From: an uncultured Spirochaetaceae bacterium | GTDB taxonomy: Bacteria; Spirochaetota; Spirochaetia; Sphaerochaetales; Sphaerochaetaceae | Direction: 5' to 3' | Length of the DNA: 56,099 bases | Assembly: GCA_944389975.1 (NCBI GenBank) | Contig: CALXOH010000022.1 | Coordinates: forward strand, 1 to 56,099 | Shown: in pieces, positions 1 through 56,099 of the stretch | Numbering within the stretch: position 1 is the stretch's first letter | Layout: every line of letters begins with the position of its first letter | Translations under genes and position numbers: made by a program | Notes under the pieces: model-generated | The model's database searches: none | Seen by the model: only the letters and a program-made list of their open reading frames with translations | What the model was told of the DNA's origin: nothing

Positions 1-112
1 TACTCACCCGTCCGCCGCTTCCGTCCCCGCCGAAGCAGGGCCATTCGCTCGACTTGCATGCTTAAGACGCGCCGCCAGCGTTCGTTCTGAGCCAGGATCA
101 AACTCTCCGTCA
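1..112 (-). rRNA. 16S ribosomal RNA, 5' end (partial)
   Basis: Read on the minus strand, this is the conserved 16S start: AGAGTTTGATCCTGGCTCAG followed by the spirochaete-like GAACGAACGCTGGCGGCGCG and CATGCAAGTCGAGCG. The gene runs off the left edge, so only about 110 nt are present. The 5' boundary near 112 is estimated from the usual distance upstream of AGAGTTTGAT. Confidence 0.97.
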
Positions 113-459
113 TGGCTTCCCCGTGCCAAAGCACGGGGATCATTTCCTCTTCAGTTCTCTCCGGCATCCCTCACGAACCGGCTCGACTTTCTATCTCTCC
201 GTGTTCTTCGGAATTGACCAAGGAAGCCTCGCACCGCTTCCTTTTCCTTCATCCCTTTCCCTTCGCTTTTCCTTTCAAAAATCCACGCCGCTTCCCGCGG
301 CGCTTGAACACATTACCCCCTTTCTTCCCTACTTGTCAACTAAATTCATAAAAAATTTTCAGAATTTTGAACTTTTTCCCATTTCATATCGTTCAAAATC
401 CGATTGAATTCATTATACAGTCTCAAAATAGATAGAAACTTAATTATAGAAAATCTTTT
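113..459 (-). promoter_or_regulatory. 16S rRNA leader and promoter region
   Basis: This 347-bp stretch has no believable gene. On the minus strand it holds a consensus -35 TTGACA (339-334) and a weak -10 TAATGT (315-310) with an 18-nt spacer. A second isolated TATAAT (417-412) lies further upstream. The leader then runs about 190 nt to 16S and ends with a perfect 8-bp hairpin, CCCCGTGC/GCACGGGG (119-138), just before the mature 5' end. The hairpin may be a processing or folding element. The promoter call is from motifs only. Confidence 0.6.
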
Positions 460-1830
460 TCACACCCCGGCAAGGTAGGAAAGGGTGAAGGCAGATACCG
501 CTATATCTATCTTCTTCCTCTGGATCTCTATCTCGTTTTGAAGCATTTCGATCTCCTTTGTGTAAAGATCCATCTCGGAGCTGTAGCCTTCATCGACTTT
601 CCTCCGGATATCCTGATACTCGCTTTCGAGCAATGCAGATTTACTCAAGAGGTAATCGAGCCGGGAGTATGATACGCTCATGGCCCTGTACCCTTTTTCA
701 ACAGTCTCCTCTATAGTCCTTACCGCACTCTCCTTATCCAAAAGCGCGCTCTCTTTCTGACTCTCAGCGCGCTTTACGTCATTGAGTATCTTTCCGCCAT
801 CCCAGAGCGTTGTATTAAGAGCAAGTGCAACGTTCACCCCGAACTCGTTCTCGTTCATCCAGTTCTTCTCGACAAACGGGAAGCGCTGCCCGCCGTAAGT
901 CAGTGAGACTTGCAATGCAACGTCCGGAACGCCATACATCCCCGAGAGCCTCAGATCCTTGAGTTTGTCTGCAACGGAGATTGCACCGTCGAGCATCCTC
1001 ATCGTGCTTCTCGAAGGGGAGAGCGCCATCGACAACAGCTCCGCCTCCCCCACTTCGTATATACTTTTGAACCTCTCTTCATCAGGGATATACGAGATGT
1101 TGTCTGCAGAAGGGATTGAAACGCCCGTAAGCGAATGAATCGATGAGAGGATGTTCTCAACGTTTGTCTCCACATCCTTTATGGAAAATTCAATCTCCTC
1201 GCTCTCCATCTTCCTCGAGAGGTATTCAAGCTCCGTACTCATGCCGCTCTCGTATCCCTTCCCGGCCATCTGAAGAAGAATCGAGGAAATCTCGTCCATC
1301 CTATAAAGGTTCTCCTCTATGTTCTTAAGGTAATATAGCGAAGCAAGGTACCCTTCAAGTTCGACTGAAAGCGATTCTTCCTTGTCTTTCCTTTCGAGTT
1401 TCCTCAGGGAAAGTACGTTGTCGAGCATGATGTACGCGTTCGTGATCTTTCCCCCGGTGAGAATCGGTTGTGTAAAGGAAAGTGAGAACATATAGAGGTC
1501 GTTCTCCATGTCGTCAAAGAGCTTTATGGGCATCGTGGGAAATCCGGGGACGTAATCCTTGATGTCTATCGTAAAGTCATCGAGGATCGGGTTTGTCATG
1601 TACATGCCCATCAGCGATAGTTTGATGCTGGGAGTGTATGCACCGATCGCCTCTGCCCTGTCCAATTCCGCCCCGTATATGACCTGGTCCTGCTTTCTCA
1701 AGTCAACATTCCCATAGCTCAGGCTTGATCTGAGGTCGTCAAAGCTGTATACACCCTCATCATCCGTTGAAGAAGCATTGAGGGAAAGCGCGAGAAGCAG
1801 AACAAAAATGACGGAAAGTGTTCTTCTCAT
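460..1830 (-). CDS. TolC-family outer-membrane efflux channel protein
   Basis: This 456-residue protein is the outer-membrane partner of a tripartite RND pump. It has a cleavable signal peptide (residues 1 to about 21), two roughly 200-residue halves rich in long amphipathic helices, and a Gly/Ser/Leu-rich pattern typical of the OEP family. It has no lipobox, unlike many TolC/OprM homologues. It is the last gene of a four-gene minus-strand operon, 12 nt after the lipoprotein gene. I see no convincing intrinsic terminator after it. Family assignment is good; the exported substrate cannot be told. Confidence 0.85.
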   Translation of the reverse strand: MRRTLSVIFVLLLALSLNASSTDDEGVYSFDDLRSSLSYGNVDLRKQDQVIYGAELDRAEAIGAYTPSIKLSLMGMYMTNPILDDFTIDIKDYVPGFPTMPIKLFDDMENDLYMFSLSFTQPILTGGKITNAYIMLDNVLSLRKLERKDKEESLSVELEGYLASLYYLKNIEENLYRMDEISSILLQMAGKGYESGMSTELEYLSRKMESEEIEFSIKDVETNVENILSSIHSLTGVSIPSADNISYIPDEERFKSIYEVGEAELLSMALSPSRSTMRMLDGAISVADKLKDLRLSGMYGVPDVALQVSLTYGGQRFPFVEKNWMNENEFGVNVALALNTTLWDGGKILNDVKRAESQKESALLDKESAVRTIEETVEKGYRAMSVSYSRLDYLLSKSALLESEYQDIRRKVDEGYSSEMDLYTKEIEMLQNEIEIQRKKIDIAVSAFTLSYLAGV

Positions 1831-1842
1831 CTTCTTCTCCGA

Positions 1843-2295
1843 TCAGGGTTCTGACACAGGAACCAGCTCTATAGTCCCTGCGTAGTCCATGCCGTCGCTT
1901 GTGATCTTCACGTTCTCGACAAGCTCTCCAAGCTGGTAGCCATCGTGGTAGCAAAGGATGTAGACGCTACGCCTATCCCCGTCCGGTCCGAAAAGCGGGG
2001 AAGACGTCTCCCAGAGGACATTTACAAATGAAAAGGATCCGTCTGCCGAAGTGACAGCTTTTGAATCTGCATCGGGATTGAATTCCGATCGGCTATCTAT
2101 CCCGGATAAGCGCTCCTTCTCGCTTTCGAACTTCGCTTTGTCGAAAAAGAGCGCAACTTCTGCATCTGCCAGTCCGACTCCGTTTTCATCGATGACATTT
2201 CCCCTGAGCGAACCTGTGAATACCGAGTCACAAGATGTGAGCAGTGCGAGAGCGAAAAACAATACGCAAAAACATGAAAGAGCTTTCCTATGCAT
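1843..2295 (-). CDS. Small lipoprotein with carboxypeptidase-regulatory-like fold
   Basis: A 150-residue predicted lipoprotein with a hydrophobic leader ending in the lipobox LLTSC (Cys at about residue 22). The mature part starts with GSLRGNVIDENGVGLADAEVAL, whose core GxVxDxxGxxLxxAxV is the signature of CarboxypepD_reg/SdrB-like beta-sandwich domains. SADGSFSF fits the second strand of the same fold. It overlaps the end of the RND pump gene by 8 nt and precedes the TolC-like gene, so it is translated with the pump. A stabilising or assembly role in the efflux complex is inference. Such a gene between pump and channel is not a standard RND component. Confidence 0.75.
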   Translation of the reverse strand: MHRKALSCFCVLFFALALLTSCDSVFTGSLRGNVIDENGVGLADAEVALFFDKAKFESEKERLSGIDSRSEFNPDADSKAVTSADGSFSFVNVLWETSSPLFGPDGDRRSVYILCYHDGYQLGELVENVKITSDGMDYAGTIELVPVSEP

Positions 2296-5200
2296 TCAAA
2301 TATCCCTCCAGTGTTACTTTTCTTTTGTACTTCCTCTTCATCCTTCCCCGCTCAGACAGATAATAAAGGGAAGGTATGATAAACAGTGTGATGAAGGTGC
2401 TTGTCGTCAGACCGCCCATGATCACCTGGCCGAGCGGTGCGTATACCTCCGCGCCCTCTCCTGTTGCAAATGCCATCGGGATGACCCCGAGGATCGTGGT
2501 AAGACTGCTCATAAGAATCGGGCGAAGGCGGGAGACAACGCCGTCGATGATGTTCTTCCTGAGCATATCATGCTCCTCGGAAACAGGAAGAAGTCCGAAT
2601 GTCGAATCACCCTCCTCGACTGAAATACCCATATCTGCAAGCTTTTTCCGACGACCTTCCTCCATAAGCTGGTTTATGTAGTCGATCATTATGATTCCGT
2701 TGTTTACGAGCATTCCGACAAGGGAGACGATGCCGAGTATCGAGACCATGTTCATCGTAGAACGGAAAAGCGCAAGCGAAAGCGATACGCCGATTGCGCA
2801 AAAAGGAATCGTAAGCATGATCAATATCGGGTGCTTGAAGCGCTCGAATACTATGACCATGACCATGTATACCAGGAATACTGCGATTACGGATGCGTTT
2901 ACTATAGGCCCGAGTGAATCTTCCAACAGTTCGTCAATTCCGCCTACCCTTGTAGTCACGGTCGGTGGAAGAGGATTCTCTTCAAGGTATTTGTCCACGC
3001 GGGAGACCAGACCCGTCGTACTTTCGCTTGTAAGTTGGGCCGAAATCGTGATCGTATTTGATCTATCGATGTGGTTGATTTGCGAAAGGACGTTCTCATA
3101 GCGCATGTCGACAAGCGATGATAGGGAAACCAAGCTAGGAAGCCTCGTCTTGATCTTCAACTCGTTCAACAGAGAATCACTGAGGACCTTCTCCCCTACG
3201 TCGCTTTCAAGCCGGATCGTATAATAGTTTCCATCCCCGTTGTGGAAATTCCCCACGTCCATTCCGTTGAATAGAATCGAAGTCGTGAGCCCCGCCTCCG
3301 CTCCGGTGAGGCCCAGGGATGTGAGGTAGTCGTAGCTCAAATCCAACACTGCGATGTTCGAGTCGTAGTTCGAGTTGATCGAAGTGGAGATCACCTCCTT
3401 GTCGTTCTTCAGAAAATCCTCGAGCCTGAGCGCCTCCTCGTAAAGCTCCCGCTGGTCGCTTCCGACGAGGGTAAGTCCGTAGCCGCCACCCCCTGATATG
3501 AATCCCACGAGGTAGTCGAATCCTCCGTTGACAACAGACAGGTTCACGTCGGGTATGGCTTTTGTTATCTCCTCCTGCAAAAGCCTTATTATGTCGTGTA
3601 TATCCCTATCCCTTTCCTTTACCGGCACCAGGATTGCGTGGATGCTTCCCTTGTTCTTTGCATTCGATACATCCAGGATGGCAGAGCCCCGCCCTGAGAA
3701 CGTTACGTACGTCTTGAGTTCAGGAACATTTCCGATCATTATTCCTTCGATCTTCTCCATCGCCTCAGTCGTCTCTTCAAGCGAATAGTCGTATGGGAAA
3801 TCAGCGTTTATGTAAAAGTCGTTGTTGTCGGTGGAAGGGATGAATGCAAACCCGACCTGGCTCATCGCGTAGGCCGAGAAGAAGAGCAGCAGGATTGCAC
3901 CCGTGATCACAAATGGTGCGTGGTTGAGCGTCAACCCCACGAGGTATCTGTATCCCTTCTCGAGTTTGTTCACGCCCTTTACTATGAAGCTCTCCTTCGC
4001 GAACTTCCTCTCGTTGCCGTTCTTCAAGAAAAGCTTTGAGAAGAACGGTATGAATATGATTGCCACGAAAAGGGAGGAGAAGATCGCAAGCATGAATGTA
4101 AGTGTCACAGGATAGAGTATCATTCCAACCAGTCCCGAAAGGAGTGCTAGTGGGATGAATACGACTACGGTCGTGAGGTTCGATCCTATGACCGACTTGT
4201 CGACGATACCCGCTCCAGTGAGTATCGATGCGTTCAGCGAATATTTGTAGCTTCCGTCCTCAGAGCGCATCTGATAGTAGCGGTATATCTGGTCCAGGAC
4301 GACTATCGAAGCATCGACTATCGCACCGAGTGCGACTACAAGCCCGGATATACTCATCATGTTCACAGACAGTCCGAAGAGCTTCATGCCTATGAAAGTA
4401 AAGAATATCGAAAGCGGGATCGACATTCCGATGATGAAGGTCGCCTTTCCGTCGTTGAGGAACAAAAAGATTACAAGGATTGCAATTATGACGCCCATCA
4501 CGCCAGACTCGATTACAGTCGAAAGTGAACTGTTGATCACCTGCGAATCATCGCTGACTGTCTCAAATACAAGCGTTCCACCGCTTCTTATGTTCTCTTT
4601 TTCACAGACATCCTTTATCTGGTTTATGACATCGAGGATGTTGCCGCTTCTTCTGCTTGCAACCTCCACGAGAATAACATCATCCCCGTGGCTTCTGACA
4701 TGGTAGTCAGGGCGGAAATAACCGATCGAAACGTCCGCAACATCGCCGAGCCTGATGATCTGGTTTCCGCTTCCGCTTCCCACCGGGAGGTTCCTTATCT
4801 CTTCTATGTCGCTGTAGTTTCCGTCAAAGCGTACGTCGCTCACCCTCCCTTGGAACATCGACGATCCAAGTGGCATCGAGATGTTGTTTGCAGAAAGCAC
4901 TTGATAGACATCCAGAACGTTCACCCCCCTTGCGGAAAGCTCCGATGTGTCGAGTACTATCTTCAGTTCCGGTTCCGCACTACCCGTGATCGTTACGGTC
5001 GAAACGCTCGGAATCCTCGTCAGCTGCGGCTTCAGTTCCTCCTCGACGTACCTTGAAAGCCTCTCGTAGTCATCCCCTCCCCTTACTGTGAATGAGTACA
5101 CGGGGAGCATGTCGGCACCTCCGACCATCGCAGTCGGCTCTCCCAACAGCCCGTCCGGAAGCCTCTCGGAAAGCGACCTGATCCTGTTCCGCACTTCATT

Positions 5201-5515
5201 GAGCATCTCGTACGGGTCAACCCCGTCTGCAAACGAAATCATCGTTATGCCCACACCGTTCGAAGCCTGGCTTGTCATGCTCTTGTAGTTCTGAAGGGTT
5301 ACGAAGTCATCCTCCATGACATCTACAACGCTCTCTTCGACATCTTCGCTGCTTGCCCCGGGATATATCGAGATGACGTATATCTGCGGAGTGCTTATCT
5401 CCCCCATGTAGTCTATGTTCATGTCGCCAAGGGAGACCATGCCGAAGACTGCCAATGCAATGAGGCACATGCCGATTATGACCGTGTGCTTGACAGAAAA
5501 ACTTGATATGTTCAA
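2288..5515 (-). CDS. RND-family efflux permease (HAE1/AcrB type)
   Basis: A 1075-residue inner-membrane proton-driven exporter, the usual length for the HAE1 group. TM1 lies at about 12-32, followed by a large periplasmic porter loop, a TM2-6 block at about 335-500, a second loop, and TM8-12 at about 870-1050. TM4 keeps the acidic relay residue in GAIVDASIVVLDQ. The equivalent repeat-two segment is GMLVNNGIIMID. The gene start overlaps the adaptor stop (ATGA at 5515-5512). It lies in an operon with adaptor, lipoprotein and TolC-like protein. The substrate is unknown; drugs, bile compounds or lipids are all possible. Confidence 0.93.
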   Translation of the reverse strand: MNISSFSVKHTVIIGMCLIALAVFGMVSLGDMNIDYMGEISTPQIYVISIYPGASSEDVEESVVDVMEDDFVTLQNYKSMTSQASNGVGITMISFADGVDPYEMLNEVRNRIRSLSERLPDGLLGEPTAMVGGADMLPVYSFTVRGGDDYERLSRYVEEELKPQLTRIPSVSTVTITGSAEPELKIVLDTSELSARGVNVLDVYQVLSANNISMPLGSSMFQGRVSDVRFDGNYSDIEEIRNLPVGSGSGNQIIRLGDVADVSIGYFRPDYHVRSHGDDVILVEVASRRSGNILDVINQIKDVCEKENIRSGGTLVFETVSDDSQVINSSLSTVIESGVMGVIIAILVIFLFLNDGKATFIIGMSIPLSIFFTFIGMKLFGLSVNMMSISGLVVALGAIVDASIVVLDQIYRYYQMRSEDGSYKYSLNASILTGAGIVDKSVIGSNLTTVVVFIPLALLSGLVGMILYPVTLTFMLAIFSSLFVAIIFIPFFSKLFLKNGNERKFAKESFIVKGVNKLEKGYRYLVGLTLNHAPFVITGAILLLFFSAYAMSQVGFAFIPSTDNNDFYINADFPYDYSLEETTEAMEKIEGIMIGNVPELKTYVTFSGRGSAILDVSNAKNKGSIHAILVPVKERDRDIHDIIRLLQEEITKAIPDVNLSVVNGGFDYLVGFISGGGGYGLTLVGSDQRELYEEALRLEDFLKNDKEVISTSINSNYDSNIAVLDLSYDYLTSLGLTGAEAGLTTSILFNGMDVGNFHNGDGNYYTIRLESDVGEKVLSDSLLNELKIKTRLPSLVSLSSLVDMRYENVLSQINHIDRSNTITISAQLTSESTTGLVSRVDKYLEENPLPPTVTTRVGGIDELLEDSLGPIVNASVIAVFLVYMVMVIVFERFKHPILIMLTIPFCAIGVSLSLALFRSTMNMVSILGIVSLVGMLVNNGIIMIDYINQLMEEGRRKKLADMGISVEEGDSTFGLLPVSEEHDMLRKNIIDGVVSRLRPILMSSLTTILGVIPMAFATGEGAEVYAPLGQVIMGGLTTSTFITLFIIPSLYYLSERGRMKRKYKRKVTLEGYLNA

Positions 5516-6567
5516 TTCTCCCCTCCGACTACATTCACTTTCCCGCCATCGAACACCTGGCTTTCACCCTTGGTGACAAAAAGGTATTCTTCGTACTCAT
5601 CCCCGATCTGGACGTAATCATCCGTTTCGAAGAGCACCTCGGGTACGATGTAATGTACTACGCCGTCAAGGTAGTGATATAGCCCGCCTTCATGATTCAG
5701 CAACCTTCTTTCAACGGTCAGCACGTCTTTCCTCTCGCCCCACTCAAGGTGGACGCGTACGTACATTCCCGGTATGAACGGAACACCCTCGGAAAGGCGG
5801 ATACGCATCTTGAAGTCCTTGCTGGTCGGATCGACAACCGATGCAATCGACACGAGTTCCGCATCAAACCCATCCCCTCCGTCTGCAGCTGTAACTTTGA
5901 TTGACAGATCATCCTTGTTCGGGAAAACTTCGCCGAAATACCGTTCAGGGATGTCTACATCGACGACCAGGGATGAAAGGTCTGCAACAACTGCTATCGG
6001 GGAAGTGCTCGTTCCGATCGAGCCCACCCCTCCGTTTTTTGAAATGATCGTGCCTGATATAGGGGTTGTGACGTCAGCGTACGAAAGCTGCAATGATGCA
6101 AGCTCCAACTGCGCTTTTGCAGCATCTGCCTGGGCCTTCAGGGTATCGTATTCCTGCCTCGGAACCGCGCCTGATTCGTAAAGGCTTTCTACGCGTTCGA
6201 ATGAACTTGAAAGCGCGAGGTACTGCGCTTCAGCCTGCATCAGCTGAAGTTCGTACGGCCTCTTGTCCAAAGTACATATCACATCATCCTTTTCAAGTTC
6301 GTCCCCTACTTCATGTGGAAAGGAAAGCACCGTTCCGCTTACGAAAGGAACTATCGGGGCCATCTTCTCGGGAGCTACGTAACCGAAGAAGTCGACAGTG
6401 CGTGACAGGGTTCTTCTCTCCGGATGACTCACCTCCACGGCAGGAGGCGGTGCCTGGTATGTGACTTCACTGCGAGAGGAAAAATATAGATGCGAAATCA
6501 GAGTCGCCAAGGCAACGACGATAAACAACAACAGATATCGTAAAACAGCTTTCGTCCCTTTTTTCAT
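5512..6567 (-). CDS. RND efflux periplasmic adaptor (HlyD/MFP family)
   Basis: A 351-residue membrane-fusion protein that links the RND pump to its outer-membrane channel. An N-terminal anchor (about residues 9-28) is followed by a lipoyl/barrel-sandwich half, a short alpha-hairpin (about 100-150), the second lipoyl half with TPISGTIISKNGGVGS, and beta-barrel and membrane-proximal domains. An ATG 24 codons upstream is possible in frame, but MKKGTKAVLRY is the usual adaptor start. A sigma70-like promoter also places the transcript start 1 nt before this ATG. First gene of the four-gene efflux operon. Confidence 0.9.
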   Translation of the reverse strand: MKKGTKAVLRYLLLFIVVALATLISHLYFSSRSEVTYQAPPPAVEVSHPERRTLSRTVDFFGYVAPEKMAPIVPFVSGTVLSFPHEVGDELEKDDVICTLDKRPYELQLMQAEAQYLALSSSFERVESLYESGAVPRQEYDTLKAQADAAKAQLELASLQLSYADVTTPISGTIISKNGGVGSIGTSTSPIAVVADLSSLVVDVDIPERYFGEVFPNKDDLSIKVTAADGGDGFDAELVSIASVVDPTSKDFKMRIRLSEGVPFIPGMYVRVHLEWGERKDVLTVERRLLNHEGGLYHYLDGVVHYIVPEVLFETDDYVQIGDEYEEYLFVTKGESQVFDGGKVNVVGGEN

Positions 6568-6602
6568 AGGAAAAAAGATAACCTCAACTTGAAATAAATC
6601 AA
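6568..6602 (-). promoter_or_regulatory. Promoter of the efflux operon (leaderless type)
   Basis: On the minus strand, TTGATT (6602-6597) and TATCTT (6580-6575) are separated by 16 nt. Seven nt separate the -10 from ATG 6567, so the message would begin at the start codon. No AGGAGG is present; the nearest GAGG is about 16 nt away, too far for normal use. Confidence 0.5.
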
Positions 6603-6878
6603 ATGAACGAAATTGCGCAAAACGTACAAAATCCGACAATAGTTTGATATTTTATCCATAAACACACACAAATTACATAATTCTAAAAAATCGAAGAAGG
6701 AAAGATAAGGAATGAATGGAAATGACGGGCAATGAAAAAATGTAGTGTAAATTATATAAATTATATATTATATCAATATTTATTACTATCAAGTTTAGTT
6801 CATTTCGATATTGTTTATAGGTTCTTTCTATATTTTCTGCATAATTATACATTCTTTTGCATTTCTCTTCATTTCATG
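6603..6878. other. AT-rich divergent intergenic region
   Basis: This stretch lies between the leftward efflux operon and the rightward leucine operon. It is very AT-rich (many TATATAAA-like stretches) and I see no gene or clear RNA motif in it. A longer in-frame extension of the leucine leader peptide back to 6732 is open, but it has no ribosome site and no similarity I recognise. Confidence 0.6.
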
Positions 6879-6908
6879 TTGACAAAAACATCGTTGTTGC
6901 GGCATTAC
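6879..6908 (+). promoter_or_regulatory. Promoter of the leucine operon
   Basis: A consensus -35 TTGACA (6879-6884) is followed after 18 nt by a weak -10 CATTAC (6903-6908). The expected transcript start is at or next to the ATG of the leader peptide at 6915, with no Shine-Dalgarno between. Confidence 0.55.
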
Positions 6909-6914
6909 TTTGGT

Positions 6915-6959
6915 ATGAACTTCACATCACTTTACAATGCACTTCTACTAGGGATCTGA
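6915..6959 (+). CDS. leuL: Leucine operon leader peptide
   Basis: A 14-codon reading frame encoding MNFTSLYNALLLGI and a TGA stop. Three consecutive leucine codons (CTT CTA CTA, 6942-6950) plus one more Leu out of 14 residues, placed just upstream of an intrinsic terminator and the leucine biosynthesis genes, are the hallmarks of an attenuation leader. The stop codon lies in a small hairpin (6956-6969). No Shine-Dalgarno precedes the ATG and the predicted transcript starts at it, so translation is probably leaderless. The identification rests on position and codon content, not on sequence similarity to known LeuL peptides. Confidence 0.75.
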   Translation: MNFTSLYNALLLGI

Positions 6960-7018
6960 CCGAGGTCAGACTCTTTGTCGTGCACTTCGGGACTCAAATA
7001 ACGTTGAGTCCTTTTTTT
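6956..7018 (+). terminator. Leucine operon attenuator
   Basis: The terminator is an 8-bp perfect stem, GGACTCAA (6990-6997) and TTGAGTCC (7004-7011), with a 6-nt loop and seven T. Upstream is a small hairpin CTGAC/GTCAG (6956-6969) over the leader stop codon. CCGAGGT (6960-6966) can instead pair with ACTTCGG (6984-6990), reaching the first base of the terminator stem, and GACTC at 6969-6973 duplicates the terminator 5' arm core. The expected logic is that ribosome stalling at the Leu codons prevents termination; the exact antiterminator is uncertain. Confidence 0.75.
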
Positions 7019-7038
7019 ATGACCTTAAGGAGGTATGT

Positions 7039-8625
7039 ATGGGTGAGAAAGTCTTTGTATTCGACACCACGCTCCGCGACGGGGAGCAGGCGCCCGGATA
7101 CAGCATGAACCTTGAAGAGAAGCTGAAGATGGCGAGGCAGATCGAAGCTTTGGGCGTAGACATCATCGAAGCGGGATTTGCAATCTCAAGCCCCGGGGAT
7201 TTCGAAAGCGTCAGAAGCATTGCATCGATCGTAAGGAACGCAACGGTCTGTTCGCTTGCGCGTTCCTTGAAAAAGGACATAGATGCAGCTTACGAAGCTG
7301 TGAAAGTCGCAGTGTCTCCCAGATTGCACGTGTTTCTTGCAACGAGCGACATACACCTTGAATACAAGCTCAAGCTCTCAAGGGACGAAGCGTTTGAACG
7401 AATGGATCAGATGGTCCGTTACGCTAGTTCGCTCTGTCCGGATGTAGAGTTCAGCTTGGAGGATGCCACCAGGACTGACAGGGAATACATGCTCAGAATT
7501 GTCGAGGGGGCTATCAAGGCGGGGGCGCATACCATAAATCTTCCCGATACTGTCGGCTACTCCACCCCAGGGGAGATCTATGACATGGTGCGCTACGTCA
7601 AGGAGCACGTTCCACTGACTGACAAGGCAGTATTGAGCATGCATTGCCACAATGATTTGGGAATGGCCGTCTCAAACACCCTATCCGGGCTTGAAGCCGG
7701 CGCACGCCAGTTTGAATGCGCGATCTCCGGAATCGGAGAGAGGGCCGGAAATGCAGCACTTGAAGAGGTCGTGATGGCATTGAAGACCAGGAAGGACAAG
7801 TACGGCCTTGAGACAGGAATCAATACAAAGGAGATTGCTCGATCATCGCACCTCCTTTCCTCGATAACAGGGGTGAAGATCAATCCATCGAAGGCTATTG
7901 TCGGACAGAATGCATTTGCCCACGAGTCGGGAATCCATCAGCACGGCGTGATGGCCAAGAGGGAGACATACGAGATCATGACTCCCGAAGATGTCGGAGT
8001 TACAAAGACGAACCTCATACTCGGAAAGCATTCGGGGATACACGCTTTTTCAAGGAAACTCGAGGAGCTCGGGTATTACGACATACCAGATGAGGAGATC
8101 AAGAACCTCTTTTCTTCCTTCAAGGCTCTCTCAGACAGGAAAAAGCACATCATGGACAACGATATAATCGCTCTTCTTGACAGTCAGAGAAGCGTAGTCA
8201 AGGAAGGGTGGTCGCTAAAGGATTACGTCGTCAACAGCGGTAACGGGATTACCAGTACCGCGTGCATCACCCTTGAAAAGGACGGGAAGAAAGTACAAGG
8301 CGTTGCAATCGGCACGGGACCGATATACGCATCGTTCAGGTGCATCGAGAAGATCATCAAGCACCCGTTCAGCCTTTTGGACTACCAGCTTGATGCAGTC
8401 ACCGAGCACCGCGATGCGCAGGGACAGGCGACGGTGAAGGTGTCGGACGGGAAAGGAACCTACAGGGGGCGAGGCCTTTCGACCGACGTGATCGAAGCAT
8501 CCCTACTTGCATTGCTTCAGGCGGTAAACAGGATGCTTTATGAGAAACACGGCGAAGCCGAGGACGATGAATTCGGACTTGATGAGGGAGATATGCTTGT
8601 CGGACACACGGACAAGGAGGAATGA
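7039..8625 (+). CDS. leuA: 2-isopropylmalate synthase
   Basis: Condenses acetyl-CoA with 2-oxoisovalerate, the first committed step of leucine synthesis. The 528 residues carry the catalytic HMGL-like barrel with [12 protein letters not shown] at about 9-20, the metal-binding HCHND motif near 205, GERAGNA, and the HESGIHQHG segment. The C-terminal LeuA dimer/regulatory domain (about 390-515) is the usual site of leucine feedback inhibition. The start has a strong AAGGAGG site. It is the first structural gene of leuACDB, downstream of the attenuator. Confidence 0.96.
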
Positions 8626-8627
8626 AA

Positions 8628-9905
8628 ATGAAGATGACGATGACTGAAAAGATTCTTGCACACGCTGCAGGAAAGGATTTCGTGAAGCCGGGTGAACTGA
8701 TCATGGCAGACGTTTCGCTTGTGCTCGGAAACGACATCACGAGCTTTGTCGCAATCAGGGAATGGCCGAAGTTCGGGAAGGAAAAAGTGTTCGACAAGGA
8801 CAGGATCGTACTGACCCCCGACCACTTCACTCCGAACAAGGACATAAAAGCAGCCATCCAGTGCAAGTGCATGAGGGAGTTCGCGAAGAAGGAAGGAATA
8901 ACCAATTATTTCGAAGTCGGAAGGGTTGGAATAGAACATGCATTGCTTCCAGAGAAAGGGCTTGTTACAGCAGGGGATGTCGTAGTCGGAGCTGACAGCC
9001 ATACGTGCACGTACGGAGCGCTTGGAGCGTTCTCTACTGGAATCGGATCTACAGACATGGCGGCTGCGATGGCCACGGGGAAGCTTTGGTTCAAGGTTCC
9101 ATCCTCGATCAAATTCATCCTCCATGGAAAATTCAGGCCGTACGTATCCGGCAAGGACCTCATTCTCTATATAATCGGGAAAATCGGAGTTGACGGCGCT
9201 TTGTACAAAGCGATGGAATACACCGGCGACGGGGTTTCTTCCCTCTCGATGGACGACAGGTTCACCATTGCAAACATGGCAATCGAAGCGGGTGCGAAGA
9301 ACGGAATATTCCCCGTCGACGAGAAAACTCTCGATTACATCGAAAAGCACGGGGCGAAGGAACCGGTTGTTTACACAAGTGACGAAGGTGCCGTGTACGA
9401 TGAAGTTTATGAGATCAACCTCGAAGATGTTCCTTCGATCGTTGCATACCCCCACATTCCTGAGAACACGCATGATGCAAAGGAGGGAAAGGATATAAAG
9501 ATCGACCAGGTCGTCATCGGAAGCTGCACGAACGGCAGGATTTCAGACCTCGAGATCGCAGCAAAGGTGATGGAGGGAAAGACTGTACATCCTGATGTAC
9601 GCGTCATTGTGATACCGGCAACCCAGAAGATCTACAAGGAAGCGATGGAAAGAGGTTATCTATCCACTTTCATCGATGCAGGGTGCGTCGTATCAACGCC
9701 AACCTGCGGGCCATGCCTCGGCGGGCACATGGGAATCCTTGCAAAAGGTGAAAGGTGTGTTTCGACTACAAACAGGAACTTCATAGGTAGAATGGGAGAC
9801 AAGGAGTCTGAAGTGTATCTTGCAAGCCCCGCAACTGCAGCTGCAAGCGCAATCACCGGATATATCACGGATCCGGGAACATTCATGGAGGGAGAGAAGA
9901 GATGA
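8628..9905 (+). CDS. leuC: 3-isopropylmalate dehydratase large subunit
   Basis: The aconitase-family large subunit, 425 residues, that isomerises isopropylmalate together with LeuD. The three 4Fe-4S cysteines are visible in SCTNGR and TCGPCLGG. It is the short LeuC type usual in archaea and anaerobic bacteria. An ATG at 8622 overlaps the leuA stop, but the AAGGAGG at 8614-8620 is only 1 nt from it. The ATG at 8628 lies 7 nt away and is the better start. Confidence 0.95.
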
Positions 9906-10396
9906 AAGCGAAGGGAAAAGTATTCAAATACGGAGACAACATCGACACCGATGTGATCATTGCGGCAAGGTACCTGGACTCAAATGATCCGGATGAATTG
10001 AAGAAGCACTGCATGGCTGAAATCGACCCGGATTTCCCGGACAAAGTCCAAAAAGGTGATTTGATCGTCGCAGGCGACAACTTCGGATGCGGCTCATCCC
10101 GCGAACACGCGCCTATAGCGATCAAGGCATCGGGGATAAGCGTCGTGATCGCACCAAGCTTTGCGCGGATCTTCTACCGCAACGCGATAAACATCGGATT
10201 GCCCATACTCGAGTGCAGGGAAGCAAGCGAAAAGATAAACGCAGGGGATGAAGTCGAAGTTGATTTCGACACCGGAGTCATAAGGAACATGTCAAAGAAA
10301 GAGGAGTACAATGCGATGCCATTCCCTCCGTTCATCCAGGAACTGATGAAGAAAGGCGGACTTGCTGAGTTCGTAAAGGCAGGTGGATTCAATTGA
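9902..10396 (+). CDS. leuD: 3-isopropylmalate dehydratase small subunit
   Basis: A 164-residue partner of LeuC. It has [17 protein letters not shown] at the start and the swivel-domain signature [14 protein letters not shown] near residue 60, as expected of the short archaeal/HacB-like LeuD class. ATG overlaps the leuC stop by 4 nt, so it is translationally coupled. The stop itself overlaps the TTG start of leuB. Confidence 0.95.
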
Positions 10397-11451
10397 AATA
10401 CAACATTGCTCTTGTAAAAGGAGACGGAATCGGACCGGACATCGTATCAGAAGCAGTGAAGGTACTTGAGAAGACCGGAGGAAAGTTCTCACACGATTTC
10501 GTATTCACTGAAACGCTTGCAGGAGGAGCTGCAATAGATGAATTCGGCATTCCCCTGCCTGAAGATACAGTGAATACATGCCTGTCCTCCGACGCAGTGC
10601 TCCTTGGCGCTGTCGGCGGACCCAGGTGGGACAACATCGAAAGCGCAAGGAGACCTGAAAAGGCGCTTTTGGGCCTCAGGTCGAAACTCGGGCTCTTTAC
10701 GAACCTCCGCCCTGCCCTTATCTACCCGGAATTAAGCGACGCATGCCCTTTGAAAAACCGGGCAATCCCAAACGGCCTCGATATTCTGGTGGTGCGCGAA
10801 CTTACCGGGGGAATATACTTCGGTAAACGTGGAAGGACTGAAGACGGTGCATACGACACGATGAGTTACTCGAAAGCTGAGATCGAAAGGGTTGTCAGGA
10901 AGGCGTTTGAATTTGCACGCATGAGGAGAAGGAGACTCCACTCGGTGGACAAAGCAAACGTACTCGAGACATCAAGGCTCTGGAGGGAGGTTGTAGCTGA
11001 AGTTTCAAAGGATTTTCCCGATGTCGAAGTTGAAAACCTCTACGTCGACAACGCTGCAATGCAACTTGTCGTCAACCCATCCCAATTCGACGTAATAGTC
11101 ACTGAGAACATGTTCGGCGACATACTCTCCGATGAGGCAAGCATGATCACCGGTTCGATCGGGATGCTCGGCTCAGCATCGATGGGCATCGGTTCATTCG
11201 GAATGTACGAACCGATCCACGGCTCTGCGCCCGACATTGCAGGAAAGGATATCGCGAACCCGATTGCGACGATCCTATCTGCATCGATGATGCTCCGCTA
11301 CTCTTTTGATCTTCAGAAAGAAGCTGACGCGATCGAAAATGCAGTCAAGAGCGCCATCCACGATGGTTACAGAACCAAAGACATCTATACGGAAGGCACC
11401 AAACTGGTTGGTACGAAAGCAATGGGAGAAGCCATCAGATCTTATATCTGA
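10393..11451 (+). CDS. leuB: 3-isopropylmalate dehydrogenase
   Basis: NAD-dependent oxidative decarboxylation of 3-isopropylmalate, the last operon-encoded leucine step. The 352 residues show [12 protein letters not shown] at the N-terminus, the [10 protein letters not shown] arm, the active-site [11 protein letters not shown], and the nucleotide-binding [13 protein letters not shown]. Translation starts at TTG, which overlaps the leuD TGA (TTGA). This rare start may tune its level to upstream translation. A strong terminator follows. Confidence 0.95.
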
Positions 11452-11475
11452 AAAATATCAAATTGCTATAAAGAC

Positions 11476-11506
11476 ATAGGGATTCATATTTGAATCCCTA
11501 TTTTTA
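11476..11506 (+). terminator. Intrinsic terminator of the leucine operon
   Basis: A 10-bp perfect stem, TAGGGATTCA (11477-11486) and TGAATCCCTA (11491-11500), with a 4-nt loop, is followed by TTTTT. It lies 25 nt after the leuB stop. Confidence 0.88.
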
Positions 11507-11727
11507 TACCTATACATTAGTATAGTATTCATATCAATATTGTATTTTAATCAATATATATTATATAGGTATAAGCTAATATTTCTATCAAATCATTATT
11601 AAAATATGGTCCATATTTCACGCATTTGATCTAATACTAGCAATCTTTCAGCTACTTTATAAAATACTATATTTATGCATATCTAAAGTTCTACTTTAAG
11701 AATGTATAATACATAGAGAGGAAAACC

Positions 11728-12440
11728 ATACAGAGGCCATTGTATAGAAAAATTACAGATGAACCAAAACGATTGGCATCGACGTATAAGGTTCTTACCA
11801 TTCCAGGACCAAGACAGGCTGGGAAGTCCACTATCGCAAAAAGTATTTTTGCCGAATAATGAGCGAGAAAGCTCAATCCTCTGCAGGATGGAGATGAATC
11901 GCTATGGATGTATTTTTATGCGGGATGTTTCCATGAGACAACGAACTGTGACGGTAGAAGCCCGTACGCTGAAGAACGAAGCAATCAAGAATACGCTCAA
12001 GGCAACAAAGAGAAACACTCCTTGATGCGGCCTATTGTCATTGAGCTCAAGCTCGATCTGAAATGCCTTAATAAAGGAAAAAGACATGCTATCAAGATGT
12101 ATTTCGTCGAGGTGAAAATGGCTGAAGAACTATCTTCTGGCGCAATTAGCCGATAAGGTTGGGTGGTGCACTTCTATAGAGACAACAATGGATTCGAAGT
12201 TGACCTGATCTTGGAGAAAGGCCATAAGGAACTTGAACTATTCGAAATTAAATCGGCGTATACAATATCAAAGGACTTCAAAAGAAACATGGAAAGATTT
12301 GAAAGTCTTCATCCAGGATACGACATATTTCTGAAATTATCGGGTTATATATGAACATTGACGCGGACAAGGCAACAGCATATCGAAGATTGTCAGCCGG
12401 ATCAGTGGAATACCCAAAGGGAAAATACCTTCCGACATGA
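11728..12440 (+). pseudogene. Decayed AAA ATPase with DUF4143 C-terminus
   Basis: The N-terminal part reads QRPLYRKITDEPKRLAS and then GPRQAGKST, a clear Walker A of the DUF4143/ExeA-like ATPases, before a TAA at 11857. Upstream is a ribosome site (AGAGAGG), but the start codon is ATA (11728). The C-terminal part (12163-12354) reads HFYRDNNGFEVDLILEKG and IEIKSAYTISKDF, the conserved end of DUF4143 proteins. A frame change then leads to about 28 more plausible residues. The roughly 300 bp between the two parts do not match the family, so most of the gene is deleted or replaced. Such ATPases are common in accessory DNA. Confidence 0.75.
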
Positions 12441-12879
12441 AAAGGCTGTCACTCAAGTAGATGCACCTGGAAGATAACGAAATTCTCTCTTCAGACTCAC
12501 ATTGTGAAAGACAGGATGAAGAATTGGACTCGTCATGTACACAAATTAGAAAACTTAGGTAGGTTGCTGATTTGAAAAAGCATCAAAATCAGTTGAAAAC
12601 TACTTATATACTGTGAAATTTTCAATTAGTTTAGATATTGTTTAAATTAAAAAATACTATAATTTCATTTATATAATTTGTATTTAATATGTAATTTTAC
12701 ATATATAAAAATAGCTTTTATATATAAATTAATTGTAGGTTATCTATCTTTTTTCATATGAATTACAGATTCATTTCAATTATTATATCATTCATTCCAG
12801 ATATCTTTTCTAAATCAATTCTGTTTGTCCACAGTGTAAGGAATTAACAAAAGCTGAAAGAATCAGTTACTTGGTTTTA
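12441..12879. other. Non-coding AT-rich stretch
   Basis: Nothing supportable is seen here. The first 120 bp have ordinary base composition and may be further remnant of the decayed gene. The rest (from about 12600) is strongly AT-rich, with no hairpin terminator or RNA motif that I can recognise. Confidence 0.5.
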
Positions 12880-12908
12880 TTGACAGAATATCGGAATTTG
12901 TAAAAAAT
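12880..12908 (+). promoter_or_regulatory. Promoter of the aldehyde dehydrogenase gene (leaderless type)
   Basis: Consensus TTGACA (12880-12885), a 17-nt spacer and AAAAAT (12903-12908) put the transcript start at about 12915, one base before ATG 12916. No ribosome site is present. Confidence 0.6.
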
Positions 12909-12915
12909 ATGAGTC

Positions 12916-14286
12916 ATGGATATATATCAAGAAAAGCTTGATGAGCAAAGAAAATACTTCCTTACGGGAGAAACGAGAAACATCAGGCATAGGAAAAACA
13001 ATCTCAAAAGACTGTATGAAGCGATAAAAGAGAACGAAGATATGATTCTCCAAGCCCTTGCAGAGGATCTGGGGAAATCCAGGACCGAAGGGTATGCCAC
13101 TGAGGTGGGAATTGTACTGAATGAACTAAGGAATGCAATCAGGAACGTATCAAAGTGGGCACGCAAAAAAAGCGTTCCGACTGCGCTTTTGCATTTCCCG
13201 TCAAGGTCGTACGTCATCAAGGAGCCGATTGGATCTGTGTTGATCATGTCGCCGTGGAACTACCCGTTCCAGCTTACGATGGTGCCCTTCATAGGCGCAC
13301 TTGCCGCGGGTTGCACGGTCATCGTCAAACCTTCGCGATACAGCCAGGCGACGTCGAAGGCCATGAAGCATATAATCAATGATTATTTCCCGGAAAAGGA
13401 ATGCTTTCTCTTTGAAGGCGGAAGGGAAGTGAATACCGCACTACTTGACCTGAAGTGGGATTACATATTCTTCACTGGAAGCCCGAGCGTCGGAAAGATC
13501 GTGCTTTCAAAGGCTGCGGAGAACCTTACACCCGTAACCCTTGAGCTTGGAGGGAAAAGCCCTGTGATCATCACAGAGCATTCTGACGAGGTGCTTGCTG
13601 CAAAGCGCTTGATCTATGGAAAGTTTCTAAACCTCGGACAGACGTGCGTCGCTCCCGACTACATACTTATTCATAAATCGAAGACGAAGAGGTTCCTTTC
13701 AGAAGTCGAGAAAGGAATAAAGAAAGCGTTCGGCGAAGATCCGATCTCTTCCCCGGACTACGGCAAGATCATCAACAGGCACCACTATGAAAGGCTTATG
13801 GGCTTGATAAAAGGTTCTCCTGTCTATTACGGGGGGAAACGCGATGATGAGAAACTCAAGATCGCTCCGACGATCCTATTCCCGGTCTGCGTGGATGAGC
13901 CGGTGATGCAGGAAGAGATATTCGGACCGGTGATGCCCGTCATCGAATACGAGGATCTTGATGAAGCGATCAAATTCATCAACGACCGTCCCCACCCGCT
14001 TGCACTCTACATCTTCTCGGACAGGAAAAGCGAGATCGAGAAGGTGCATGGGCTCACGCTCTTCGGCGGAGGGTGCATCAATGACGCGATCATGCACATC
14101 GTAAGCCACAACCTCCCGTTCGGAGGAGTTGGCAACAGTGGAATGGGATCTTACCATGGGAAGAGGAGTTTTGATACGTTCACTCACGAAAAAGGTATTT
14201 TGAAACACTACAAGTGGCCCGACATAACGCTTCGCAATCCACCCTACAAGGGAAAGGACAAGATCATAAGACTGATGCTTCACTAA
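12916..14286 (+). CDS. Aldehyde dehydrogenase (class 3-like)
   Basis: A 456-residue NAD(P)-dependent aldehyde dehydrogenase. It has the class-3 short form, PWNYPFQLTMVP for cofactor and active-site packing, FTGSPSVGK in the Rossmann region (about 185), the general-base motif ELGGKSP (about 209) and the catalytic cysteine in GQTCVAPDY (about 243). PFGGVGNSGMGSYHGK near the C-terminus is typical of fatty/aromatic aldehyde oxidisers. The predicted transcript begins at the ATG. The TPR-like protein gene follows by 12 nt, so they are probably cotranscribed. The physiological aldehyde is unknown. Confidence 0.92.
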   Translation: MDIYQEKLDEQRKYFLTGETRNIRHRKNNLKRLYEAIKENEDMILQALAEDLGKSRTEGYATEVGIVLNELRNAIRNVSKWARKKSVPTALLHFPSRSYVIKEPIGSVLIMSPWNYPFQLTMVPFIGALAAGCTVIVKPSRYSQATSKAMKHIINDYFPEKECFLFEGGREVNTALLDLKWDYIFFTGSPSVGKIVLSKAAENLTPVTLELGGKSPVIITEHSDEVLAAKRLIYGKFLNLGQTCVAPDYILIHKSKTKRFLSEVEKGIKKAFGEDPISSPDYGKIINRHHYERLMGLIKGSPVYYGGKRDDEKLKIAPTILFPVCVDEPVMQEEIFGPVMPVIEYEDLDEAIKFINDRPHPLALYIFSDRKSEIEKVHGLTLFGGGCINDAIMHIVSHNLPFGGVGNSGMGSYHGKRSFDTFTHEKGILKHYKWPDITLRNPPYKGKDKIIRLMLH

Positions 14287-14298
14287 GAGGAGAGAAAG

Positions 14299-15198
14299 AT
14301 GAAAAGAATTATTGCATTGCTTTTGGCCTTTTCGATGATCCTACCTGCTTTCTGTGCGTTCGATCCGGCGAAAAGCGACGAACTGTTTTACCAGAAAGAG
14401 GATTTCGCTGCAGACTACCAGTACCTGGAAGAGTCACTGGCCCAAGCTGCCGATGATGAAGAGAAATCAGAGATTCTCTGGAGGCTTTCGAGAAACGTTC
14501 TCACGCAAGGCGACCAACTTGACAAGAAAGACAAGGACGGAAGGTTTGCAAAGTATGAAGAGGCGGAGAGGCTTGCAAACGAATCACTTTCATTGGTTGA
14601 AAACCCGAACTCATACCACTGGAGAAGCTCGGCAGTGGGCAGATGGGGACAGACGAAGGGGCCTCTTGACAGCCTTGGGAAGGCCCGTCCGATGCTTGAA
14701 GACACGCTCAAGGTAGTCGACGACTTCAATTACGACTACACGGACAGCTGGTACGTCCTCGGACTGTTGTACAACCAACTCCCCGGAAGTCCGATCAGTT
14801 TCGGAAACAAGAACTACGCAATCAGCTACATGAGGCGAAGCCTTGACACGCAGATCCCGGGAAGAGGTTTGTTCCTCACTCTTTACCTCGAACTATCCGA
14901 CCAGCTTTGGAAAAGAAACTGGAACGCTGATAAAAGAAGCAGGGAGTTTGACAAGATGAAACCACTTTACGAGGAGAACACCACGCCATCTGAGAAGATG
15001 AAGTACTACGAAGGCGCAAACGGGAAAAACGGCGTTCCTTTCTACTCCACTGTCAATCTTGGGTCGATAAGTGACAGGCAGGAGGCTGTGATGCTCTTGC
15101 AATATGCAATCGCAGTATATAATCTGAAGAGCGATCACCTTGCTTCAGAGACAGAGAGGTACAACGAGATAAACGCAAGGCTTCAAGAGAGGACTTGA
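14299..15198 (+). CDS. Exported TPR-like protein (RMD-type repeats)
   Basis: A 299-residue protein with a signal peptide (residues 1-19, cleavage near FCA-FD) and no lipobox, so probably periplasmic. Helical repeats follow. The stretch SYHWRSSAVGRWGQTKGPLDSLGKA and the DSWYVLGLLYNQLPG segment resemble tetratricopeptide repeats of the RMD (regulator of microtubule dynamics) type seen in bacterial exported proteins. It has a good ribosome site (GAGGAGAG). It lies between the dehydrogenase and the ClC gene, whose start overlaps its end. The molecular role is unknown; a binding or scaffold function is all the fold suggests. Confidence 0.6.
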   Translation: MKRIIALLLAFSMILPAFCAFDPAKSDELFYQKEDFAADYQYLEESLAQAADDEEKSEILWRLSRNVLTQGDQLDKKDKDGRFAKYEEAERLANESLSLVENPNSYHWRSSAVGRWGQTKGPLDSLGKARPMLEDTLKVVDDFNYDYTDSWYVLGLLYNQLPGSPISFGNKNYAISYMRRSLDTQIPGRGLFLTLYLELSDQLWKRNWNADKRSREFDKMKPLYEENTTPSEKMKYYEGANGKNGVPFYSTVNLGSISDRQEAVMLLQYAIAVYNLKSDHLASETERYNEINARLQERT

Positions 15199-15203
15199 TT
15201 CAT

Positions 15204-16418
15204 ATGGATGCTATCCGAGGTATGGTGACCGGACTCTTCGTGGGCCCGGTCATAGCCCTTTTTTCGTATTTGATATCTTCGGCAAGCTCTTACGGAAGTG
15301 CACACCGATACCTGGTGTTCCTCCTTCCGATAGGAGCTGTTTTCACATATTGCACTTACCAGATCTTCGGAGGCTACCAGAAGTTCACAAGCTATGCGAT
15401 CTCCGACATAAATGCGATCGAAGAGTCCTCGGACGGCGAGAGGATGCCGCAAGGCTATGTAAGGCTCAGCCCATGGATGGGTGTAGTGAACCTCTTCAAT
15501 TCGATAATATCCCACTCACTCGGGGCTTCGGTCGGAAAGGAAGGGGTCGGCGTACAGCTCGGAATATCCTCGGCTGTCTTTCTTGACAGTATCGAAGGAA
15601 GACTCAGGAAGAAAGGCTCATCCCTCGAGTGCTACCTGATGACGGGGGCTGCGGCCGCATTCGGCGCGTTATTCCAATCCCCGGTTGCGGGAACGCTTTT
15701 CGGAATGCAGTTCGCATCCCCGAAGTTCACACGACTCGACAAGCTTCTTCCGTGCCTGCTCGCTTCATTCTCGGCAACGCTTGTTGCTGATGCAATCGGG
15801 ATACACGTGGTTACAGTTCCTGTATATCTTCCGGTCATCCCATCTTATGCGAACTACCTCAGGGTGATCGTATTTGCAATCATCGTGGGGCTCGTGACAA
15901 GATTATGCTGCTCCTTGGTTGAGATCGTCAGGGAAAAAGCTGCGACGATCTTCAAGGGAAACCAGATGATCACGGTACTTGCCCTTGCAATCCTCCTTGT
16001 AATCATCTCCTTTTTGACATACGTAGTTGAAGGCGACTTCAAATACAACGGGCTTTCGACCGAGTTGATCACCTTCTCGATCTTCGGACAGACCGATATA
16101 GTCGATTTCATCTTGAAATTTTCATTCATACTCATCTCTCTTGCCGCTGGATTCCAAGGGGGCGAGGTGCTTCCACTCCTTGTATCAGGATCCTTGCTTG
16201 GCGGTGCCATCGGACCGTTATTAGGACTTGAGCAGGCATCAAGTGCAATCCTTGGAGCGATCGGAATGCTCAGCGGGGGAACAAACCTCAGCTTGGTGTG
16301 CTTTGCTCTTGGAATGGAGATGTTTCATTACACCGAACCCACCACTCTATTCATAGTTGCCGCGGCATCTTTTGTAATGAGCGGGAAAATAGGGATATAT
16401 GGAGGACAGAAACTCTGA
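15204..16418 (+). CDS. ClC-family chloride channel or transporter
   Basis: A polytopic membrane protein of 404 residues. The diagnostic ClC motifs are GASVGKEGVGVQLG (GKxGP region, with V in place of P), AAAFGALFQSPVAGTLFGMQ, and the later FQGGEVLPLLVSGSLLGGAIG (GxFxP variant). The ion-pathway motifs are therefore present but not canonical, so selectivity for chloride is not certain; fluoride-type or other anions are possible. An upstream TTG at 15195 overlaps the previous stop. ATG 15204, with AGAGAGG about 11 nt upstream, is preferred. Confidence 0.85.
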   Translation: MDAIRGMVTGLFVGPVIALFSYLISSASSYGSAHRYLVFLLPIGAVFTYCTYQIFGGYQKFTSYAISDINAIEESSDGERMPQGYVRLSPWMGVVNLFNSIISHSLGASVGKEGVGVQLGISSAVFLDSIEGRLRKKGSSLECYLMTGAAAAFGALFQSPVAGTLFGMQFASPKFTRLDKLLPCLLASFSATLVADAIGIHVVTVPVYLPVIPSYANYLRVIVFAIIVGLVTRLCCSLVEIVREKAATIFKGNQMITVLALAILLVIISFLTYVVEGDFKYNGLSTELITFSIFGQTDIVDFILKFSFILISLAAGFQGGEVLPLLVSGSLLGGAIGPLLGLEQASSAILGAIGMLSGGTNLSLVCFALGMEMFHYTEPTTLFIVAAASFVMSGKIGIYGGQKL

Positions 16419-16454
16419 GAGAGCGGGCCAAGGAGTTTTCATCGGATTTGGTTT

Positions 16455-16460
16455 TATGCT
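16455..16460 (+). promoter_or_regulatory. Possible -10 element of the EF-G gene
   Basis: TATGCT in the context TTTTATGCTA lies 12 nt before ATG 16473. There is no Shine-Dalgarno in between and no clear -35. The same TTTTATGCTA block precedes the dehydrogenase gene at 38272. Confidence 0.35.
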
Positions 16461-16472
16461 AGATTTTGTAAA

Positions 16473-18503
16473 ATGGACGAATCTCTGATAAGAAACATCG
16501 GCATCATGGCCCATATCGATGCCGGCAAGACCACGACTACCGAGCGTATACTCTTCTACACGGGAGAGAACCATCGCATCGGTGAAGTTGACAACGGCGA
16601 AGCGACGATGGATTGGATGCAGCAGGAACAGGACAGAGGCATCACGATCACAAGCGCGGCCACGACATGCTATTGGAAAAAGCATCAGATAAATATAATA
16701 GACACTCCGGGACACGTTGATTTCACTGCCGAAGTTGAACGATCGTTACGCGTACTCGATGGCGCGGTAGCTGTCTTTTGCGCAGTCGGAGGGGTCGAAC
16801 CGCAGACAGAGACTGTCTGGAGGCAGAGCGACACGTACAAGGTCCCCAGGATCGCATTCATCAACAAGATGGACAGGCTCGGTGCCGACTTTGAAGAAGT
16901 GCTGAAGGAGATGAGGGAGAAGCTGGGTGCAAATCCAGTCCCCCTATTCATCCCAGTCGGAAAGGAAAATGATTTTTCAGGGGTAATCGACGTAATTGCA
17001 GGGAAGTACCTCACGTTCAGCAAGGACGATCAGGGAATGAGCATCGAGGAGCACGAAATCCCGTCAAACTATGTCGAAGAGCATGCAAAGTGGAAGGAGA
17101 GCCTGATCGACAGCGTCTCATCATACTCGGACGAGATAATGGAGTTGTATTTCAACGGGGTGGAGATACCGCGTGAGTTGATCATAACCACGCTTCATAA
17201 GTGCGTCCTTGACAGAACCCTTCTTCCCGTATTCGTCGGCTCTTCGCTTAAAAACATCGGAGTACAGACCCTTCTGGACGGCATAGTCGAACTTCTGCCA
17301 TCCCCGTTGGAGATGCCGAAGATAGAAGCGATAAACAAGAAAAACGGGAAGAGCGTCTTTATCGAACACAGCCAGAGCGCGAACCTTGAAGCTTTGATAT
17401 TCAAGATCCAAGTCGATCCGCAGGCAGGCGCCTACTCTTTCGTACGAGTATATTCGGGAGTGCTGAAAAAAGGTGTATCGGTATACAACATCACGAAGGG
17501 AAAGAAAGAGAGGGTCAACAGACTATTGAGGATGCATGCAGACAGGCCCGAGGAGATAAGTGAGCTCAGAGCCGGGGACATCGGCGTGATTATAGGCTTC
17601 AAGAATGCCCAGACCGGGGATACGATCGGAGTCGAGACGACTCCATACCTATTGGAGGAGATGCACTTTCCTACCCCTGTCATTTCGATTGCGATAGAAG
17701 CAAAGACGACGGAGGACCAAGGGAAACTCAGAAAAGCTTTGGAAATGCTTGCGATGGAAGATCCTACCTTCTCATACAAGGATGACGCGGAGACCGGGCA
17801 GCTCGTGATATCGGGCATGGGCGAACTGCACCTCGACGTACTGGTTACCCGCATCACGAAAGAGATGAAGATCGATGCACGCGTAGGCTCTCCGCAGGTC
17901 ACATACCGCGAATCGATAATGCTTTCCGCGTCAGGATGCGGCACGTTCGACAAAGTGATAGCGAACAAGGAGAACTATGCATCGATAGAATGCAACATTT
18001 CACGTCGTGGAGAGGGTGAAGGAAACGAGTACAAGGTATCCGCTCCGACGAGGGATATTCCGGAGGATATCCTCAATGCCATCAAGGAAGGAATGGAAGG
18101 TGCGCTCAAAAGCGGTATAAAATATGGTTATGAGTGTACTGCGATCTCACTTGATGTGACGAAAATCGATTACGTTGAGGAGAAAGCTACGAACATAGCG
18201 TTTTCAGCGGCGGCAATCATGGCGTTTGACGATGCAGCAAAGAAAGCGGAGCCTGTATTGATGGAACCGATAATGAAGGTACAGGTAATGGCACCAAGCG
18301 AATATATCGGGGATGTAATGGGTTCGATTACGCAGCGCGATGGCATAGTTGAATCGATGGAGTCGAGACCGAACGTGGATGTGGTGAACGCGAAGGTACC
18401 ACTTGAGAGGATGTTCGGTTACACGACGGTCCTCAGGTCATCGACCCAGGGGCGTGGAACGTTCTCCATGGAGTTCAGTCATTACGCTGAGAAAACCAAA
18501 TAA
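16473..18503 (+). CDS. fusA: Elongation factor G (translocase-type)
   Basis: A GTPase of 676 residues that moves tRNA and mRNA during translation. The N-terminal G domain has AHIDAGKT (about 13-20), the RGIT switch, DTPGHVDF with its catalytic histidine, and NKMDRLGAD. Domains II-V follow, and [19 protein letters not shown] is the usual C-terminal EF-G signature. Spirochaetes are known for two specialised EF-Gs (spdEFG1/2); this one keeps all the canonical translocase motifs. No ribosome site precedes ATG 16473. Confidence 0.95.
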
Positions 18504-18567
18504 AGGAACAATGCGGAAGTATTGAAATAAACGCACTTTGTTAACGAGCAACGAGGAGAATGCAACT

Positions 18568-18885
18568 ATGGAAAAAGTTAGCAACCTGCAGGTGGTTTTC
18601 GCAAACAACCTGAAGACCAGACGGAAAATGGCCGGGCTTACACAGATGGCCCTGGCCTCTGCAATCGGCGTTTCGACTTCCTTCATCACGGAAATCGAGA
18701 CAAACAGGAAGGCTCCATCATTCCAGACGATCGAGAAGATCGCAGGAGCGTTGGGCGTTCCTGCATGGACGCTTTTTACTGAATACAACGACCATCTCAG
18801 GTCGGATCTCACGGAAAGCAAGGAAATGCTGAAGCTTATTCTCAAGAACAAGCTGAGCGATACAGTCGAAGAGGTTCTTGGCTGA
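18568..18885 (+). CDS. XRE-family helix-turn-helix regulator
   Basis: A 105-residue DNA-binding protein. LKTRRKMAGLTQMALASAIGVSTSFITEIETNRKAPSFQTIEKIAGALGV is a full cro/C1-type HTH at about residues 12-62. It is followed by a short Leu-rich C-terminal helix that could dimerise. ATG 18568 has a GAGGAG ribosome site; a TTG at 18538 would only add unsupported residues. It sits between the two EF-G genes and is followed by its own terminator. Targets are unknown. Confidence 0.88.
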   Translation: MEKVSNLQVVFANNLKTRRKMAGLTQMALASAIGVSTSFITEIETNRKAPSFQTIEKIAGALGVPAWTLFTEYNDHLRSDLTESKEMLKLILKNKLSDTVEEVLG

Positions 18886-18912
18886 AGCCGAGGATATCTG
18901 ATTTCGAATATG

Positions 18913-18947
18913 ACGGCACTTCTTGATACGGGAGTGCCGTTTTGCTT
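18913..18947 (+). terminator. Intrinsic terminator after the XRE gene
   Basis: A perfect 8-bp stem ACGGCACT/AGTGCCGT (18913-18920 and 18933-18940) with a 12-nt loop is followed by TTTTGCTTT. Confidence 0.8.
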
Positions 18948-19073
18948 TGCGCTACCCCTACTTTTCCAGTAATCATGTGGAGAGTGCAACCAACTTTCCC
19001 TTTTTCTTTGACTTCCAGCTTTCGGCATTTTAAGCTTATCTAAAAGCTTTTGATTTCAAAAAAGGAGGGAATT

Positions 19074-21155
19074 ATGAGCGTGGAGACAAAGGATCTCAGG
19101 AATTTGGCTGTAATCGGCCATAACGGTACGGGAAAGACCAACCTGATAGAGCAGATGCTCTACTACAGTGGGGCCATTTCCCGTGCCGAAAAAGTTGAGA
19201 GCGGAAAAACGACAAGCGACTATACAGACGAGGAGATCCAAAGAAAGATCTCCATCCATACGACACTCTCGAGCATCAAGTGGGATGGCAAGACCATCAA
19301 CCTGCTCGACACCCCGGGAACAGCGGACTTCATCGGGGAAGCTGTATCAGCGTTCAGAGCGACAGAAGCGGCTCTGATGGTCATAGACGGACGAGAAGGG
19401 GCCCAGATAGAGACCATAAAGCTTTGGAGAAGGCTTGACTACAGGAACAAGCCAAGGGCCGTATTCATCAATAAAATGGACAAGGAAAGGGCGAGTTACC
19501 GCCATGTCATAGATTCACTTGAAAGCGAATTCAAGGCACACTTCGTACCGGTTGTAATGGCTTTGGGGGAAGCTGAGGAATTCCACGGAGTCATAAACCT
19601 CATCGAAAACCAAGCGTATGAATGTCACGAAGACGGAAAGGAAACCCCTATTCCGATCCCCGAGAAATACAAAGTGGTAGTCGAGGACTTCAGAAACAGG
19701 CTCATTGAGAACGCAGCGGAGGGCGCCGATGACCTGATCGAGAAGTACTTTGAGGATAATACGCTTTCGATGGACGACATCAGGCGCGGATTAAGGGAAG
19801 GTTTGAAAGACAACAGGATCGTTCCCGTCTTCTGCGGTGCAACCGACAAGGGTGCTGGCATCGTAAGTTTACTCAACTTCATCAAGAACAACTTCCCTTC
19901 CCCTCTCGGAGTCAATGAATTTATAAAGAAAGATGGGGAAGACAAGTTCCTGCCGATCACACCCGGTGGAAGCACTTCGGCATACTCTTTCAAGACTACG
20001 ATCGACCAGTTCTCCGGAAAACTTTCGTTTGTAAAGGTTGTAACAGGGACCATCACCGGAGAGACCGAGCTCTACAATCCCGATCTTGATAAGAGGGAGA
20101 AGCCCGGAAAGGTTTACAGGGCGCTTGGAAAGAAACTTGTGGAGACTGATGCACTCGAAGCAGGCGACATCGGAATCATCACAAAGTCGAACATCATCAG
20201 CACTAACTCAACCCTGCTTTCATCCCCGGATTTGGGATTCACGTTCCAACCGCTGAGGCTTCCGCAGCCTGTTTATCAATTGGCGATAAGCGCAGAGGAC
20301 AAGAAGAGCGAAGACAAGATGAACGAAGCTCTCCACAAAGTCACGGAAGAGGACCTTACGTTCAAGCTTTCATACAACGAAGAAACCAGGGAAACGATCA
20401 TCGGAGGAATGGGCGAACTCCAAATAGGCATGATCCTTGACCGCGTCAGGGAGAAGCAGAAGGTTAAGATCATCACCCGCACCCCGAGGATCGCATATCG
20501 CGAAACGATAACGAAAAAGTCTGGGCTTTCCGAATACTCGCATAAGAAGCAGACGGGAGGGCATGGCCAGTTTGCACGCGTCGTGATGGAGATCGAGCCC
20601 ACGGAACGCGGACAGTACTACGAGTTCGTAAACGCGATCAAAGGAGGCGCGATAAGCAAGGGCTACATCCCTGGAATCGAAAAGGGCATACACGAGAAGA
20701 TGAAGGAAGGCTTCCTTGCCGGCTACCCGCTAGTAGACATCAAAGTAACGTTGATCGACGGAAAGGAACACCCCGTAGACTCATCGGAAATGGCGTTCAA
20801 GCTCGCAGCAAAAGGTGCGATGGAAGTTGCACTTGAGAAAGCCGGGTGCGTTCTTCTCGAGCCATTCATGACACTCGAAGTATTCGTAGAGAACCAGTAC
20901 CTCGGATCGATACTCTCAGACCTTTCAGGAAAGAGAGGAAGGGTTCTCGGACAGGAAGAGAGCGGAAACCTCGTAGTCGTCAAAGCGGAAGTTCCGATGG
21001 CAGAGCTTCGCTCATATGCAATCGACTTGAAGAGCATGACGAGCGGCACTGGATCATTCGAACTCGAATTCAGCCACTACGAAATGCTTTCTGGAAAGCT
21101 TGCCGATGACGTAATCAAGGAAGCAAAGGCACTGAAGGAAGCTGAAGCGAAGTAA
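19074..21155 (+). CDS. EF-G-like GTPase (EFG-II/spdEFG2 type)
   Basis: A second, divergent EF-G of 693 residues. G1 is GHNGTGKT and G4 is NKMD, but the G3 motif reads DTPGTADF, so the histidine that activates water in classical EF-G (DTPGH) is replaced by Thr. The switch I region is also unlike EF-G. C-terminal domains IV and V are complete (MTSGTGSFELEFSHYE). This fits EFG-II or the spirochaete spdEFG2, which is thought to work in ribosome recycling; I cannot separate the two by eye. ATG 19074 follows AAAGGAGGG by 4 nt; a TTG at 19050 is less likely. Confidence 0.88.
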   Translation: MSVETKDLRNLAVIGHNGTGKTNLIEQMLYYSGAISRAEKVESGKTTSDYTDEEIQRKISIHTTLSSIKWDGKTINLLDTPGTADFIGEAVSAFRATEAALMVIDGREGAQIETIKLWRRLDYRNKPRAVFINKMDKERASYRHVIDSLESEFKAHFVPVVMALGEAEEFHGVINLIENQAYECHEDGKETPIPIPEKYKVVVEDFRNRLIENAAEGADDLIEKYFEDNTLSMDDIRRGLREGLKDNRIVPVFCGATDKGAGIVSLLNFIKNNFPSPLGVNEFIKKDGEDKFLPITPGGSTSAYSFKTTIDQFSGKLSFVKVVTGTITGETELYNPDLDKREKPGKVYRALGKKLVETDALEAGDIGIITKSNIISTNSTLLSSPDLGFTFQPLRLPQPVYQLAISAEDKKSEDKMNEALHKVTEEDLTFKLSYNEETRETIIGGMGELQIGMILDRVREKQKVKIITRTPRIAYRETITKKSGLSEYSHKKQTGGHGQFARVVMEIEPTERGQYYEFVNAIKGGAISKGYIPGIEKGIHEKMKEGFLAGYPLVDIKVTLIDGKEHPVDSSEMAFKLAAKGAMEVALEKAGCVLLEPFMTLEVFVENQYLGSILSDLSGKRGRVLGQEESGNLVVVKAEVPMAELRSYAIDLKSMTSGTGSFELEFSHYEMLSGKLADDVIKEAKALKEAEAK

Positions 21156-21171
21156 GAAAAGCAAAGATATC

Positions 21172-21205
21172 GAGCTCCTGTCCAGGAAAAGGCAGGGGCT
21201 CTTTT
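21172..21205 (+). terminator. Intrinsic terminator after the second EF-G
   Basis: A 9-bp stem GAGCTCCTG/CAGGGGCTC (one G-T pair, 21172-21180 and 21193-21201) is followed by TTTT. Confidence 0.8.
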
Positions 21206-21371
21206 AAAGAACAATTTCCCCTAAACATTGAATCTGCCGCTTTTCGGACGCAATTCCGACGCTTTCAATCGCTATTCAGTAGTAAATCCATAGCTTTTGC
21301 CGATAATTAACCCTCTATATAATAAATAATTAACTTTATAACTAAAGCAGAACACCTTTGCTTTTCAATAG

Positions 21372-21404
21372 GAAATCAATAGCTTTTCAGTAGCTATTGA
21401 TTTC
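21372..21404. repeat. Perfect 13-bp inverted repeat
   Basis: GAAATCAATAGCT (21372-21384) and its exact inverse (21392-21404) flank a 7-nt loop, without a T run on either side. The surrounding 21206-21607 stretch has no gene. A related block (TATTCAGTAGTAAATCCATAGCTTTT) lies about 100 bp upstream in the same region. The function is unknown. Confidence 0.7.
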
Positions 21405-21607
21405 ATTCATTAGTGCTCGACTATCTCCATAAAGGCCTGAATTGCCGAGGAGGTAGATTGCTTGAAGGGTTTTAAATTATAACCAGTCATTTGAGGGAAA
21501 GAACCAAATAACAGGCCTAAAAACCATGAACTCAAGAATGGAAAATGACAGCAACCGGATTCATGTGCTCCAAATGCCCCTCACTTTGCGGCAGTGACCA
21601 CATTCAC

Positions 21608-22336
21608 TCAATTTCCAGATCTTTTCTTCTCCACCCAGATCTCATATATCTTCCTATTCTCCTTGAGTCCCTTTTCCTCGAACTTGGTCTTAAGCCTCCA
21701 TTCCTTACGTTCAGCAAAACCGTTATATGGATTTACCAAATTTTCGTTTTTCCCGAATAGTTCGAGTACTTCATTCCCGTACTCCTCCCAGTCGGTTGCG
21801 AAGTATATATACCCGCCCTTTTCGAGTTTAGAGGCAAGAAGTTCTATGAATGATTCGTTCAACAGCCTTCTCTTATGATGCCTCTTCTTCGGCCAAGGAT
21901 CCGGGAAGAAGATATGAAAGCCACTTATCGAATTATCATCCGTCATATATTTTAGAGCGTCGACTGCATTGAAGCGCATGACGAGAAGGTTGTCCAATCC
22001 GGCTTTTCCCGCATCGCGGAGAAGCTTTACAACCCCTTGCATGAATACATCGATTGCCAAAAACGAAAGCTCTGGATGCTCCTTTGCAAGCCTCCATGTG
22101 ATATCCCCCATTCCGAACCCGATCTCGACTACAAGAGGGTTTTTCGAAGGAAACAGATCACGGGATATCCTTTTTCCCTTGTCGAAGAAGAAAAGGTGGT
22201 CGCGGTTTTCGAGCACCATCGCTTTCTCTTTCCCGGAGAGGGTGTTGTTTCTCAGCACGTAGCTTTTTATACCGCGCCTATCGTCATCCCTCACTTCTAT
22301 AGAAAACAGCTTGTCAATCAATTCTTCGTCCGTCAT
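21608..22336 (-). CDS. trmB: tRNA (guanine-N7-)-methyltransferase
   Basis: Makes m7G46 in the variable loop of tRNAs using S-adenosylmethionine. The 242 residues show the SAM-binding VEIGFGMGD near 70 and the family signature FFPDPWPKKRHHKRRL near 145, ending with the TKFEEKG segment typical of TrmB. It overlaps the end of mfd by 4 nt (ATGA) and is transcribed with it. Confidence 0.95.
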   Translation of the reverse strand: MTDEELIDKLFSIEVRDDDRRGIKSYVLRNNTLSGKEKAMVLENRDHLFFFDKGKRISRDLFPSKNPLVVEIGFGMGDITWRLAKEHPELSFLAIDVFMQGVVKLLRDAGKAGLDNLLVMRFNAVDALKYMTDDNSISGFHIFFPDPWPKKRHHKRRLLNESFIELLASKLEKGGYIYFATDWEEYGNEVLELFGKNENLVNPYNGFAERKEWRLKTKFEEKGLKENRKIYEIWVEKKRSGN

Positions 22337-25300
22337 AAAAGCCTCCTGAGCTCTTCGAGGATGAAAAGAGCCTTGTCTTTCAATCCTACGTTCCCTACTT
22401 TCATTATTATCTTGTCGGATGTTGGCGAAATGCGTACCCTTCCCCCGCTCAGCGTGACCAATGATACGAGCTTTGAGAGATTTATCGTGGCAACTTTATC
22501 TAGTTCGAACGTGATCTCCCCGTTCTTCTCGTATGCATGATAGATATCCAGGTCCTTCAAAAGCGTCTTGATCTCAGCTATGCAGAAGAGGTTGTCGACT
22601 TCCTCAGGCATCGTGCCGAACCTGTCCGTGATCTCCCCTCGGAGGTTCTCGATCACATCCTTTCCCCGTGCAGTTGCGATCTTCTTGTACAGTTCGAATT
22701 TAAGCCCGGGATCGTCGATGTATGAATCGGGGATGAAGCCGGTATAGTCAAGTTCGAGAAGCACTTCCCTCTCGACGCTCTTTCCTTCGCTCCTGATCCT
22801 CTCGACCTCCTCCCCGAGGAGTTTCAGGTACATGTCAAGTCCTACAGCCTCGAGGTGCCCTGACTGCTCGCGGCCGAGTATGTTCCCCGTTCCCCGCATC
22901 TCCATGTCTTTCATCGCGATCTTGAAACCCGAACCGAGCGCTGTGTTCTCGCTCATCGCCTTGAGTCTTTTAAGCGCATCCTCACCGAGCTCGGTATCGC
23001 TTGGGTAGAATAGATAGCAATACGCTTTCTTATCGCTACGCCCCACCCTGCCCCTGAGCTGGTAAAGCTGGCTCAAGCCAAGCCTATCCGCCCTGTCGAT
23101 TATCATCGTGTTTACGTTCGGGATATCGATGCCGTTCTCGATTATCGTGGTTGATACGAGGACCTGCACGCCTTCGTATACGAAGCGGTGCATCCTGTCC
23201 TCCAGCTCATCCGAATCCATCTGGCCATGCGCATACTCGATAATCGCCGATGGAATAGCGGACGAGAGCTCCCTCTGGATGTCCTCGAGGTCATCGATCC
23301 TGTTATGCAGATAAAAGACCTGCCCACCCCTGCCAAGTTCCTTTTTGATCGCATCCACCACGAGGGAAAAATCATATTTCCCTATGTACGTTTCGACAGG
23401 TAGGCGCTCCCTCGGGGCTGTGGTCAGAAGCGACATATCCCTTACGTGCAATAGCGACATGTATAGCGTCCGGGGTATCGGAGTAGCAGACAAAGTGAGG
23501 CAGTCGACGTTGGTCTTCATCTTCTTGATCCTCTCTTTGTCTTTGACGCCGAAACGCTGCTCCTCGTCGACTATCAGCAATCCGAGGTTCTTGAACTTCG
23601 TGTTCCGAAGCATCCTGTGCGTTCCGAAAAGTACTTCGATTCCCCCGCTCTCGAGTTCCTTCTTGATCCTCGTCGATTCCTTCTGCGTCGTAAAACGGGT
23701 AAGGAGTGCGATGTTTACTGGGATGTCCCCGAGCCTTTCCTTGAAGTTGTTGTAGTGCTGCTCTGCAAGGATGACGGTAGGGGCGAGAAATGCAACCTGC
23801 TTTCCAGACAATGCCGCTTTGAATGCTGCGCGGAATGCAAGTTCGGTTTTTCCGTATCCGACGTCGCCGCATACCAAGCGGTCCATTACCTTCTTGCTCT
23901 CCATATCCTTTTTGATCTCTTCAAGGCACTTCGTCTGATCGGGCGTCTCCTGGAACGGAAACGATGCTTCGAACGAAAGCTGCATCTCATCGTCTTTCTC
24001 AAACGGAAAACCCTCGGAGTTCTCGCGCTCTGCATAGAGGTGTACAAGCTCAGATGCAAGCTTCTCGGCACTCTTCCTGGCTTTCTCCTTCTTCTTCGTC
24101 CAGGAAGAGGAGCCCATTGAATCGAGTTTCGGTGGCTTTCCCTCCGAGCCTATGTATTTCTGAACGAGGTTTGCCTGTTCTATGGGTACGTAGAGCCTTT
24201 CATCATTGAGGTATTTTATCTTAATATAGTCCCGTTCGGTGTCGAAAGCCTTTACACGCTCTATCTTCTCGAACTCTCCTATGCCGTAGTTCACGTGCAC
24301 TACATAATCGCCCTCTTTGAGTTCGACAAACGAATCCAAAGGTTCGCTCTCGATCTTTGAAAAACGCTCCGCCTTCTTTCTTTTCCTGCCGAATATCTCC
24401 TGGTCCAGCGATACCTGGATCTTCTCATCGTCGATTGAGAACCCCGAGGATATCTCCTTGACCATTATCCCTACATCGAGTGAGGAGAGAACGGAATCAA
24501 GCCTCTCCTTCTGTACCAATGACGGAGAAATGACGAATACCTTCCAGTCGTTTCTTATCAAGCTTGAGGCGTCTTCCTTGAAGTATGTAACGTTTCCGAA
24601 GTAAGAACGGCTTGGAGAGACTGAGTAGTGGTATGCATCATCCTTTCTGATGTCGTGTATCGTAACGAGGCTTTTTCTCGAGCGGAAAAACTTCTCCCTG
24701 TCCAACAAGACCTCCATCGGGCTTTTGACGTTCTCCCTTACCCTGTACTCCTCCTTGTACCTTGCCTCCGCCTCTTTTTTAAGCGACTCGTGGGAGACTT
24801 TCATCCTGTCGCTTCCCACCAGCATGAACGTATCTGAAGCTTGTACGTACGAATCAAAATGCGCCTCGAACTCACCTGAGCCCGAGGGAAGGGATGATGA
24901 CAGCGTGAAAGCCCCGATCTCCCTCCCCCTTTTCTGGGTGAAAGGATCGAATTCGTATATCCCTTCGATCTTGTCCCACTCTGCGTAGATTCTTATCGGA
25001 CTTTGGCTTGAGAACGGGTATATGTCCACGACCTCCCCTCGAAGTGCGAACGTTCCTTCGTCATAGCATGAGGGGGTACGGCTGTAACCCGATGATACGA
25101 GGCGTGAGAAAAGCACTTCGGGATCGTAAGAATCCCCCTTTCTCACCTTCATCGACACATCGTCAAGCATCTTGAAATCCATGCATGGGGAAAGCAGCGA
25201 GCGAAGGCTCAGTACGACTACCTTCGCTTTTCCATCCCTTATCCTCTCCAGCGTCTCCCTCTCCTTCCACTCCTCCCTCGTCTGGGAATAGCAACTGTAG

Positions 25301-25563
25301 AGGCTCTTGCCCGATCCCGGGTAGATTGCAACATCCTCATCCCCTGCGAGGTCGATTGCAAGATCCTTCACCCCGTCTTCCGTGGGAAAGACTACGAACA
25401 GCCTCCCTTTGACAAGGCTTTTGAGTTCCCCCACCAGAAACGAAAGGGGGTATGATGAAATGCCATCGACGTCAAACAGGCCTTCCGGGTTCTCCCCGAA
25501 GGCCTTTACAAACGGGCTTTGATGAATATATGAGCGGACCAATTTGTCCAATTTGTCGTCCAT
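22333..25563 (-). CDS. mfd: Transcription-repair coupling factor
   Basis: A DNA translocase that removes stalled RNA polymerase and recruits UvrA. The 1076 residues comprise a UvrB-homology N-terminus, the CarD-like RNA-polymerase-interacting domain (GDYVVHVNYGIGEFE), the RecG-like motor (GDVGYGKTE, DEEQRFGV, SATPIPRTLYMS, QLRGRVGRSDKKAYCYL), and the TRCF C-terminal domain. An in-frame GTG at 25611 would add 16 residues. ATG 25563 is preferred because a -35/-10 pair inside that extension places the transcript start 3 nt upstream of it. Confidence 0.95.
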   Translation of the reverse strand: MDDKLDKLVRSYIHQSPFVKAFGENPEGLFDVDGISSYPLSFLVGELKSLVKGRLFVVFPTEDGVKDLAIDLAGDEDVAIYPGSGKSLYSCYSQTREEWKERETLERIRDGKAKVVVLSLRSLLSPCMDFKMLDDVSMKVRKGDSYDPEVLFSRLVSSGYSRTPSCYDEGTFALRGEVVDIYPFSSQSPIRIYAEWDKIEGIYEFDPFTQKRGREIGAFTLSSSLPSGSGEFEAHFDSYVQASDTFMLVGSDRMKVSHESLKKEAEARYKEEYRVRENVKSPMEVLLDREKFFRSRKSLVTIHDIRKDDAYHYSVSPSRSYFGNVTYFKEDASSLIRNDWKVFVISPSLVQKERLDSVLSSLDVGIMVKEISSGFSIDDEKIQVSLDQEIFGRKRKKAERFSKIESEPLDSFVELKEGDYVVHVNYGIGEFEKIERVKAFDTERDYIKIKYLNDERLYVPIEQANLVQKYIGSEGKPPKLDSMGSSSWTKKKEKARKSAEKLASELVHLYAERENSEGFPFEKDDEMQLSFEASFPFQETPDQTKCLEEIKKDMESKKVMDRLVCGDVGYGKTELAFRAAFKAALSGKQVAFLAPTVILAEQHYNNFKERLGDIPVNIALLTRFTTQKESTRIKKELESGGIEVLFGTHRMLRNTKFKNLGLLIVDEEQRFGVKDKERIKKMKTNVDCLTLSATPIPRTLYMSLLHVRDMSLLTTAPRERLPVETYIGKYDFSLVVDAIKKELGRGGQVFYLHNRIDDLEDIQRELSSAIPSAIIEYAHGQMDSDELEDRMHRFVYEGVQVLVSTTIIENGIDIPNVNTMIIDRADRLGLSQLYQLRGRVGRSDKKAYCYLFYPSDTELGEDALKRLKAMSENTALGSGFKIAMKDMEMRGTGNILGREQSGHLEAVGLDMYLKLLGEEVERIRSEGKSVEREVLLELDYTGFIPDSYIDDPGLKFELYKKIATARGKDVIENLRGEITDRFGTMPEEVDNLFCIAEIKTLLKDLDIYHAYEKNGEITFELDKVATINLSKLVSLVTLSGGRVRISPTSDKIIMKVGNVGLKDKALFILEELRRLL

Positions 25564-25615
25564 ATCGAGCTGATGATAATTTGAAGCAAGCTGTTTTTGC
25601 AATATAATCACATCC
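25564..25615. promoter_or_regulatory. Overlapping divergent promoters of mfd and the IMPase-like gene
   Basis: Rightward: TTGAAG (25581-25586), 16 nt, TATAAT (25603-25608), start about 25615, next to GTG 25616. Leftward: TTGCAA (25602-25597), 18 nt, TATCAT (25578-25573), start about 25566, 3 nt before ATG 25563. Each promoter's -35 lies just inside the other's -10, so only one polymerase can bind at a time. Neither gene has a ribosome site. Confidence 0.6.
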
Positions 25616-26419
25616 GTGGAAAAAAGTGAAAGAGACCGGTTCGTGGAAATCGGAAAGATGGTAGAGGAGCTCTCGGAGTACGCGAAGAAAACTCAGAAGA
25701 GCGCAAAATCAAGTTGGAAGGAAGACGGAAGCATCGTTACAAACGTCGACCTTGAGATATCCGAAACGATCAGAAGGGAAATTGCAAAGCTCTTTCCCGA
25801 TGATAACGTAGTCACCGAGGAAGAACTTACAGAGTGGAAGCCGGATGCGAAGTGGAATTTCATACTCGACCCGATCGACGGAACTGAAGTATTTTACTCG
25901 GGCCTTCCATCGTTCTGCACAGCCCTTGGAATACTCGACGGGAAACTCAATCCAGTTGGCGCGTTTATTGCGGCGCCGAGGTTTGGAATCGGGGAGGAAA
26001 AACTCATCCTCTCGTACATCCCGGGTGAGGATATATATCTCAACGGGGAAAGGATCGACGACTTTTCAAAAGATGACGGACTGGAAGAGATAATGATCTC
26101 ATCACGCCTTTCCGGATTCGACTACTCCTCCTTCCACGGGAAAGTGCGCAGCATCGGATCGTCAGTTCTGCAGATCATCACCCCTGCCCTGGTCAGGAGG
26201 ATCAAGGGCTCTGTGACACTACCCTGCTACGCATGGGACCTGGCGGCTGCGATTGCAGTCGCAAACCATGCATCCCTCGTCTCAAAGTACCCTGACGGAA
26301 GCACCTTCCGTTTCACATTCGATATGGTCAGGGAAAGGAAAAAAGCGCAGGACGTGATCTACACCGCGAAAGAAAACGAAGTTGACAACCTCATGGGAGC
26401 GTGCAGGAAGATTCAGTAG
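25616..26419 (+). CDS. Inositol-monophosphatase-family phosphatase
   Basis: A Mg2+-dependent phosphatase of 267 residues. VTEEE, DPIDGTEVFYSGLP (metal-binding loop, near 90) and CYAWDLAAAIAVA (second Asp) are the three metal-binding motifs of the IMPase/FBPase/CysQ superfamily. The substrate could be inositol phosphate, fructose bisphosphate or PAP; the sequence alone does not decide. GTG is the start: the N-terminal helix needs it, and a TATAAT box places the transcript start right before it. It ends overlapping the convergent ACT gene by 7 nt. Confidence 0.85.
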   Translation: MEKSERDRFVEIGKMVEELSEYAKKTQKSAKSSWKEDGSIVTNVDLEISETIRREIAKLFPDDNVVTEEELTEWKPDAKWNFILDPIDGTEVFYSGLPSFCTALGILDGKLNPVGAFIAAPRFGIGEEKLILSYIPGEDIYLNGERIDDFSKDDGLEEIMISSRLSGFDYSSFHGKVRSIGSSVLQIITPALVRRIKGSVTLPCYAWDLAAAIAVANHASLVSKYPDGSTFRFTFDMVRERKKAQDVIYTAKENEVDNLMGACRKIQ

Positions 26420-27066
26420 TTCTTCAAGAAGGATTCGAGCACCTTGTATGCCCTCATGCTGTCTTCGCGGGAGATGACGAAGGAAAGAACGTTGTACGTG
26501 CTGACGATCTCAACGAGGTTCACTTTCTCCAAGAACAGAGAGCGTGTCGCTTCGTATATCAGCCCAGGAGTGTCTATGAATTCGCCTTGGAATAGAACTG
26601 AGAGTGAGACAAGGTCATCCCACTGCCTTATGATATTCTCCCCTTCAAGGATTCCAAGCACGCTTCCTTTGTGCTTCTGGCTTACAGTGAATGAAATCTC
26701 ATGGCTTCCGAGCGTTATGTTCAAGAACTCACCCTTCTCCTGATCGACAAGGGCATAGATCTCTGGAAGCTTTGAGATGAACGTCGAGGATCTGACGAGG
26801 TTCACGTCGAAAATCCCCGTAGTCATCTGCAGCTCGTACTCTATACCCTTCCCCCTTCTGTTATGTACGCTCAATTCCTTTGCATGCCTACGGGCAGCCA
26901 TCACTATCGCCTGTTCGCCCACGCTCTCCCCGATACGGCTCTCCACCTCGCTTTTGAGCACTTTCGCGAGGTTTGAGTAATTTACGATCCCGAGTGCCAC
27001 AGCATCGTGCACGATCGGATTTGAATCTATGAGATTTCTTACCTGTTCTGTTATATTTCCTGCCAT
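26413..27066 (-). CDS. ACT-domain protein with N-terminal helical domain
   Basis: 217 residues. The N-terminus (about 1-70) is helical, with VNYSNLAKVLKSEVESRIGESVGEQAIVMAARRHAKEL, which may be a DNA-binding or dimer region. The C-terminus (about 155-217), SLSVLFQGEFIDTPGLIYEATRSLFLEKVNLVEIVSTYNVLSFVI, has the strand-helix pattern and I-E-x-x-S motif of ACT domains of the aspartokinase kind. Together this suggests a small-molecule-sensing regulator, but no kinase domain is present and the ligand is unknown. The predicted transcript starts about 3 nt before the ATG. Confidence 0.6.
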   Translation of the reverse strand: MAGNITEQVRNLIDSNPIVHDAVALGIVNYSNLAKVLKSEVESRIGESVGEQAIVMAARRHAKELSVHNRRGKGIEYELQMTTGIFDVNLVRSSTFISKLPEIYALVDQEKGEFLNITLGSHEISFTVSQKHKGSVLGILEGENIIRQWDDLVSLSVLFQGEFIDTPGLIYEATRSLFLEKVNLVEIVSTYNVLSFVISREDSMRAYKVLESFLKNY

Positions 27067-27146
27067 TTTGTTTATAAAATAACAAGTGAAATGAAAAATA
27101 ACAATACATGTTGCGTTTCATCGATTTGCAATTTATAGTCAGTTTT
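27067..27146. promoter_or_regulatory. Back-to-back promoters of the ACT gene and nrdR
   Basis: Leftward: TTGTTA (27104-27099), 17 nt, TATTTT (27081-27076), 9 nt before ATG 27066. Rightward: TTGCGT (27111-27116), 17 nt, TATAGT (27134-27139), 7 nt before ATG 27147. The 80-bp gap is almost filled by the two promoters and there is no ribosome site for either gene. Confidence 0.6.
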
Positions 27147-27617
27147 ATGAAATGCCCCAAATGTGGAGAAATGACAGACAGGGTCCTCGAGTCAAGGCCG
27201 TCAAAGGATGGACTTAGCATCCGTAGAAGGCGGGAATGCATCAAGTGCGGATGGAGATTCACCAGTTACGAGAGAATCGAACTAAAGCCGATCATCGTCA
27301 TCAAGAAAAGCGGGAAGCACCAGCCTTTTGACATGAGCAAGGTCGAACACGGCATCAGGGTCTGCACCGAAAAGATAAACATCGACCAGGACGAACTTGA
27401 ACGTACGCTCTCGAAGATCGAAGTGAGGATCGGAGAGATAGCGGGGGCAAAGAGAACAATTACAAGCAGGGAGATCGGGGAAGAGGCGCTGAAGGAACTG
27501 TACAAACTCAATCCGGTCGCTTACGTCCGTTTTGCCGCAGTCTACAGGGAGTTCAAGGATGTCAGGCAGTTTGTAAAGGAGATCGAGAAGATCGCACGGG
27601 ATGCGGGGGAGGACTGA
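27147..27617 (+). CDS. nrdR: Transcriptional repressor NrdR
   Basis: Zn-ribbon/ATP-cone repressor of ribonucleotide reductase genes, 156 residues. The zinc ribbon is MKCPKCGEM...ECIKCGWRFTSYER (Cys-x2-Cys pairs) in residues 1-40, with the ATP-cone domain from about 49 to 139 (VIKKSGKHQPFDMSKVEHGI). The usual NrdR start is this ATG; the 13 in-frame residues upstream cover the promoter. Its stop is 2 bp from the stop of dgt on the other strand, another deoxynucleotide gene. Confidence 0.95.
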   Translation: MKCPKCGEMTDRVLESRPSKDGLSIRRRRECIKCGWRFTSYERIELKPIIVIKKSGKHQPFDMSKVEHGIRVCTEKINIDQDELERTLSKIEVRIGEIAGAKRTITSREIGEEALKELYKLNPVAYVRFAAVYREFKDVRQFVKEIEKIARDAGED

Positions 27618-27619
27618 AT

Positions 27620-28777
27620 TCAGTTCGCATCAAACCATTTTCCAGTGAGGCTCTTGTTGATCTCGTCGTTCAAGTGCTCAGGCTTGAGTATCTCGTTTGC
27701 AGCATCAAGACAGAAGTTGTCGCTCATTCCCGATACGTAATCGATCACCACTTCATCCAGAGATCCGTCGTGTTCGATATACTTGTCCTTCATCCCCGAT
27801 ATGTAGTTGTAAAAACCTGCTGCAAGCATGTTCCTCTCCTCCAGATACCCTTTCTCATCGCATCCGTAACAAGTGAGGAGCGAGTCGAGGTAATCGACCA
27901 CGAGGTGGATAAGGCGCGAGAAATACCTCTCGTAACCCTCCAAAAGGCGAGACTTGTAGATGTTCTCGTAATTGAAGCGGCTCATAGCTTCGACTGCGGG
28001 GAATATGTAGTCGCTGAAACCAAGCCCCTCACTGCTGTCAGCACCCCGGATGATGTCGTTTACAAGGGTGTTTATTATCTCGGAGTTGCTCTTTCCTAGC
28101 CTCTCGAGGACTATTGGGGGAAGCTTCTTGTCCTTCAAAAGACCCAGCCTCGATGCGTCCTCGTAATCCCTTCCGAGGTATGCTATTGAATCTGAAAAGC
28201 GCACTACAACCCCTTCGTACGTTGCAGGCACAAGCCCTTTCCTCTCTTTTATCTCATCGAGGTTCTTTATCTCGAACGTGGGTTTCATCCGCTGCGAAAG
28301 CTTCTCCCCGTTGTGGGAGATTATCCCGTCCCTTACAGCGTATGTAAGGTTAAGTCCCTTTCCTCCCGATGAGAGGAAATCCACTACGCGCAGGCTGTTC
28401 ACTTCGTGTTCGAACTTCCCAAGACCCTTTTCTTCCCTGATCTGGCTTATGATGCGCTCCCCTACGTGCCCGAACGGAGTGTGCCCCAAGTCGTGGCCGA
28501 GCCCCATCGCCCAACTCAGTTCGTTGTCAAGCCCCAACGGACTTGAGATAGTGCTTGCAATCGACGCAACGTGCAGTACGTGCTCGATGCGAGTGCATAT
28601 GTGGTCGTTGCTCGGGCTGAAGAACACCTGGGTCTTGTGCTTCAGCCTTCTGAACGGGGATGAGTGTATTATTGCGGTCGTATCGCGATAGTAATCGCTT
28701 CTGATGTCCTTTCCCCTCTCCCTCTTTCTTCCCTTGAGGGCCTGTTCCATTTCCTTTTCCCTAACCAAATCAAGCAT
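27620..28777 (-). CDS. dgt: dGTP triphosphohydrolase (dGTPase-like)
   Basis: An HD-domain enzyme that hydrolyses dNTPs, 385 residues. The catalytic metal ligands are in RIEHVLHVASIA and LGHDLGHTPFGHVGE (about 63-105), preceded by SSPFRRLKHKTQVF, the dGTPase signature. Asp in RFSDSIAYLGRDYEDA completes the HD set. A ribosome site AGGAG lies 7 nt upstream and a TATCAT -10 further up, so this gene has a conventional leader. It converges on nrdR, so both dNTP-pool genes lie face to face. Confidence 0.93.
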   Translation of the reverse strand: MLDLVREKEMEQALKGRKRERGKDIRSDYYRDTTAIIHSSPFRRLKHKTQVFFSPSNDHICTRIEHVLHVASIASTISSPLGLDNELSWAMGLGHDLGHTPFGHVGERIISQIREEKGLGKFEHEVNSLRVVDFLSSGGKGLNLTYAVRDGIISHNGEKLSQRMKPTFEIKNLDEIKERKGLVPATYEGVVVRFSDSIAYLGRDYEDASRLGLLKDKKLPPIVLERLGKSNSEIINTLVNDIIRGADSSEGLGFSDYIFPAVEAMSRFNYENIYKSRLLEGYERYFSRLIHLVVDYLDSLLTCYGCDEKGYLEERNMLAAGFYNYISGMKDKYIEHDGSLDEVVIDYVSGMSDNFCLDAANEILKPEHLNDEINKSLTGKWFDAN

Positions 28778-28796
28778 TTGCCACTCCTATTCCAAC

Positions 28797-29279
28797 ATGA
28801 TACCATCTCAAGAGAGGAAAAACAGATTGGAAAACGTCGCATTGCCATTACTTTCCCTTTTATTCGTGTTCCTGTCGCTCCTTACGTCGATGAGGTTCAT
28901 ACTTTCCAGGGAAGGAAACTATTGGATAATACCTTCGCTGATATCGATAATACTTTTCCTGATCGACCTTGATACCCTTATAAGAGTACTCGGCGGGGAG
29001 GAATTCGACGTGCTTTCCTTCCGATCGATTTCGCTGTTTCTCATCGCAGTGCTATGGTACATGATGATAATCACATTCCACTACGCACTCAGATACAAGG
29101 TCAAAGCAAATAGATTCCGTTCGGATGGAATGAAGAACAGGAAGGAAGCAGAATATCTGGAGAAGGTCGAGAGAAGGAAAATCAAGAAGGAAGAGAAGGA
29201 GAAGAAGATTTTCTTCAAGGGACGGAGCGTGAAGGCACCCTCTGAGGAAAAAGAATGGAGCGACCTCTTTTCCGATTGA
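28797..29279 (+). CDS. Small membrane protein of unknown function
   Basis: 160 residues with hydrophobic segments at about 14-32, 43-60 and 78-98, followed by a strongly charged cytoplasmic tail (KNRKEAEYLEKVERRKIKKEEKEKK). I do not recognise the family. ATG 28797 is chosen because longer in-frame starts would lie inside dgt on the other strand. Only 19 bp separate the two divergent starts. No ribosome site and only a weak -10 (TCCTAT) are visible. It precedes aroK by 48 nt. Confidence 0.6.
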   Translation: MIPSQERKNRLENVALPLLSLLFVFLSLLTSMRFILSREGNYWIIPSLISIILFLIDLDTLIRVLGGEEFDVLSFRSISLFLIAVLWYMMIITFHYALRYKVKANRFRSDGMKNRKEAEYLEKVERRKIKKEEKEKKIFFKGRSVKAPSEEKEWSDLFSD

Positions 29280-29327
29280 TGGATCTTGCCGTTTACTGCT
29301 ATCATAGCTTCTCAAGGGGGAATTGGG

Positions 29328-29861
29328 ATGAGGCTCTTTCTACTAGGTATCAAGCACTCGGGAAAATCCACTTTCTCGCGCCTTCTTGCATCCAAGTACG
29401 GCGTTCCTTCAGTCGATTCGGACGACCTCGTGCTCGAACGTATAAAACCTTCCAGGATCAGGGAGTATTACGCGGAATACGGAAAATCGAAATTCCAAGA
29501 GATCGAGTACGAAGCAGTCAGGGACTACCTGGAGAAGCACGCATCCACATCCTTTGTATTCAGCCTCGGCGGAGGTGTATCTGACAACGCTCCCCTTCTG
29601 AAACTTTTGAAGGAAAACGGCACTCTGATCTACCTCTACAGAAGTGAAAGCGACATACTAAGCGTCATACTGAAGCACGGCATTCCGGGCTTTCTGGATC
29701 CGAGGAACATCGAAGAGTCGTTTCACAAGATATTCAAAGAGCGCGATGCGATCTACAAAAGCGTTGCCGACAAGGTGATCACACTCGGCCCCTACCGCGA
29801 CAGGATGGAGACGCTTGAATACATAGATGAAAACCTCACGGAGTACGTAGATGCCAGGTAA
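29328..29861 (+). CDS. aroK: Shikimate kinase
   Basis: Phosphorylates shikimate at O3 in aromatic amino-acid synthesis. The 177 residues have Walker A GIKHSGKSTF (7-16), the shikimate-binding VDSDD (about 32-36), and SLGGGV (about 78). The ATG has AAGGGGG 8 nt upstream; the in-frame upstream ATG at 29286 has no site. The end overlaps aroC by 11 nt. Confidence 0.9.
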   Translation: MRLFLLGIKHSGKSTFSRLLASKYGVPSVDSDDLVLERIKPSRIREYYAEYGKSKFQEIEYEAVRDYLEKHASTSFVFSLGGGVSDNAPLLKLLKENGTLIYLYRSESDILSVILKHGIPGFLDPRNIEESFHKIFKERDAIYKSVADKVITLGPYRDRMETLEYIDENLTEYVDAR

Positions 29862-30894
29862 CACTTTCGGAAAACTCTTCCGCGTCACTACATTCGGAGA
29901 GTCCCACGGGATTGCACTGGGAACGATAGTCGACGGGCTTCCTTCGGGGGTGAAGATAGACAGAAGCTTCATCGCTGGCGAGATGAGAAGAAGGCGCCCC
30001 GGGGGAAACGAATTTTCAACTACGCGTAGTGAAGATGATGAGTTTGAAATCCTATCGGGAGTGAAGGACGGGGTATCCACAGGCTCTCCGATTGCAATGA
30101 TCGTCTACAACAAGAACCAGAGAAGCGGGGACTACAAGGAGATCGAAGATCTTTTCAGGCCCGGACACGCCGATTACACGTACTACAAGAAGTACGGGAT
30201 ACGCGATGCTCGGGGCGGTGGAAGAAGCTCCGGAAGGGAGACTCTTTCAAGGGTTCTCGCAGGATCTCTCGCAAAACTCTACCTCAGGGAAAAGGGAATA
30301 GAGATCAAAAGCGCTGTAAGAAGCGTAAAGGACATAGTCGCAAAAGGAGCGTTCAGAACGGACGTCAAGCCTCCTTTGTATTTCATCGACGAAGATAAAA
30401 ACGATGAGATCGAAGCGCTGATCAAAAAGACCCGTTCGGAGTGTGACAGCCTTGGCGGGATAGTCGAATGCCACATCTACGGGGTACCTGCAGGGTTGGG
30501 AGAGCCCGTGTTTGACAAAGCCGAGAGCGTTCTTGCCCATGCGATGATGAGCATAGGGGCTGTAAAGGGAATAAGCTTCGGGCTTGGCTTCCAGTCAACA
30601 CTTTTATTCGGCTCTGAGAACAACGACCAGATGGATGAAAACGGGATGAGAAGCAACAATGCAGGAGGAATCCTCGGAGGGATCACCACGGGTGAGGAGA
30701 TATACTTCTCCCTTGCAGTCAAACCCACCCCATCGATTGCAAAAGAGCAGGATACCATCGACATCTACGGCCATGAGAGGAAGATATCCGTTAAGGGAAG
30801 GCACGATCCCGTGATCCTTTTCAGGATTCTCCCGGTAGTCGAGTCCATGGCTGCAATTTCCATTATGAATCTTTATCTGGAGAACATCCGTTGA
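29851..30894 (+). CDS. aroC: Chorismate synthase
   Basis: FMNH2-dependent last step of the shikimate pathway, 347 residues. Family signatures are TFGESHG (about 13-19), RRRRPG-like MRRRRPGGNEFSTTRSE, HPGHADYTYY-like RPGHADYTYYKKYGIRDARGGGRSSGRET, and SSGRETLSRV. The start overlaps aroK and its stop overlaps the TTG start of the XPB helicase, so the three are one operon. Confidence 0.96.
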   Translation: MPGNTFGKLFRVTTFGESHGIALGTIVDGLPSGVKIDRSFIAGEMRRRRPGGNEFSTTRSEDDEFEILSGVKDGVSTGSPIAMIVYNKNQRSGDYKEIEDLFRPGHADYTYYKKYGIRDARGGGRSSGRETLSRVLAGSLAKLYLREKGIEIKSAVRSVKDIVAKGAFRTDVKPPLYFIDEDKNDEIEALIKKTRSECDSLGGIVECHIYGVPAGLGEPVFDKAESVLAHAMMSIGAVKGISFGLGFQSTLLFGSENNDQMDENGMRSNNAGGILGGITTGEEIYFSLAVKPTPSIAKEQDTIDIYGHERKISVKGRHDPVILFRILPVVESMAAISIMNLYLENIR

Positions 30895-32522
30895 GCGAGA
30901 AACCATTACTTATACAGAGCGACAGGACGATCCTACTTGACCTTCATCAGGAGTCAAGTGACAAAGCGCGCGAGGATATCGTCCCGTTTACAGAGTTGAT
31001 AAAATCCCCTGAGCACGTGCACACGTACCAGATAAGCGCACTTTCGATCTGGAACGCCGTCTCCTCGGGAATCGACGGGGAGGAGATGATAAGACGGCTC
31101 GAAAGGTGGTCACGCTATGAAATCGACGAGAGGGTTACGTTCTTCATAAGGGACATCAGCTCACGTTACGGCGACCTGACGCTTGAAGAGACCGACGGGG
31201 AGAACCTCATACTGAAAGTAAGCAAGAAGAAGTTCTTCCTGGAGATCAAAGCATCAAAGATGCTATCGAAGATGCTCGTTGAAAATGACAGCTCGTCATT
31301 CATCCTCGACAGGAAAAACCGTGGAAACGTCAAACTGCAATTGATCAAGATGGGGCTTCCCGTCGATGACAGGGTCAGACTTGAGAAGGGAAAGCCGATA
31401 GATTTCACCCTCAACTCATCCTTTTCTCCCCGGAACTACCAGATTGATGCAGTCAAAAGCTTCTTCGGGGACGGGCGTCCCGGAACAGGCTTTGGCGTAA
31501 TAGTTCTTCCATGCGGATCCGGAAAGACAGTCGTAGGAATGATGGCGCTTGAGAAACTCAAGACGAGAACGCTTATCCTTGCCCCGAACGTTACGAGCGT
31601 TCACCAGTGGATGAACGAGATCAGGAACAAAAGCAACTGGAAGGGTGAGATCGGAGAGTACACTGGAGAGAAGAAGGAGATAAAAGACATCACTGTCTCA
31701 ACATACCAGATACTCACATACTGCAACGACGAAGGGGAGTACCCCCACTTCTCCCTTCTACGCGACGGCGGATGGGGGTTTGTCATCTACGACGAAGTGC
31801 ACATGCTCCCGGCCCCGGTCTTCAGGATCACTGCAGAACTTCAGAGCATGTACCGCCTCGGGCTGACTGCGACGCTTGTGCGTGAGGACGGAAAGGAGGA
31901 TGAAGTCTTCAGCCTCGTGGGACCCAAGAGGTTCGACACCCCGTGGAGCGAATTGGAAAAGAGAGGTTTCATTGCAAAGGCATGGTGCCACGAGATCAGG
32001 ATCCCCCTGCCCGAGAGTCTCGAGATCGAGTACGCTACGGCAGGAAAGAAGGAAAAGTACAAGATCGCAGCTACGAATGAAAAGAAACTCGACGTGGTTG
32101 GGAAACTCTTGAAAAAACACGAAGGCGAGAAAGGCCTGATCATCGGGCAGTACCTGGACCAGCTGAAGAAAGTGAAGGAGAAATTCGGTTTTCCGATCAT
32201 CACCGGAAGCACTAAAAACAGCGTCAGGGACGAGTTGTACGAGAAGTTCAGGCGAGGGGATGTGAAAACGCTCATCGTAAGCAAGGTCGCAAACTACGCG
32301 ATAGACCTTCCCGATGCGTCGCTGTTGATACAGATCTCCGGAACATTCGGCTCAAGACAGGAGGAGGCGCAGCGCCTCGGGCGGATTCTAAGGCCGAAGG
32401 ACCGGGACAGCCACTTCTATACGATAGTTACAGAATACTCCGAGGAAGAGACGTACGCTCTCAACAGGCAGAAGTTCCTAAGCGAGCAAGGCTACAGCTA
32501 TACACTAGAGAAGTTGTCATGA
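30891..32522 (+). CDS. XPB/Rad25-family DNA helicase
   Basis: A 543-residue superfamily-2 helicase related to eukaryotic XPB. Residues 1-90 carry the XPB-type Helicase_C_3 domain (LLIQSDRTILLDL...TYQISALSIWNAVSSG). Then come Walker A LPCGSGKTVVG (about 205), DEVH (about 306), LTATLVREDG, and motif VI QEEAQRLGRILRP. Bacterial XPBs are implicated in DNA repair, but a pathway cannot be told here. Translation begins at TTG overlapping the aroC stop. The next gene overlaps by 4 nt and encodes a likely partner. Confidence 0.92.
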   Translation: MSEKPLLIQSDRTILLDLHQESSDKAREDIVPFTELIKSPEHVHTYQISALSIWNAVSSGIDGEEMIRRLERWSRYEIDERVTFFIRDISSRYGDLTLEETDGENLILKVSKKKFFLEIKASKMLSKMLVENDSSSFILDRKNRGNVKLQLIKMGLPVDDRVRLEKGKPIDFTLNSSFSPRNYQIDAVKSFFGDGRPGTGFGVIVLPCGSGKTVVGMMALEKLKTRTLILAPNVTSVHQWMNEIRNKSNWKGEIGEYTGEKKEIKDITVSTYQILTYCNDEGEYPHFSLLRDGGWGFVIYDEVHMLPAPVFRITAELQSMYRLGLTATLVREDGKEDEVFSLVGPKRFDTPWSELEKRGFIAKAWCHEIRIPLPESLEIEYATAGKKEKYKIAATNEKKLDVVGKLLKKHEGEKGLIIGQYLDQLKKVKEKFGFPIITGSTKNSVRDELYEKFRRGDVKTLIVSKVANYAIDLPDASLLIQISGTFGSRQEEAQRLGRILRPKDRDSHFYTIVTEYSEEETYALNRQKFLSEQGYSYTLEKLS

Positions 32523-34195
32523 ACGAAGAGATAATCGAGAAAAGAAACTGGATCTATTTTTCAAAAAAACAACCCACGGAGGACGAGGTTTGTGCGTTCC
32601 TCTCCCGCAATGAGGAGGAAATCATCAGGAGTTTGGAAAAGGATGACCAGGAACTTCTCTCGCTTATCGCACTCATGGAGAACCCGGAGAAAAAAACACT
32701 TTTGCAAAAGCTCGGGAAAGATGGGGAGCGAAGGCTTTCCAAGCTTGAGGCAAGGTGCCTTGTAAAAGAGGAAAGAGTTGGCATTCTGAAAGTTGCGCTC
32801 ACAGACGCATCTTCGCTCTACCCGCTATTCGGCAGCGGGGACGGGGATGGGAGAAGTGCAGTCCTGGACTTTCCACTCGTACTCTTATCCCTCGTAAAGT
32901 CGGGAAAGATCAAAAAAGGGGGGAAGTTCTTCTCATCAAGCGCGTACCTCCAGATATTTCCGACTCTTGAGAAAACGAGGCTCCCCTATTCCTCTGAGCG
33001 TGCACTTTCATCTTTGGAGTCGATCGGGGTTGTAAATCTTGAAGGAAACGTGTATGTTCCGGGTGGCAACTTCAAGAAGTTCGCATTCTTCCATCCACTG
33101 CTGCAGCTATCATACATCATGAAGCCATCTCTTGATGAGAAGGAAAGGGAGAGGCACTTGAAAGCGCTGATCCTGGTCTCCTTGATAAAGAATGCCCCCG
33201 CTGAGGGGATGAAGAAGATAATGAGGAACATCACCCTCATCTCGGGCTTTGAATCATCGGATATCAAGGACTACCTGGATTACGGACTCTTGGACGATGA
33301 GGGTACCTCGTTCTCGGGAAGAGCGCTGAAGGAAAACAAGAACGGCTTTACGATCTCATCGGACTGGAGGGTGCTTTCAGAGGGGATGACTGAAAGTGCT
33401 GTTGCGCTCTTTTCAAACCCGATAGCTACCGACAGGGTATCGATCTGGGAGATAACAAAAGAGAGTCTCTTCTCATACTTTGATTTGGGATATGGGGACG
33501 AAGATGTAATCTCCACCCTTGGAAAGGAGAGCGTTCCAAGCGCACTCTCGGAGAGGATCAGAAGTTACTACGAGGAATACTCCTCGTTCTCCCCGACGAG
33601 GGTGCTCTATCTGAAACTTTCAGGGAGGGCCGAGAGGCTTTTTGAAAGGATCGAAGGGATTGGAAATTACATAATCGAAAAAGCAGGGGACGGCAGGTAC
33701 ATAATGGATGAAGAGAGGGAGAGTGAATGGCGGGAGCTGGTCTCAAAGACACTTGGAGATGTGCTTCCAAGGACGAAAGGGCCCCTTTTCTCCACTTCCA
33801 CCGCTCCTTTTATAAGCAATGTCGAACTTCCAGGGATCAAAGCGTTGGAAGACTTCAGGAAATACCCCTACACTCCACGCTCAGTTTCAGGGAAAAAAGT
33901 CGTATCATCCCTTTTGTCTGCATCGGGTTTCCTAGTCGGGGAGAAAAACGTCGATGACGCGTTTCCCTCAGCAGACGGCTTTGACTACCAGATGAAGATG
34001 CGCATTTTGGAGAAAGCTGAGAAGGAAAGGGATGAGTATGCGATCTTGATCGAAGACTGGAACGGCAGGAACGCGCTGGGGCTTTGCGACATGCTTATAA
34101 AAAAGGAGGGGGATGACAAGGTCATCTTCCTCCATAAGAGCATCGACGTCTCCACGATCTACAAACTCACTTTGATTCCTCGCGCCTTCTTATGA
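32519..34195 (+). CDS. Helicase_C_3-domain partner of XPB
   Basis: A 558-residue protein without helicase motifs. The central stretch (about 280-360), TISSDWRVLSEG...VSIWEITKESLFSYFDLGYGDEDVISTLG, matches the Helicase_C_3 domain also found in the N-terminus of the adjacent XPB. The N-terminal part (about 1-260) looks like winged-helix repeats. Start overlaps the helicase stop by 4 nt, so equimolar synthesis is likely. The same gene pair is known in mycobacteria (Rv0861c/Rv0862c). A role as an XPB cofactor is inference. It ends 3 bp from the aroDE stop on the other strand. Confidence 0.75.
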   Translation: MNEEIIEKRNWIYFSKKQPTEDEVCAFLSRNEEEIIRSLEKDDQELLSLIALMENPEKKTLLQKLGKDGERRLSKLEARCLVKEERVGILKVALTDASSLYPLFGSGDGDGRSAVLDFPLVLLSLVKSGKIKKGGKFFSSSAYLQIFPTLEKTRLPYSSERALSSLESIGVVNLEGNVYVPGGNFKKFAFFHPLLQLSYIMKPSLDEKERERHLKALILVSLIKNAPAEGMKKIMRNITLISGFESSDIKDYLDYGLLDDEGTSFSGRALKENKNGFTISSDWRVLSEGMTESAVALFSNPIATDRVSIWEITKESLFSYFDLGYGDEDVISTLGKESVPSALSERIRSYYEEYSSFSPTRVLYLKLSGRAERLFERIEGIGNYIIEKAGDGRYIMDEERESEWRELVSKTLGDVLPRTKGPLFSTSTAPFISNVELPGIKALEDFRKYPYTPRSVSGKKVVSSLLSASGFLVGEKNVDDAFPSADGFDYQMKMRILEKAEKERDEYAILIEDWNGRNALGLCDMLIKKEGDDKVIFLHKSIDVSTIYKLTLIPRAFL

Positions 34196-34198
34196 TCC

Positions 34199-35641
34199 TC
34201 AGACTTCGGGATCGATCCACGACGGGTAGTAATACCCGGAGAACGCCATGAATTGCAGTTTCCCTTGTTCCAAAAGCATCTGGGAGCCGAAACGGAGGGA
34301 AGAGCCGGCGCGCTCTGCATCTTGCAGGAACTTCGTCATTTTTGGCTTGTAGATGATGTCGTATGCTATCTCATTGCCGGTGAATTTGAAATCGGGGATC
34401 GGGCTTGCCCCCTCGTTCGGGCTCATGCCGAGCGATGTCGTCTGGACCACCAGGTCGACCTTCCCAGAGTACTTGGATGCATTCTCGATCCTGTCGTACT
34501 GGCATATGTTCATCTTTGCAACGCGCTCTGCGTGACTAAGAGTGCGGTTTAAAATCGTGACTTTCACTCCCCTGTTCCTGAGCGCCCATACGATTGCAAG
34601 GGATGCGCCTCCTGCTCCAATTACGAGTGCATTCCTTATCTTTCCGTCGTCGAGGTCCTTCTCTATCGGCTTTATAAATCCGTAGTAGTCCGTGTTAATC
34701 CCCTTCCACATCCCGGGAACGCGCACGACTGTATTGCACGATCCGATCTGCTTGACTTCCCTCGAGATGTTTCCGAGGTACGAAAGTACGTCGACTTTGA
34801 AGGGTACTGTGACGGAAAAACCCCGCATCTTCACGTACTCGGCGAAGGCGAAGAACTGCCTGATGCTGTCCACGAGGAAAGGCACGTATATTGCGTTGAA
34901 GTTTATCGCATGGAAGCCGAGGTTGTGTATCTTCGGGGATGATGTCTGCCCTATCGGATTGCCGATCACACCATAGATTGCAGTCCGATCATCGACTTTG
35001 TCAGCCCTATATAGCGTTTTCATCAAACGTGGTGATATCTGGCCAGGTGCAACCTCTCCGTCGCTTACGAACGTAAGCATCGACCCTACCCGCTTGTACA
35101 ATATCCTTGTCGGGATTCCAAACTCGCCCATGCCTATCACGATCTTGGGAACATCCTTTAATTCCTCTTCGATCCTGAAAAGGGTGAATACGTCCTGGAA
35201 GGAACGCGGAGTCACTGCAACCTTCGCAACATCCCCGTGCTCCTTGAGGCGGTATATGCGGGAGAATATGTCATCCGGGACTTTCTCAAAGTCGTGGTAG
35301 CTCCTTATTATCCTTACACCCATCTCCTTTGCTTTCTTCTCCACATCGGAGCGCTTCACATCGCTTTCAATGTCCACATAGGAGAACCCTCCGTCAAGAA
35401 GGGAGAGAAAGAGCTCCCTCCTATCCTTTTCGCTTTTCTCATACCTACCCCCGTCGACAGTGCGGCGGATCGTAAGGATCGCTGGAAAGGAAGAACGGGA
35501 TGGGAATTCCTTTGCGTTTTCCAGTTCGCTTTCATCCAAGAGGTCGGCCCTCAGCTCGACCATGTCTATGTATTCTCTGTTTCTTTCTATTTCGCCCAAG
35601 CAACCTTCGATCGTCGGGCTTGACAGCGTCAGGCATATCAT
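34199..35641 (-). CDS. Fused 3-dehydroquinate dehydratase (type I) and shikimate dehydrogenase
   Basis: A bifunctional enzyme of 480 residues doing two consecutive shikimate steps. Residues 1-210 are AroD type I: MICLTL start, substrate-binding ELRAD, the RSYHDF histidine and the Schiff-base lysine in VAKVAVTP. Residues about 220-480 are AroE: GNPIGQTSSPKIHN, the catalytic lysine in TVPFK, NTDYYGF, and Rossmann GAGGAS. A longer start (35659) is possible, but MICLTL is the normal AroD N-terminus and the promoter predicts transcription from about 35644. It faces aroK-aroC-XPB. Confidence 0.93.
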   Translation of the reverse strand: MICLTLSSPTIEGCLGEIERNREYIDMVELRADLLDESELENAKEFPSRSSFPAILTIRRTVDGGRYEKSEKDRRELFLSLLDGGFSYVDIESDVKRSDVEKKAKEMGVRIIRSYHDFEKVPDDIFSRIYRLKEHGDVAKVAVTPRSFQDVFTLFRIEEELKDVPKIVIGMGEFGIPTRILYKRVGSMLTFVSDGEVAPGQISPRLMKTLYRADKVDDRTAIYGVIGNPIGQTSSPKIHNLGFHAINFNAIYVPFLVDSIRQFFAFAEYVKMRGFSVTVPFKVDVLSYLGNISREVKQIGSCNTVVRVPGMWKGINTDYYGFIKPIEKDLDDGKIRNALVIGAGGASLAIVWALRNRGVKVTILNRTLSHAERVAKMNICQYDRIENASKYSGKVDLVVQTTSLGMSPNEGASPIPDFKFTGNEIAYDIIYKPKMTKFLQDAERAGSSLRFGSQMLLEQGKLQFMAFSGYYYPSWIDPEV

Positions 35642-35735
35642 ATTGGGAAAATAATACATTCAAAAGAAGAGTATGACCACCTCTTTTCTTTCCCTGTCGA
35701 CTAGAATCGGGAATTAGGCAATAATCGCATTGAAT
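35642..35735. promoter_or_regulatory. Divergent promoters of aroDE and the ABC-F gene
   Basis: Leftward: TGGTCA (35679-35674), 17 nt, TATTAT (35656-35651), 9 nt before ATG 35641. Rightward: TCGACT (35697-35702), 17 nt, AATAAT (35720-35725), 10 nt before ATG 35736. Neither gene has a Shine-Dalgarno. Confidence 0.5.
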
Positions 35736-37649
35736 ATGAAGAGCATGCAAGTAAACAACCTCTCCCTTTCCTTCGGGGAAAGGAGGATACTCGACGATGT
35801 TTCGTTCTCGCTTTCCGAGAAATCCCGGGTTGCACTGGTAGGTGCGAACGGATGCGGGAAATCCACACTGCTGAAGGCCGTTACGGGGGCGCTTGAGAGC
35901 GACGGGATTGCAATCTCTATCACGAAAGGCGCCAGGATCTCGTACCTCCCCCAGTCCGATATCGTATTCCCGGACGAAAGCGTATACCAGAGCGCAGAGC
36001 ATGGATACGACAGGTTCCTCCCACTTCTTGAAGAGGAGAGAAGGCTTGAAGATGAGATCGGGAAAGGTTTGAACGTCGAAAGAAACGCGTTCAGGATATC
36101 AGAACTGCACGAAAGCCTCGATGAGGAAGGCTATTACGAAAGGGACAGATGGATCGGAAGCATCCTGATGGGGCTTGGTTTCACTCAAAAGGATTTCCAA
36201 AGAAGCGCAAAGGAGTTCTCAGGGGGTTACCAGATGCGCCTTGCCCTTGCAAAGGTTTTGCTCGAAAACCCCGATTTCATGTTCCTCGACGAGCCTACGA
36301 ACTACCTCGACATAGAAGCGCTTACGTGGCTTGAAGGGTATTTGAAGACCTACAAAGGGGGACTGGTGGTGGTATCGCACGACCAGGACTTCCTCGACAC
36401 ATCGGTCGACACGGTATTCGAGCTATTCAACGGCAGGTTGAAGGAATACAAGGGAAACTACTCCTCTTACCTTGTAAAAAGGGAGGAGGAGATAAAAGAA
36501 CTTGAGAAAAGAAGGGCGAAGCAGGAAGAGGAGATAAAGGACAAGGAAGAGTTCATAGAACGCTTCAGATACAAGGCGACGAAAGCCCGGCAGGTGCAGT
36601 CGAGGATCAAGATGCTTGAGAAGATGGATATGATCGAAGTGCCCGGGCATCTGAAGAAAGTGCACTTCACGTTCCCCGACGCCCCACCGTCTGGAAACGA
36701 TGTCGTGATAGTCGAAAACCTCAAGAAGCGCTATGGGGACAACGTGATCTACGACGGCCTTTCGTTCATCGTGAACAAAGGGGAACGCCTTGCAGTCACC
36801 GGCCGGAACGGAAGCGGAAAAAGTACACTTTTGAGGATCATAGCGAAAGCTGATGACGACTACGAAGGAACCATGAGGCTGGGTGCGAACGTAAAACCCG
36901 GCTATTTCGATCAGGAAGCGGAAAAGACGCTTGATGAGTCAAGAACCGTTCTGGAGGAAGTCGAGAGCATTACGGACACCAAGGACCTGCCGAAGGTGCG
37001 GAACATGCTGGGCGCGTTCCTATTTTCAGATGACGACGTTTTGAAAAAGTGTTCGGTTCTCTCGGGAGGAGAGAAATCGAGGCTTGCGCTTTTGAAGATA
37101 CTGATGCATCCGCATAATCTCCTTATTTTGGACGAACCTACGAACCACCTCGATATAAACACGAAGGAGATGCTTCTTGAAGCACTCTCGAAATACCAAG
37201 GCACCGTTATATTCGTCAGCCACGACAAACACTTCATCTCACACCTTGCAACGAGGATAATGTACGTCTCAGACGAAAAACCCGAATTCTTCAGCGGTGA
37301 CTGGGAATACTTCAACGAGAAATTGAAGGAGAAGGAAGAGCAATTCCAGATAAGGAAGGCGGGGAAGACTGAGAAAACGCCCTCGGTCGGGAAAAAAGGG
37401 CACGAGGAGATGAAGGAGGAGAGGAACAAGAGGAAAAAGCTTGAAAAAGAGCTTTCCGAGACAGAAGCCGCTCTTGAGGAGATTTCAGAAAAGATAAATA
37501 GACTTGACGAGGAGATGTCCAAAGTCGAAGTGTACTCGTCAAGCGAGAAGATAAGAAAGTGCGTTCAGGAGAAAGAGGAGTTGGAGAAACTCCAGAGCGA
37601 AAAGGAGGATGAATGGATAAAGCTGTCAGAGCTCCTTTCGGAAATGTGA
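35736..37649 (+). CDS. ABC-F family ATPase (Uup/ribosome-associated type)
   Basis: A soluble twin-ATPase protein of 637 residues that acts on ribosomes rather than in transport. ATPase one has GANGCGKST and LDEPTNYLD; ATPase two has GRNGSGKST, LSGGEKSR and LDEPTNHLD. They are joined by a charged linker of about 70 residues (P-site tRNA interaction motif region, around 245-300). The C-terminal 100 residues form a coiled coil, as in Uup. ATG 35745 is an alternative start; 35736 is kept because the promoter spacing fits it. It overlaps maf by 37 nt. Confidence 0.93.
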   Translation: MKSMQVNNLSLSFGERRILDDVSFSLSEKSRVALVGANGCGKSTLLKAVTGALESDGIAISITKGARISYLPQSDIVFPDESVYQSAEHGYDRFLPLLEEERRLEDEIGKGLNVERNAFRISELHESLDEEGYYERDRWIGSILMGLGFTQKDFQRSAKEFSGGYQMRLALAKVLLENPDFMFLDEPTNYLDIEALTWLEGYLKTYKGGLVVVSHDQDFLDTSVDTVFELFNGRLKEYKGNYSSYLVKREEEIKELEKRRAKQEEEIKDKEEFIERFRYKATKARQVQSRIKMLEKMDMIEVPGHLKKVHFTFPDAPPSGNDVVIVENLKKRYGDNVIYDGLSFIVNKGERLAVTGRNGSGKSTLLRIIAKADDDYEGTMRLGANVKPGYFDQEAEKTLDESRTVLEEVESITDTKDLPKVRNMLGAFLFSDDDVLKKCSVLSGGEKSRLALLKILMHPHNLLILDEPTNHLDINTKEMLLEALSKYQGTVIFVSHDKHFISHLATRIMYVSDEKPEFFSGDWEYFNEKLKEKEEQFQIRKAGKTEKTPSVGKKGHEEMKEERNKRKKLEKELSETEAALEEISEKINRLDEEMSKVEVYSSSEKIRKCVQEKEELEKLQSEKEDEWIKLSELLSEM

Positions 37650-38248
37650 AATACGACCCGAGCGAAGGACTGTTGAGGAAAATCTTTCCATCTTTGATCC
37701 TCGCATCATCTTCCCCCAACAGGCGTGAATACCTTGAGAGCCTGGGAATGGAAGTCACTCAAGTGAAGACCGACGTATTTGAAACCGAAGACGGGGATGC
37801 TTCTTTGATCACGCTTGAGAACGCGAAAAGGAAGATGGATGCCTACCTCTCGACTGATGAAACCCCGGTAAAGGATGTAATCACCCTCGACACGTTGGTC
37901 GCACTTGACGGGAAGGCAATCGGGAAACCCGACGGGGTTGATGAAGCCAGGGCCATCATCTCTTCCCTCTCCGGACGCTGGCACACCGTATACACATCAT
38001 TGGTGCTTTTCGATAAGGATAAGGGTGTGATCAAAAGCGGCACGGAGACTACATTCGTCAAGTTCAAGGAGCTAAGTGGGATTGATGTGAACGCCTACAT
38101 AAACTCGGGCGACTGGGAGGGTGCTGCCGGGGGCTACAGGATCCAGAGAAGCGGCGGAAGGCTTGTAGAGGAGATCGACGGGGATTGGACGAACGTGATA
38201 GGAATACCCGTACTGCTCCTTCTAAAACTTAAAAGTGGCGGCAACTGA
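37613..38248 (+). CDS. maf: Maf-family nucleotide pyrophosphatase
   Basis: House-cleaning nucleoside triphosphate pyrophosphatase, 211 residues. Signature segments are LASSSPNRREYLESLG (about 33-48), ITLDTLVALDGKAIGKPDG (about 89-107), GRWHTVYTSLVL, and the EGAAGGYRIQ loop. The first 27 residues precede the usual Maf start and lie within the ABC-F coding end. AAAGGAGG is 4 nt before the ATG, so translation from here is plausible. Confidence 0.9.
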   Translation: MDKAVRAPFGNVKYDPSEGLLRKIFPSLILASSSPNRREYLESLGMEVTQVKTDVFETEDGDASLITLENAKRKMDAYLSTDETPVKDVITLDTLVALDGKAIGKPDGVDEARAIISSLSGRWHTVYTSLVLFDKDKGVIKSGTETTFVKFKELSGIDVNAYINSGDWEGAAGGYRIQRSGGRLVEEIDGDWTNVIGIPVLLLLKLKSGGN

Positions 38249-38254
38249 TCTTTT

Positions 38255-38260
38255 TATGCT
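38255..38260 (+). promoter_or_regulatory. Possible -10 element of the dehydrogenase gene
   Basis: TATGCT in the same TTTTATGCTA context as before the EF-G gene ends 11 nt before ATG 38272. There is no clear -35 and no Shine-Dalgarno. Confidence 0.35.
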
Positions 38261-38271
38261 AACATCTTGAT

Positions 38272-39153
38272 ATGATCAAAGTTGGCTTCATTGGACTGGG
38301 AGTCATGGGCTCCCCTATGGCAGGACATATCCTTGAAAACGGATATCCACTATACATCAACACGAGAACCAGGGAGAAGGCGGAAGCTCTCATTGAAAAG
38401 GGCGCCATCTGGTGCCGGAATGCAAAGGAAGTCGCAGAGAACGCAGATTGCGTGATAACAATCGTAGGATTTCCCAAAGACGTCGAGAAAGTATACCTCT
38501 CCGAGGACGGCCTGGCGGAAGGTGCGAAGGATGGGAGCATATTCATCGACATGAGCACCACGGAGCCTTCGCTTGAGATTGCGATCAACAAGGAATTGAA
38601 GAAGAAAGGGGCGCACCTTGTGGACGCACCTGTATCCGGCGGGGACGTGGGAGCGAGAAACGGAACGCTTTCGATCATGGCGGGAGGACGAAGGGAAGAC
38701 TTCGACAAAATCCTCCCCATACTCTCCACGATGGGTAAGAACATCGTGTACACCGGGGAAATCGGATCCGGGCAGCACACTAAAATGGCAAACCAGATAG
38801 TTATTGCAGGAACAATGATCGGGGTCTCTGAAGCGCTTGTATACGGTAAGAAAGCGGGGCTTGACCTTGATACAATGGTTTCCACGATCGCAAAAGGGGC
38901 TGCCGGCTGCTGGACGCTTGACAACCTCGCACCGCGCGTGATCAAAGGCGACTTTGACCCAGGCTTCATGATCGACCACTTCATCAAAGACATGAAGATA
39001 GCGATATACGAAAGCAGGGCGATGGGACTCAACCTCCCAGGGCTGAGGCTTGTCGAGGACCTCTACGAGAAACTCTCGGAGGAAGGATACGGGAGAAACG
39101 GAACGCAAGCGCTTGTAAAAGCCATCGAAGAGCTTGCAAAGGACAAAGGATGA
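38272..39153 (+). CDS. 3-hydroxyisobutyrate dehydrogenase-family oxidoreductase
   Basis: A beta-hydroxyacid dehydrogenase of 293 residues. The Rossmann start is VGFIGLGVMGSPMAGHI, the substrate motif DAPVSGGDVGARNGTLSIMAGG (about 118-139), and the catalytic lysine is in SGQHTKMANQI (about 167). The substrate may be hydroxyisobutyrate, tartronate semialdehyde or succinic semialdehyde. No ribosome site precedes the ATG; a TTTTATGCTA block lies 11 nt upstream. The next gene overlaps its end by 4 nt. Confidence 0.9.
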   Translation: MIKVGFIGLGVMGSPMAGHILENGYPLYINTRTREKAEALIEKGAIWCRNAKEVAENADCVITIVGFPKDVEKVYLSEDGLAEGAKDGSIFIDMSTTEPSLEIAINKELKKKGAHLVDAPVSGGDVGARNGTLSIMAGGRREDFDKILPILSTMGKNIVYTGEIGSGQHTKMANQIVIAGTMIGVSEALVYGKKAGLDLDTMVSTIAKGAAGCWTLDNLAPRVIKGDFDPGFMIDHFIKDMKIAIYESRAMGLNLPGLRLVEDLYEKLSEEGYGRNGTQALVKAIEELAKDKG

Positions 39154-39617
39154 ACCTCCCGATAAGCATTGCACTTCTTTCAGCAATCGTCGCAACCGTA
39201 GGAGCCCAGCTGTTAAAGCCCCTCATAGCACTTCTCTCGAAGGAGGAAGTCTATCCTCACATGCTTATAAGCACCGGGGGAATGCCTTCCAGCCACACTG
39301 CGGGGGTTACTGCACTCACATCGAGCGTAGGAATAATTTCAGGCCCGAGATCGATCGAGTTTGCAATCTGCTTCGTGTTTTCGATAATAGTCATCCATGA
39401 CTCGCTGAACATAAGGATGGAGGCGGGAAAGCATGCGAAAGTGATCAACGAATGGGCGGAGATCCTCTCATCGATGTATAAAAACGGCCCGTTTGAGCCG
39501 ACGAACCTGAAGACATTCCTCGGGCACTCGTTCTCCCAGGTCCTCGGAGGACTCATCCTAGGTCTTTTGGTCGGCATTCTCCTTACCCTCGCCCTAAAGG
39601 ATATCGTCATCTTATGA
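39150..39617 (+). CDS. Divergent PAP2-family membrane protein (COG1963/DUF212)
   Basis: 155 residues with four hydrophobic segments. GGMPSSHTAGVTAL (about 44-57) is the phosphatase-like SxxH motif, and DSLNIRMEAGKHAKVIN completes the family signature. Members resemble PAP2 acid phosphatases and may dephosphorylate lipid or isoprenoid phosphates, but the reaction is not established. It overlaps the dehydrogenase and the next gene by 4 nt each. Confidence 0.85.
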   Translation: MNLPISIALLSAIVATVGAQLLKPLIALLSKEEVYPHMLISTGGMPSSHTAGVTALTSSVGIISGPRSIEFAICFVFSIIVIHDSLNIRMEAGKHAKVINEWAEILSSMYKNGPFEPTNLKTFLGHSFSQVLGGLILGLLVGILLTLALKDIVIL

Positions 39618-40411
39618 AGAAAGAGAAAGCTGAAGGGAAGGTGCTTTTCGACCGGTTTTACGAGAATATCTGGAAAGAGCGTTGGGAAAGCTTGAAAAAG
39701 AGCATGGAGGGAAAGAGCGGGAAAGTATCGCTCTCCCCCCTCTTGTCACAACCCTACTTCATGGATGAGGCGTCGATTCTCGTCTCATCACTCCTTCCCG
39801 GAGGAGAGAACCTGGAAATCCTCGACATGTGCGCATCCCCCGGCGGGAAGACATTATCGATCGCACTCACGATGAAAAACGCTTCGATAGTCGCAAACGA
39901 CCGCTCGCCAGACAGGGTCAGGAGGCTCAAAGAGAGCATAATGCTCCTTCCTGGGGATATAAGAGAGCGCATGGTAGTCACGAGGCGTGATGCATCAAAG
40001 TGGTGTTTGCATGAAAAGGAGAGGTATGACAGGATACTTCTCGATGCGCCATGTTCTTCCGAGCGCCATGTGCTCAACGATGAAAAACACCTTTCCATCT
40101 GGTCCCCTTCCCGTCCGAAACGCCTCTCTGTAGAGCAATACGCGCTCCTGTCATCTGCATTCCTGACTGTAAAGAACGGGGGGTATATACTCTACTCAAC
40201 TTGTTCTGTAAACCCCGGGGAAAACGAAGGGGTGATCGCAAAGCTATTTAAAAAGCACAAGGATGAAGTCGAGGAGATAAAATGTACTCTTCCGAATTCC
40301 GAGGAGCGTGAGTACGGTCTGATGCTGATGCCAGACAAGGCAGGAGGGATCGGGCCGATGTATGCATGCCTTATAAGGAAACGACTTAACCAAAACTCCT
40401 CTTTTTGCTAA
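39614..40411 (+). CDS. RsmB/NOP2-family RNA cytosine-5-methyltransferase
   Basis: A 265-residue SAM-dependent m5C RNA methyltransferase. DMCASPGGKTLSIAL binds SAM (about 72), LLDAPCSSERHV holds one active-site Cys (about 140), and YSTCSVNPGENE holds the catalytic Cys (about 198). It lacks the NusB-like N-terminal RNA domain of true RsmB, so it may be a short NSUN-like enzyme for rRNA or tRNA. ATGA overlap with the previous gene. Confidence 0.85.
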   Translation: MKKEKAEGKVLFDRFYENIWKERWESLKKSMEGKSGKVSLSPLLSQPYFMDEASILVSSLLPGGENLEILDMCASPGGKTLSIALTMKNASIVANDRSPDRVRRLKESIMLLPGDIRERMVVTRRDASKWCLHEKERYDRILLDAPCSSERHVLNDEKHLSIWSPSRPKRLSVEQYALLSSAFLTVKNGGYILYSTCSVNPGENEGVIAKLFKKHKDEVEEIKCTLPNSEEREYGLMLMPDKAGGIGPMYACLIRKRLNQNSSFC

Positions 40412-40423
40412 ATTGTCCAAGCT

Positions 40424-42403
40424 ATGGGGAGACTTAGCAATCTAAGTGATGTACTGAACGAAGAGCAGGCACGTGCTGCGGGCAAGATCGAGGGGCCGAT
40501 GCTTGTAATCGCGGGGGCCGGAAGCGGAAAGACCCGTATGATGACCTATAGGATCGCATACATGCTTGAAAACGGGATTGCGGGGGAAAACATCCTTGCA
40601 CTCACGTTTACGAACAAAGCGGCAAGGGAAATGAAGGAGAGGGTCGAAAGCGTCATCGGAAAGAAAGCCGGGGACGTCACGCTCACTACATTCCACTCTT
40701 TCGGCCTGATGATATTGAAAAAATACATTCACCTCCTGGGATATCACAACGACTTCAGCCTCTACGACCAGGGCGACAACGAATCCTTGGTCAAGGATTC
40801 GATAATCGCACTCGGCTACCAAGTCAAGGACTACACGATACCAAGGCTTCTTTCATACTTCTCAGACTTCAAGACCGGTCGAATGAAGCTCGACGGAGAG
40901 AAAGACAGTGCAGTCAAAGAGATATACAACGAGTGGCTCTTGTCGCAGAAAGCATACAACGTCGTGGACTTCGATGACCTGATTGTACTTCCCGTACGAC
41001 TCTTTGAAGAGAAGAAGTTCGTGCTTGAGAAAGTACAGGAGCGCTTCAAATACATCCTCGTCGACGAATTCCAAGACACCAGCATACTGCAATACAGGAT
41101 GCTCTCACTCATTGCAAAAAAATACCGCAACATCGCGGTAGTCGGGGACGACGACCAGTCGATCTACTCCTGGAGGGGTGCGAACTACAGGAACATCGAA
41201 CTATTCGAGGAGGATTTCCCTGAACTTGTCGAATACAAACTTGAAAGGAACTACCGTTCGACAAAGACGATACTCGATGCTGCGAACGCAATAATCTCGC
41301 ACAACGAGAAAAGAAAGGACAAGAAACTTTGGACGGACTCGAAAAAAGGCGCGCTCATATACCTCAGGCACCACGAGACCGGGGATGCTGAAGCTTCGTT
41401 CATCGCAAGCGATATAAAAGTCGAACTGAGGAAAGGTTACTCGTCAAAGGACATCGGGATACTCGTCAGAACGAACTCCTTGATACAGCAGATCGAGGAA
41501 AAACTACTAGAAGCACGGATTCCTCATAAGATATCTGGAGGTAAATCGTTCTATGATAGGAAGGAAATACGAGATATACTTTCATATATCAAGTTTATCA
41601 CCAACACCCTCGATGACTCAGCGCTCTTGAGGATAATTAACACGCCGAGGAGGGGAATCGGAAGAACCACCGTGGAACGACTCAGGAAGAAGAGCGAGAA
41701 AGAGAACATTTCGCTATATGAAGCGTTCACTGAAAGCTTGAACGATGAGAAAATCCAGGAGCGCATACGTAACTCGATGAGGAATTTCTTTCAAAGGATC
41801 GAAAGCTGGAAAAATTCCCTCGAAAGGCGCGACATCATCGATGAGATTGCACGGGAAATAGCGTACAGGAACATGCTTGTGGAGGAATACCCGGATAATG
41901 AGAACATGGTCGAGTACAAGATGAAGGGGATATCCTTCTTGTCCGAGAGATACAAGTCGTACATCGAAAGAAACCCGGGGGAAGGATTGAAGGACTATTT
42001 GAACGTAATATCGCTCGTGACCGACGACGACGGAGATGACGAGAAGAAAGTGAGTTTGATGACGATGCACGCTGCAAAAGGGCTCGAGTTCTCGGTAGTC
42101 TACATCGCCGGTGCCGATGATTCGATAATACCCTCAAAGAAGGCACTTGAGGAGGACAAGGATAACATCGATGAGGAACGTAGGCTCTTCTACGTCGCAA
42201 TTACCCGCGCCAAAGACATTTTGATAATCAACACCGCCCGGGAGAGGGTTAACTACCAAGGGGAGATGACTACATCCCTTCCATCACGCTTTATAGAAGA
42301 GATCCCGCAGGAGTTGTTCCAAGACGAGAAGGAACTTGAGAAAGAAGACAAGAAAGAGAGTATAAACAGCCTCAGAAGCCTGCTGGAGAAATACAAGAAA
42401 TAG
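40424..42403 (+). CDS. UvrD/PcrA/Rep-family ATP-dependent DNA helicase
   Basis: A superfamily-1 3'-5' helicase of 659 residues. Motif Ia-VI set: AGAGSGKTRMM (29-39), FTNKAAREMKERV, VDEFQDTS, GDDDQSIYSWRGA, RNYRSTKTIL, TMHAAKGLEF, EERRLFYVAITRAK. The length fits Rep or a short PcrA; the long C-terminal tail of UvrD is missing. No ribosome site precedes the ATG. It lies 12 nt after the methyltransferase gene. Confidence 0.94.
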   Translation: MGRLSNLSDVLNEEQARAAGKIEGPMLVIAGAGSGKTRMMTYRIAYMLENGIAGENILALTFTNKAAREMKERVESVIGKKAGDVTLTTFHSFGLMILKKYIHLLGYHNDFSLYDQGDNESLVKDSIIALGYQVKDYTIPRLLSYFSDFKTGRMKLDGEKDSAVKEIYNEWLLSQKAYNVVDFDDLIVLPVRLFEEKKFVLEKVQERFKYILVDEFQDTSILQYRMLSLIAKKYRNIAVVGDDDQSIYSWRGANYRNIELFEEDFPELVEYKLERNYRSTKTILDAANAIISHNEKRKDKKLWTDSKKGALIYLRHHETGDAEASFIASDIKVELRKGYSSKDIGILVRTNSLIQQIEEKLLEARIPHKISGGKSFYDRKEIRDILSYIKFITNTLDDSALLRIINTPRRGIGRTTVERLRKKSEKENISLYEAFTESLNDEKIQERIRNSMRNFFQRIESWKNSLERRDIIDEIAREIAYRNMLVEEYPDNENMVEYKMKGISFLSERYKSYIERNPGEGLKDYLNVISLVTDDDGDDEKKVSLMTMHAAKGLEFSVVYIAGADDSIIPSKKALEEDKDNIDEERRLFYVAITRAKDILIINTARERVNYQGEMTTSLPSRFIEEIPQELFQDEKELEKEDKKESINSLRSLLEKYKK

Positions 42404-42670
42404 ACTATTTCCCAGTACTATATGCCATGGTTTTGAATAAATTGATGCATTCTTGGATGTAAACTGATCGTATAGGAATATCTGATATGCATATATACAA
42501 ACTGATTTATTAGATTAATTATATAAGTTCAATAAATAATTGATATAATTTACATTATAAAATATACCAAAATTCCGAAAGAAAATTGATAAAACTATGA
42601 CTTTAAAGCAAATTGAATCCCATCGGAATTGTACTACACGAATGCAATTCCGATAAAATCCAATATAAAA
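42404..42670. other. AT-rich gap with extended hairpin
   Basis: The 267 bp between the helicase and the small RHH-like gene are very AT-rich. The only clear element is an inverted repeat: ATCGGAATTG and its inverse (42622-42631, 42645-42654). In minus-strand RNA it extends with G-U pairs to 20 bp (42612-42664), starting 6 nt after the stop of the leftward gene. No T run follows, so it is a doubtful terminator, possibly an mRNA-stabilising or DNA-binding site. Confidence 0.6.
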
Positions 42671-42901
42671 TCAGTCATTTGAATACCTTTTCGAGAAATC
42701 CTTGAGCGCAAAACGCACACCTGCAGACCAGCTCAATCCAAGATCCGCAAAAAGCTCTTCCAGTTCTGCTTTGAACGAAGGCTCGATCGAGAACGTAGTG
42801 AGAACTTTCTTCTCCTTCCCTGTTTGCGAAAATACTTCCTTCGCCTTCTTTCCGCTCAGACTTTCCTGCATTTGTCCCTCAAGGGACTTCTTAAGCGCCA
42901 T
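42671..42901 (-). CDS. Small RHH-like protein, partner of ParA
   Basis: A 76-residue basic protein. The C-terminal part, KVLTTFSIEPSFKAELEELFADLGLSWSAGVRFALKDFSK, looks like a ribbon-helix-helix fold, a strand (VLTTFSI) and two helices, as in plasmid ParB-like partners (ParG, Omega). The N-terminus is charged and flexible, also as in ParG. ATG 42901 has GGAGG 5 nt upstream; a further ATG (42925) would overlap the ParA gene. It is directly downstream of parA. Confidence 0.6.
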   Translation of the reverse strand: MALKKSLEGQMQESLSGKKAKEVFSQTGKEKKVLTTFSIEPSFKAELEELFADLGLSWSAGVRFALKDFSKRYSND

Positions 42902-42915
42902 ATGAACCTCCAACC

Positions 42916-43680
42916 TTATCGCCAAATATCCTCGTCCAGTTTCTTTATTGCATCAATCGTAGCAACCTTCATCCCTCGTCCCCTGACCTTGTAGAGCTGA
43001 GGCACCTTCCCAGCCTCCTGAGCCTTCCTGAAAAGAGGCTCAACGGGGATTTTATAGCAAGTAAAGCGCCCGCTTGACTCCGCGGCTGCGTAGATATCGC
43101 GGTGCTGCCTTATCCTCTCGTCGAAGGAGTTAATTATTATCTTCGAATGCCGGACCGTAGAATGCATGTTCTTCTTGAGTTTCGAGAGCTCTTCTATGAA
43201 GATCTCGAGTCCGTCGAGGCTGAATACCTCGGGAACCATCGGCGTTACGATCTCATCGCTTGCAATCAAACACGAACGCTCCAACCGTCCCAGCCCGGGA
43301 GATAGATCCAGAACTATATGTTCAAATTCTGACTTCAATTCAGAAACCAGATCGAGTATGACAAAAGGTTCATCGTAGAGCTTTGTCTCGCTATAGAGCT
43401 TCAACGTTCCACCTATGCCGAACGTCGGAAGGATGTATAGTCCTTCGACCTGGTCGATCGGGACTATCGCATCTTTTGCATAGCATTTGCCTTGAAGAAC
43501 GTCGGCAAGCTCATACGAAGGGGAAGAGTGCAGAAACCAGCTTGATGCATTGCCCTGGGGATCACAATCGATTATAAGCGTCTTTGCTCCCCTGATGGCA
43601 GACTGACAGGCGAGGGTACATGAAATCGTAGTTTTCCCTACCCCACCCTTCTGTAAATGAAAAGCAACAGCCTTTGGCAT
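42916..43680 (-). CDS. ParA/Soj-type ATPase
   Basis: A deviant Walker P-loop ATPase of 254 residues used for DNA or cargo positioning. HLQKGGVGKTTISCTLA (7-23) is the deviant Walker A, DCDPQGNASSW the A' motif and LDLSPGLGRLE the Walker B region. It is short, without the N-terminal HTH of the Ia class, so resembles type Ib/Soj. GAGGTGG precedes the ATG. It is alone with a small RHH-like gene, without ParB, and flanked by AT-rich DNA. Confidence 0.85.
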   Translation of the reverse strand: MPKAVAFHLQKGGVGKTTISCTLACQSAIRGAKTLIIDCDPQGNASSWFLHSSPSYELADVLQGKCYAKDAIVPIDQVEGLYILPTFGIGGTLKLYSETKLYDEPFVILDLVSELKSEFEHIVLDLSPGLGRLERSCLIASDEIVTPMVPEVFSLDGLEIFIEELSKLKKNMHSTVRHSKIIINSFDERIRQHRDIYAAAESSGRFTCYKIPVEPLFRKAQEAGKVPQLYKVRGRGMKVATIDAIKKLDEDIWR

Positions 43681-43701
43681 CGCACCACCTCACGAAAAAA
43701 G

Positions 43702-43797
43702 ATTATAAAGACCGTTGATGAAATAAACAAGAATAAAATCAAAATAAAAAGTAAACTTATTGATGATATTTAATAACAATATCATTTATATATCATA
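43702..43797 (-). promoter_or_regulatory. parA promoter and TATCAT repeats
   Basis: On the minus strand TTGTTT (43730-43725), 17 nt, TATAAT (43707-43702) give a promoter with a short leader and a ribosome site. Upstream lie three related heptads: TATCATT (43780-43786), TATCATA (43791-43797) and an inverted copy (43762-43768). The spacing and sequence recall heptads bound by RHH partition proteins, but no binding is shown. Confidence 0.4.
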
Positions 43798-43894
43798 ACA
43801 ATTAGTAAATTACTTTAAAATAATACTCTTATATAATCTTAACAATAGCTAATCCAATCACTTCAATTTTTACACATTTAAATATCTAAAATAA

Positions 43895-44560
43895 TTATTC
43901 CGATAAAATGCTTTCCATATCTTCAAGTGCATCAAAAAGGGAATAATACGCAAAGTCTGCTACCGCATTGACCTCTTCCATAGATCTACTGGTCGTGTCA
44001 TCTTGTATTCCCACAGTAGTAATCCCTGTCTTGCCTGCCGCTTTCAAAGCAGAGGGCAAGTCTTCAAAGTAGATGACTTCGCTACCCTTTCTGCCGATCT
44101 TTTGCAAAAGCGTCTTGTAATATTCCACATCGCTCTTTCTCCTTCCGATATCCCCGGATGAGAATACAGCCTTGAAATGCCGGCTTATTTCGTTTCCTTC
44201 GAGCGCTGGAACGTATAGAAGGCTATCAAGATCGGTTGCGACGAATAATTCAAACCCTTTTTGTGATAGATATTCAAGAAGATCCTGCGCGCCTTCCTTC
44301 AAAGGAACCTTCCCGTACTCTTCGATTGCAAGTTCATTCCACTCTTCATAGATAGATTTCTCATCATCAGGAAGAGAGAACCTTTCTTTCGTATACCTTG
44401 CAGTCAAGTCAAAGGGAAGCCTGTTCATCTGGTCGATATAATCCCAGGGAAGGGGAATACCCCTTCGCTCGAGAAATACGCGATCTACTTCATCCCAGAT
44501 ATAGCCGGATGAAAGAAGCGTTCCGTCAAGGTCGAAAACCGCACTGGTCAATTCAGCCAT
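43895..44560 (-). CDS. HAD-family phosphatase of the thiamine operon
   Basis: 221 residues with HAD motif I FDLDGTLL (8-15), motif II VATDLDS (about 107-113, Thr), motif III Lys in RRKSD, and motif IV EDLPSA (about 146). The cap between motifs I and II is the helical phosphoglycolate-phosphatase type. It is the last gene of the thiamine salvage operon and overlaps thiE by 13 nt. No thiamine-phosphate kinase is seen here, so hydrolysis of thiamine phosphate is a reasonable guess, as done by the HAD part of plant TH2. Confidence 0.8.
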   Translation of the reverse strand: MAELTSAVFDLDGTLLSSGYIWDEVDRVFLERRGIPLPWDYIDQMNRLPFDLTARYTKERFSLPDDEKSIYEEWNELAIEEYGKVPLKEGAQDLLEYLSQKGFELFVATDLDSLLYVPALEGNEISRHFKAVFSSGDIGRRKSDVEYYKTLLQKIGRKGSEVIYFEDLPSALKAAGKTGITTVGIQDDTTSRSMEEVNAVADFAYYSLFDALEDMESILSE

Positions 44561-45168
44561 AGCTCTTTCAAATCCCTTGCACTCTTCTCAGGATCCTTGC
44601 TTGCAACAACTGCAGAAACCACGGCAATCCCGTCAAGATCCATCCCCTTGAACCTTCCGATCGTATTTTCGTTAAGGCCTCCTATAATGACTATGGGTAT
44701 GCGTACTTTGTCGCGGATTTTCCTTATCTCGTCAAACTTTACGATCTCAGCATCATCTTTGGTTCCCGTTGGGATGACCGCGCCAAGCCCGATATAGTCA
44801 GCACCGTCGTTTTCAGCCCTCACCGCCTCCTCAAGGTTTGATGCAGATACACCAAGGATTTTACCATCTCCGATCATGTGCCTTACAACTTTTGCAGGAA
44901 TGTCGCTCTGTCCGACGTGCACGCCGTCAGCATCCACGGCAAGCGCTATATCCACCCTGTCGTTGATCAAGAGGGGAACGCCATATCTTTTCGTTATCGA
45001 AAGAAGAGAAAGCGCTTCTTCGTAGAATTTCCTTCCCGAGATATCCTTCTCCCTGAGTTGGATCACCCCGGCACCCCCTTTGAGTGCCAGGGTCACGGAC
45101 TCTTCGATCGTAGGAGAACTCATCAAGTCCCTGTCGGTACAGACGTAAAGAGAATAATCAACCTTCAT
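44548..45168 (-). CDS. thiE: Thiamine-phosphate synthase
   Basis: Joins HMP pyrophosphate and thiazole phosphate, giving thiamine phosphate. The 206 residues form a TIM barrel with GAGVIQLREKDIS, LLINDRVDIALAVDADGVHVGQSD, and the GADYIGLGAVIPTGTKDDA loop. ATG 45168 is chosen because SLYVCTDRD is the usual N-terminus. It overlaps the thiM stop by 11 nt; a further upstream ATG would lie deep in thiM. Confidence 0.94.
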   Translation of the reverse strand: MKVDYSLYVCTDRDLMSSPTIEESVTLALKGGAGVIQLREKDISGRKFYEEALSLLSITKRYGVPLLINDRVDIALAVDADGVHVGQSDIPAKVVRHMIGDGKILGVSASNLEEAVRAENDGADYIGLGAVIPTGTKDDAEIVKFDEIRKIRDKVRIPIVIIGGLNENTIGRFKGMDLDGIAVVSAVVASKDPEKSARDLKELWLN

Positions 45169-45958
45169 ACTCAACCAGCCCGTATTTTGATAACTTCCCG
45201 TCATCCATCATCGAAAGGGCATCAATAAGGAACGTCCTGAAACTACCGGTTCCAAGATCCTTTGCCCTCTCCTCTGCTTTCTTTCCGGCAGCCCCCATCG
45301 AACCGAGAGCGGATGCAGTTGCGACGAACGGGTCCTCCAATGCGCCTACGAATGCAGAGATCACACCGCCTAGCATGCACCCCGTACCGGTGATGCGTCC
45401 CATCATCGGAGAACCGGAGTAGATCCTTGCAACCCTTCCCTTGTAGCAGACGGTATCGACTTTTCCGGTTATTGCAACAACCGTATTATATTTCTCAGAG
45501 CAGATCCGAGCGATTTCCACCGGGTCGGCTGCCTTCTCATCCATCGAAGAGTCGACACCACGCGTTACCACATCGCGACCTGCTATGAATGCCATCTCGG
45601 ATAGGTTGCCCTTGATCGCAGCAAAGTGAACATCCTTCAAGAGTTCCATCACAGTCTTGTTTCGTCCGGGACCAGCACCTGCCCCCACCGGATCGAAAAC
45701 CACAGGTACCCCTAGTTCGTTCGCCTTGACTCCGGCCTTGTGCATTCCAAGTATCTCGCCATCGGTAAGGGTGCCTACGTTTATCAAAAGCGCATCTGCA
45801 AGGCGTACGAAATCCTCGACTTCCTTCTCGTAATCGGCCATCACAGGAGATCCACCGATTGCCAGTATTGCGTTTGCAACATCGTTTACAGTCACGTAGT
45901 TAGTGATCGCCTGCACAAGAGGGCACTTCGCCCTCAGCGTTGAAATCTCATTACTCAT
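45158..45958 (-). CDS. thiM: Hydroxyethylthiazole kinase
   Basis: Salvages thiazole by phosphorylation, 266 residues. QAITNYVTVNDVANAILAIGGSPVMAD is the N-terminal ThiM signature. VFDPVGAGAG and the C-terminal GTGCMLGG anion hole hold ATP and the catalytic Cys. It overlaps tenA by 8 nt. Confidence 0.95.
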   Translation of the reverse strand: MSNEISTLRAKCPLVQAITNYVTVNDVANAILAIGGSPVMADYEKEVEDFVRLADALLINVGTLTDGEILGMHKAGVKANELGVPVVFDPVGAGAGPGRNKTVMELLKDVHFAAIKGNLSEMAFIAGRDVVTRGVDSSMDEKAADPVEIARICSEKYNTVVAITGKVDTVCYKGRVARIYSGSPMMGRITGTGCMLGGVISAFVGALEDPFVATASALGSMGAAGKKAEERAKDLGTGSFRTFLIDALSMMDDGKLSKYGLVEYEG

Positions 45959-46613
45959 TCATCTCTCCTGCCATTTTCCAAAATTCAAGTTCCTCTCTGC
46001 TTCCTTCCCTGAAGATTCCGGATAGCTCCTTCCTTCTTTTTTCAGATACGGATTGAAGCCTTTCCTCTGCATACGAACTCCAATTCCGGCATATAGTTTC
46101 GTACCGTTTGTTCGTGTAGTCATCGACAAGCGGCTTGTACTTTCCTTCCATTACACCCGGGTATGTATCCTTCAGATAGACAAAAACATCCTTGTAGCCG
46201 AGCATGCAAGGAAGAACGGACATCAGAATCCCGTCGTTGTCGTCGTTTTCTGCAACGCGAAGCAAGAACGACGTGTATTCCCTGCAAGCTTTGTTCTTCT
46301 CCATCTTCTCTACGATATCGTCATCCAATCCCCAGGACGAAAGATATTTGATCCTCGTTGCATTCTCCTGATAATCGACGAATGAAAGAAGGGTGCCGAA
46401 CACTTTCATCTCCCTCACGCTTTTGGACTTGTACACTGCCATGCCAAAGCACTTCGTGTAGTCATTGAGGTACAAGCTGTCTTGGATTATGTATGATCTG
46501 AACTCATCCTCAGATAGCCTATCCTCCCCGAGTTTGGTCACGAACGGAACCTTCCGCGCTTCAAGCCAAAGGTCCATCGAGTCGTTGATAACTGCATCAA
46601 ATAGTCTTCCCAT
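45951..46613 (-). CDS. tenA: TenA family aminopyrimidine aminohydrolase (thiaminase II)
   Basis: Recovers HMP from degraded thiamine, 220 residues of all-helical fold. The conserved catalytic cysteine is in SVLPCMLGY (about 135), and YIIQDSLYLNDYTKCFG plus FVDYQENA fit substrate pocket positions of the TenA_C type. It is 2 nt after thiD. Together with ThiM and ThiD it indicates salvage, as no thiC, thiG or thiH lies in this window. Confidence 0.92.
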   Translation of the reverse strand: MGRLFDAVINDSMDLWLEARKVPFVTKLGEDRLSEDEFRSYIIQDSLYLNDYTKCFGMAVYKSKSVREMKVFGTLLSFVDYQENATRIKYLSSWGLDDDIVEKMEKNKACREYTSFLLRVAENDDNDGILMSVLPCMLGYKDVFVYLKDTYPGVMEGKYKPLVDDYTNKRYETICRNWSSYAEERLQSVSEKRRKELSGIFREGSREELEFWKMAGEMNE

Positions 46614-46615
46614 GC

Positions 46616-47407
46616 TCAGTCCTTATTCCAAAGTGCATAGAAATGGTTTGTAGGCCCGCATCCCTTGCCCAACTCGAGAGCGTTCTCGATCGCCCCTGTA
46701 ACGTAATCCTTTGCTTCCTTTGTGGCATCTTCCAATGAATAACCTTTTGCAAGGAATGATGCGATTGCACTGGAGAGAGTACAGCCCGTGCCATGCGTAT
46801 TTTTCGTATTGATCCTTTTGGTCTTGAACTTAAACGTGCCGTTTTGAGTCACCAGCACGTCTATTGCATCCCCTATGTGGTGGCCGCCTTTCAAGAGTAC
46901 TGCCTCAGGTCCCATCGAAAGGATCTTCCCTGCACCTTTCTCCATCTCATCAACGTCGGTTATCCTCATCCCTGTTATCTTCTCAGCCTCCGGGATGTTC
47001 GGAGTAAGGACCGTCGAAAGGGGAAGAATGTTATCGATTAGAAATGAAACAGCATCCTCATGCATCAAGGGATCTCCGTTCTTTGCGTACATAACCGGGT
47101 CGACAACTACATTCTTCGGCTTGTAATACTCCAAGCGATCGCGTACCGCATCCATCTGCTCCGGACCTGAAAGCATTCCTACTTTCACAGCATCGGGCGT
47201 GATGTCTTCGAAAACCGAATCTATCTGGTCCTTGATTATCCAGCCCGGCATGTCCAGTAGAGACACAACCCGCCTCGTGTTCTCAGCGACGACGGATACA
47301 ATCGATACCATGGCATAGACACCAAGAGCCGACATCGTTTTGATATCTGCTTCGATCCCGGCGCCCCCAGACGGATCCGAGCCGGCTATAGTAAGGGCTT
47401 TGTACAT
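46616..47407 (-). CDS. thiD: Hydroxymethylpyrimidine (phosphate) kinase
   Basis: Phosphorylates HMP and HMP-P, 263 residues. ALTIAGSDPSGGAGIEADIK (4-23) and the C-terminal NTHGTGCTLSSAI are the ribokinase-family signatures of ThiD, with VVDPVMYAKNG in between. The first gene of the operon under a TPP riboswitch; AAGGAGGA lies 7 nt upstream of the ATG, within the switch hairpin. Longer in-frame starts would run into the riboswitch. Confidence 0.95.
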   Translation of the reverse strand: MYKALTIAGSDPSGGAGIEADIKTMSALGVYAMVSIVSVVAENTRRVVSLLDMPGWIIKDQIDSVFEDITPDAVKVGMLSGPEQMDAVRDRLEYYKPKNVVVDPVMYAKNGDPLMHEDAVSFLIDNILPLSTVLTPNIPEAEKITGMRITDVDEMEKGAGKILSMGPEAVLLKGGHHIGDAIDVLVTQNGTFKFKTKRINTKNTHGTGCTLSSAIASFLAKGYSLEDATKEAKDYVTGAIENALELGKGCGPTNHFYALWNKD

Positions 47408-47432
47408 AAAAAATCCTCCTTGACCAGGAGGG
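47408..47432 (-). promoter_or_regulatory. Expression platform of the TPP riboswitch
   Basis: CCTCCT (47431-47426) pairs with AGGAGG (47420-47415), the thiD ribosome site, with a 5-nt loop, and six T follow directly (to 47408). The same hairpin could hide the ribosome site or end transcription. The riboswitch segment GACCAG can pair with CTGGTC in the loop, giving an alternative open form. Confidence 0.65.
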
Positions 47433-47440
47433 GTGTAAAT

Positions 47441-47513
47441 GCTCCCTACGCTGGTCTTGACCAACAGGTTCCAAGGGTCAGGTTCTACCTTCTCAGCTCC
47501 AAAGCTCCCCTGC
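47441..47513 (-). ncRNA. TPP riboswitch (THI element)
   Basis: The minus-strand RNA shows the conserved THI blocks in order: GGGGAGC at the start, GAGCTGAGA (pyrimidine sensor side), ACCCTTGGAACCTG, and CAGCGTAGGGA at the end. It sits 34 nt upstream of thiD, the first thiamine salvage gene, and should bind thiamine pyrophosphate to lower expression. Confidence 0.95.
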
Positions 47514-47554
47514 ATTGAACAAATCTTAACATCGTTGATATTATTTTCCAAGAA

Positions 47555-47577
47555 CCGGACGAAAAAACATCGCCCGG
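47555..47577 (-). terminator. Possible terminator after the amidohydrolase gene
   Basis: In minus-strand RNA CCGGGCG and CGTCCGG form a 7-bp stem with one G-U pair and a T-rich loop. The following sequence is only partly T-rich, so this is weak. Confidence 0.35.
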
Positions 47578-47588
47578 CCCTTGGAATG

Positions 47589-48743
47589 TCAAAATACTAT
47601 CTTCTTTCCCCTATGCATCACAAACGAGGGAGATGACAAAGTGGAGAAGTCATCAAGCGGGTTTTTGTCGGTTGCAATTATGTCTGCAATCCTACCCTCT
47701 TCAAGAACCCCCACGTTCTCTCCCATCAATCGTGCTGCATTGACTGTTACACCTTTGAGCGCATCAACAGGCGACATGCCGAGTTTCGTCATGAACACCA
47801 GATCGTGCCATAGAAGTCCATGGTAAGCATCGCTTCCAACGACAAACGCAGGCTTTGCCTCCACAAGCTTCGAAAGGCGTCTCACAACCTCATCACGGGT
47901 GCGATGCACCTTCTCAGCGTGATCGGGCGGGCACATCGGAAGCCGCTCCTCATCCATGAAAACACCTGGGGTGAAGCACACGGTAGTCCCGTGCTTGATT
48001 ATCAAATCGATATCCTCTTCCGTTGCCCAATAGCAATGGTCAAGTACATCGATGCCTTCTTCTGCACAGTACCTTAGTCCGGTTCCACCGATGCAGTGGC
48101 AGCTTGTCTTCACACCCAATGCCTTTGCTTCGGAAACTACTGTCCTCACTTCCTCCCGGGAGATGAACCAAGGAACGTGGTCACCCTTCACCGGAGGCTG
48201 CCCTGCAGTGATGAAGATCTTCAGCCAGTCAGTGTGATGGAAAAGATTCTCCCTGGCCTGGCGCCTGAATTCCTCGCATCCTGAGAAGCCCTTTCCAACG
48301 TAGCCATGTCCATGGAGTCCCTTCATTCCGATTCCTGCAACCTGCATCCAAGGTAGGTCGAGATCTCCCTTCCTTTCCATATCCCTGAGTTCGACGTCGA
48401 TGTAGTACCTGTCACCAAGACTCCTGAGACCAGTGATTCCCTTCTTGAGGTCATCGCTTGCACTCTTGATAGCCCGGATGGTCTGCTTCGTCTCACTGTC
48501 GTCCATCATCAAAAGGTGTCCGGGGATACGCGCATCGAGCGCGAGATGGGCGTGGCAATCGACAAGCCCGGGAAGAACGCATTTTCCCCCCAGGTCGATG
48601 ACTTCCACATCCGAAGGGAGTGATGGAACATTCGAATGGAATATCTCCTTTATATTCCCATCATCGGAGATGAGAATGGAAACATTCTTTTCCTCCTTCA
48701 ACTCTGCACCCAATAGTGCAGAGCCTGCCTTGATCAGCTTCAT
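47589..48743 (-). CDS. Metal-dependent amidohydrolase
   Basis: A 384-residue hydrolase of the imidazolonepropionase-like amidohydrolase group. LPGLVDCHAHLAL holds the HxH pair (about 63-65), VKTSCHCIGG the next His, EGIDVLDHCYW another and VVGSDAYHG the Asp (about 300). The substrate could be an N-acyl or cyclic amide, dipeptide or lactone. It overlaps the TctA stop by 4 nt, and AAGGAGG precedes the ATG. The likely job is to process what TctABC imports (inference). Confidence 0.88.
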   Translation of the reverse strand: MKLIKAGSALLGAELKEEKNVSILISDDGNIKEIFHSNVPSLPSDVEVIDLGGKCVLPGLVDCHAHLALDARIPGHLLMMDDSETKQTIRAIKSASDDLKKGITGLRSLGDRYYIDVELRDMERKGDLDLPWMQVAGIGMKGLHGHGYVGKGFSGCEEFRRQARENLFHHTDWLKIFITAGQPPVKGDHVPWFISREEVRTVVSEAKALGVKTSCHCIGGTGLRYCAEEGIDVLDHCYWATEEDIDLIIKHGTTVCFTPGVFMDEERLPMCPPDHAEKVHRTRDEVVRRLSKLVEAKPAFVVGSDAYHGLLWHDLVFMTKLGMSPVDALKGVTVNAARLMGENVGVLEEGRIADIIATDKNPLDDFSTLSSPSFVMHRGKKIVF

Positions 48744-50227
48744 GCCGCCTCCTTCCTCTTCTTAAGCTGCTTCTTGATAATCGGCCAGCCGAGGGATACG
48801 AAAATGAAGAGCACGAATACGTCTGTAAGCGGACGTGTGAAGATCATGAAGAAATTGCTATACATCGTTCCGGTGAGCATGATCGCTTCCTCAAGCATCG
48901 GTCCGAGTAGAAGAGCCAGTGCAACCGGGGATAGCGGATAGCCGTAGCGGTCGAGGAAATAGCCGAGAACGCCCGCAACGTACATCACGATGACATCCAT
49001 CATGTTCTGCTGGATCGAGAACGCACCTACAGACGAGAGCGCGACGATCAAAAGAGCAAGAATCGGCTTCGGAATGACAAGGATCTTACCTGCAAACTTG
49101 CAACAGAGCCAACCGAAGAAGAATAGAAGGATGTTGATCACTGCAAAACCGATCAAAAGGGTGTAGATGACGCCTGCGTTCTGCGTAAATAGGAGAGGAC
49201 CGGGCCTGAGGCCATGGATGATCATAGCACCCAGGAAGATGGCAGCCGGAGCAGAACCCGGGATTCCGAGTGTGAGAAGAGGAATGAGCGAGCCGCCAGT
49301 GACGCCGTTGTTTGCAGCTTCACTTGCGATGATTCCATCAACGCTTCCCTTTCCGAACTCTTCCTTGTGCTTGCTTGCCTTCCTCGCTTCGTTGTAAGAG
49401 AGGAACGATGCGATATCAGGGCCTGCTGCGGGGATGATTCCGATGATGATACCGATGATAGTCGAGCGGATATAGTTTCCGATGTGGCCTGTGAAATCCC
49501 TCAGGCTCATAGTCATCTTCGAAACTTTTGAAATCTCCTGTCCGTCCCCTTCCTTCTCAGCAAGCATCTTGAATACTTCAGGAAGCGAGAATAGTCCGAT
49601 GAGTACCGATACCGTCTCGAACCCACCTGATAGCATGAAGTTGCCGAACGTAAAGCGCGGGAAGCCGAGTACAGGGTCCTGACCGACTGTTGCAAGAAGA
49701 AGGGAAACGACACCTACGAAGAGTCCCTTGAGCATGTTGCCTTCGCTGAGCATGCAAACGACGGTAAGGCCGAAGATTGCGATCATCATCTGCTCCGGTG
49801 GTCCTACGCGCATGGCGATGATCGCCAAAAGGGGTGCAAAGAAGATTAGAGCAATGGATGACATGAAGCCACCGAAAGCGGAAGCAAACGTTACGATTGC
49901 CAGTGCGTGTCCACTTTCTCCTTTTGCAACCAAGGCCCTTCCCTCAAGCGCAGTAGGAACGGATGCGGGAGTTCCTGGAATTCCTATAAGGACTGCAGGA
50001 ATCGAGCCACCGTATACGCCGCCGCAGTAAATGCCTGAGAGCAGGAGAAGTGCCGGTCCTGGTTCGAGAACGTATGAGAACGGCACGAATACAGCAACAC
50101 CCATGGTTGCGGAGAATCCGGGGAGTGCGCCGAATATGATTCCGATCACGACACCGAGGATCATGAAGAGGAAGCTTTCAATTGTAAATGTACCAGCTAT
50201 ACCAAGCAACAGATTTTCAATCATCAC
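48740..50227 (-). CDS. tctA: Tripartite tricarboxylate transporter, large membrane subunit TctA
   Basis: A 495-residue subunit with about 12 membrane segments. GALPGFSATMGVAVFVPFSY and GIIIGIIPAAGPDIASFLSYNEA are the two repeated TctA signatures, with GLRPGPLLF later. It makes the transport channel, with TctB as small subunit and TctC as periplasmic binding protein. AGGAGG precedes the ATG, and it lies 9 nt after tctB. Confidence 0.95.
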   Translation of the reverse strand: MMIENLLLGIAGTFTIESFLFMILGVVIGIIFGALPGFSATMGVAVFVPFSYVLEPGPALLLLSGIYCGGVYGGSIPAVLIGIPGTPASVPTALEGRALVAKGESGHALAIVTFASAFGGFMSSIALIFFAPLLAIIAMRVGPPEQMMIAIFGLTVVCMLSEGNMLKGLFVGVVSLLLATVGQDPVLGFPRFTFGNFMLSGGFETVSVLIGLFSLPEVFKMLAEKEGDGQEISKVSKMTMSLRDFTGHIGNYIRSTIIGIIIGIIPAAGPDIASFLSYNEARKASKHKEEFGKGSVDGIIASEAANNGVTGGSLIPLLTLGIPGSAPAAIFLGAMIIHGLRPGPLLFTQNAGVIYTLLIGFAVINILLFFFGWLCCKFAGKILVIPKPILALLIVALSSVGAFSIQQNMMDVIVMYVAGVLGYFLDRYGYPLSPVALALLLGPMLEEAIMLTGTMYSNFFMIFTRPLTDVFVLFIFVSLGWPIIKKQLKKRKEAA

Positions 50228-50236
50228 TCTTCCTCC

Positions 50237-50677
50237 TTAGAAATTGATCCCGATCCAGGTACCCATCGGAAGTATGACCGACAGAACCCGCGTAAACAGC
50301 AGATAGAGTACCAAGGTGAGCACGATCGGGAATACCACGAAGAGAACGCCCTTCTTGAGTTTCAGCATCCACTCGCCTACGTACATGAAAAGAAGCGTAC
50401 TGATTATGTATCCGACCTTTGACATGAGCATCAGATAGACGAAGATGACGACTGCAAAAGAGAATATCTTTATTATTGCATCCTTGTCCAATGCTTCCAC
50501 TTCAGGCTGTTTCTTCCTGAATATCAGAACCAATGCCATTGCAATCCCCACGATGATGAATACAAGCGGATAAGCTTTTGCCTCAGGGGGGATTTCGCCC
50601 ACTTGCGACAGGAACGCAATGAGCGCAGCCAGCATCAGGATAATGAATATCCTGTGTGCGGTAAAAAACTTATTCAT
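50237..50677 (-). CDS. tctB: Tripartite tricarboxylate transporter, small membrane subunit TctB
   Basis: A 146-residue membrane protein with four hydrophobic stretches (about 12-30, 37-54, 75-92 and 108-137), the usual TctB arrangement. Sequence is poorly conserved in this family; the call is mainly by size, topology and position between tctC and tctA. Confidence 0.85.
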   Translation of the reverse strand: MNKFFTAHRIFIILMLAALIAFLSQVGEIPPEAKAYPLVFIIVGIAMALVLIFRKKQPEVEALDKDAIIKIFSFAVVIFVYLMLMSKVGYIISTLLFMYVGEWMLKLKKGVLFVVFPIVLTLVLYLLFTRVLSVILPMGTWIGINF

Positions 50678-50710
50678 TTTTCACTTTCCCTTAAATAGAA
50701 CAAAACAGAT

Positions 50711-50734
50711 TTCCCTGGCACCCTGGCCAGGGAA
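50711..50734 (-). terminator. Intercistronic hairpin between tctC and tctB
   Basis: TTCCCTGG and its exact inverse CCAGGGAA form an 8-bp stem with an 8-nt loop in the 83-nt gap. The following sequence is moderately T-rich. It may end part of the transcripts or protect the tctC mRNA, giving more binding protein than membrane subunits. Confidence 0.55.
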
Positions 50735-50760
50735 GAATGGATTAATTCAAGCTGAAAGAA

Positions 50761-51726
50761 TCAAAGCCCCTCAGATTCAATCAACTCGAGATACTGCTCG
50801 TGGTTGTCGAGGTAGAACTGTGCGAACTCCTCGTGTCCCATATACTGGCTGTATGTGCCTGCATCGAGGTTCTCCTGGATGTATTCAGGATTATCAAATA
50901 CCTGCTTTACAGCGTTGTCGATTGTAGTTACGACCTCGTCAGGAAGACCTGCAGGTCCTACGAATCCTCTCCACATCGTATGCACGAAGTCAAGTCCGCT
51001 CTCCTTGCATGTAGGTACATCGGGAAGAAGCTCGAACCTCTCCTCGCTTGTGATGGCGATAGGAATTACGTTTCCAGCCTGGATCTGTGCAAGAGCTTCG
51101 GAAACGAAAGGTACTGCAACATCGCAGTTTCCGCCAGCTACTGCCGTGACAGCTGCTGTTCCGCCCTGGAATACCATCCTCTTGAACTTGACGCCGGTAG
51201 CCTCCTCAAGAGAGATGCGCAGGAAGTCATGGCTCGTCCATGCACCGCCAAGGCCGAATGTGATCGTTTCAGGTTTTCCCTTTGCAGCAGCGATCAAATC
51301 TTCCATGTTCTCGATTCCGCTGTTCTTGCCGACGACGATTACGTGTGCGTCGTTGGAATACATGCAGATCGGAGTGAAGTCATCCACGCCATAGGTAACG
51401 CCCTGGAAAAGCCTCGAGTCGTTGGAGTTAGTCGAAGCAAAGTAACCGAGAGTATATCCATCGGGCTTTGCAGAAGCGATCTGAGAGAATCCGATGGTTC
51501 CACTTCCGCCGGATACGTTCTGGATGACTATCCTCTGTCCAAGGATATCTTCCATATAGTTGGTAAGAAGACGAACGGAAATGTCCGCGCCACCACCTGC
51601 GCCGAAAGGAACGATCATCTGGATGATGTTGTTCGGGTAAGGTGCGTTGGCATCAGAACCACCACCTGCATAAAGCGTGCCGAATGCACATACGAGAGCA
51701 AGAAGAAGAATAGCAAACCTCTTCAT
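50761..51726 (-). CDS. tctC: Tripartite tricarboxylate transporter, periplasmic binding protein TctC
   Basis: A 321-residue exported solute-binding protein of the Bug/TctC family. The signal peptide ends at LYA-GGG (about 20), with no lipobox. IQMIVPFGAGGGADISVR is the first family motif, SGTIGFSQIASAKPDGYTLG the second, and GGTAAVTAVAGGNCDVA the third; these hold carboxylate ligands. Strong ribosome site (AGGAGG). First gene of the tctCBA-amidohydrolase operon. Confidence 0.94.
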   Translation of the reverse strand: MKRFAILLLALVCAFGTLYAGGGSDANAPYPNNIIQMIVPFGAGGGADISVRLLTNYMEDILGQRIVIQNVSGGSGTIGFSQIASAKPDGYTLGYFASTNSNDSRLFQGVTYGVDDFTPICMYSNDAHVIVVGKNSGIENMEDLIAAAKGKPETITFGLGGAWTSHDFLRISLEEATGVKFKRMVFQGGTAAVTAVAGGNCDVAVPFVSEALAQIQAGNVIPIAITSEERFELLPDVPTCKESGLDFVHTMWRGFVGPAGLPDEVVTTIDNAVKQVFDNPEYIQENLDAGTYSQYMGHEEFAQFYLDNHEQYLELIESEGL

Positions 51727-51943
51727 GTTTCCTCCTTTTACTACCTGGAAATCAGGCAGACAAAATTAAAGGCCACTATAAATGACCTTACAAACCCCTT
51801 TTTATACGAAAGAATGAGAAAAGCAAACTATCCCGAAACGGGAGAATCAACAAGCATGCCCCTATCAATTCTTCCTATAGGATATTGTACTGAAAGCAAT
51901 ACTAAATTCAATCATTTTTTTATTTTATCGTACTGAAAGAATG
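51727..51943 (-). promoter_or_regulatory. Upstream region of the tct operon
   Basis: Between the tctC start and the typA terminator there is no gene. On the minus strand a TATAAA box with a poor -35 lies about 85 nt upstream of ATG 51726, and the leader ends in AAAGGAGG. No riboswitch or known operator is seen. Confidence 0.4.
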
Positions 51944-51985
51944 AAAAAAGAGATGGCAATCACAATCAAGAAAACGCCATCTCTT
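51944..51985 (-). terminator. Intrinsic terminator of typA
   Basis: A perfect 10-bp stem AAGAGATGGC/GCCATCTCTT (51948-51957 with 51976-51985) with an 18-nt loop is followed on the minus strand by TTTT. It lies about 50 nt after the typA stop. Confidence 0.85.
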
Positions 51986-52032
51986 AAAATAGTATAGAGA
52001 ACACAATGTAAAATTTACTTTTCAGCAGAAAG

Positions 52033-53868
52033 TCAAAGCAAATACGATGGAATCTCACCTCTTTGCTGGTATATCTTCCTCTTCTGGCTATCGAGTATTT
52101 TCTTGCACATCCTTATCGATTTCGGAGTCACTTCCACCAGTTCATCGTCCTTTATGAACCTGATCGCACTCTCCAATGACGGTTTCACGACAGGGGTGAG
52201 CGTAACTGCCTCATCGTGCCCTGATGCGCGGAGGTTTGTAAGCTTCTTCGTCTTCGTGGGATTCAACAACAAGTCTCCATCCCTGTTCCTCTCACCGACT
52301 ACCTCGCCTTCGTACACGTCATCCCCTGGAACGATGAAGAACCTTCCCCTGTCTTCAAGTTCCCATAGCCCGTAGGCTACCGCAACCCCAGCCCTGTCGG
52401 ATATCAACGAACCTGAGAAGCGTTCAGGGAAATCGCCCTTGTATGGTTCATACCCTTTGAGGTAACTACTCATTATTCCGAAACCCCTGGTATCCGTCAG
52501 GAATTCATCGCGATACCCGATAAGTCCACGTGACGGGATCTCAAAACGCATCTTCACCCTGCCACCATTTGTATACGAAAGGTCATTGATCTTTGCTTTT
52601 CGTCTTCCAAGCTTCTCCATCACAGTTCCCGAGTACTCCTCGGGGCAATCGACGTACAACACTTCAATAGGTTCGGTCTTCCTACCCTCTTCATCGGTGT
52701 GGAATATGATCCTCGGGCGTCCTACGCATAACTCGAACCCTTCTCGCCTCATCTGCTCGACTATGATGGCCATCTGGAATTCCCCCCTTCCTTTGACAGT
52801 GAAGGTGTCATCTGGATTCTTTTCGATCCTGATCGAAACATTCCTCAACGCTTCCCTCTGAAGGCGTTCCCAGATCTTTGCAGATGTGATTATCTTCCCT
52901 TCCTTTCCGGCCAGCGGACTGATGTTCTTTGAAAAAAGCATCGATACAGTCGGCTCATCAACTGTAATTCTCGGAAGAGCCTTTATATCATCTTTCGTAC
53001 AGATCGTATCCCCGATCGACACGTCATCGACTCCCGATAGTACGATTATATCCCCGCTCTCGACGTTGTCTGTCTCATGGAATGTATTTCCATCATACGT
53101 CTGAAGCCTCGTTACGCGTAGCGTCTCCGTTCCGTTTTCCTTCACACACACAAGCGTATCGTTTGCCTTCGCAGTTCCGTTGATTACCTTTCCAACCGCC
53201 AAACGTCCCAGGAAATCTGAATAAGATAGATCGGAGACAAGCATCTGGAATGGCTCCTCATCGTCATAAGACGGCCCGGGGATATGTTCGAGTATGCCAT
53301 CCAAAAGAGAGTGCACGTTGTCATCAAGGTGCCCAGGCTCCAATCCAGCCTTTCCATCACGCCCGATCGCATAATAAACGGGTACATCGAGCATGCTCTC
53401 GTCATCAGAGAGCTCAAGCAATAGATCATACACCTCGTCCAATACTTCAGATGCCCTTGCATCCGGCCTGTCGACTTTGTTTATAACGACTATGATCGAA
53501 AGCTTTTTCTCCAAAGCCTTCTCCAAAACAAACCTCGTCTGGGGAAGCGGTCCCTCCGCTGCATCGACAAGAAGTACCGCCCCGTCAACCATCGAAAGTC
53601 CCCTCTCGACTTCCCCGCCGAAATCAGCGTGCCCCGGGGTGTCGATGATATTGATCTTCACGCCCTTCCACTTGATCGCGCAGTTCTTGGCATTGATAGT
53701 TATTCCCCTCTCTCGTTCAATTGCCCCGGAGTCCATGATCCTGTCCTGGTCCATATTCTTCCCCACCAGTCCGCTCTGATGGAAAAGGGCATCGACCAAT
53801 GTAGTCTTGCCGTGGTCTACATGTGCTATTATCGCTATATTCCTGATATTCTCATTTATTTTGATCAT
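52033..53868 (-). CDS. typA: Ribosome-associated GTPase TypA/BipA
   Basis: A translational GTPase of 611 residues that helps ribosome assembly and stress adaptation. G1 is AHVDHGKT (14-21), with RGITI, DTPGHADFGGEVER and NKVDR; the C-terminal BipA-specific domain includes TNLRASGHDEAVTLTP. ATG 53868 is chosen because NIRNIAIIAHVDHGKT is the standard N-terminus and the promoter predicts transcription from about 53870. Longer in-frame starts carry no ribosome site. Confidence 0.95.
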   Translation of the reverse strand: MIKINENIRNIAIIAHVDHGKTTLVDALFHQSGLVGKNMDQDRIMDSGAIERERGITINAKNCAIKWKGVKINIIDTPGHADFGGEVERGLSMVDGAVLLVDAAEGPLPQTRFVLEKALEKKLSIIVVINKVDRPDARASEVLDEVYDLLLELSDDESMLDVPVYYAIGRDGKAGLEPGHLDDNVHSLLDGILEHIPGPSYDDEEPFQMLVSDLSYSDFLGRLAVGKVINGTAKANDTLVCVKENGTETLRVTRLQTYDGNTFHETDNVESGDIIVLSGVDDVSIGDTICTKDDIKALPRITVDEPTVSMLFSKNISPLAGKEGKIITSAKIWERLQREALRNVSIRIEKNPDDTFTVKGRGEFQMAIIVEQMRREGFELCVGRPRIIFHTDEEGRKTEPIEVLYVDCPEEYSGTVMEKLGRRKAKINDLSYTNGGRVKMRFEIPSRGLIGYRDEFLTDTRGFGIMSSYLKGYEPYKGDFPERFSGSLISDRAGVAVAYGLWELEDRGRFFIVPGDDVYEGEVVGERNRDGDLLLNPTKTKKLTNLRASGHDEAVTLTPVVKPSLESAIRFIKDDELVEVTPKSIRMCKKILDSQKRKIYQQRGEIPSYLL

Positions 53869-53905
53869 ACGGGAAGAAAATATCACAAAGAGAGGAACAT
53901 GGAAA
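53869..53905 (-). promoter_or_regulatory. Promoter of typA (leaderless type)
   Basis: TTTCCA (53905-53900), 17 nt, TATTTT (53882-53877) and 8 nt to ATG 53868. No ribosome site. Confidence 0.45.
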
Positions 53906-53937
53906 GAGATCCCTTTATGACAAAAGAAAATGAATGG

Positions 53938-53970
53938 AAAAAGAAAACCAGCACGCAATTTACGTACTGG
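53938..53970 (-). terminator. Intrinsic terminator after the first lipoprotein gene
   Basis: In minus-strand RNA CCAGTACG pairs with CGTGCTGG (8 bp, one G-U), with a 7-nt loop, followed by TTTTCTTTTT. Confidence 0.85.
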
Positions 53971-54000
53971 CATAAATACACTAACTACAAATTCGGGCTT

Positions 54001-54612
54001 TTATCTCCACAAATCAACCTTTTCTATGTCAAGGTCAACTCCACCATAAGTGATAGAAGTAGGAATAGCACCGCCATCTTCAACTCTTGCTTCGACAACA
54101 ATATCGTAATAGGACTTCCCATTTACAACTGGGTTTGTAATTTTAACTGAACCACTTTCAGAATTATATTTTACATCAGATTCACCACTAAATGAAATCG
54201 TTGCAGATTTTGAATCGTAGGTGTAAGTGATACTTATATTATCATTTGTAATATGCATTGAATGTGTGTTAGTGCTTTCATCTGAATGTATTATAACACT
54301 CTGAGTTCCTGATGCAGCCGTGATTGTGATCTGAGAAGCAATATCGACTGTTTCATCAGAATAAATACTTGCAATAAGAGAGGCTATCATACTACTGAGT
54401 TCAGCATCACTTCCGAAATTAGAAAAATCAATTGTGGAAGTATCCTCTCCTGCAATATTTCTAACAAACATTCCCCCAAATTTAGCAAATTCATTAAACT
54501 CTTCTGTAGCTTCTTCTACACTACCCTCAAACCCTGCTGTACTCGATGGATCACAAGATGCAAATGCAAACACCATGAAGATCGCAAGCAAAGATACAAA
54601 CAATTTCCTCAT
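54001..54612 (-). CDS. Lipoprotein of unknown function
   Basis: A 203-residue predicted lipoprotein. The leader MRKLFVSLLAIFMVFAFASC has the lipobox Cys at residue 20. The mature part is rich in Ser, Thr, Ile and Asp and looks like beta-strand repeats, with a helical region at about 30-85. I recognise no domain. The leader is nearly the same as in the lipoprotein at 55311-55871, so signal sequences may have been duplicated. GGAGG precedes the ATG, and a nine-G tract lies in its promoter region. Confidence 0.8.
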   Translation of the reverse strand: MRKLFVSLLAIFMVFAFASCDPSSTAGFEGSVEEATEEFNEFAKFGGMFVRNIAGEDTSTIDFSNFGSDAELSSMIASLIASIYSDETVDIASQITITAASGTQSVIIHSDESTNTHSMHITNDNISITYTYDSKSATISFSGESDVKYNSESGSVKITNPVVNGKSYYDIVVEARVEDGGAIPTSITYGGVDLDIEKVDLWR

Positions 54613-54643
54613 ATGCTACCTCCAAAAGAAATATCTTTGATAT

Positions 54644-54675
54644 AGGCTACCCCCCCCCACAGTAGATTAAGTCAA
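54644..54675 (-). promoter_or_regulatory. Poly-G promoter of the first lipoprotein gene
   Basis: On the minus strand TTGACT (54675-54670) is followed by 20 nt, ending in nine G (54658-54650), and then by a poor -10 TAGCCT (54649-54644). With two or three fewer G the spacing would be the optimal 17-18. A further TATATC lies too far away. The present tract length may be an OFF or weak state. Confidence 0.5.
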
Positions 54676-55062
54676 GAATTTATTTGCCACACAGTATATT
54701 TTTATCTACTTTTAGAAAGATTATATAAGCGTAATCTCGCGACCATTAACAAAGTATCATCAACACCTGATACTTCTAGCACGAAATAGAAATACTATAC
54801 GATCAAGAAAAGAAGAAAGCACATCATCTCTCTACTTGAGAACGGTATAAGGTATACTACACGTACCGCGGCTGATAGAGATTGAAAAAACTATGCTAGG
54901 ATGGAAGAGAAAGATACGAAAATACCAACCCGGTAGATTTAAGTCAATATCATACATCATTTCGAATAAAAATATATACAGTATTCATACTGCTTTAATA
55001 AAGTAATTATATATACTAATACAATACAACAGATAATATACTATCATTTAGATATTAATAAT
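54676..55062. other. Gene-free AT-rich stretch
   Basis: No believable gene. The only element is an 8-bp inverted repeat AAGTATCA/TGATACTT (54752-54759 and 54768-54775), which on the minus strand is followed by TTTGTT and could be a weak terminator. The rest may be the remains of a mobile element, as a transposase-like HTH fragment lies next to it. Confidence 0.45.
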
Positions 55063-55251
55063 TCAATTGACCTTAGGGCCTCGCTCACTCCATGAGATAT
55101 CTCCGGATTTGTACCTTCTGAGGTACTCACGAGTCGCAGAACTCGAAAGGCCCAGCAAGCTTGCCGTCTTCTTGTAGCCCACACCCTTTTGGAATAGGTA
55201 CAGGCACTCCCTACGCTTCTCCTGACTGATGCGAGCTTGTTTGGTATTCAC
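55063..55251 (-). pseudogene. Transposase-like helix-turn-helix fragment
   Basis: 62 residues from a GTG (55251): RRECLYLFQKGVGYKKTASLLGLSSSATREYLRRYKSGDISW is a single HTH like the N-terminus of IS3-type orfA transposases. No catalytic part follows; the DNA downstream is AT-rich and empty. The open frame continues upstream through the terminator of the lipoprotein gene, which is not real coding sequence. No ribosome site is seen. It may be a remnant or a domesticated small DNA-binding protein. Confidence 0.5.
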
Positions 55252-55257
55252 AAATAT

Positions 55258-55284
55258 CAAGAAAGGAGGACGTTTCCGCCCTCC
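55258..55284 (-). terminator. Intrinsic terminator after the second lipoprotein gene
   Basis: In minus-strand RNA GGAGGGCG and CGTCCTCC form an 8-bp stem (one G-U) with a GAAA loop, followed by TTTCTT. It lies about 27 nt after the stop. Confidence 0.82.
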
Positions 55285-55310
55285 CTGAAATCGACTTGCT
55301 GATTCAGTAA

Positions 55311-55871
55311 TCAAGCATCTTCACCAGAAGCATCAGCTGGTACATTCACTACCTTTATCTGCAGTTCAAGAGTGGCAGCTCCTTCCCTTGAGAGCTTGAT
55401 TTTTCCCGGCTCATCAGCCTTTGCCCAAAGAACAAATTCATCTTCCGCCATAGCCTTGTCCGCATCACCTGTTACGACAGCCTCATACTTATCCGTATCA
55501 CCTTGCCTAGCCTGCTCAAGTGTAGCGGAATCATTAATTTTCAAACTCTCATCATCTGCATATTCACCAACGGATATGAAAAGTGCGAACCACTGATGTT
55601 TTCCCTGAGCGGGATTGGTACTATTATACGGAGTCATTGAATCAACTTCAGCTTCAACAGTAATTACACCATCTTTATAGGTTGCAGACTTTACATGATC
55701 ATAGTTGCCTTGACATTCAGCTCCTTCCTGAAGTTCAGATGGGTTCGTGTGCTTTGCAATCCTTACTCCAATTCCAGTCCAATCCTCATAAGGGGCCTTT
55801 GTTTCGTTCTCACAGGAAGCGAAAGCGAATACCATGGCGAGAGCCAGAAGGGCGACCAACAATTTTCTCAT
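55311..55871 (-). CDS. Lipoprotein of unknown function with poly-G promoter
   Basis: A 186-residue predicted lipoprotein; MRKLLVALLALAMVFAFASC is the leader with Cys 20. The mature part has alternating strands (GVITVEAEV, HQWFALFISVGEY, KIKLSREGAATLELQIKV) like a beta-sandwich, and is acidic. No known domain recognised. GGAGG lies 7 nt before ATG 55871; a longer in-frame start would cover the promoter. It lies between the rRNA terminator and the HTH fragment. Confidence 0.82.
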   Translation of the reverse strand: MRKLLVALLALAMVFAFASCENETKAPYEDWTGIGVRIAKHTNPSELQEGAECQGNYDHVKSATYKDGVITVEAEVDSMTPYNSTNPAQGKHQWFALFISVGEYADDESLKINDSATLEQARQGDTDKYEAVVTGDADKAMAEDEFVLWAKADEPGKIKLSREGAATLELQIKVVNVPADASGEDA

Positions 55872-55906
55872 ACAAGTTCCTCCAAAGAAAATAAGTATGT
55901 ATAGGT

Positions 55907-55936
55907 AATATACCCCCCCCGGTAGCAATCCGTCAA
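55907..55936 (-). promoter_or_regulatory. Poly-G promoter of the second lipoprotein gene
   Basis: On the minus strand TTGACG (55936-55931), an 18-nt spacer and TATATT (55912-55907) make a near-consensus promoter. The last eight spacer bases (55920-55913) are all G. Slippage by one would change the spacing to 17 or 19, so the tract can tune or switch transcription. A normal leader with a ribosome site follows. Confidence 0.7.
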
Positions 55937-55956
55937 GGGAGAAAATGAAAAGGGAA

Positions 55957-55982
55957 TAAAAAAAGCCCCGATGAGGAGCCTT
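55957..55982 (-). terminator. Terminator of the rRNA operon
   Basis: Downstream of 5S on the minus strand AGGCTCC and GGGGCTT (two G-U pairs) form a stem followed by TTTTTTT. Confidence 0.8.
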
Positions 55983-56009
55983 GTATGTGAATGGATTGGA
56001 GTCAATAAA

Positions 56010-56099
56010 ACTGGCAGCGACCTACTCTCCCGGGGACGGTGCCCCAGTACCATCGGCGCATGGGTGTTTCACTTCCGTGTTCGGGATGGGAACGGGTGT
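56010..56099 (-). rRNA. 5S ribosomal RNA, 3' part (partial)
   Basis: The minus strand reads CCCATCCCGAACACGGAAGT, GTGAAACACCCATGCGCCGATGG, and ends CCGGGAGAGTAGGTCGCTGCCAG, the conserved loop B-C and 3' arm of 5S rRNA. The 5' end lies beyond the right edge. Confidence 0.95.

Follow-up and report, generated by a model that had tools for sequence, protein, structure and literature searches.

The Vlp family of Mycoplasma hyorhinis combines conserved signal peptides with divergent protein bodies. In this organism several surface lipoprotein genes are each switched by a homopolymer in their own promoter (PMC10502178), and the vlp genes are clustered (PMC4198240). Homopolymeric tracts also occur at promoters of the spirochaete Treponema pallidum. 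At tp0126, which encodes an OmpW homologue, a poly-G tract lies between the -35 and -10 elements and the spacing optimum is 17 nt; at tprE, tprG, tprJ and tprL, poly-G tracts are located in the promoters of putative outer-membrane protein genes, and the tract of tprL, which varies between 7 and 11 in vivo, overlaps the -10 element and leaves the -35/-10 spacing unchanged (PMC7864442). At porA of Neisseria meningitidis, a poly-G tract between -10 and -35 controls transcription by its length (as described in PMC7864442).

In the window, which is the whole 56,099-nt stretch of DNA analysed here, the minus strand from 55936 to 55907 reads TTGACG-GATTGCTACCGGGGGGGG-TATATT, with a spacer of 18 nt whose final eight bases are G. 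The initial annotation had described this element exactly, coordinates included, and it placed the tract correctly, within the spacer of a promoter that precedes a lipoprotein gene: the ORF at 55871-55311 has a lipobox signal peptide (Table 1). The -35 and -10 elements were assigned by consensus, from sequence alone; TTGAC was set by the search pattern, and the sixth base is mostly A in relatives. Tracts equivalent to the G8 of the window mostly comprise 8-12 G in relatives.

Table 1. Features of the two poly-G lipoprotein loci in the window
Feature	Position	Strand	Remark
5S rRNA gene, 3' part	56009..56099	-	cut by contig end; just upstream of G8 promoter
Terminator-like hairpin	55962..55982	-	between 5S rRNA gene and G8 promoter
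-35 hexamer TTGACG	55931..55936	-	matches TTGACA at 5/6
G8 tract	55913..55920	-	last eight bases of 18-nt spacer
-10 hexamer TATATT	55907..55912	-	adjoins G8 tract without gap
Shine-Dalgarno sequence GGAGGA	55878..55883	-	direct reading
Lipoprotein gene, 186 aa	55311..55871	-	ORF, ATG at 55871; lipobox FASC; signal peptide MRKLLVALLALAMVFAFASC
-35 hexamer TTGACT	54670..54675	-	second lipoprotein gene
G9 tract	54650..54658	-	second promoter, 20-nt spacer
-10 hexamer TAGCCT	54644..54649	-	second promoter
Second lipoprotein gene, 203 aa	54001..54612	-	same signal peptide type, MRKLFVSLLAIFMVFAFASC

As at porA and tp0126, the homopolymer between the -35 and -10 elements of the window promoter is uninterrupted. 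The comparison with T. pallidum made in the initial annotation is apt, best so for tp0126, which is likewise a spirochaete envelope-protein promoter with poly-G between -35 and -10 and a tract length that sets the spacing (PMC7864442); the tpr genes named there are a looser parallel. tp0126 is a single gene with a spacing optimum of 17 nt, whereas here about ten putative promoters per genome serve a single class of lipoproteins, with spacers of mostly 18-20 nt. porA shares the position of the tract but is one porin gene from an unrelated phylum. The tpr genes share poly-G tracts in promoters, yet they encode Tpr porins and not small lipoproteins, and the tprL tract overlaps the -10 instead of lying in the spacer; the window genes encode lipoproteins of 186 and 203 aa and no Tpr porin. 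With Vlp the likeness lies in many lipoprotein genes, each with a homopolymer in its promoter (ten in the genome of the window). The present set would work like Vlp without being a member of it: the organism is unrelated, the tract is poly-G and not poly-A, and the genes are scattered, whereas the vlp genes are clustered (PMC4198240). The best-supported reading is a spacing change driven by slippage as at tp0126 and porA (PMC7864442), exerted over many lipoproteins together as in Vlp (PMC10502178).

The initial annotation was largely right but too narrow, as it overlooked both a second tract, at 1.2 kb from the first, and the wider set in the genome and the genus. This second tract belongs to the next gene on the minus strand with a lipoprotein signal, and the -10 of its promoter has the form TAGNCT, the commonest in the genus. 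The 186-aa lipoprotein has one paralogue in its own genome (66% identical) and homologues in 7 of the 47 other genus members (32-40% identity). In Pfam it has no family above threshold, and all matches of the 203-aa lipoprotein are sub-threshold. Structure prediction for the 186-aa protein from its sequence alone gave a mean pLDDT of 38.8 and is unusable. Between the two lipoprotein genes (55063-55314, minus strand) lies an 83-aa helix-turn-helix protein with HTH_23 over its cut-off, possibly a transposase fragment. Elsewhere in the window a TPP riboswitch (47426-47521, minus strand) is located immediately upstream of a ThiD-like gene within ORF 47551-46616.

Taken singly, the elements of the window promoter are not exceptional. 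Overlapping G8 words are expected 1.07 times per window, so a lone G8 run is unremarkable, and promoter-like sites in the window are no commoner than in shuffles. Genome-wide counts were obtained by pattern searches of the genome from which the window comes (1.95 Mb, 51 contigs). Of its 13 G runs that reach eight or more bases, ten stand in the order TTGAC, spacer, G8-10, TANNNT, followed 29-43 nt on by a lipoprotein start, and all ten genes encode a lipoprotein signal peptide. For the reversed control pattern this genome gave no match. The combination of -35, G tract and -10 is therefore far from chance. A second -10-like sequence, CATACT, about 14 nt past the tract in several of these loci was rejected, being absent from the genus consensus and too far from the -35.

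The BipA gene places the window genome among gut Sphaerochaetaceae-like spirochaetes. The arrangement was found at about 278 sites in 38 of the 48 genus genomes, with up to 15 per genome, against none for the reversed pattern; the poly-C version, used as orientation control, gave three sites in the same 48 genomes, where runs of at least eight G sum to about 650. Within the family but outside the genus, one genome has nine sites, and genomes outside the family have 0-2, as in the control. Named contigs with sites belong to Candidatus Ornithospirochaeta (two), Candidatus Aphodenecus (two) and Bullifex porci (one), the last a cultured pig isolate scored on the promoter pattern. The motif scan of viral contigs gave no match. 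On close reading of 70 sites in eight genomes, TANNNT directly follows the tract in 67, and a recognised lipoprotein lies downstream in 58; of the other sites, several are truncated where the contig stops or lead to exported proteins of another kind. Common flanks among the genus sites are ACC, ahead of the tract, and TAGNCT, behind it. The arrangement itself is certain.

The order 5S gene, terminator, promoter seen in the window is repeated at two other contig ends of the same genome, and three contigs that reach a 5S rRNA gene (that of the window, C3 and C2) each have a poly-G lipoprotein directly after the 5S. In many relatives, the distance from a 5S gene to the bipA that follows it ranges from a few hundred bases to a few kilobases, and among the bipA loci compared there is no run of at least eight G. 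The poly-G lipoproteins behind rRNA operons therefore look like later arrivals, judged from these comparisons, in agreement with the homologue search, which found relatives of the window lipoprotein in only seven of 47 other genus members.

Tract variation was compared between paralogous modules and between sister-species orthologues. Separate loci of one genome share up to 168 bases of identical promoter and signal-peptide sequence. In genome G018, two loci carry G10 and G9 (L154, L155); they share 50 bp before the tract and 118 bp after it without a difference and are unrelated further upstream. In G047 the tracts are G8 and G9 (L168, L170), and the identity extends over 45 bp upstream and 92 bp downstream; in G027, G9 at L177 stands against G10 at L180 and L181 with identical flanks. 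Sister-species orthologues (G042, G025) show G11/G9 and G10/G8, the following 50 bp being identical. Among the 11 within-genome pairs whose flanks match perfectly over 70 or more bases, which form three clusters and are not independent, seven differ in tract length. From these pairs and the sister orthologues, the tract thus appears to change faster than its flanks. The main caveat on tract lengths is that the genomes are draft assemblies, in which a homopolymer may be wrongly assembled where a repeat has broken the contig. The slipped-strand length change proposed in the initial annotation gains support to this extent, by comparison of equivalent tracts within identical flanks.

In the mechanism that we favour, the G8 tract would make the spacer of a sigma-70-type promoter hypermutable, with slipped-strand mispairing adding or removing Gs. 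Gains and losses would change the distance between -35 and -10 one base at a time and thereby alter transcription of the lipoprotein gene. About ten such promoters in the genome would each drive their own small lipoprotein, the signal peptides being related, so that the combination of lipoproteins expressed in a population would keep shifting. That slippage of a G tract in the promoter spacer tunes or switches a multigene lipoprotein set is considered quite probable, and phase variation of the poly-G lipoprotein genes is likely on the sequence comparisons above. We infer that the tracts slip in living cells, that their length affects transcription, with on and off lengths, and that the products are exposed at the surface. 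A mismatch-repair defect that raises slippage was considered and rejected, since MutS and MutL are both present; this counts against the favoured mechanism.

Some further observations count against such a switch. Although the clustering of -35/-10 distances at 18-20 (93 of 118 distinct sites, mode 19) favours the reading, a sharp peak at 19 instead of a spread could indicate a fixed functional length. Tract length likewise has a sharp mode, at G9. In favour of the switch, a shorter pre-tract part goes with a longer tract (Fisher p 0.0035; Spearman -0.23, p 0.014); length compensation between the two is suggestive only, since the variance permutation test of spacer compensation was not significant (p 0.21). 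Transcription continuing out of the rRNA operon might, in addition, make the G8 promoter of the window dispensable. The G also lies nearly always on the coding strand, a bias that a pure spacer would not require.

The peaks at G9 and 19 nt, the orientation bias and the common ACC and TAGNCT flanks would all suit a G run acting as a fixed element of the promoter or as the binding site of a regulator, recognised, for example, by a transcription factor or, immediately before the -10, by RNA polymerase. Such a run would define a lipoprotein regulon, and its length differences would be incidental. A precedent for a regulator exists at the tpr promoters, where a CRP homologue of T. pallidum acts jointly with poly-G length (PMC7864442). 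Nearly all tracts are pure G, however, and differ in length between identical promoters, and common descent of a promoter and signal-peptide module accounts equally well for orientation and flanks. This explanation is unlikely. The orientation bias and the 19-nt mode may reflect such common descent, or an additional role of the G run.

Descent of this kind could also mean that the tracts are hereditary baggage, copied along with the promoter and signal-peptide segment and varying neutrally without useful effect on expression. Identical modules amid unrelated surroundings and the three 5S-linked copies in the window genome would fit; yet the -35, tract and -10 persist while the sequence between -35 and tract is highly diverged among the 118 distinct sites, ten of the 13 G runs of the window genome are kept in promoter position, and another genome (G109) has a version with a 15-16 nt spacer. 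We regard neutral carriage as improbable, more so than a fixed element. That an ordinary promoter met a chance G run and that the tract differences are sequencing error is scarcely credible: a lone G8 run is expected about once per window and the assemblies are drafts, but the recurrence across the genome and the genus, against controls that stayed empty, already refutes coincidence as the cause of the arrangement itself.

Returning to slippage in the promoter spacer, a wider form of this reading can be put forward tentatively, as a possibility rather less likely than its negation. A portable module of poly-G promoter, ribosome site and lipoprotein signal peptide would have become attached to unrelated mature lipoproteins throughout the genus and would have spread, including to positions behind rRNA operons; spread of the module together with independent slippage would yield combinatorial surface variation, and the G run might in addition be an orientation-specific promoter element. 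The mechanism is known already. A search for phase variation or homopolymeric tracts in Sphaerochaetaceae or Sphaerochaeta found no papers, in literature that lay largely outside subscription journals, and the system appears to be undescribed for this lineage in the literature searched. If the slippage reading is true, promoter-tract phase variation would be one of the main principles by which surface composition is organised in a large group of gut spirochaetes, most of them uncultured, and the principle would extend outside the pathogens where it is known. The sequence signature lists candidate phase-variable genes for each genome, and existing metagenome reads can test them.

One poly-G lipoprotein (L140, 10250-10999, minus strand) carries a Pectate_lyase_5 putative adhesive domain, and in its 481-aa neighbour a domain of the window type is joined to a different C-terminal part. 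Three G9 runs make up the remainder of the runs of at least eight G in the window genome. The first (L147 2592-2600, G000:C7:22591-22599, plus strand) is followed by TAGCTC and by what may be a lipobox remnant (IFLTSCPGS); it is possibly a decayed poly-G lipoprotein locus that lacks a TTGAC -35. The second (L148 3113-3121, G000:C16:85612-85620, minus strand) lies within an intact ORF, coding GGG, whose product resembles a chromate transporter as judged by its sequence and not by a database match. The third (L149 3140-3148, G000:C18:71139-71147, minus strand) is located in a phage-like neighbourhood, at the overlap of two ORFs in different frames, one ParB-like and the other for an N6_N4 DNA methylase; the corresponding methylase of Streptococcus phage Javan117 forms the end of one 388-aa gene. 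From its sequence, this locus is a candidate phase-variable methyltransferase.
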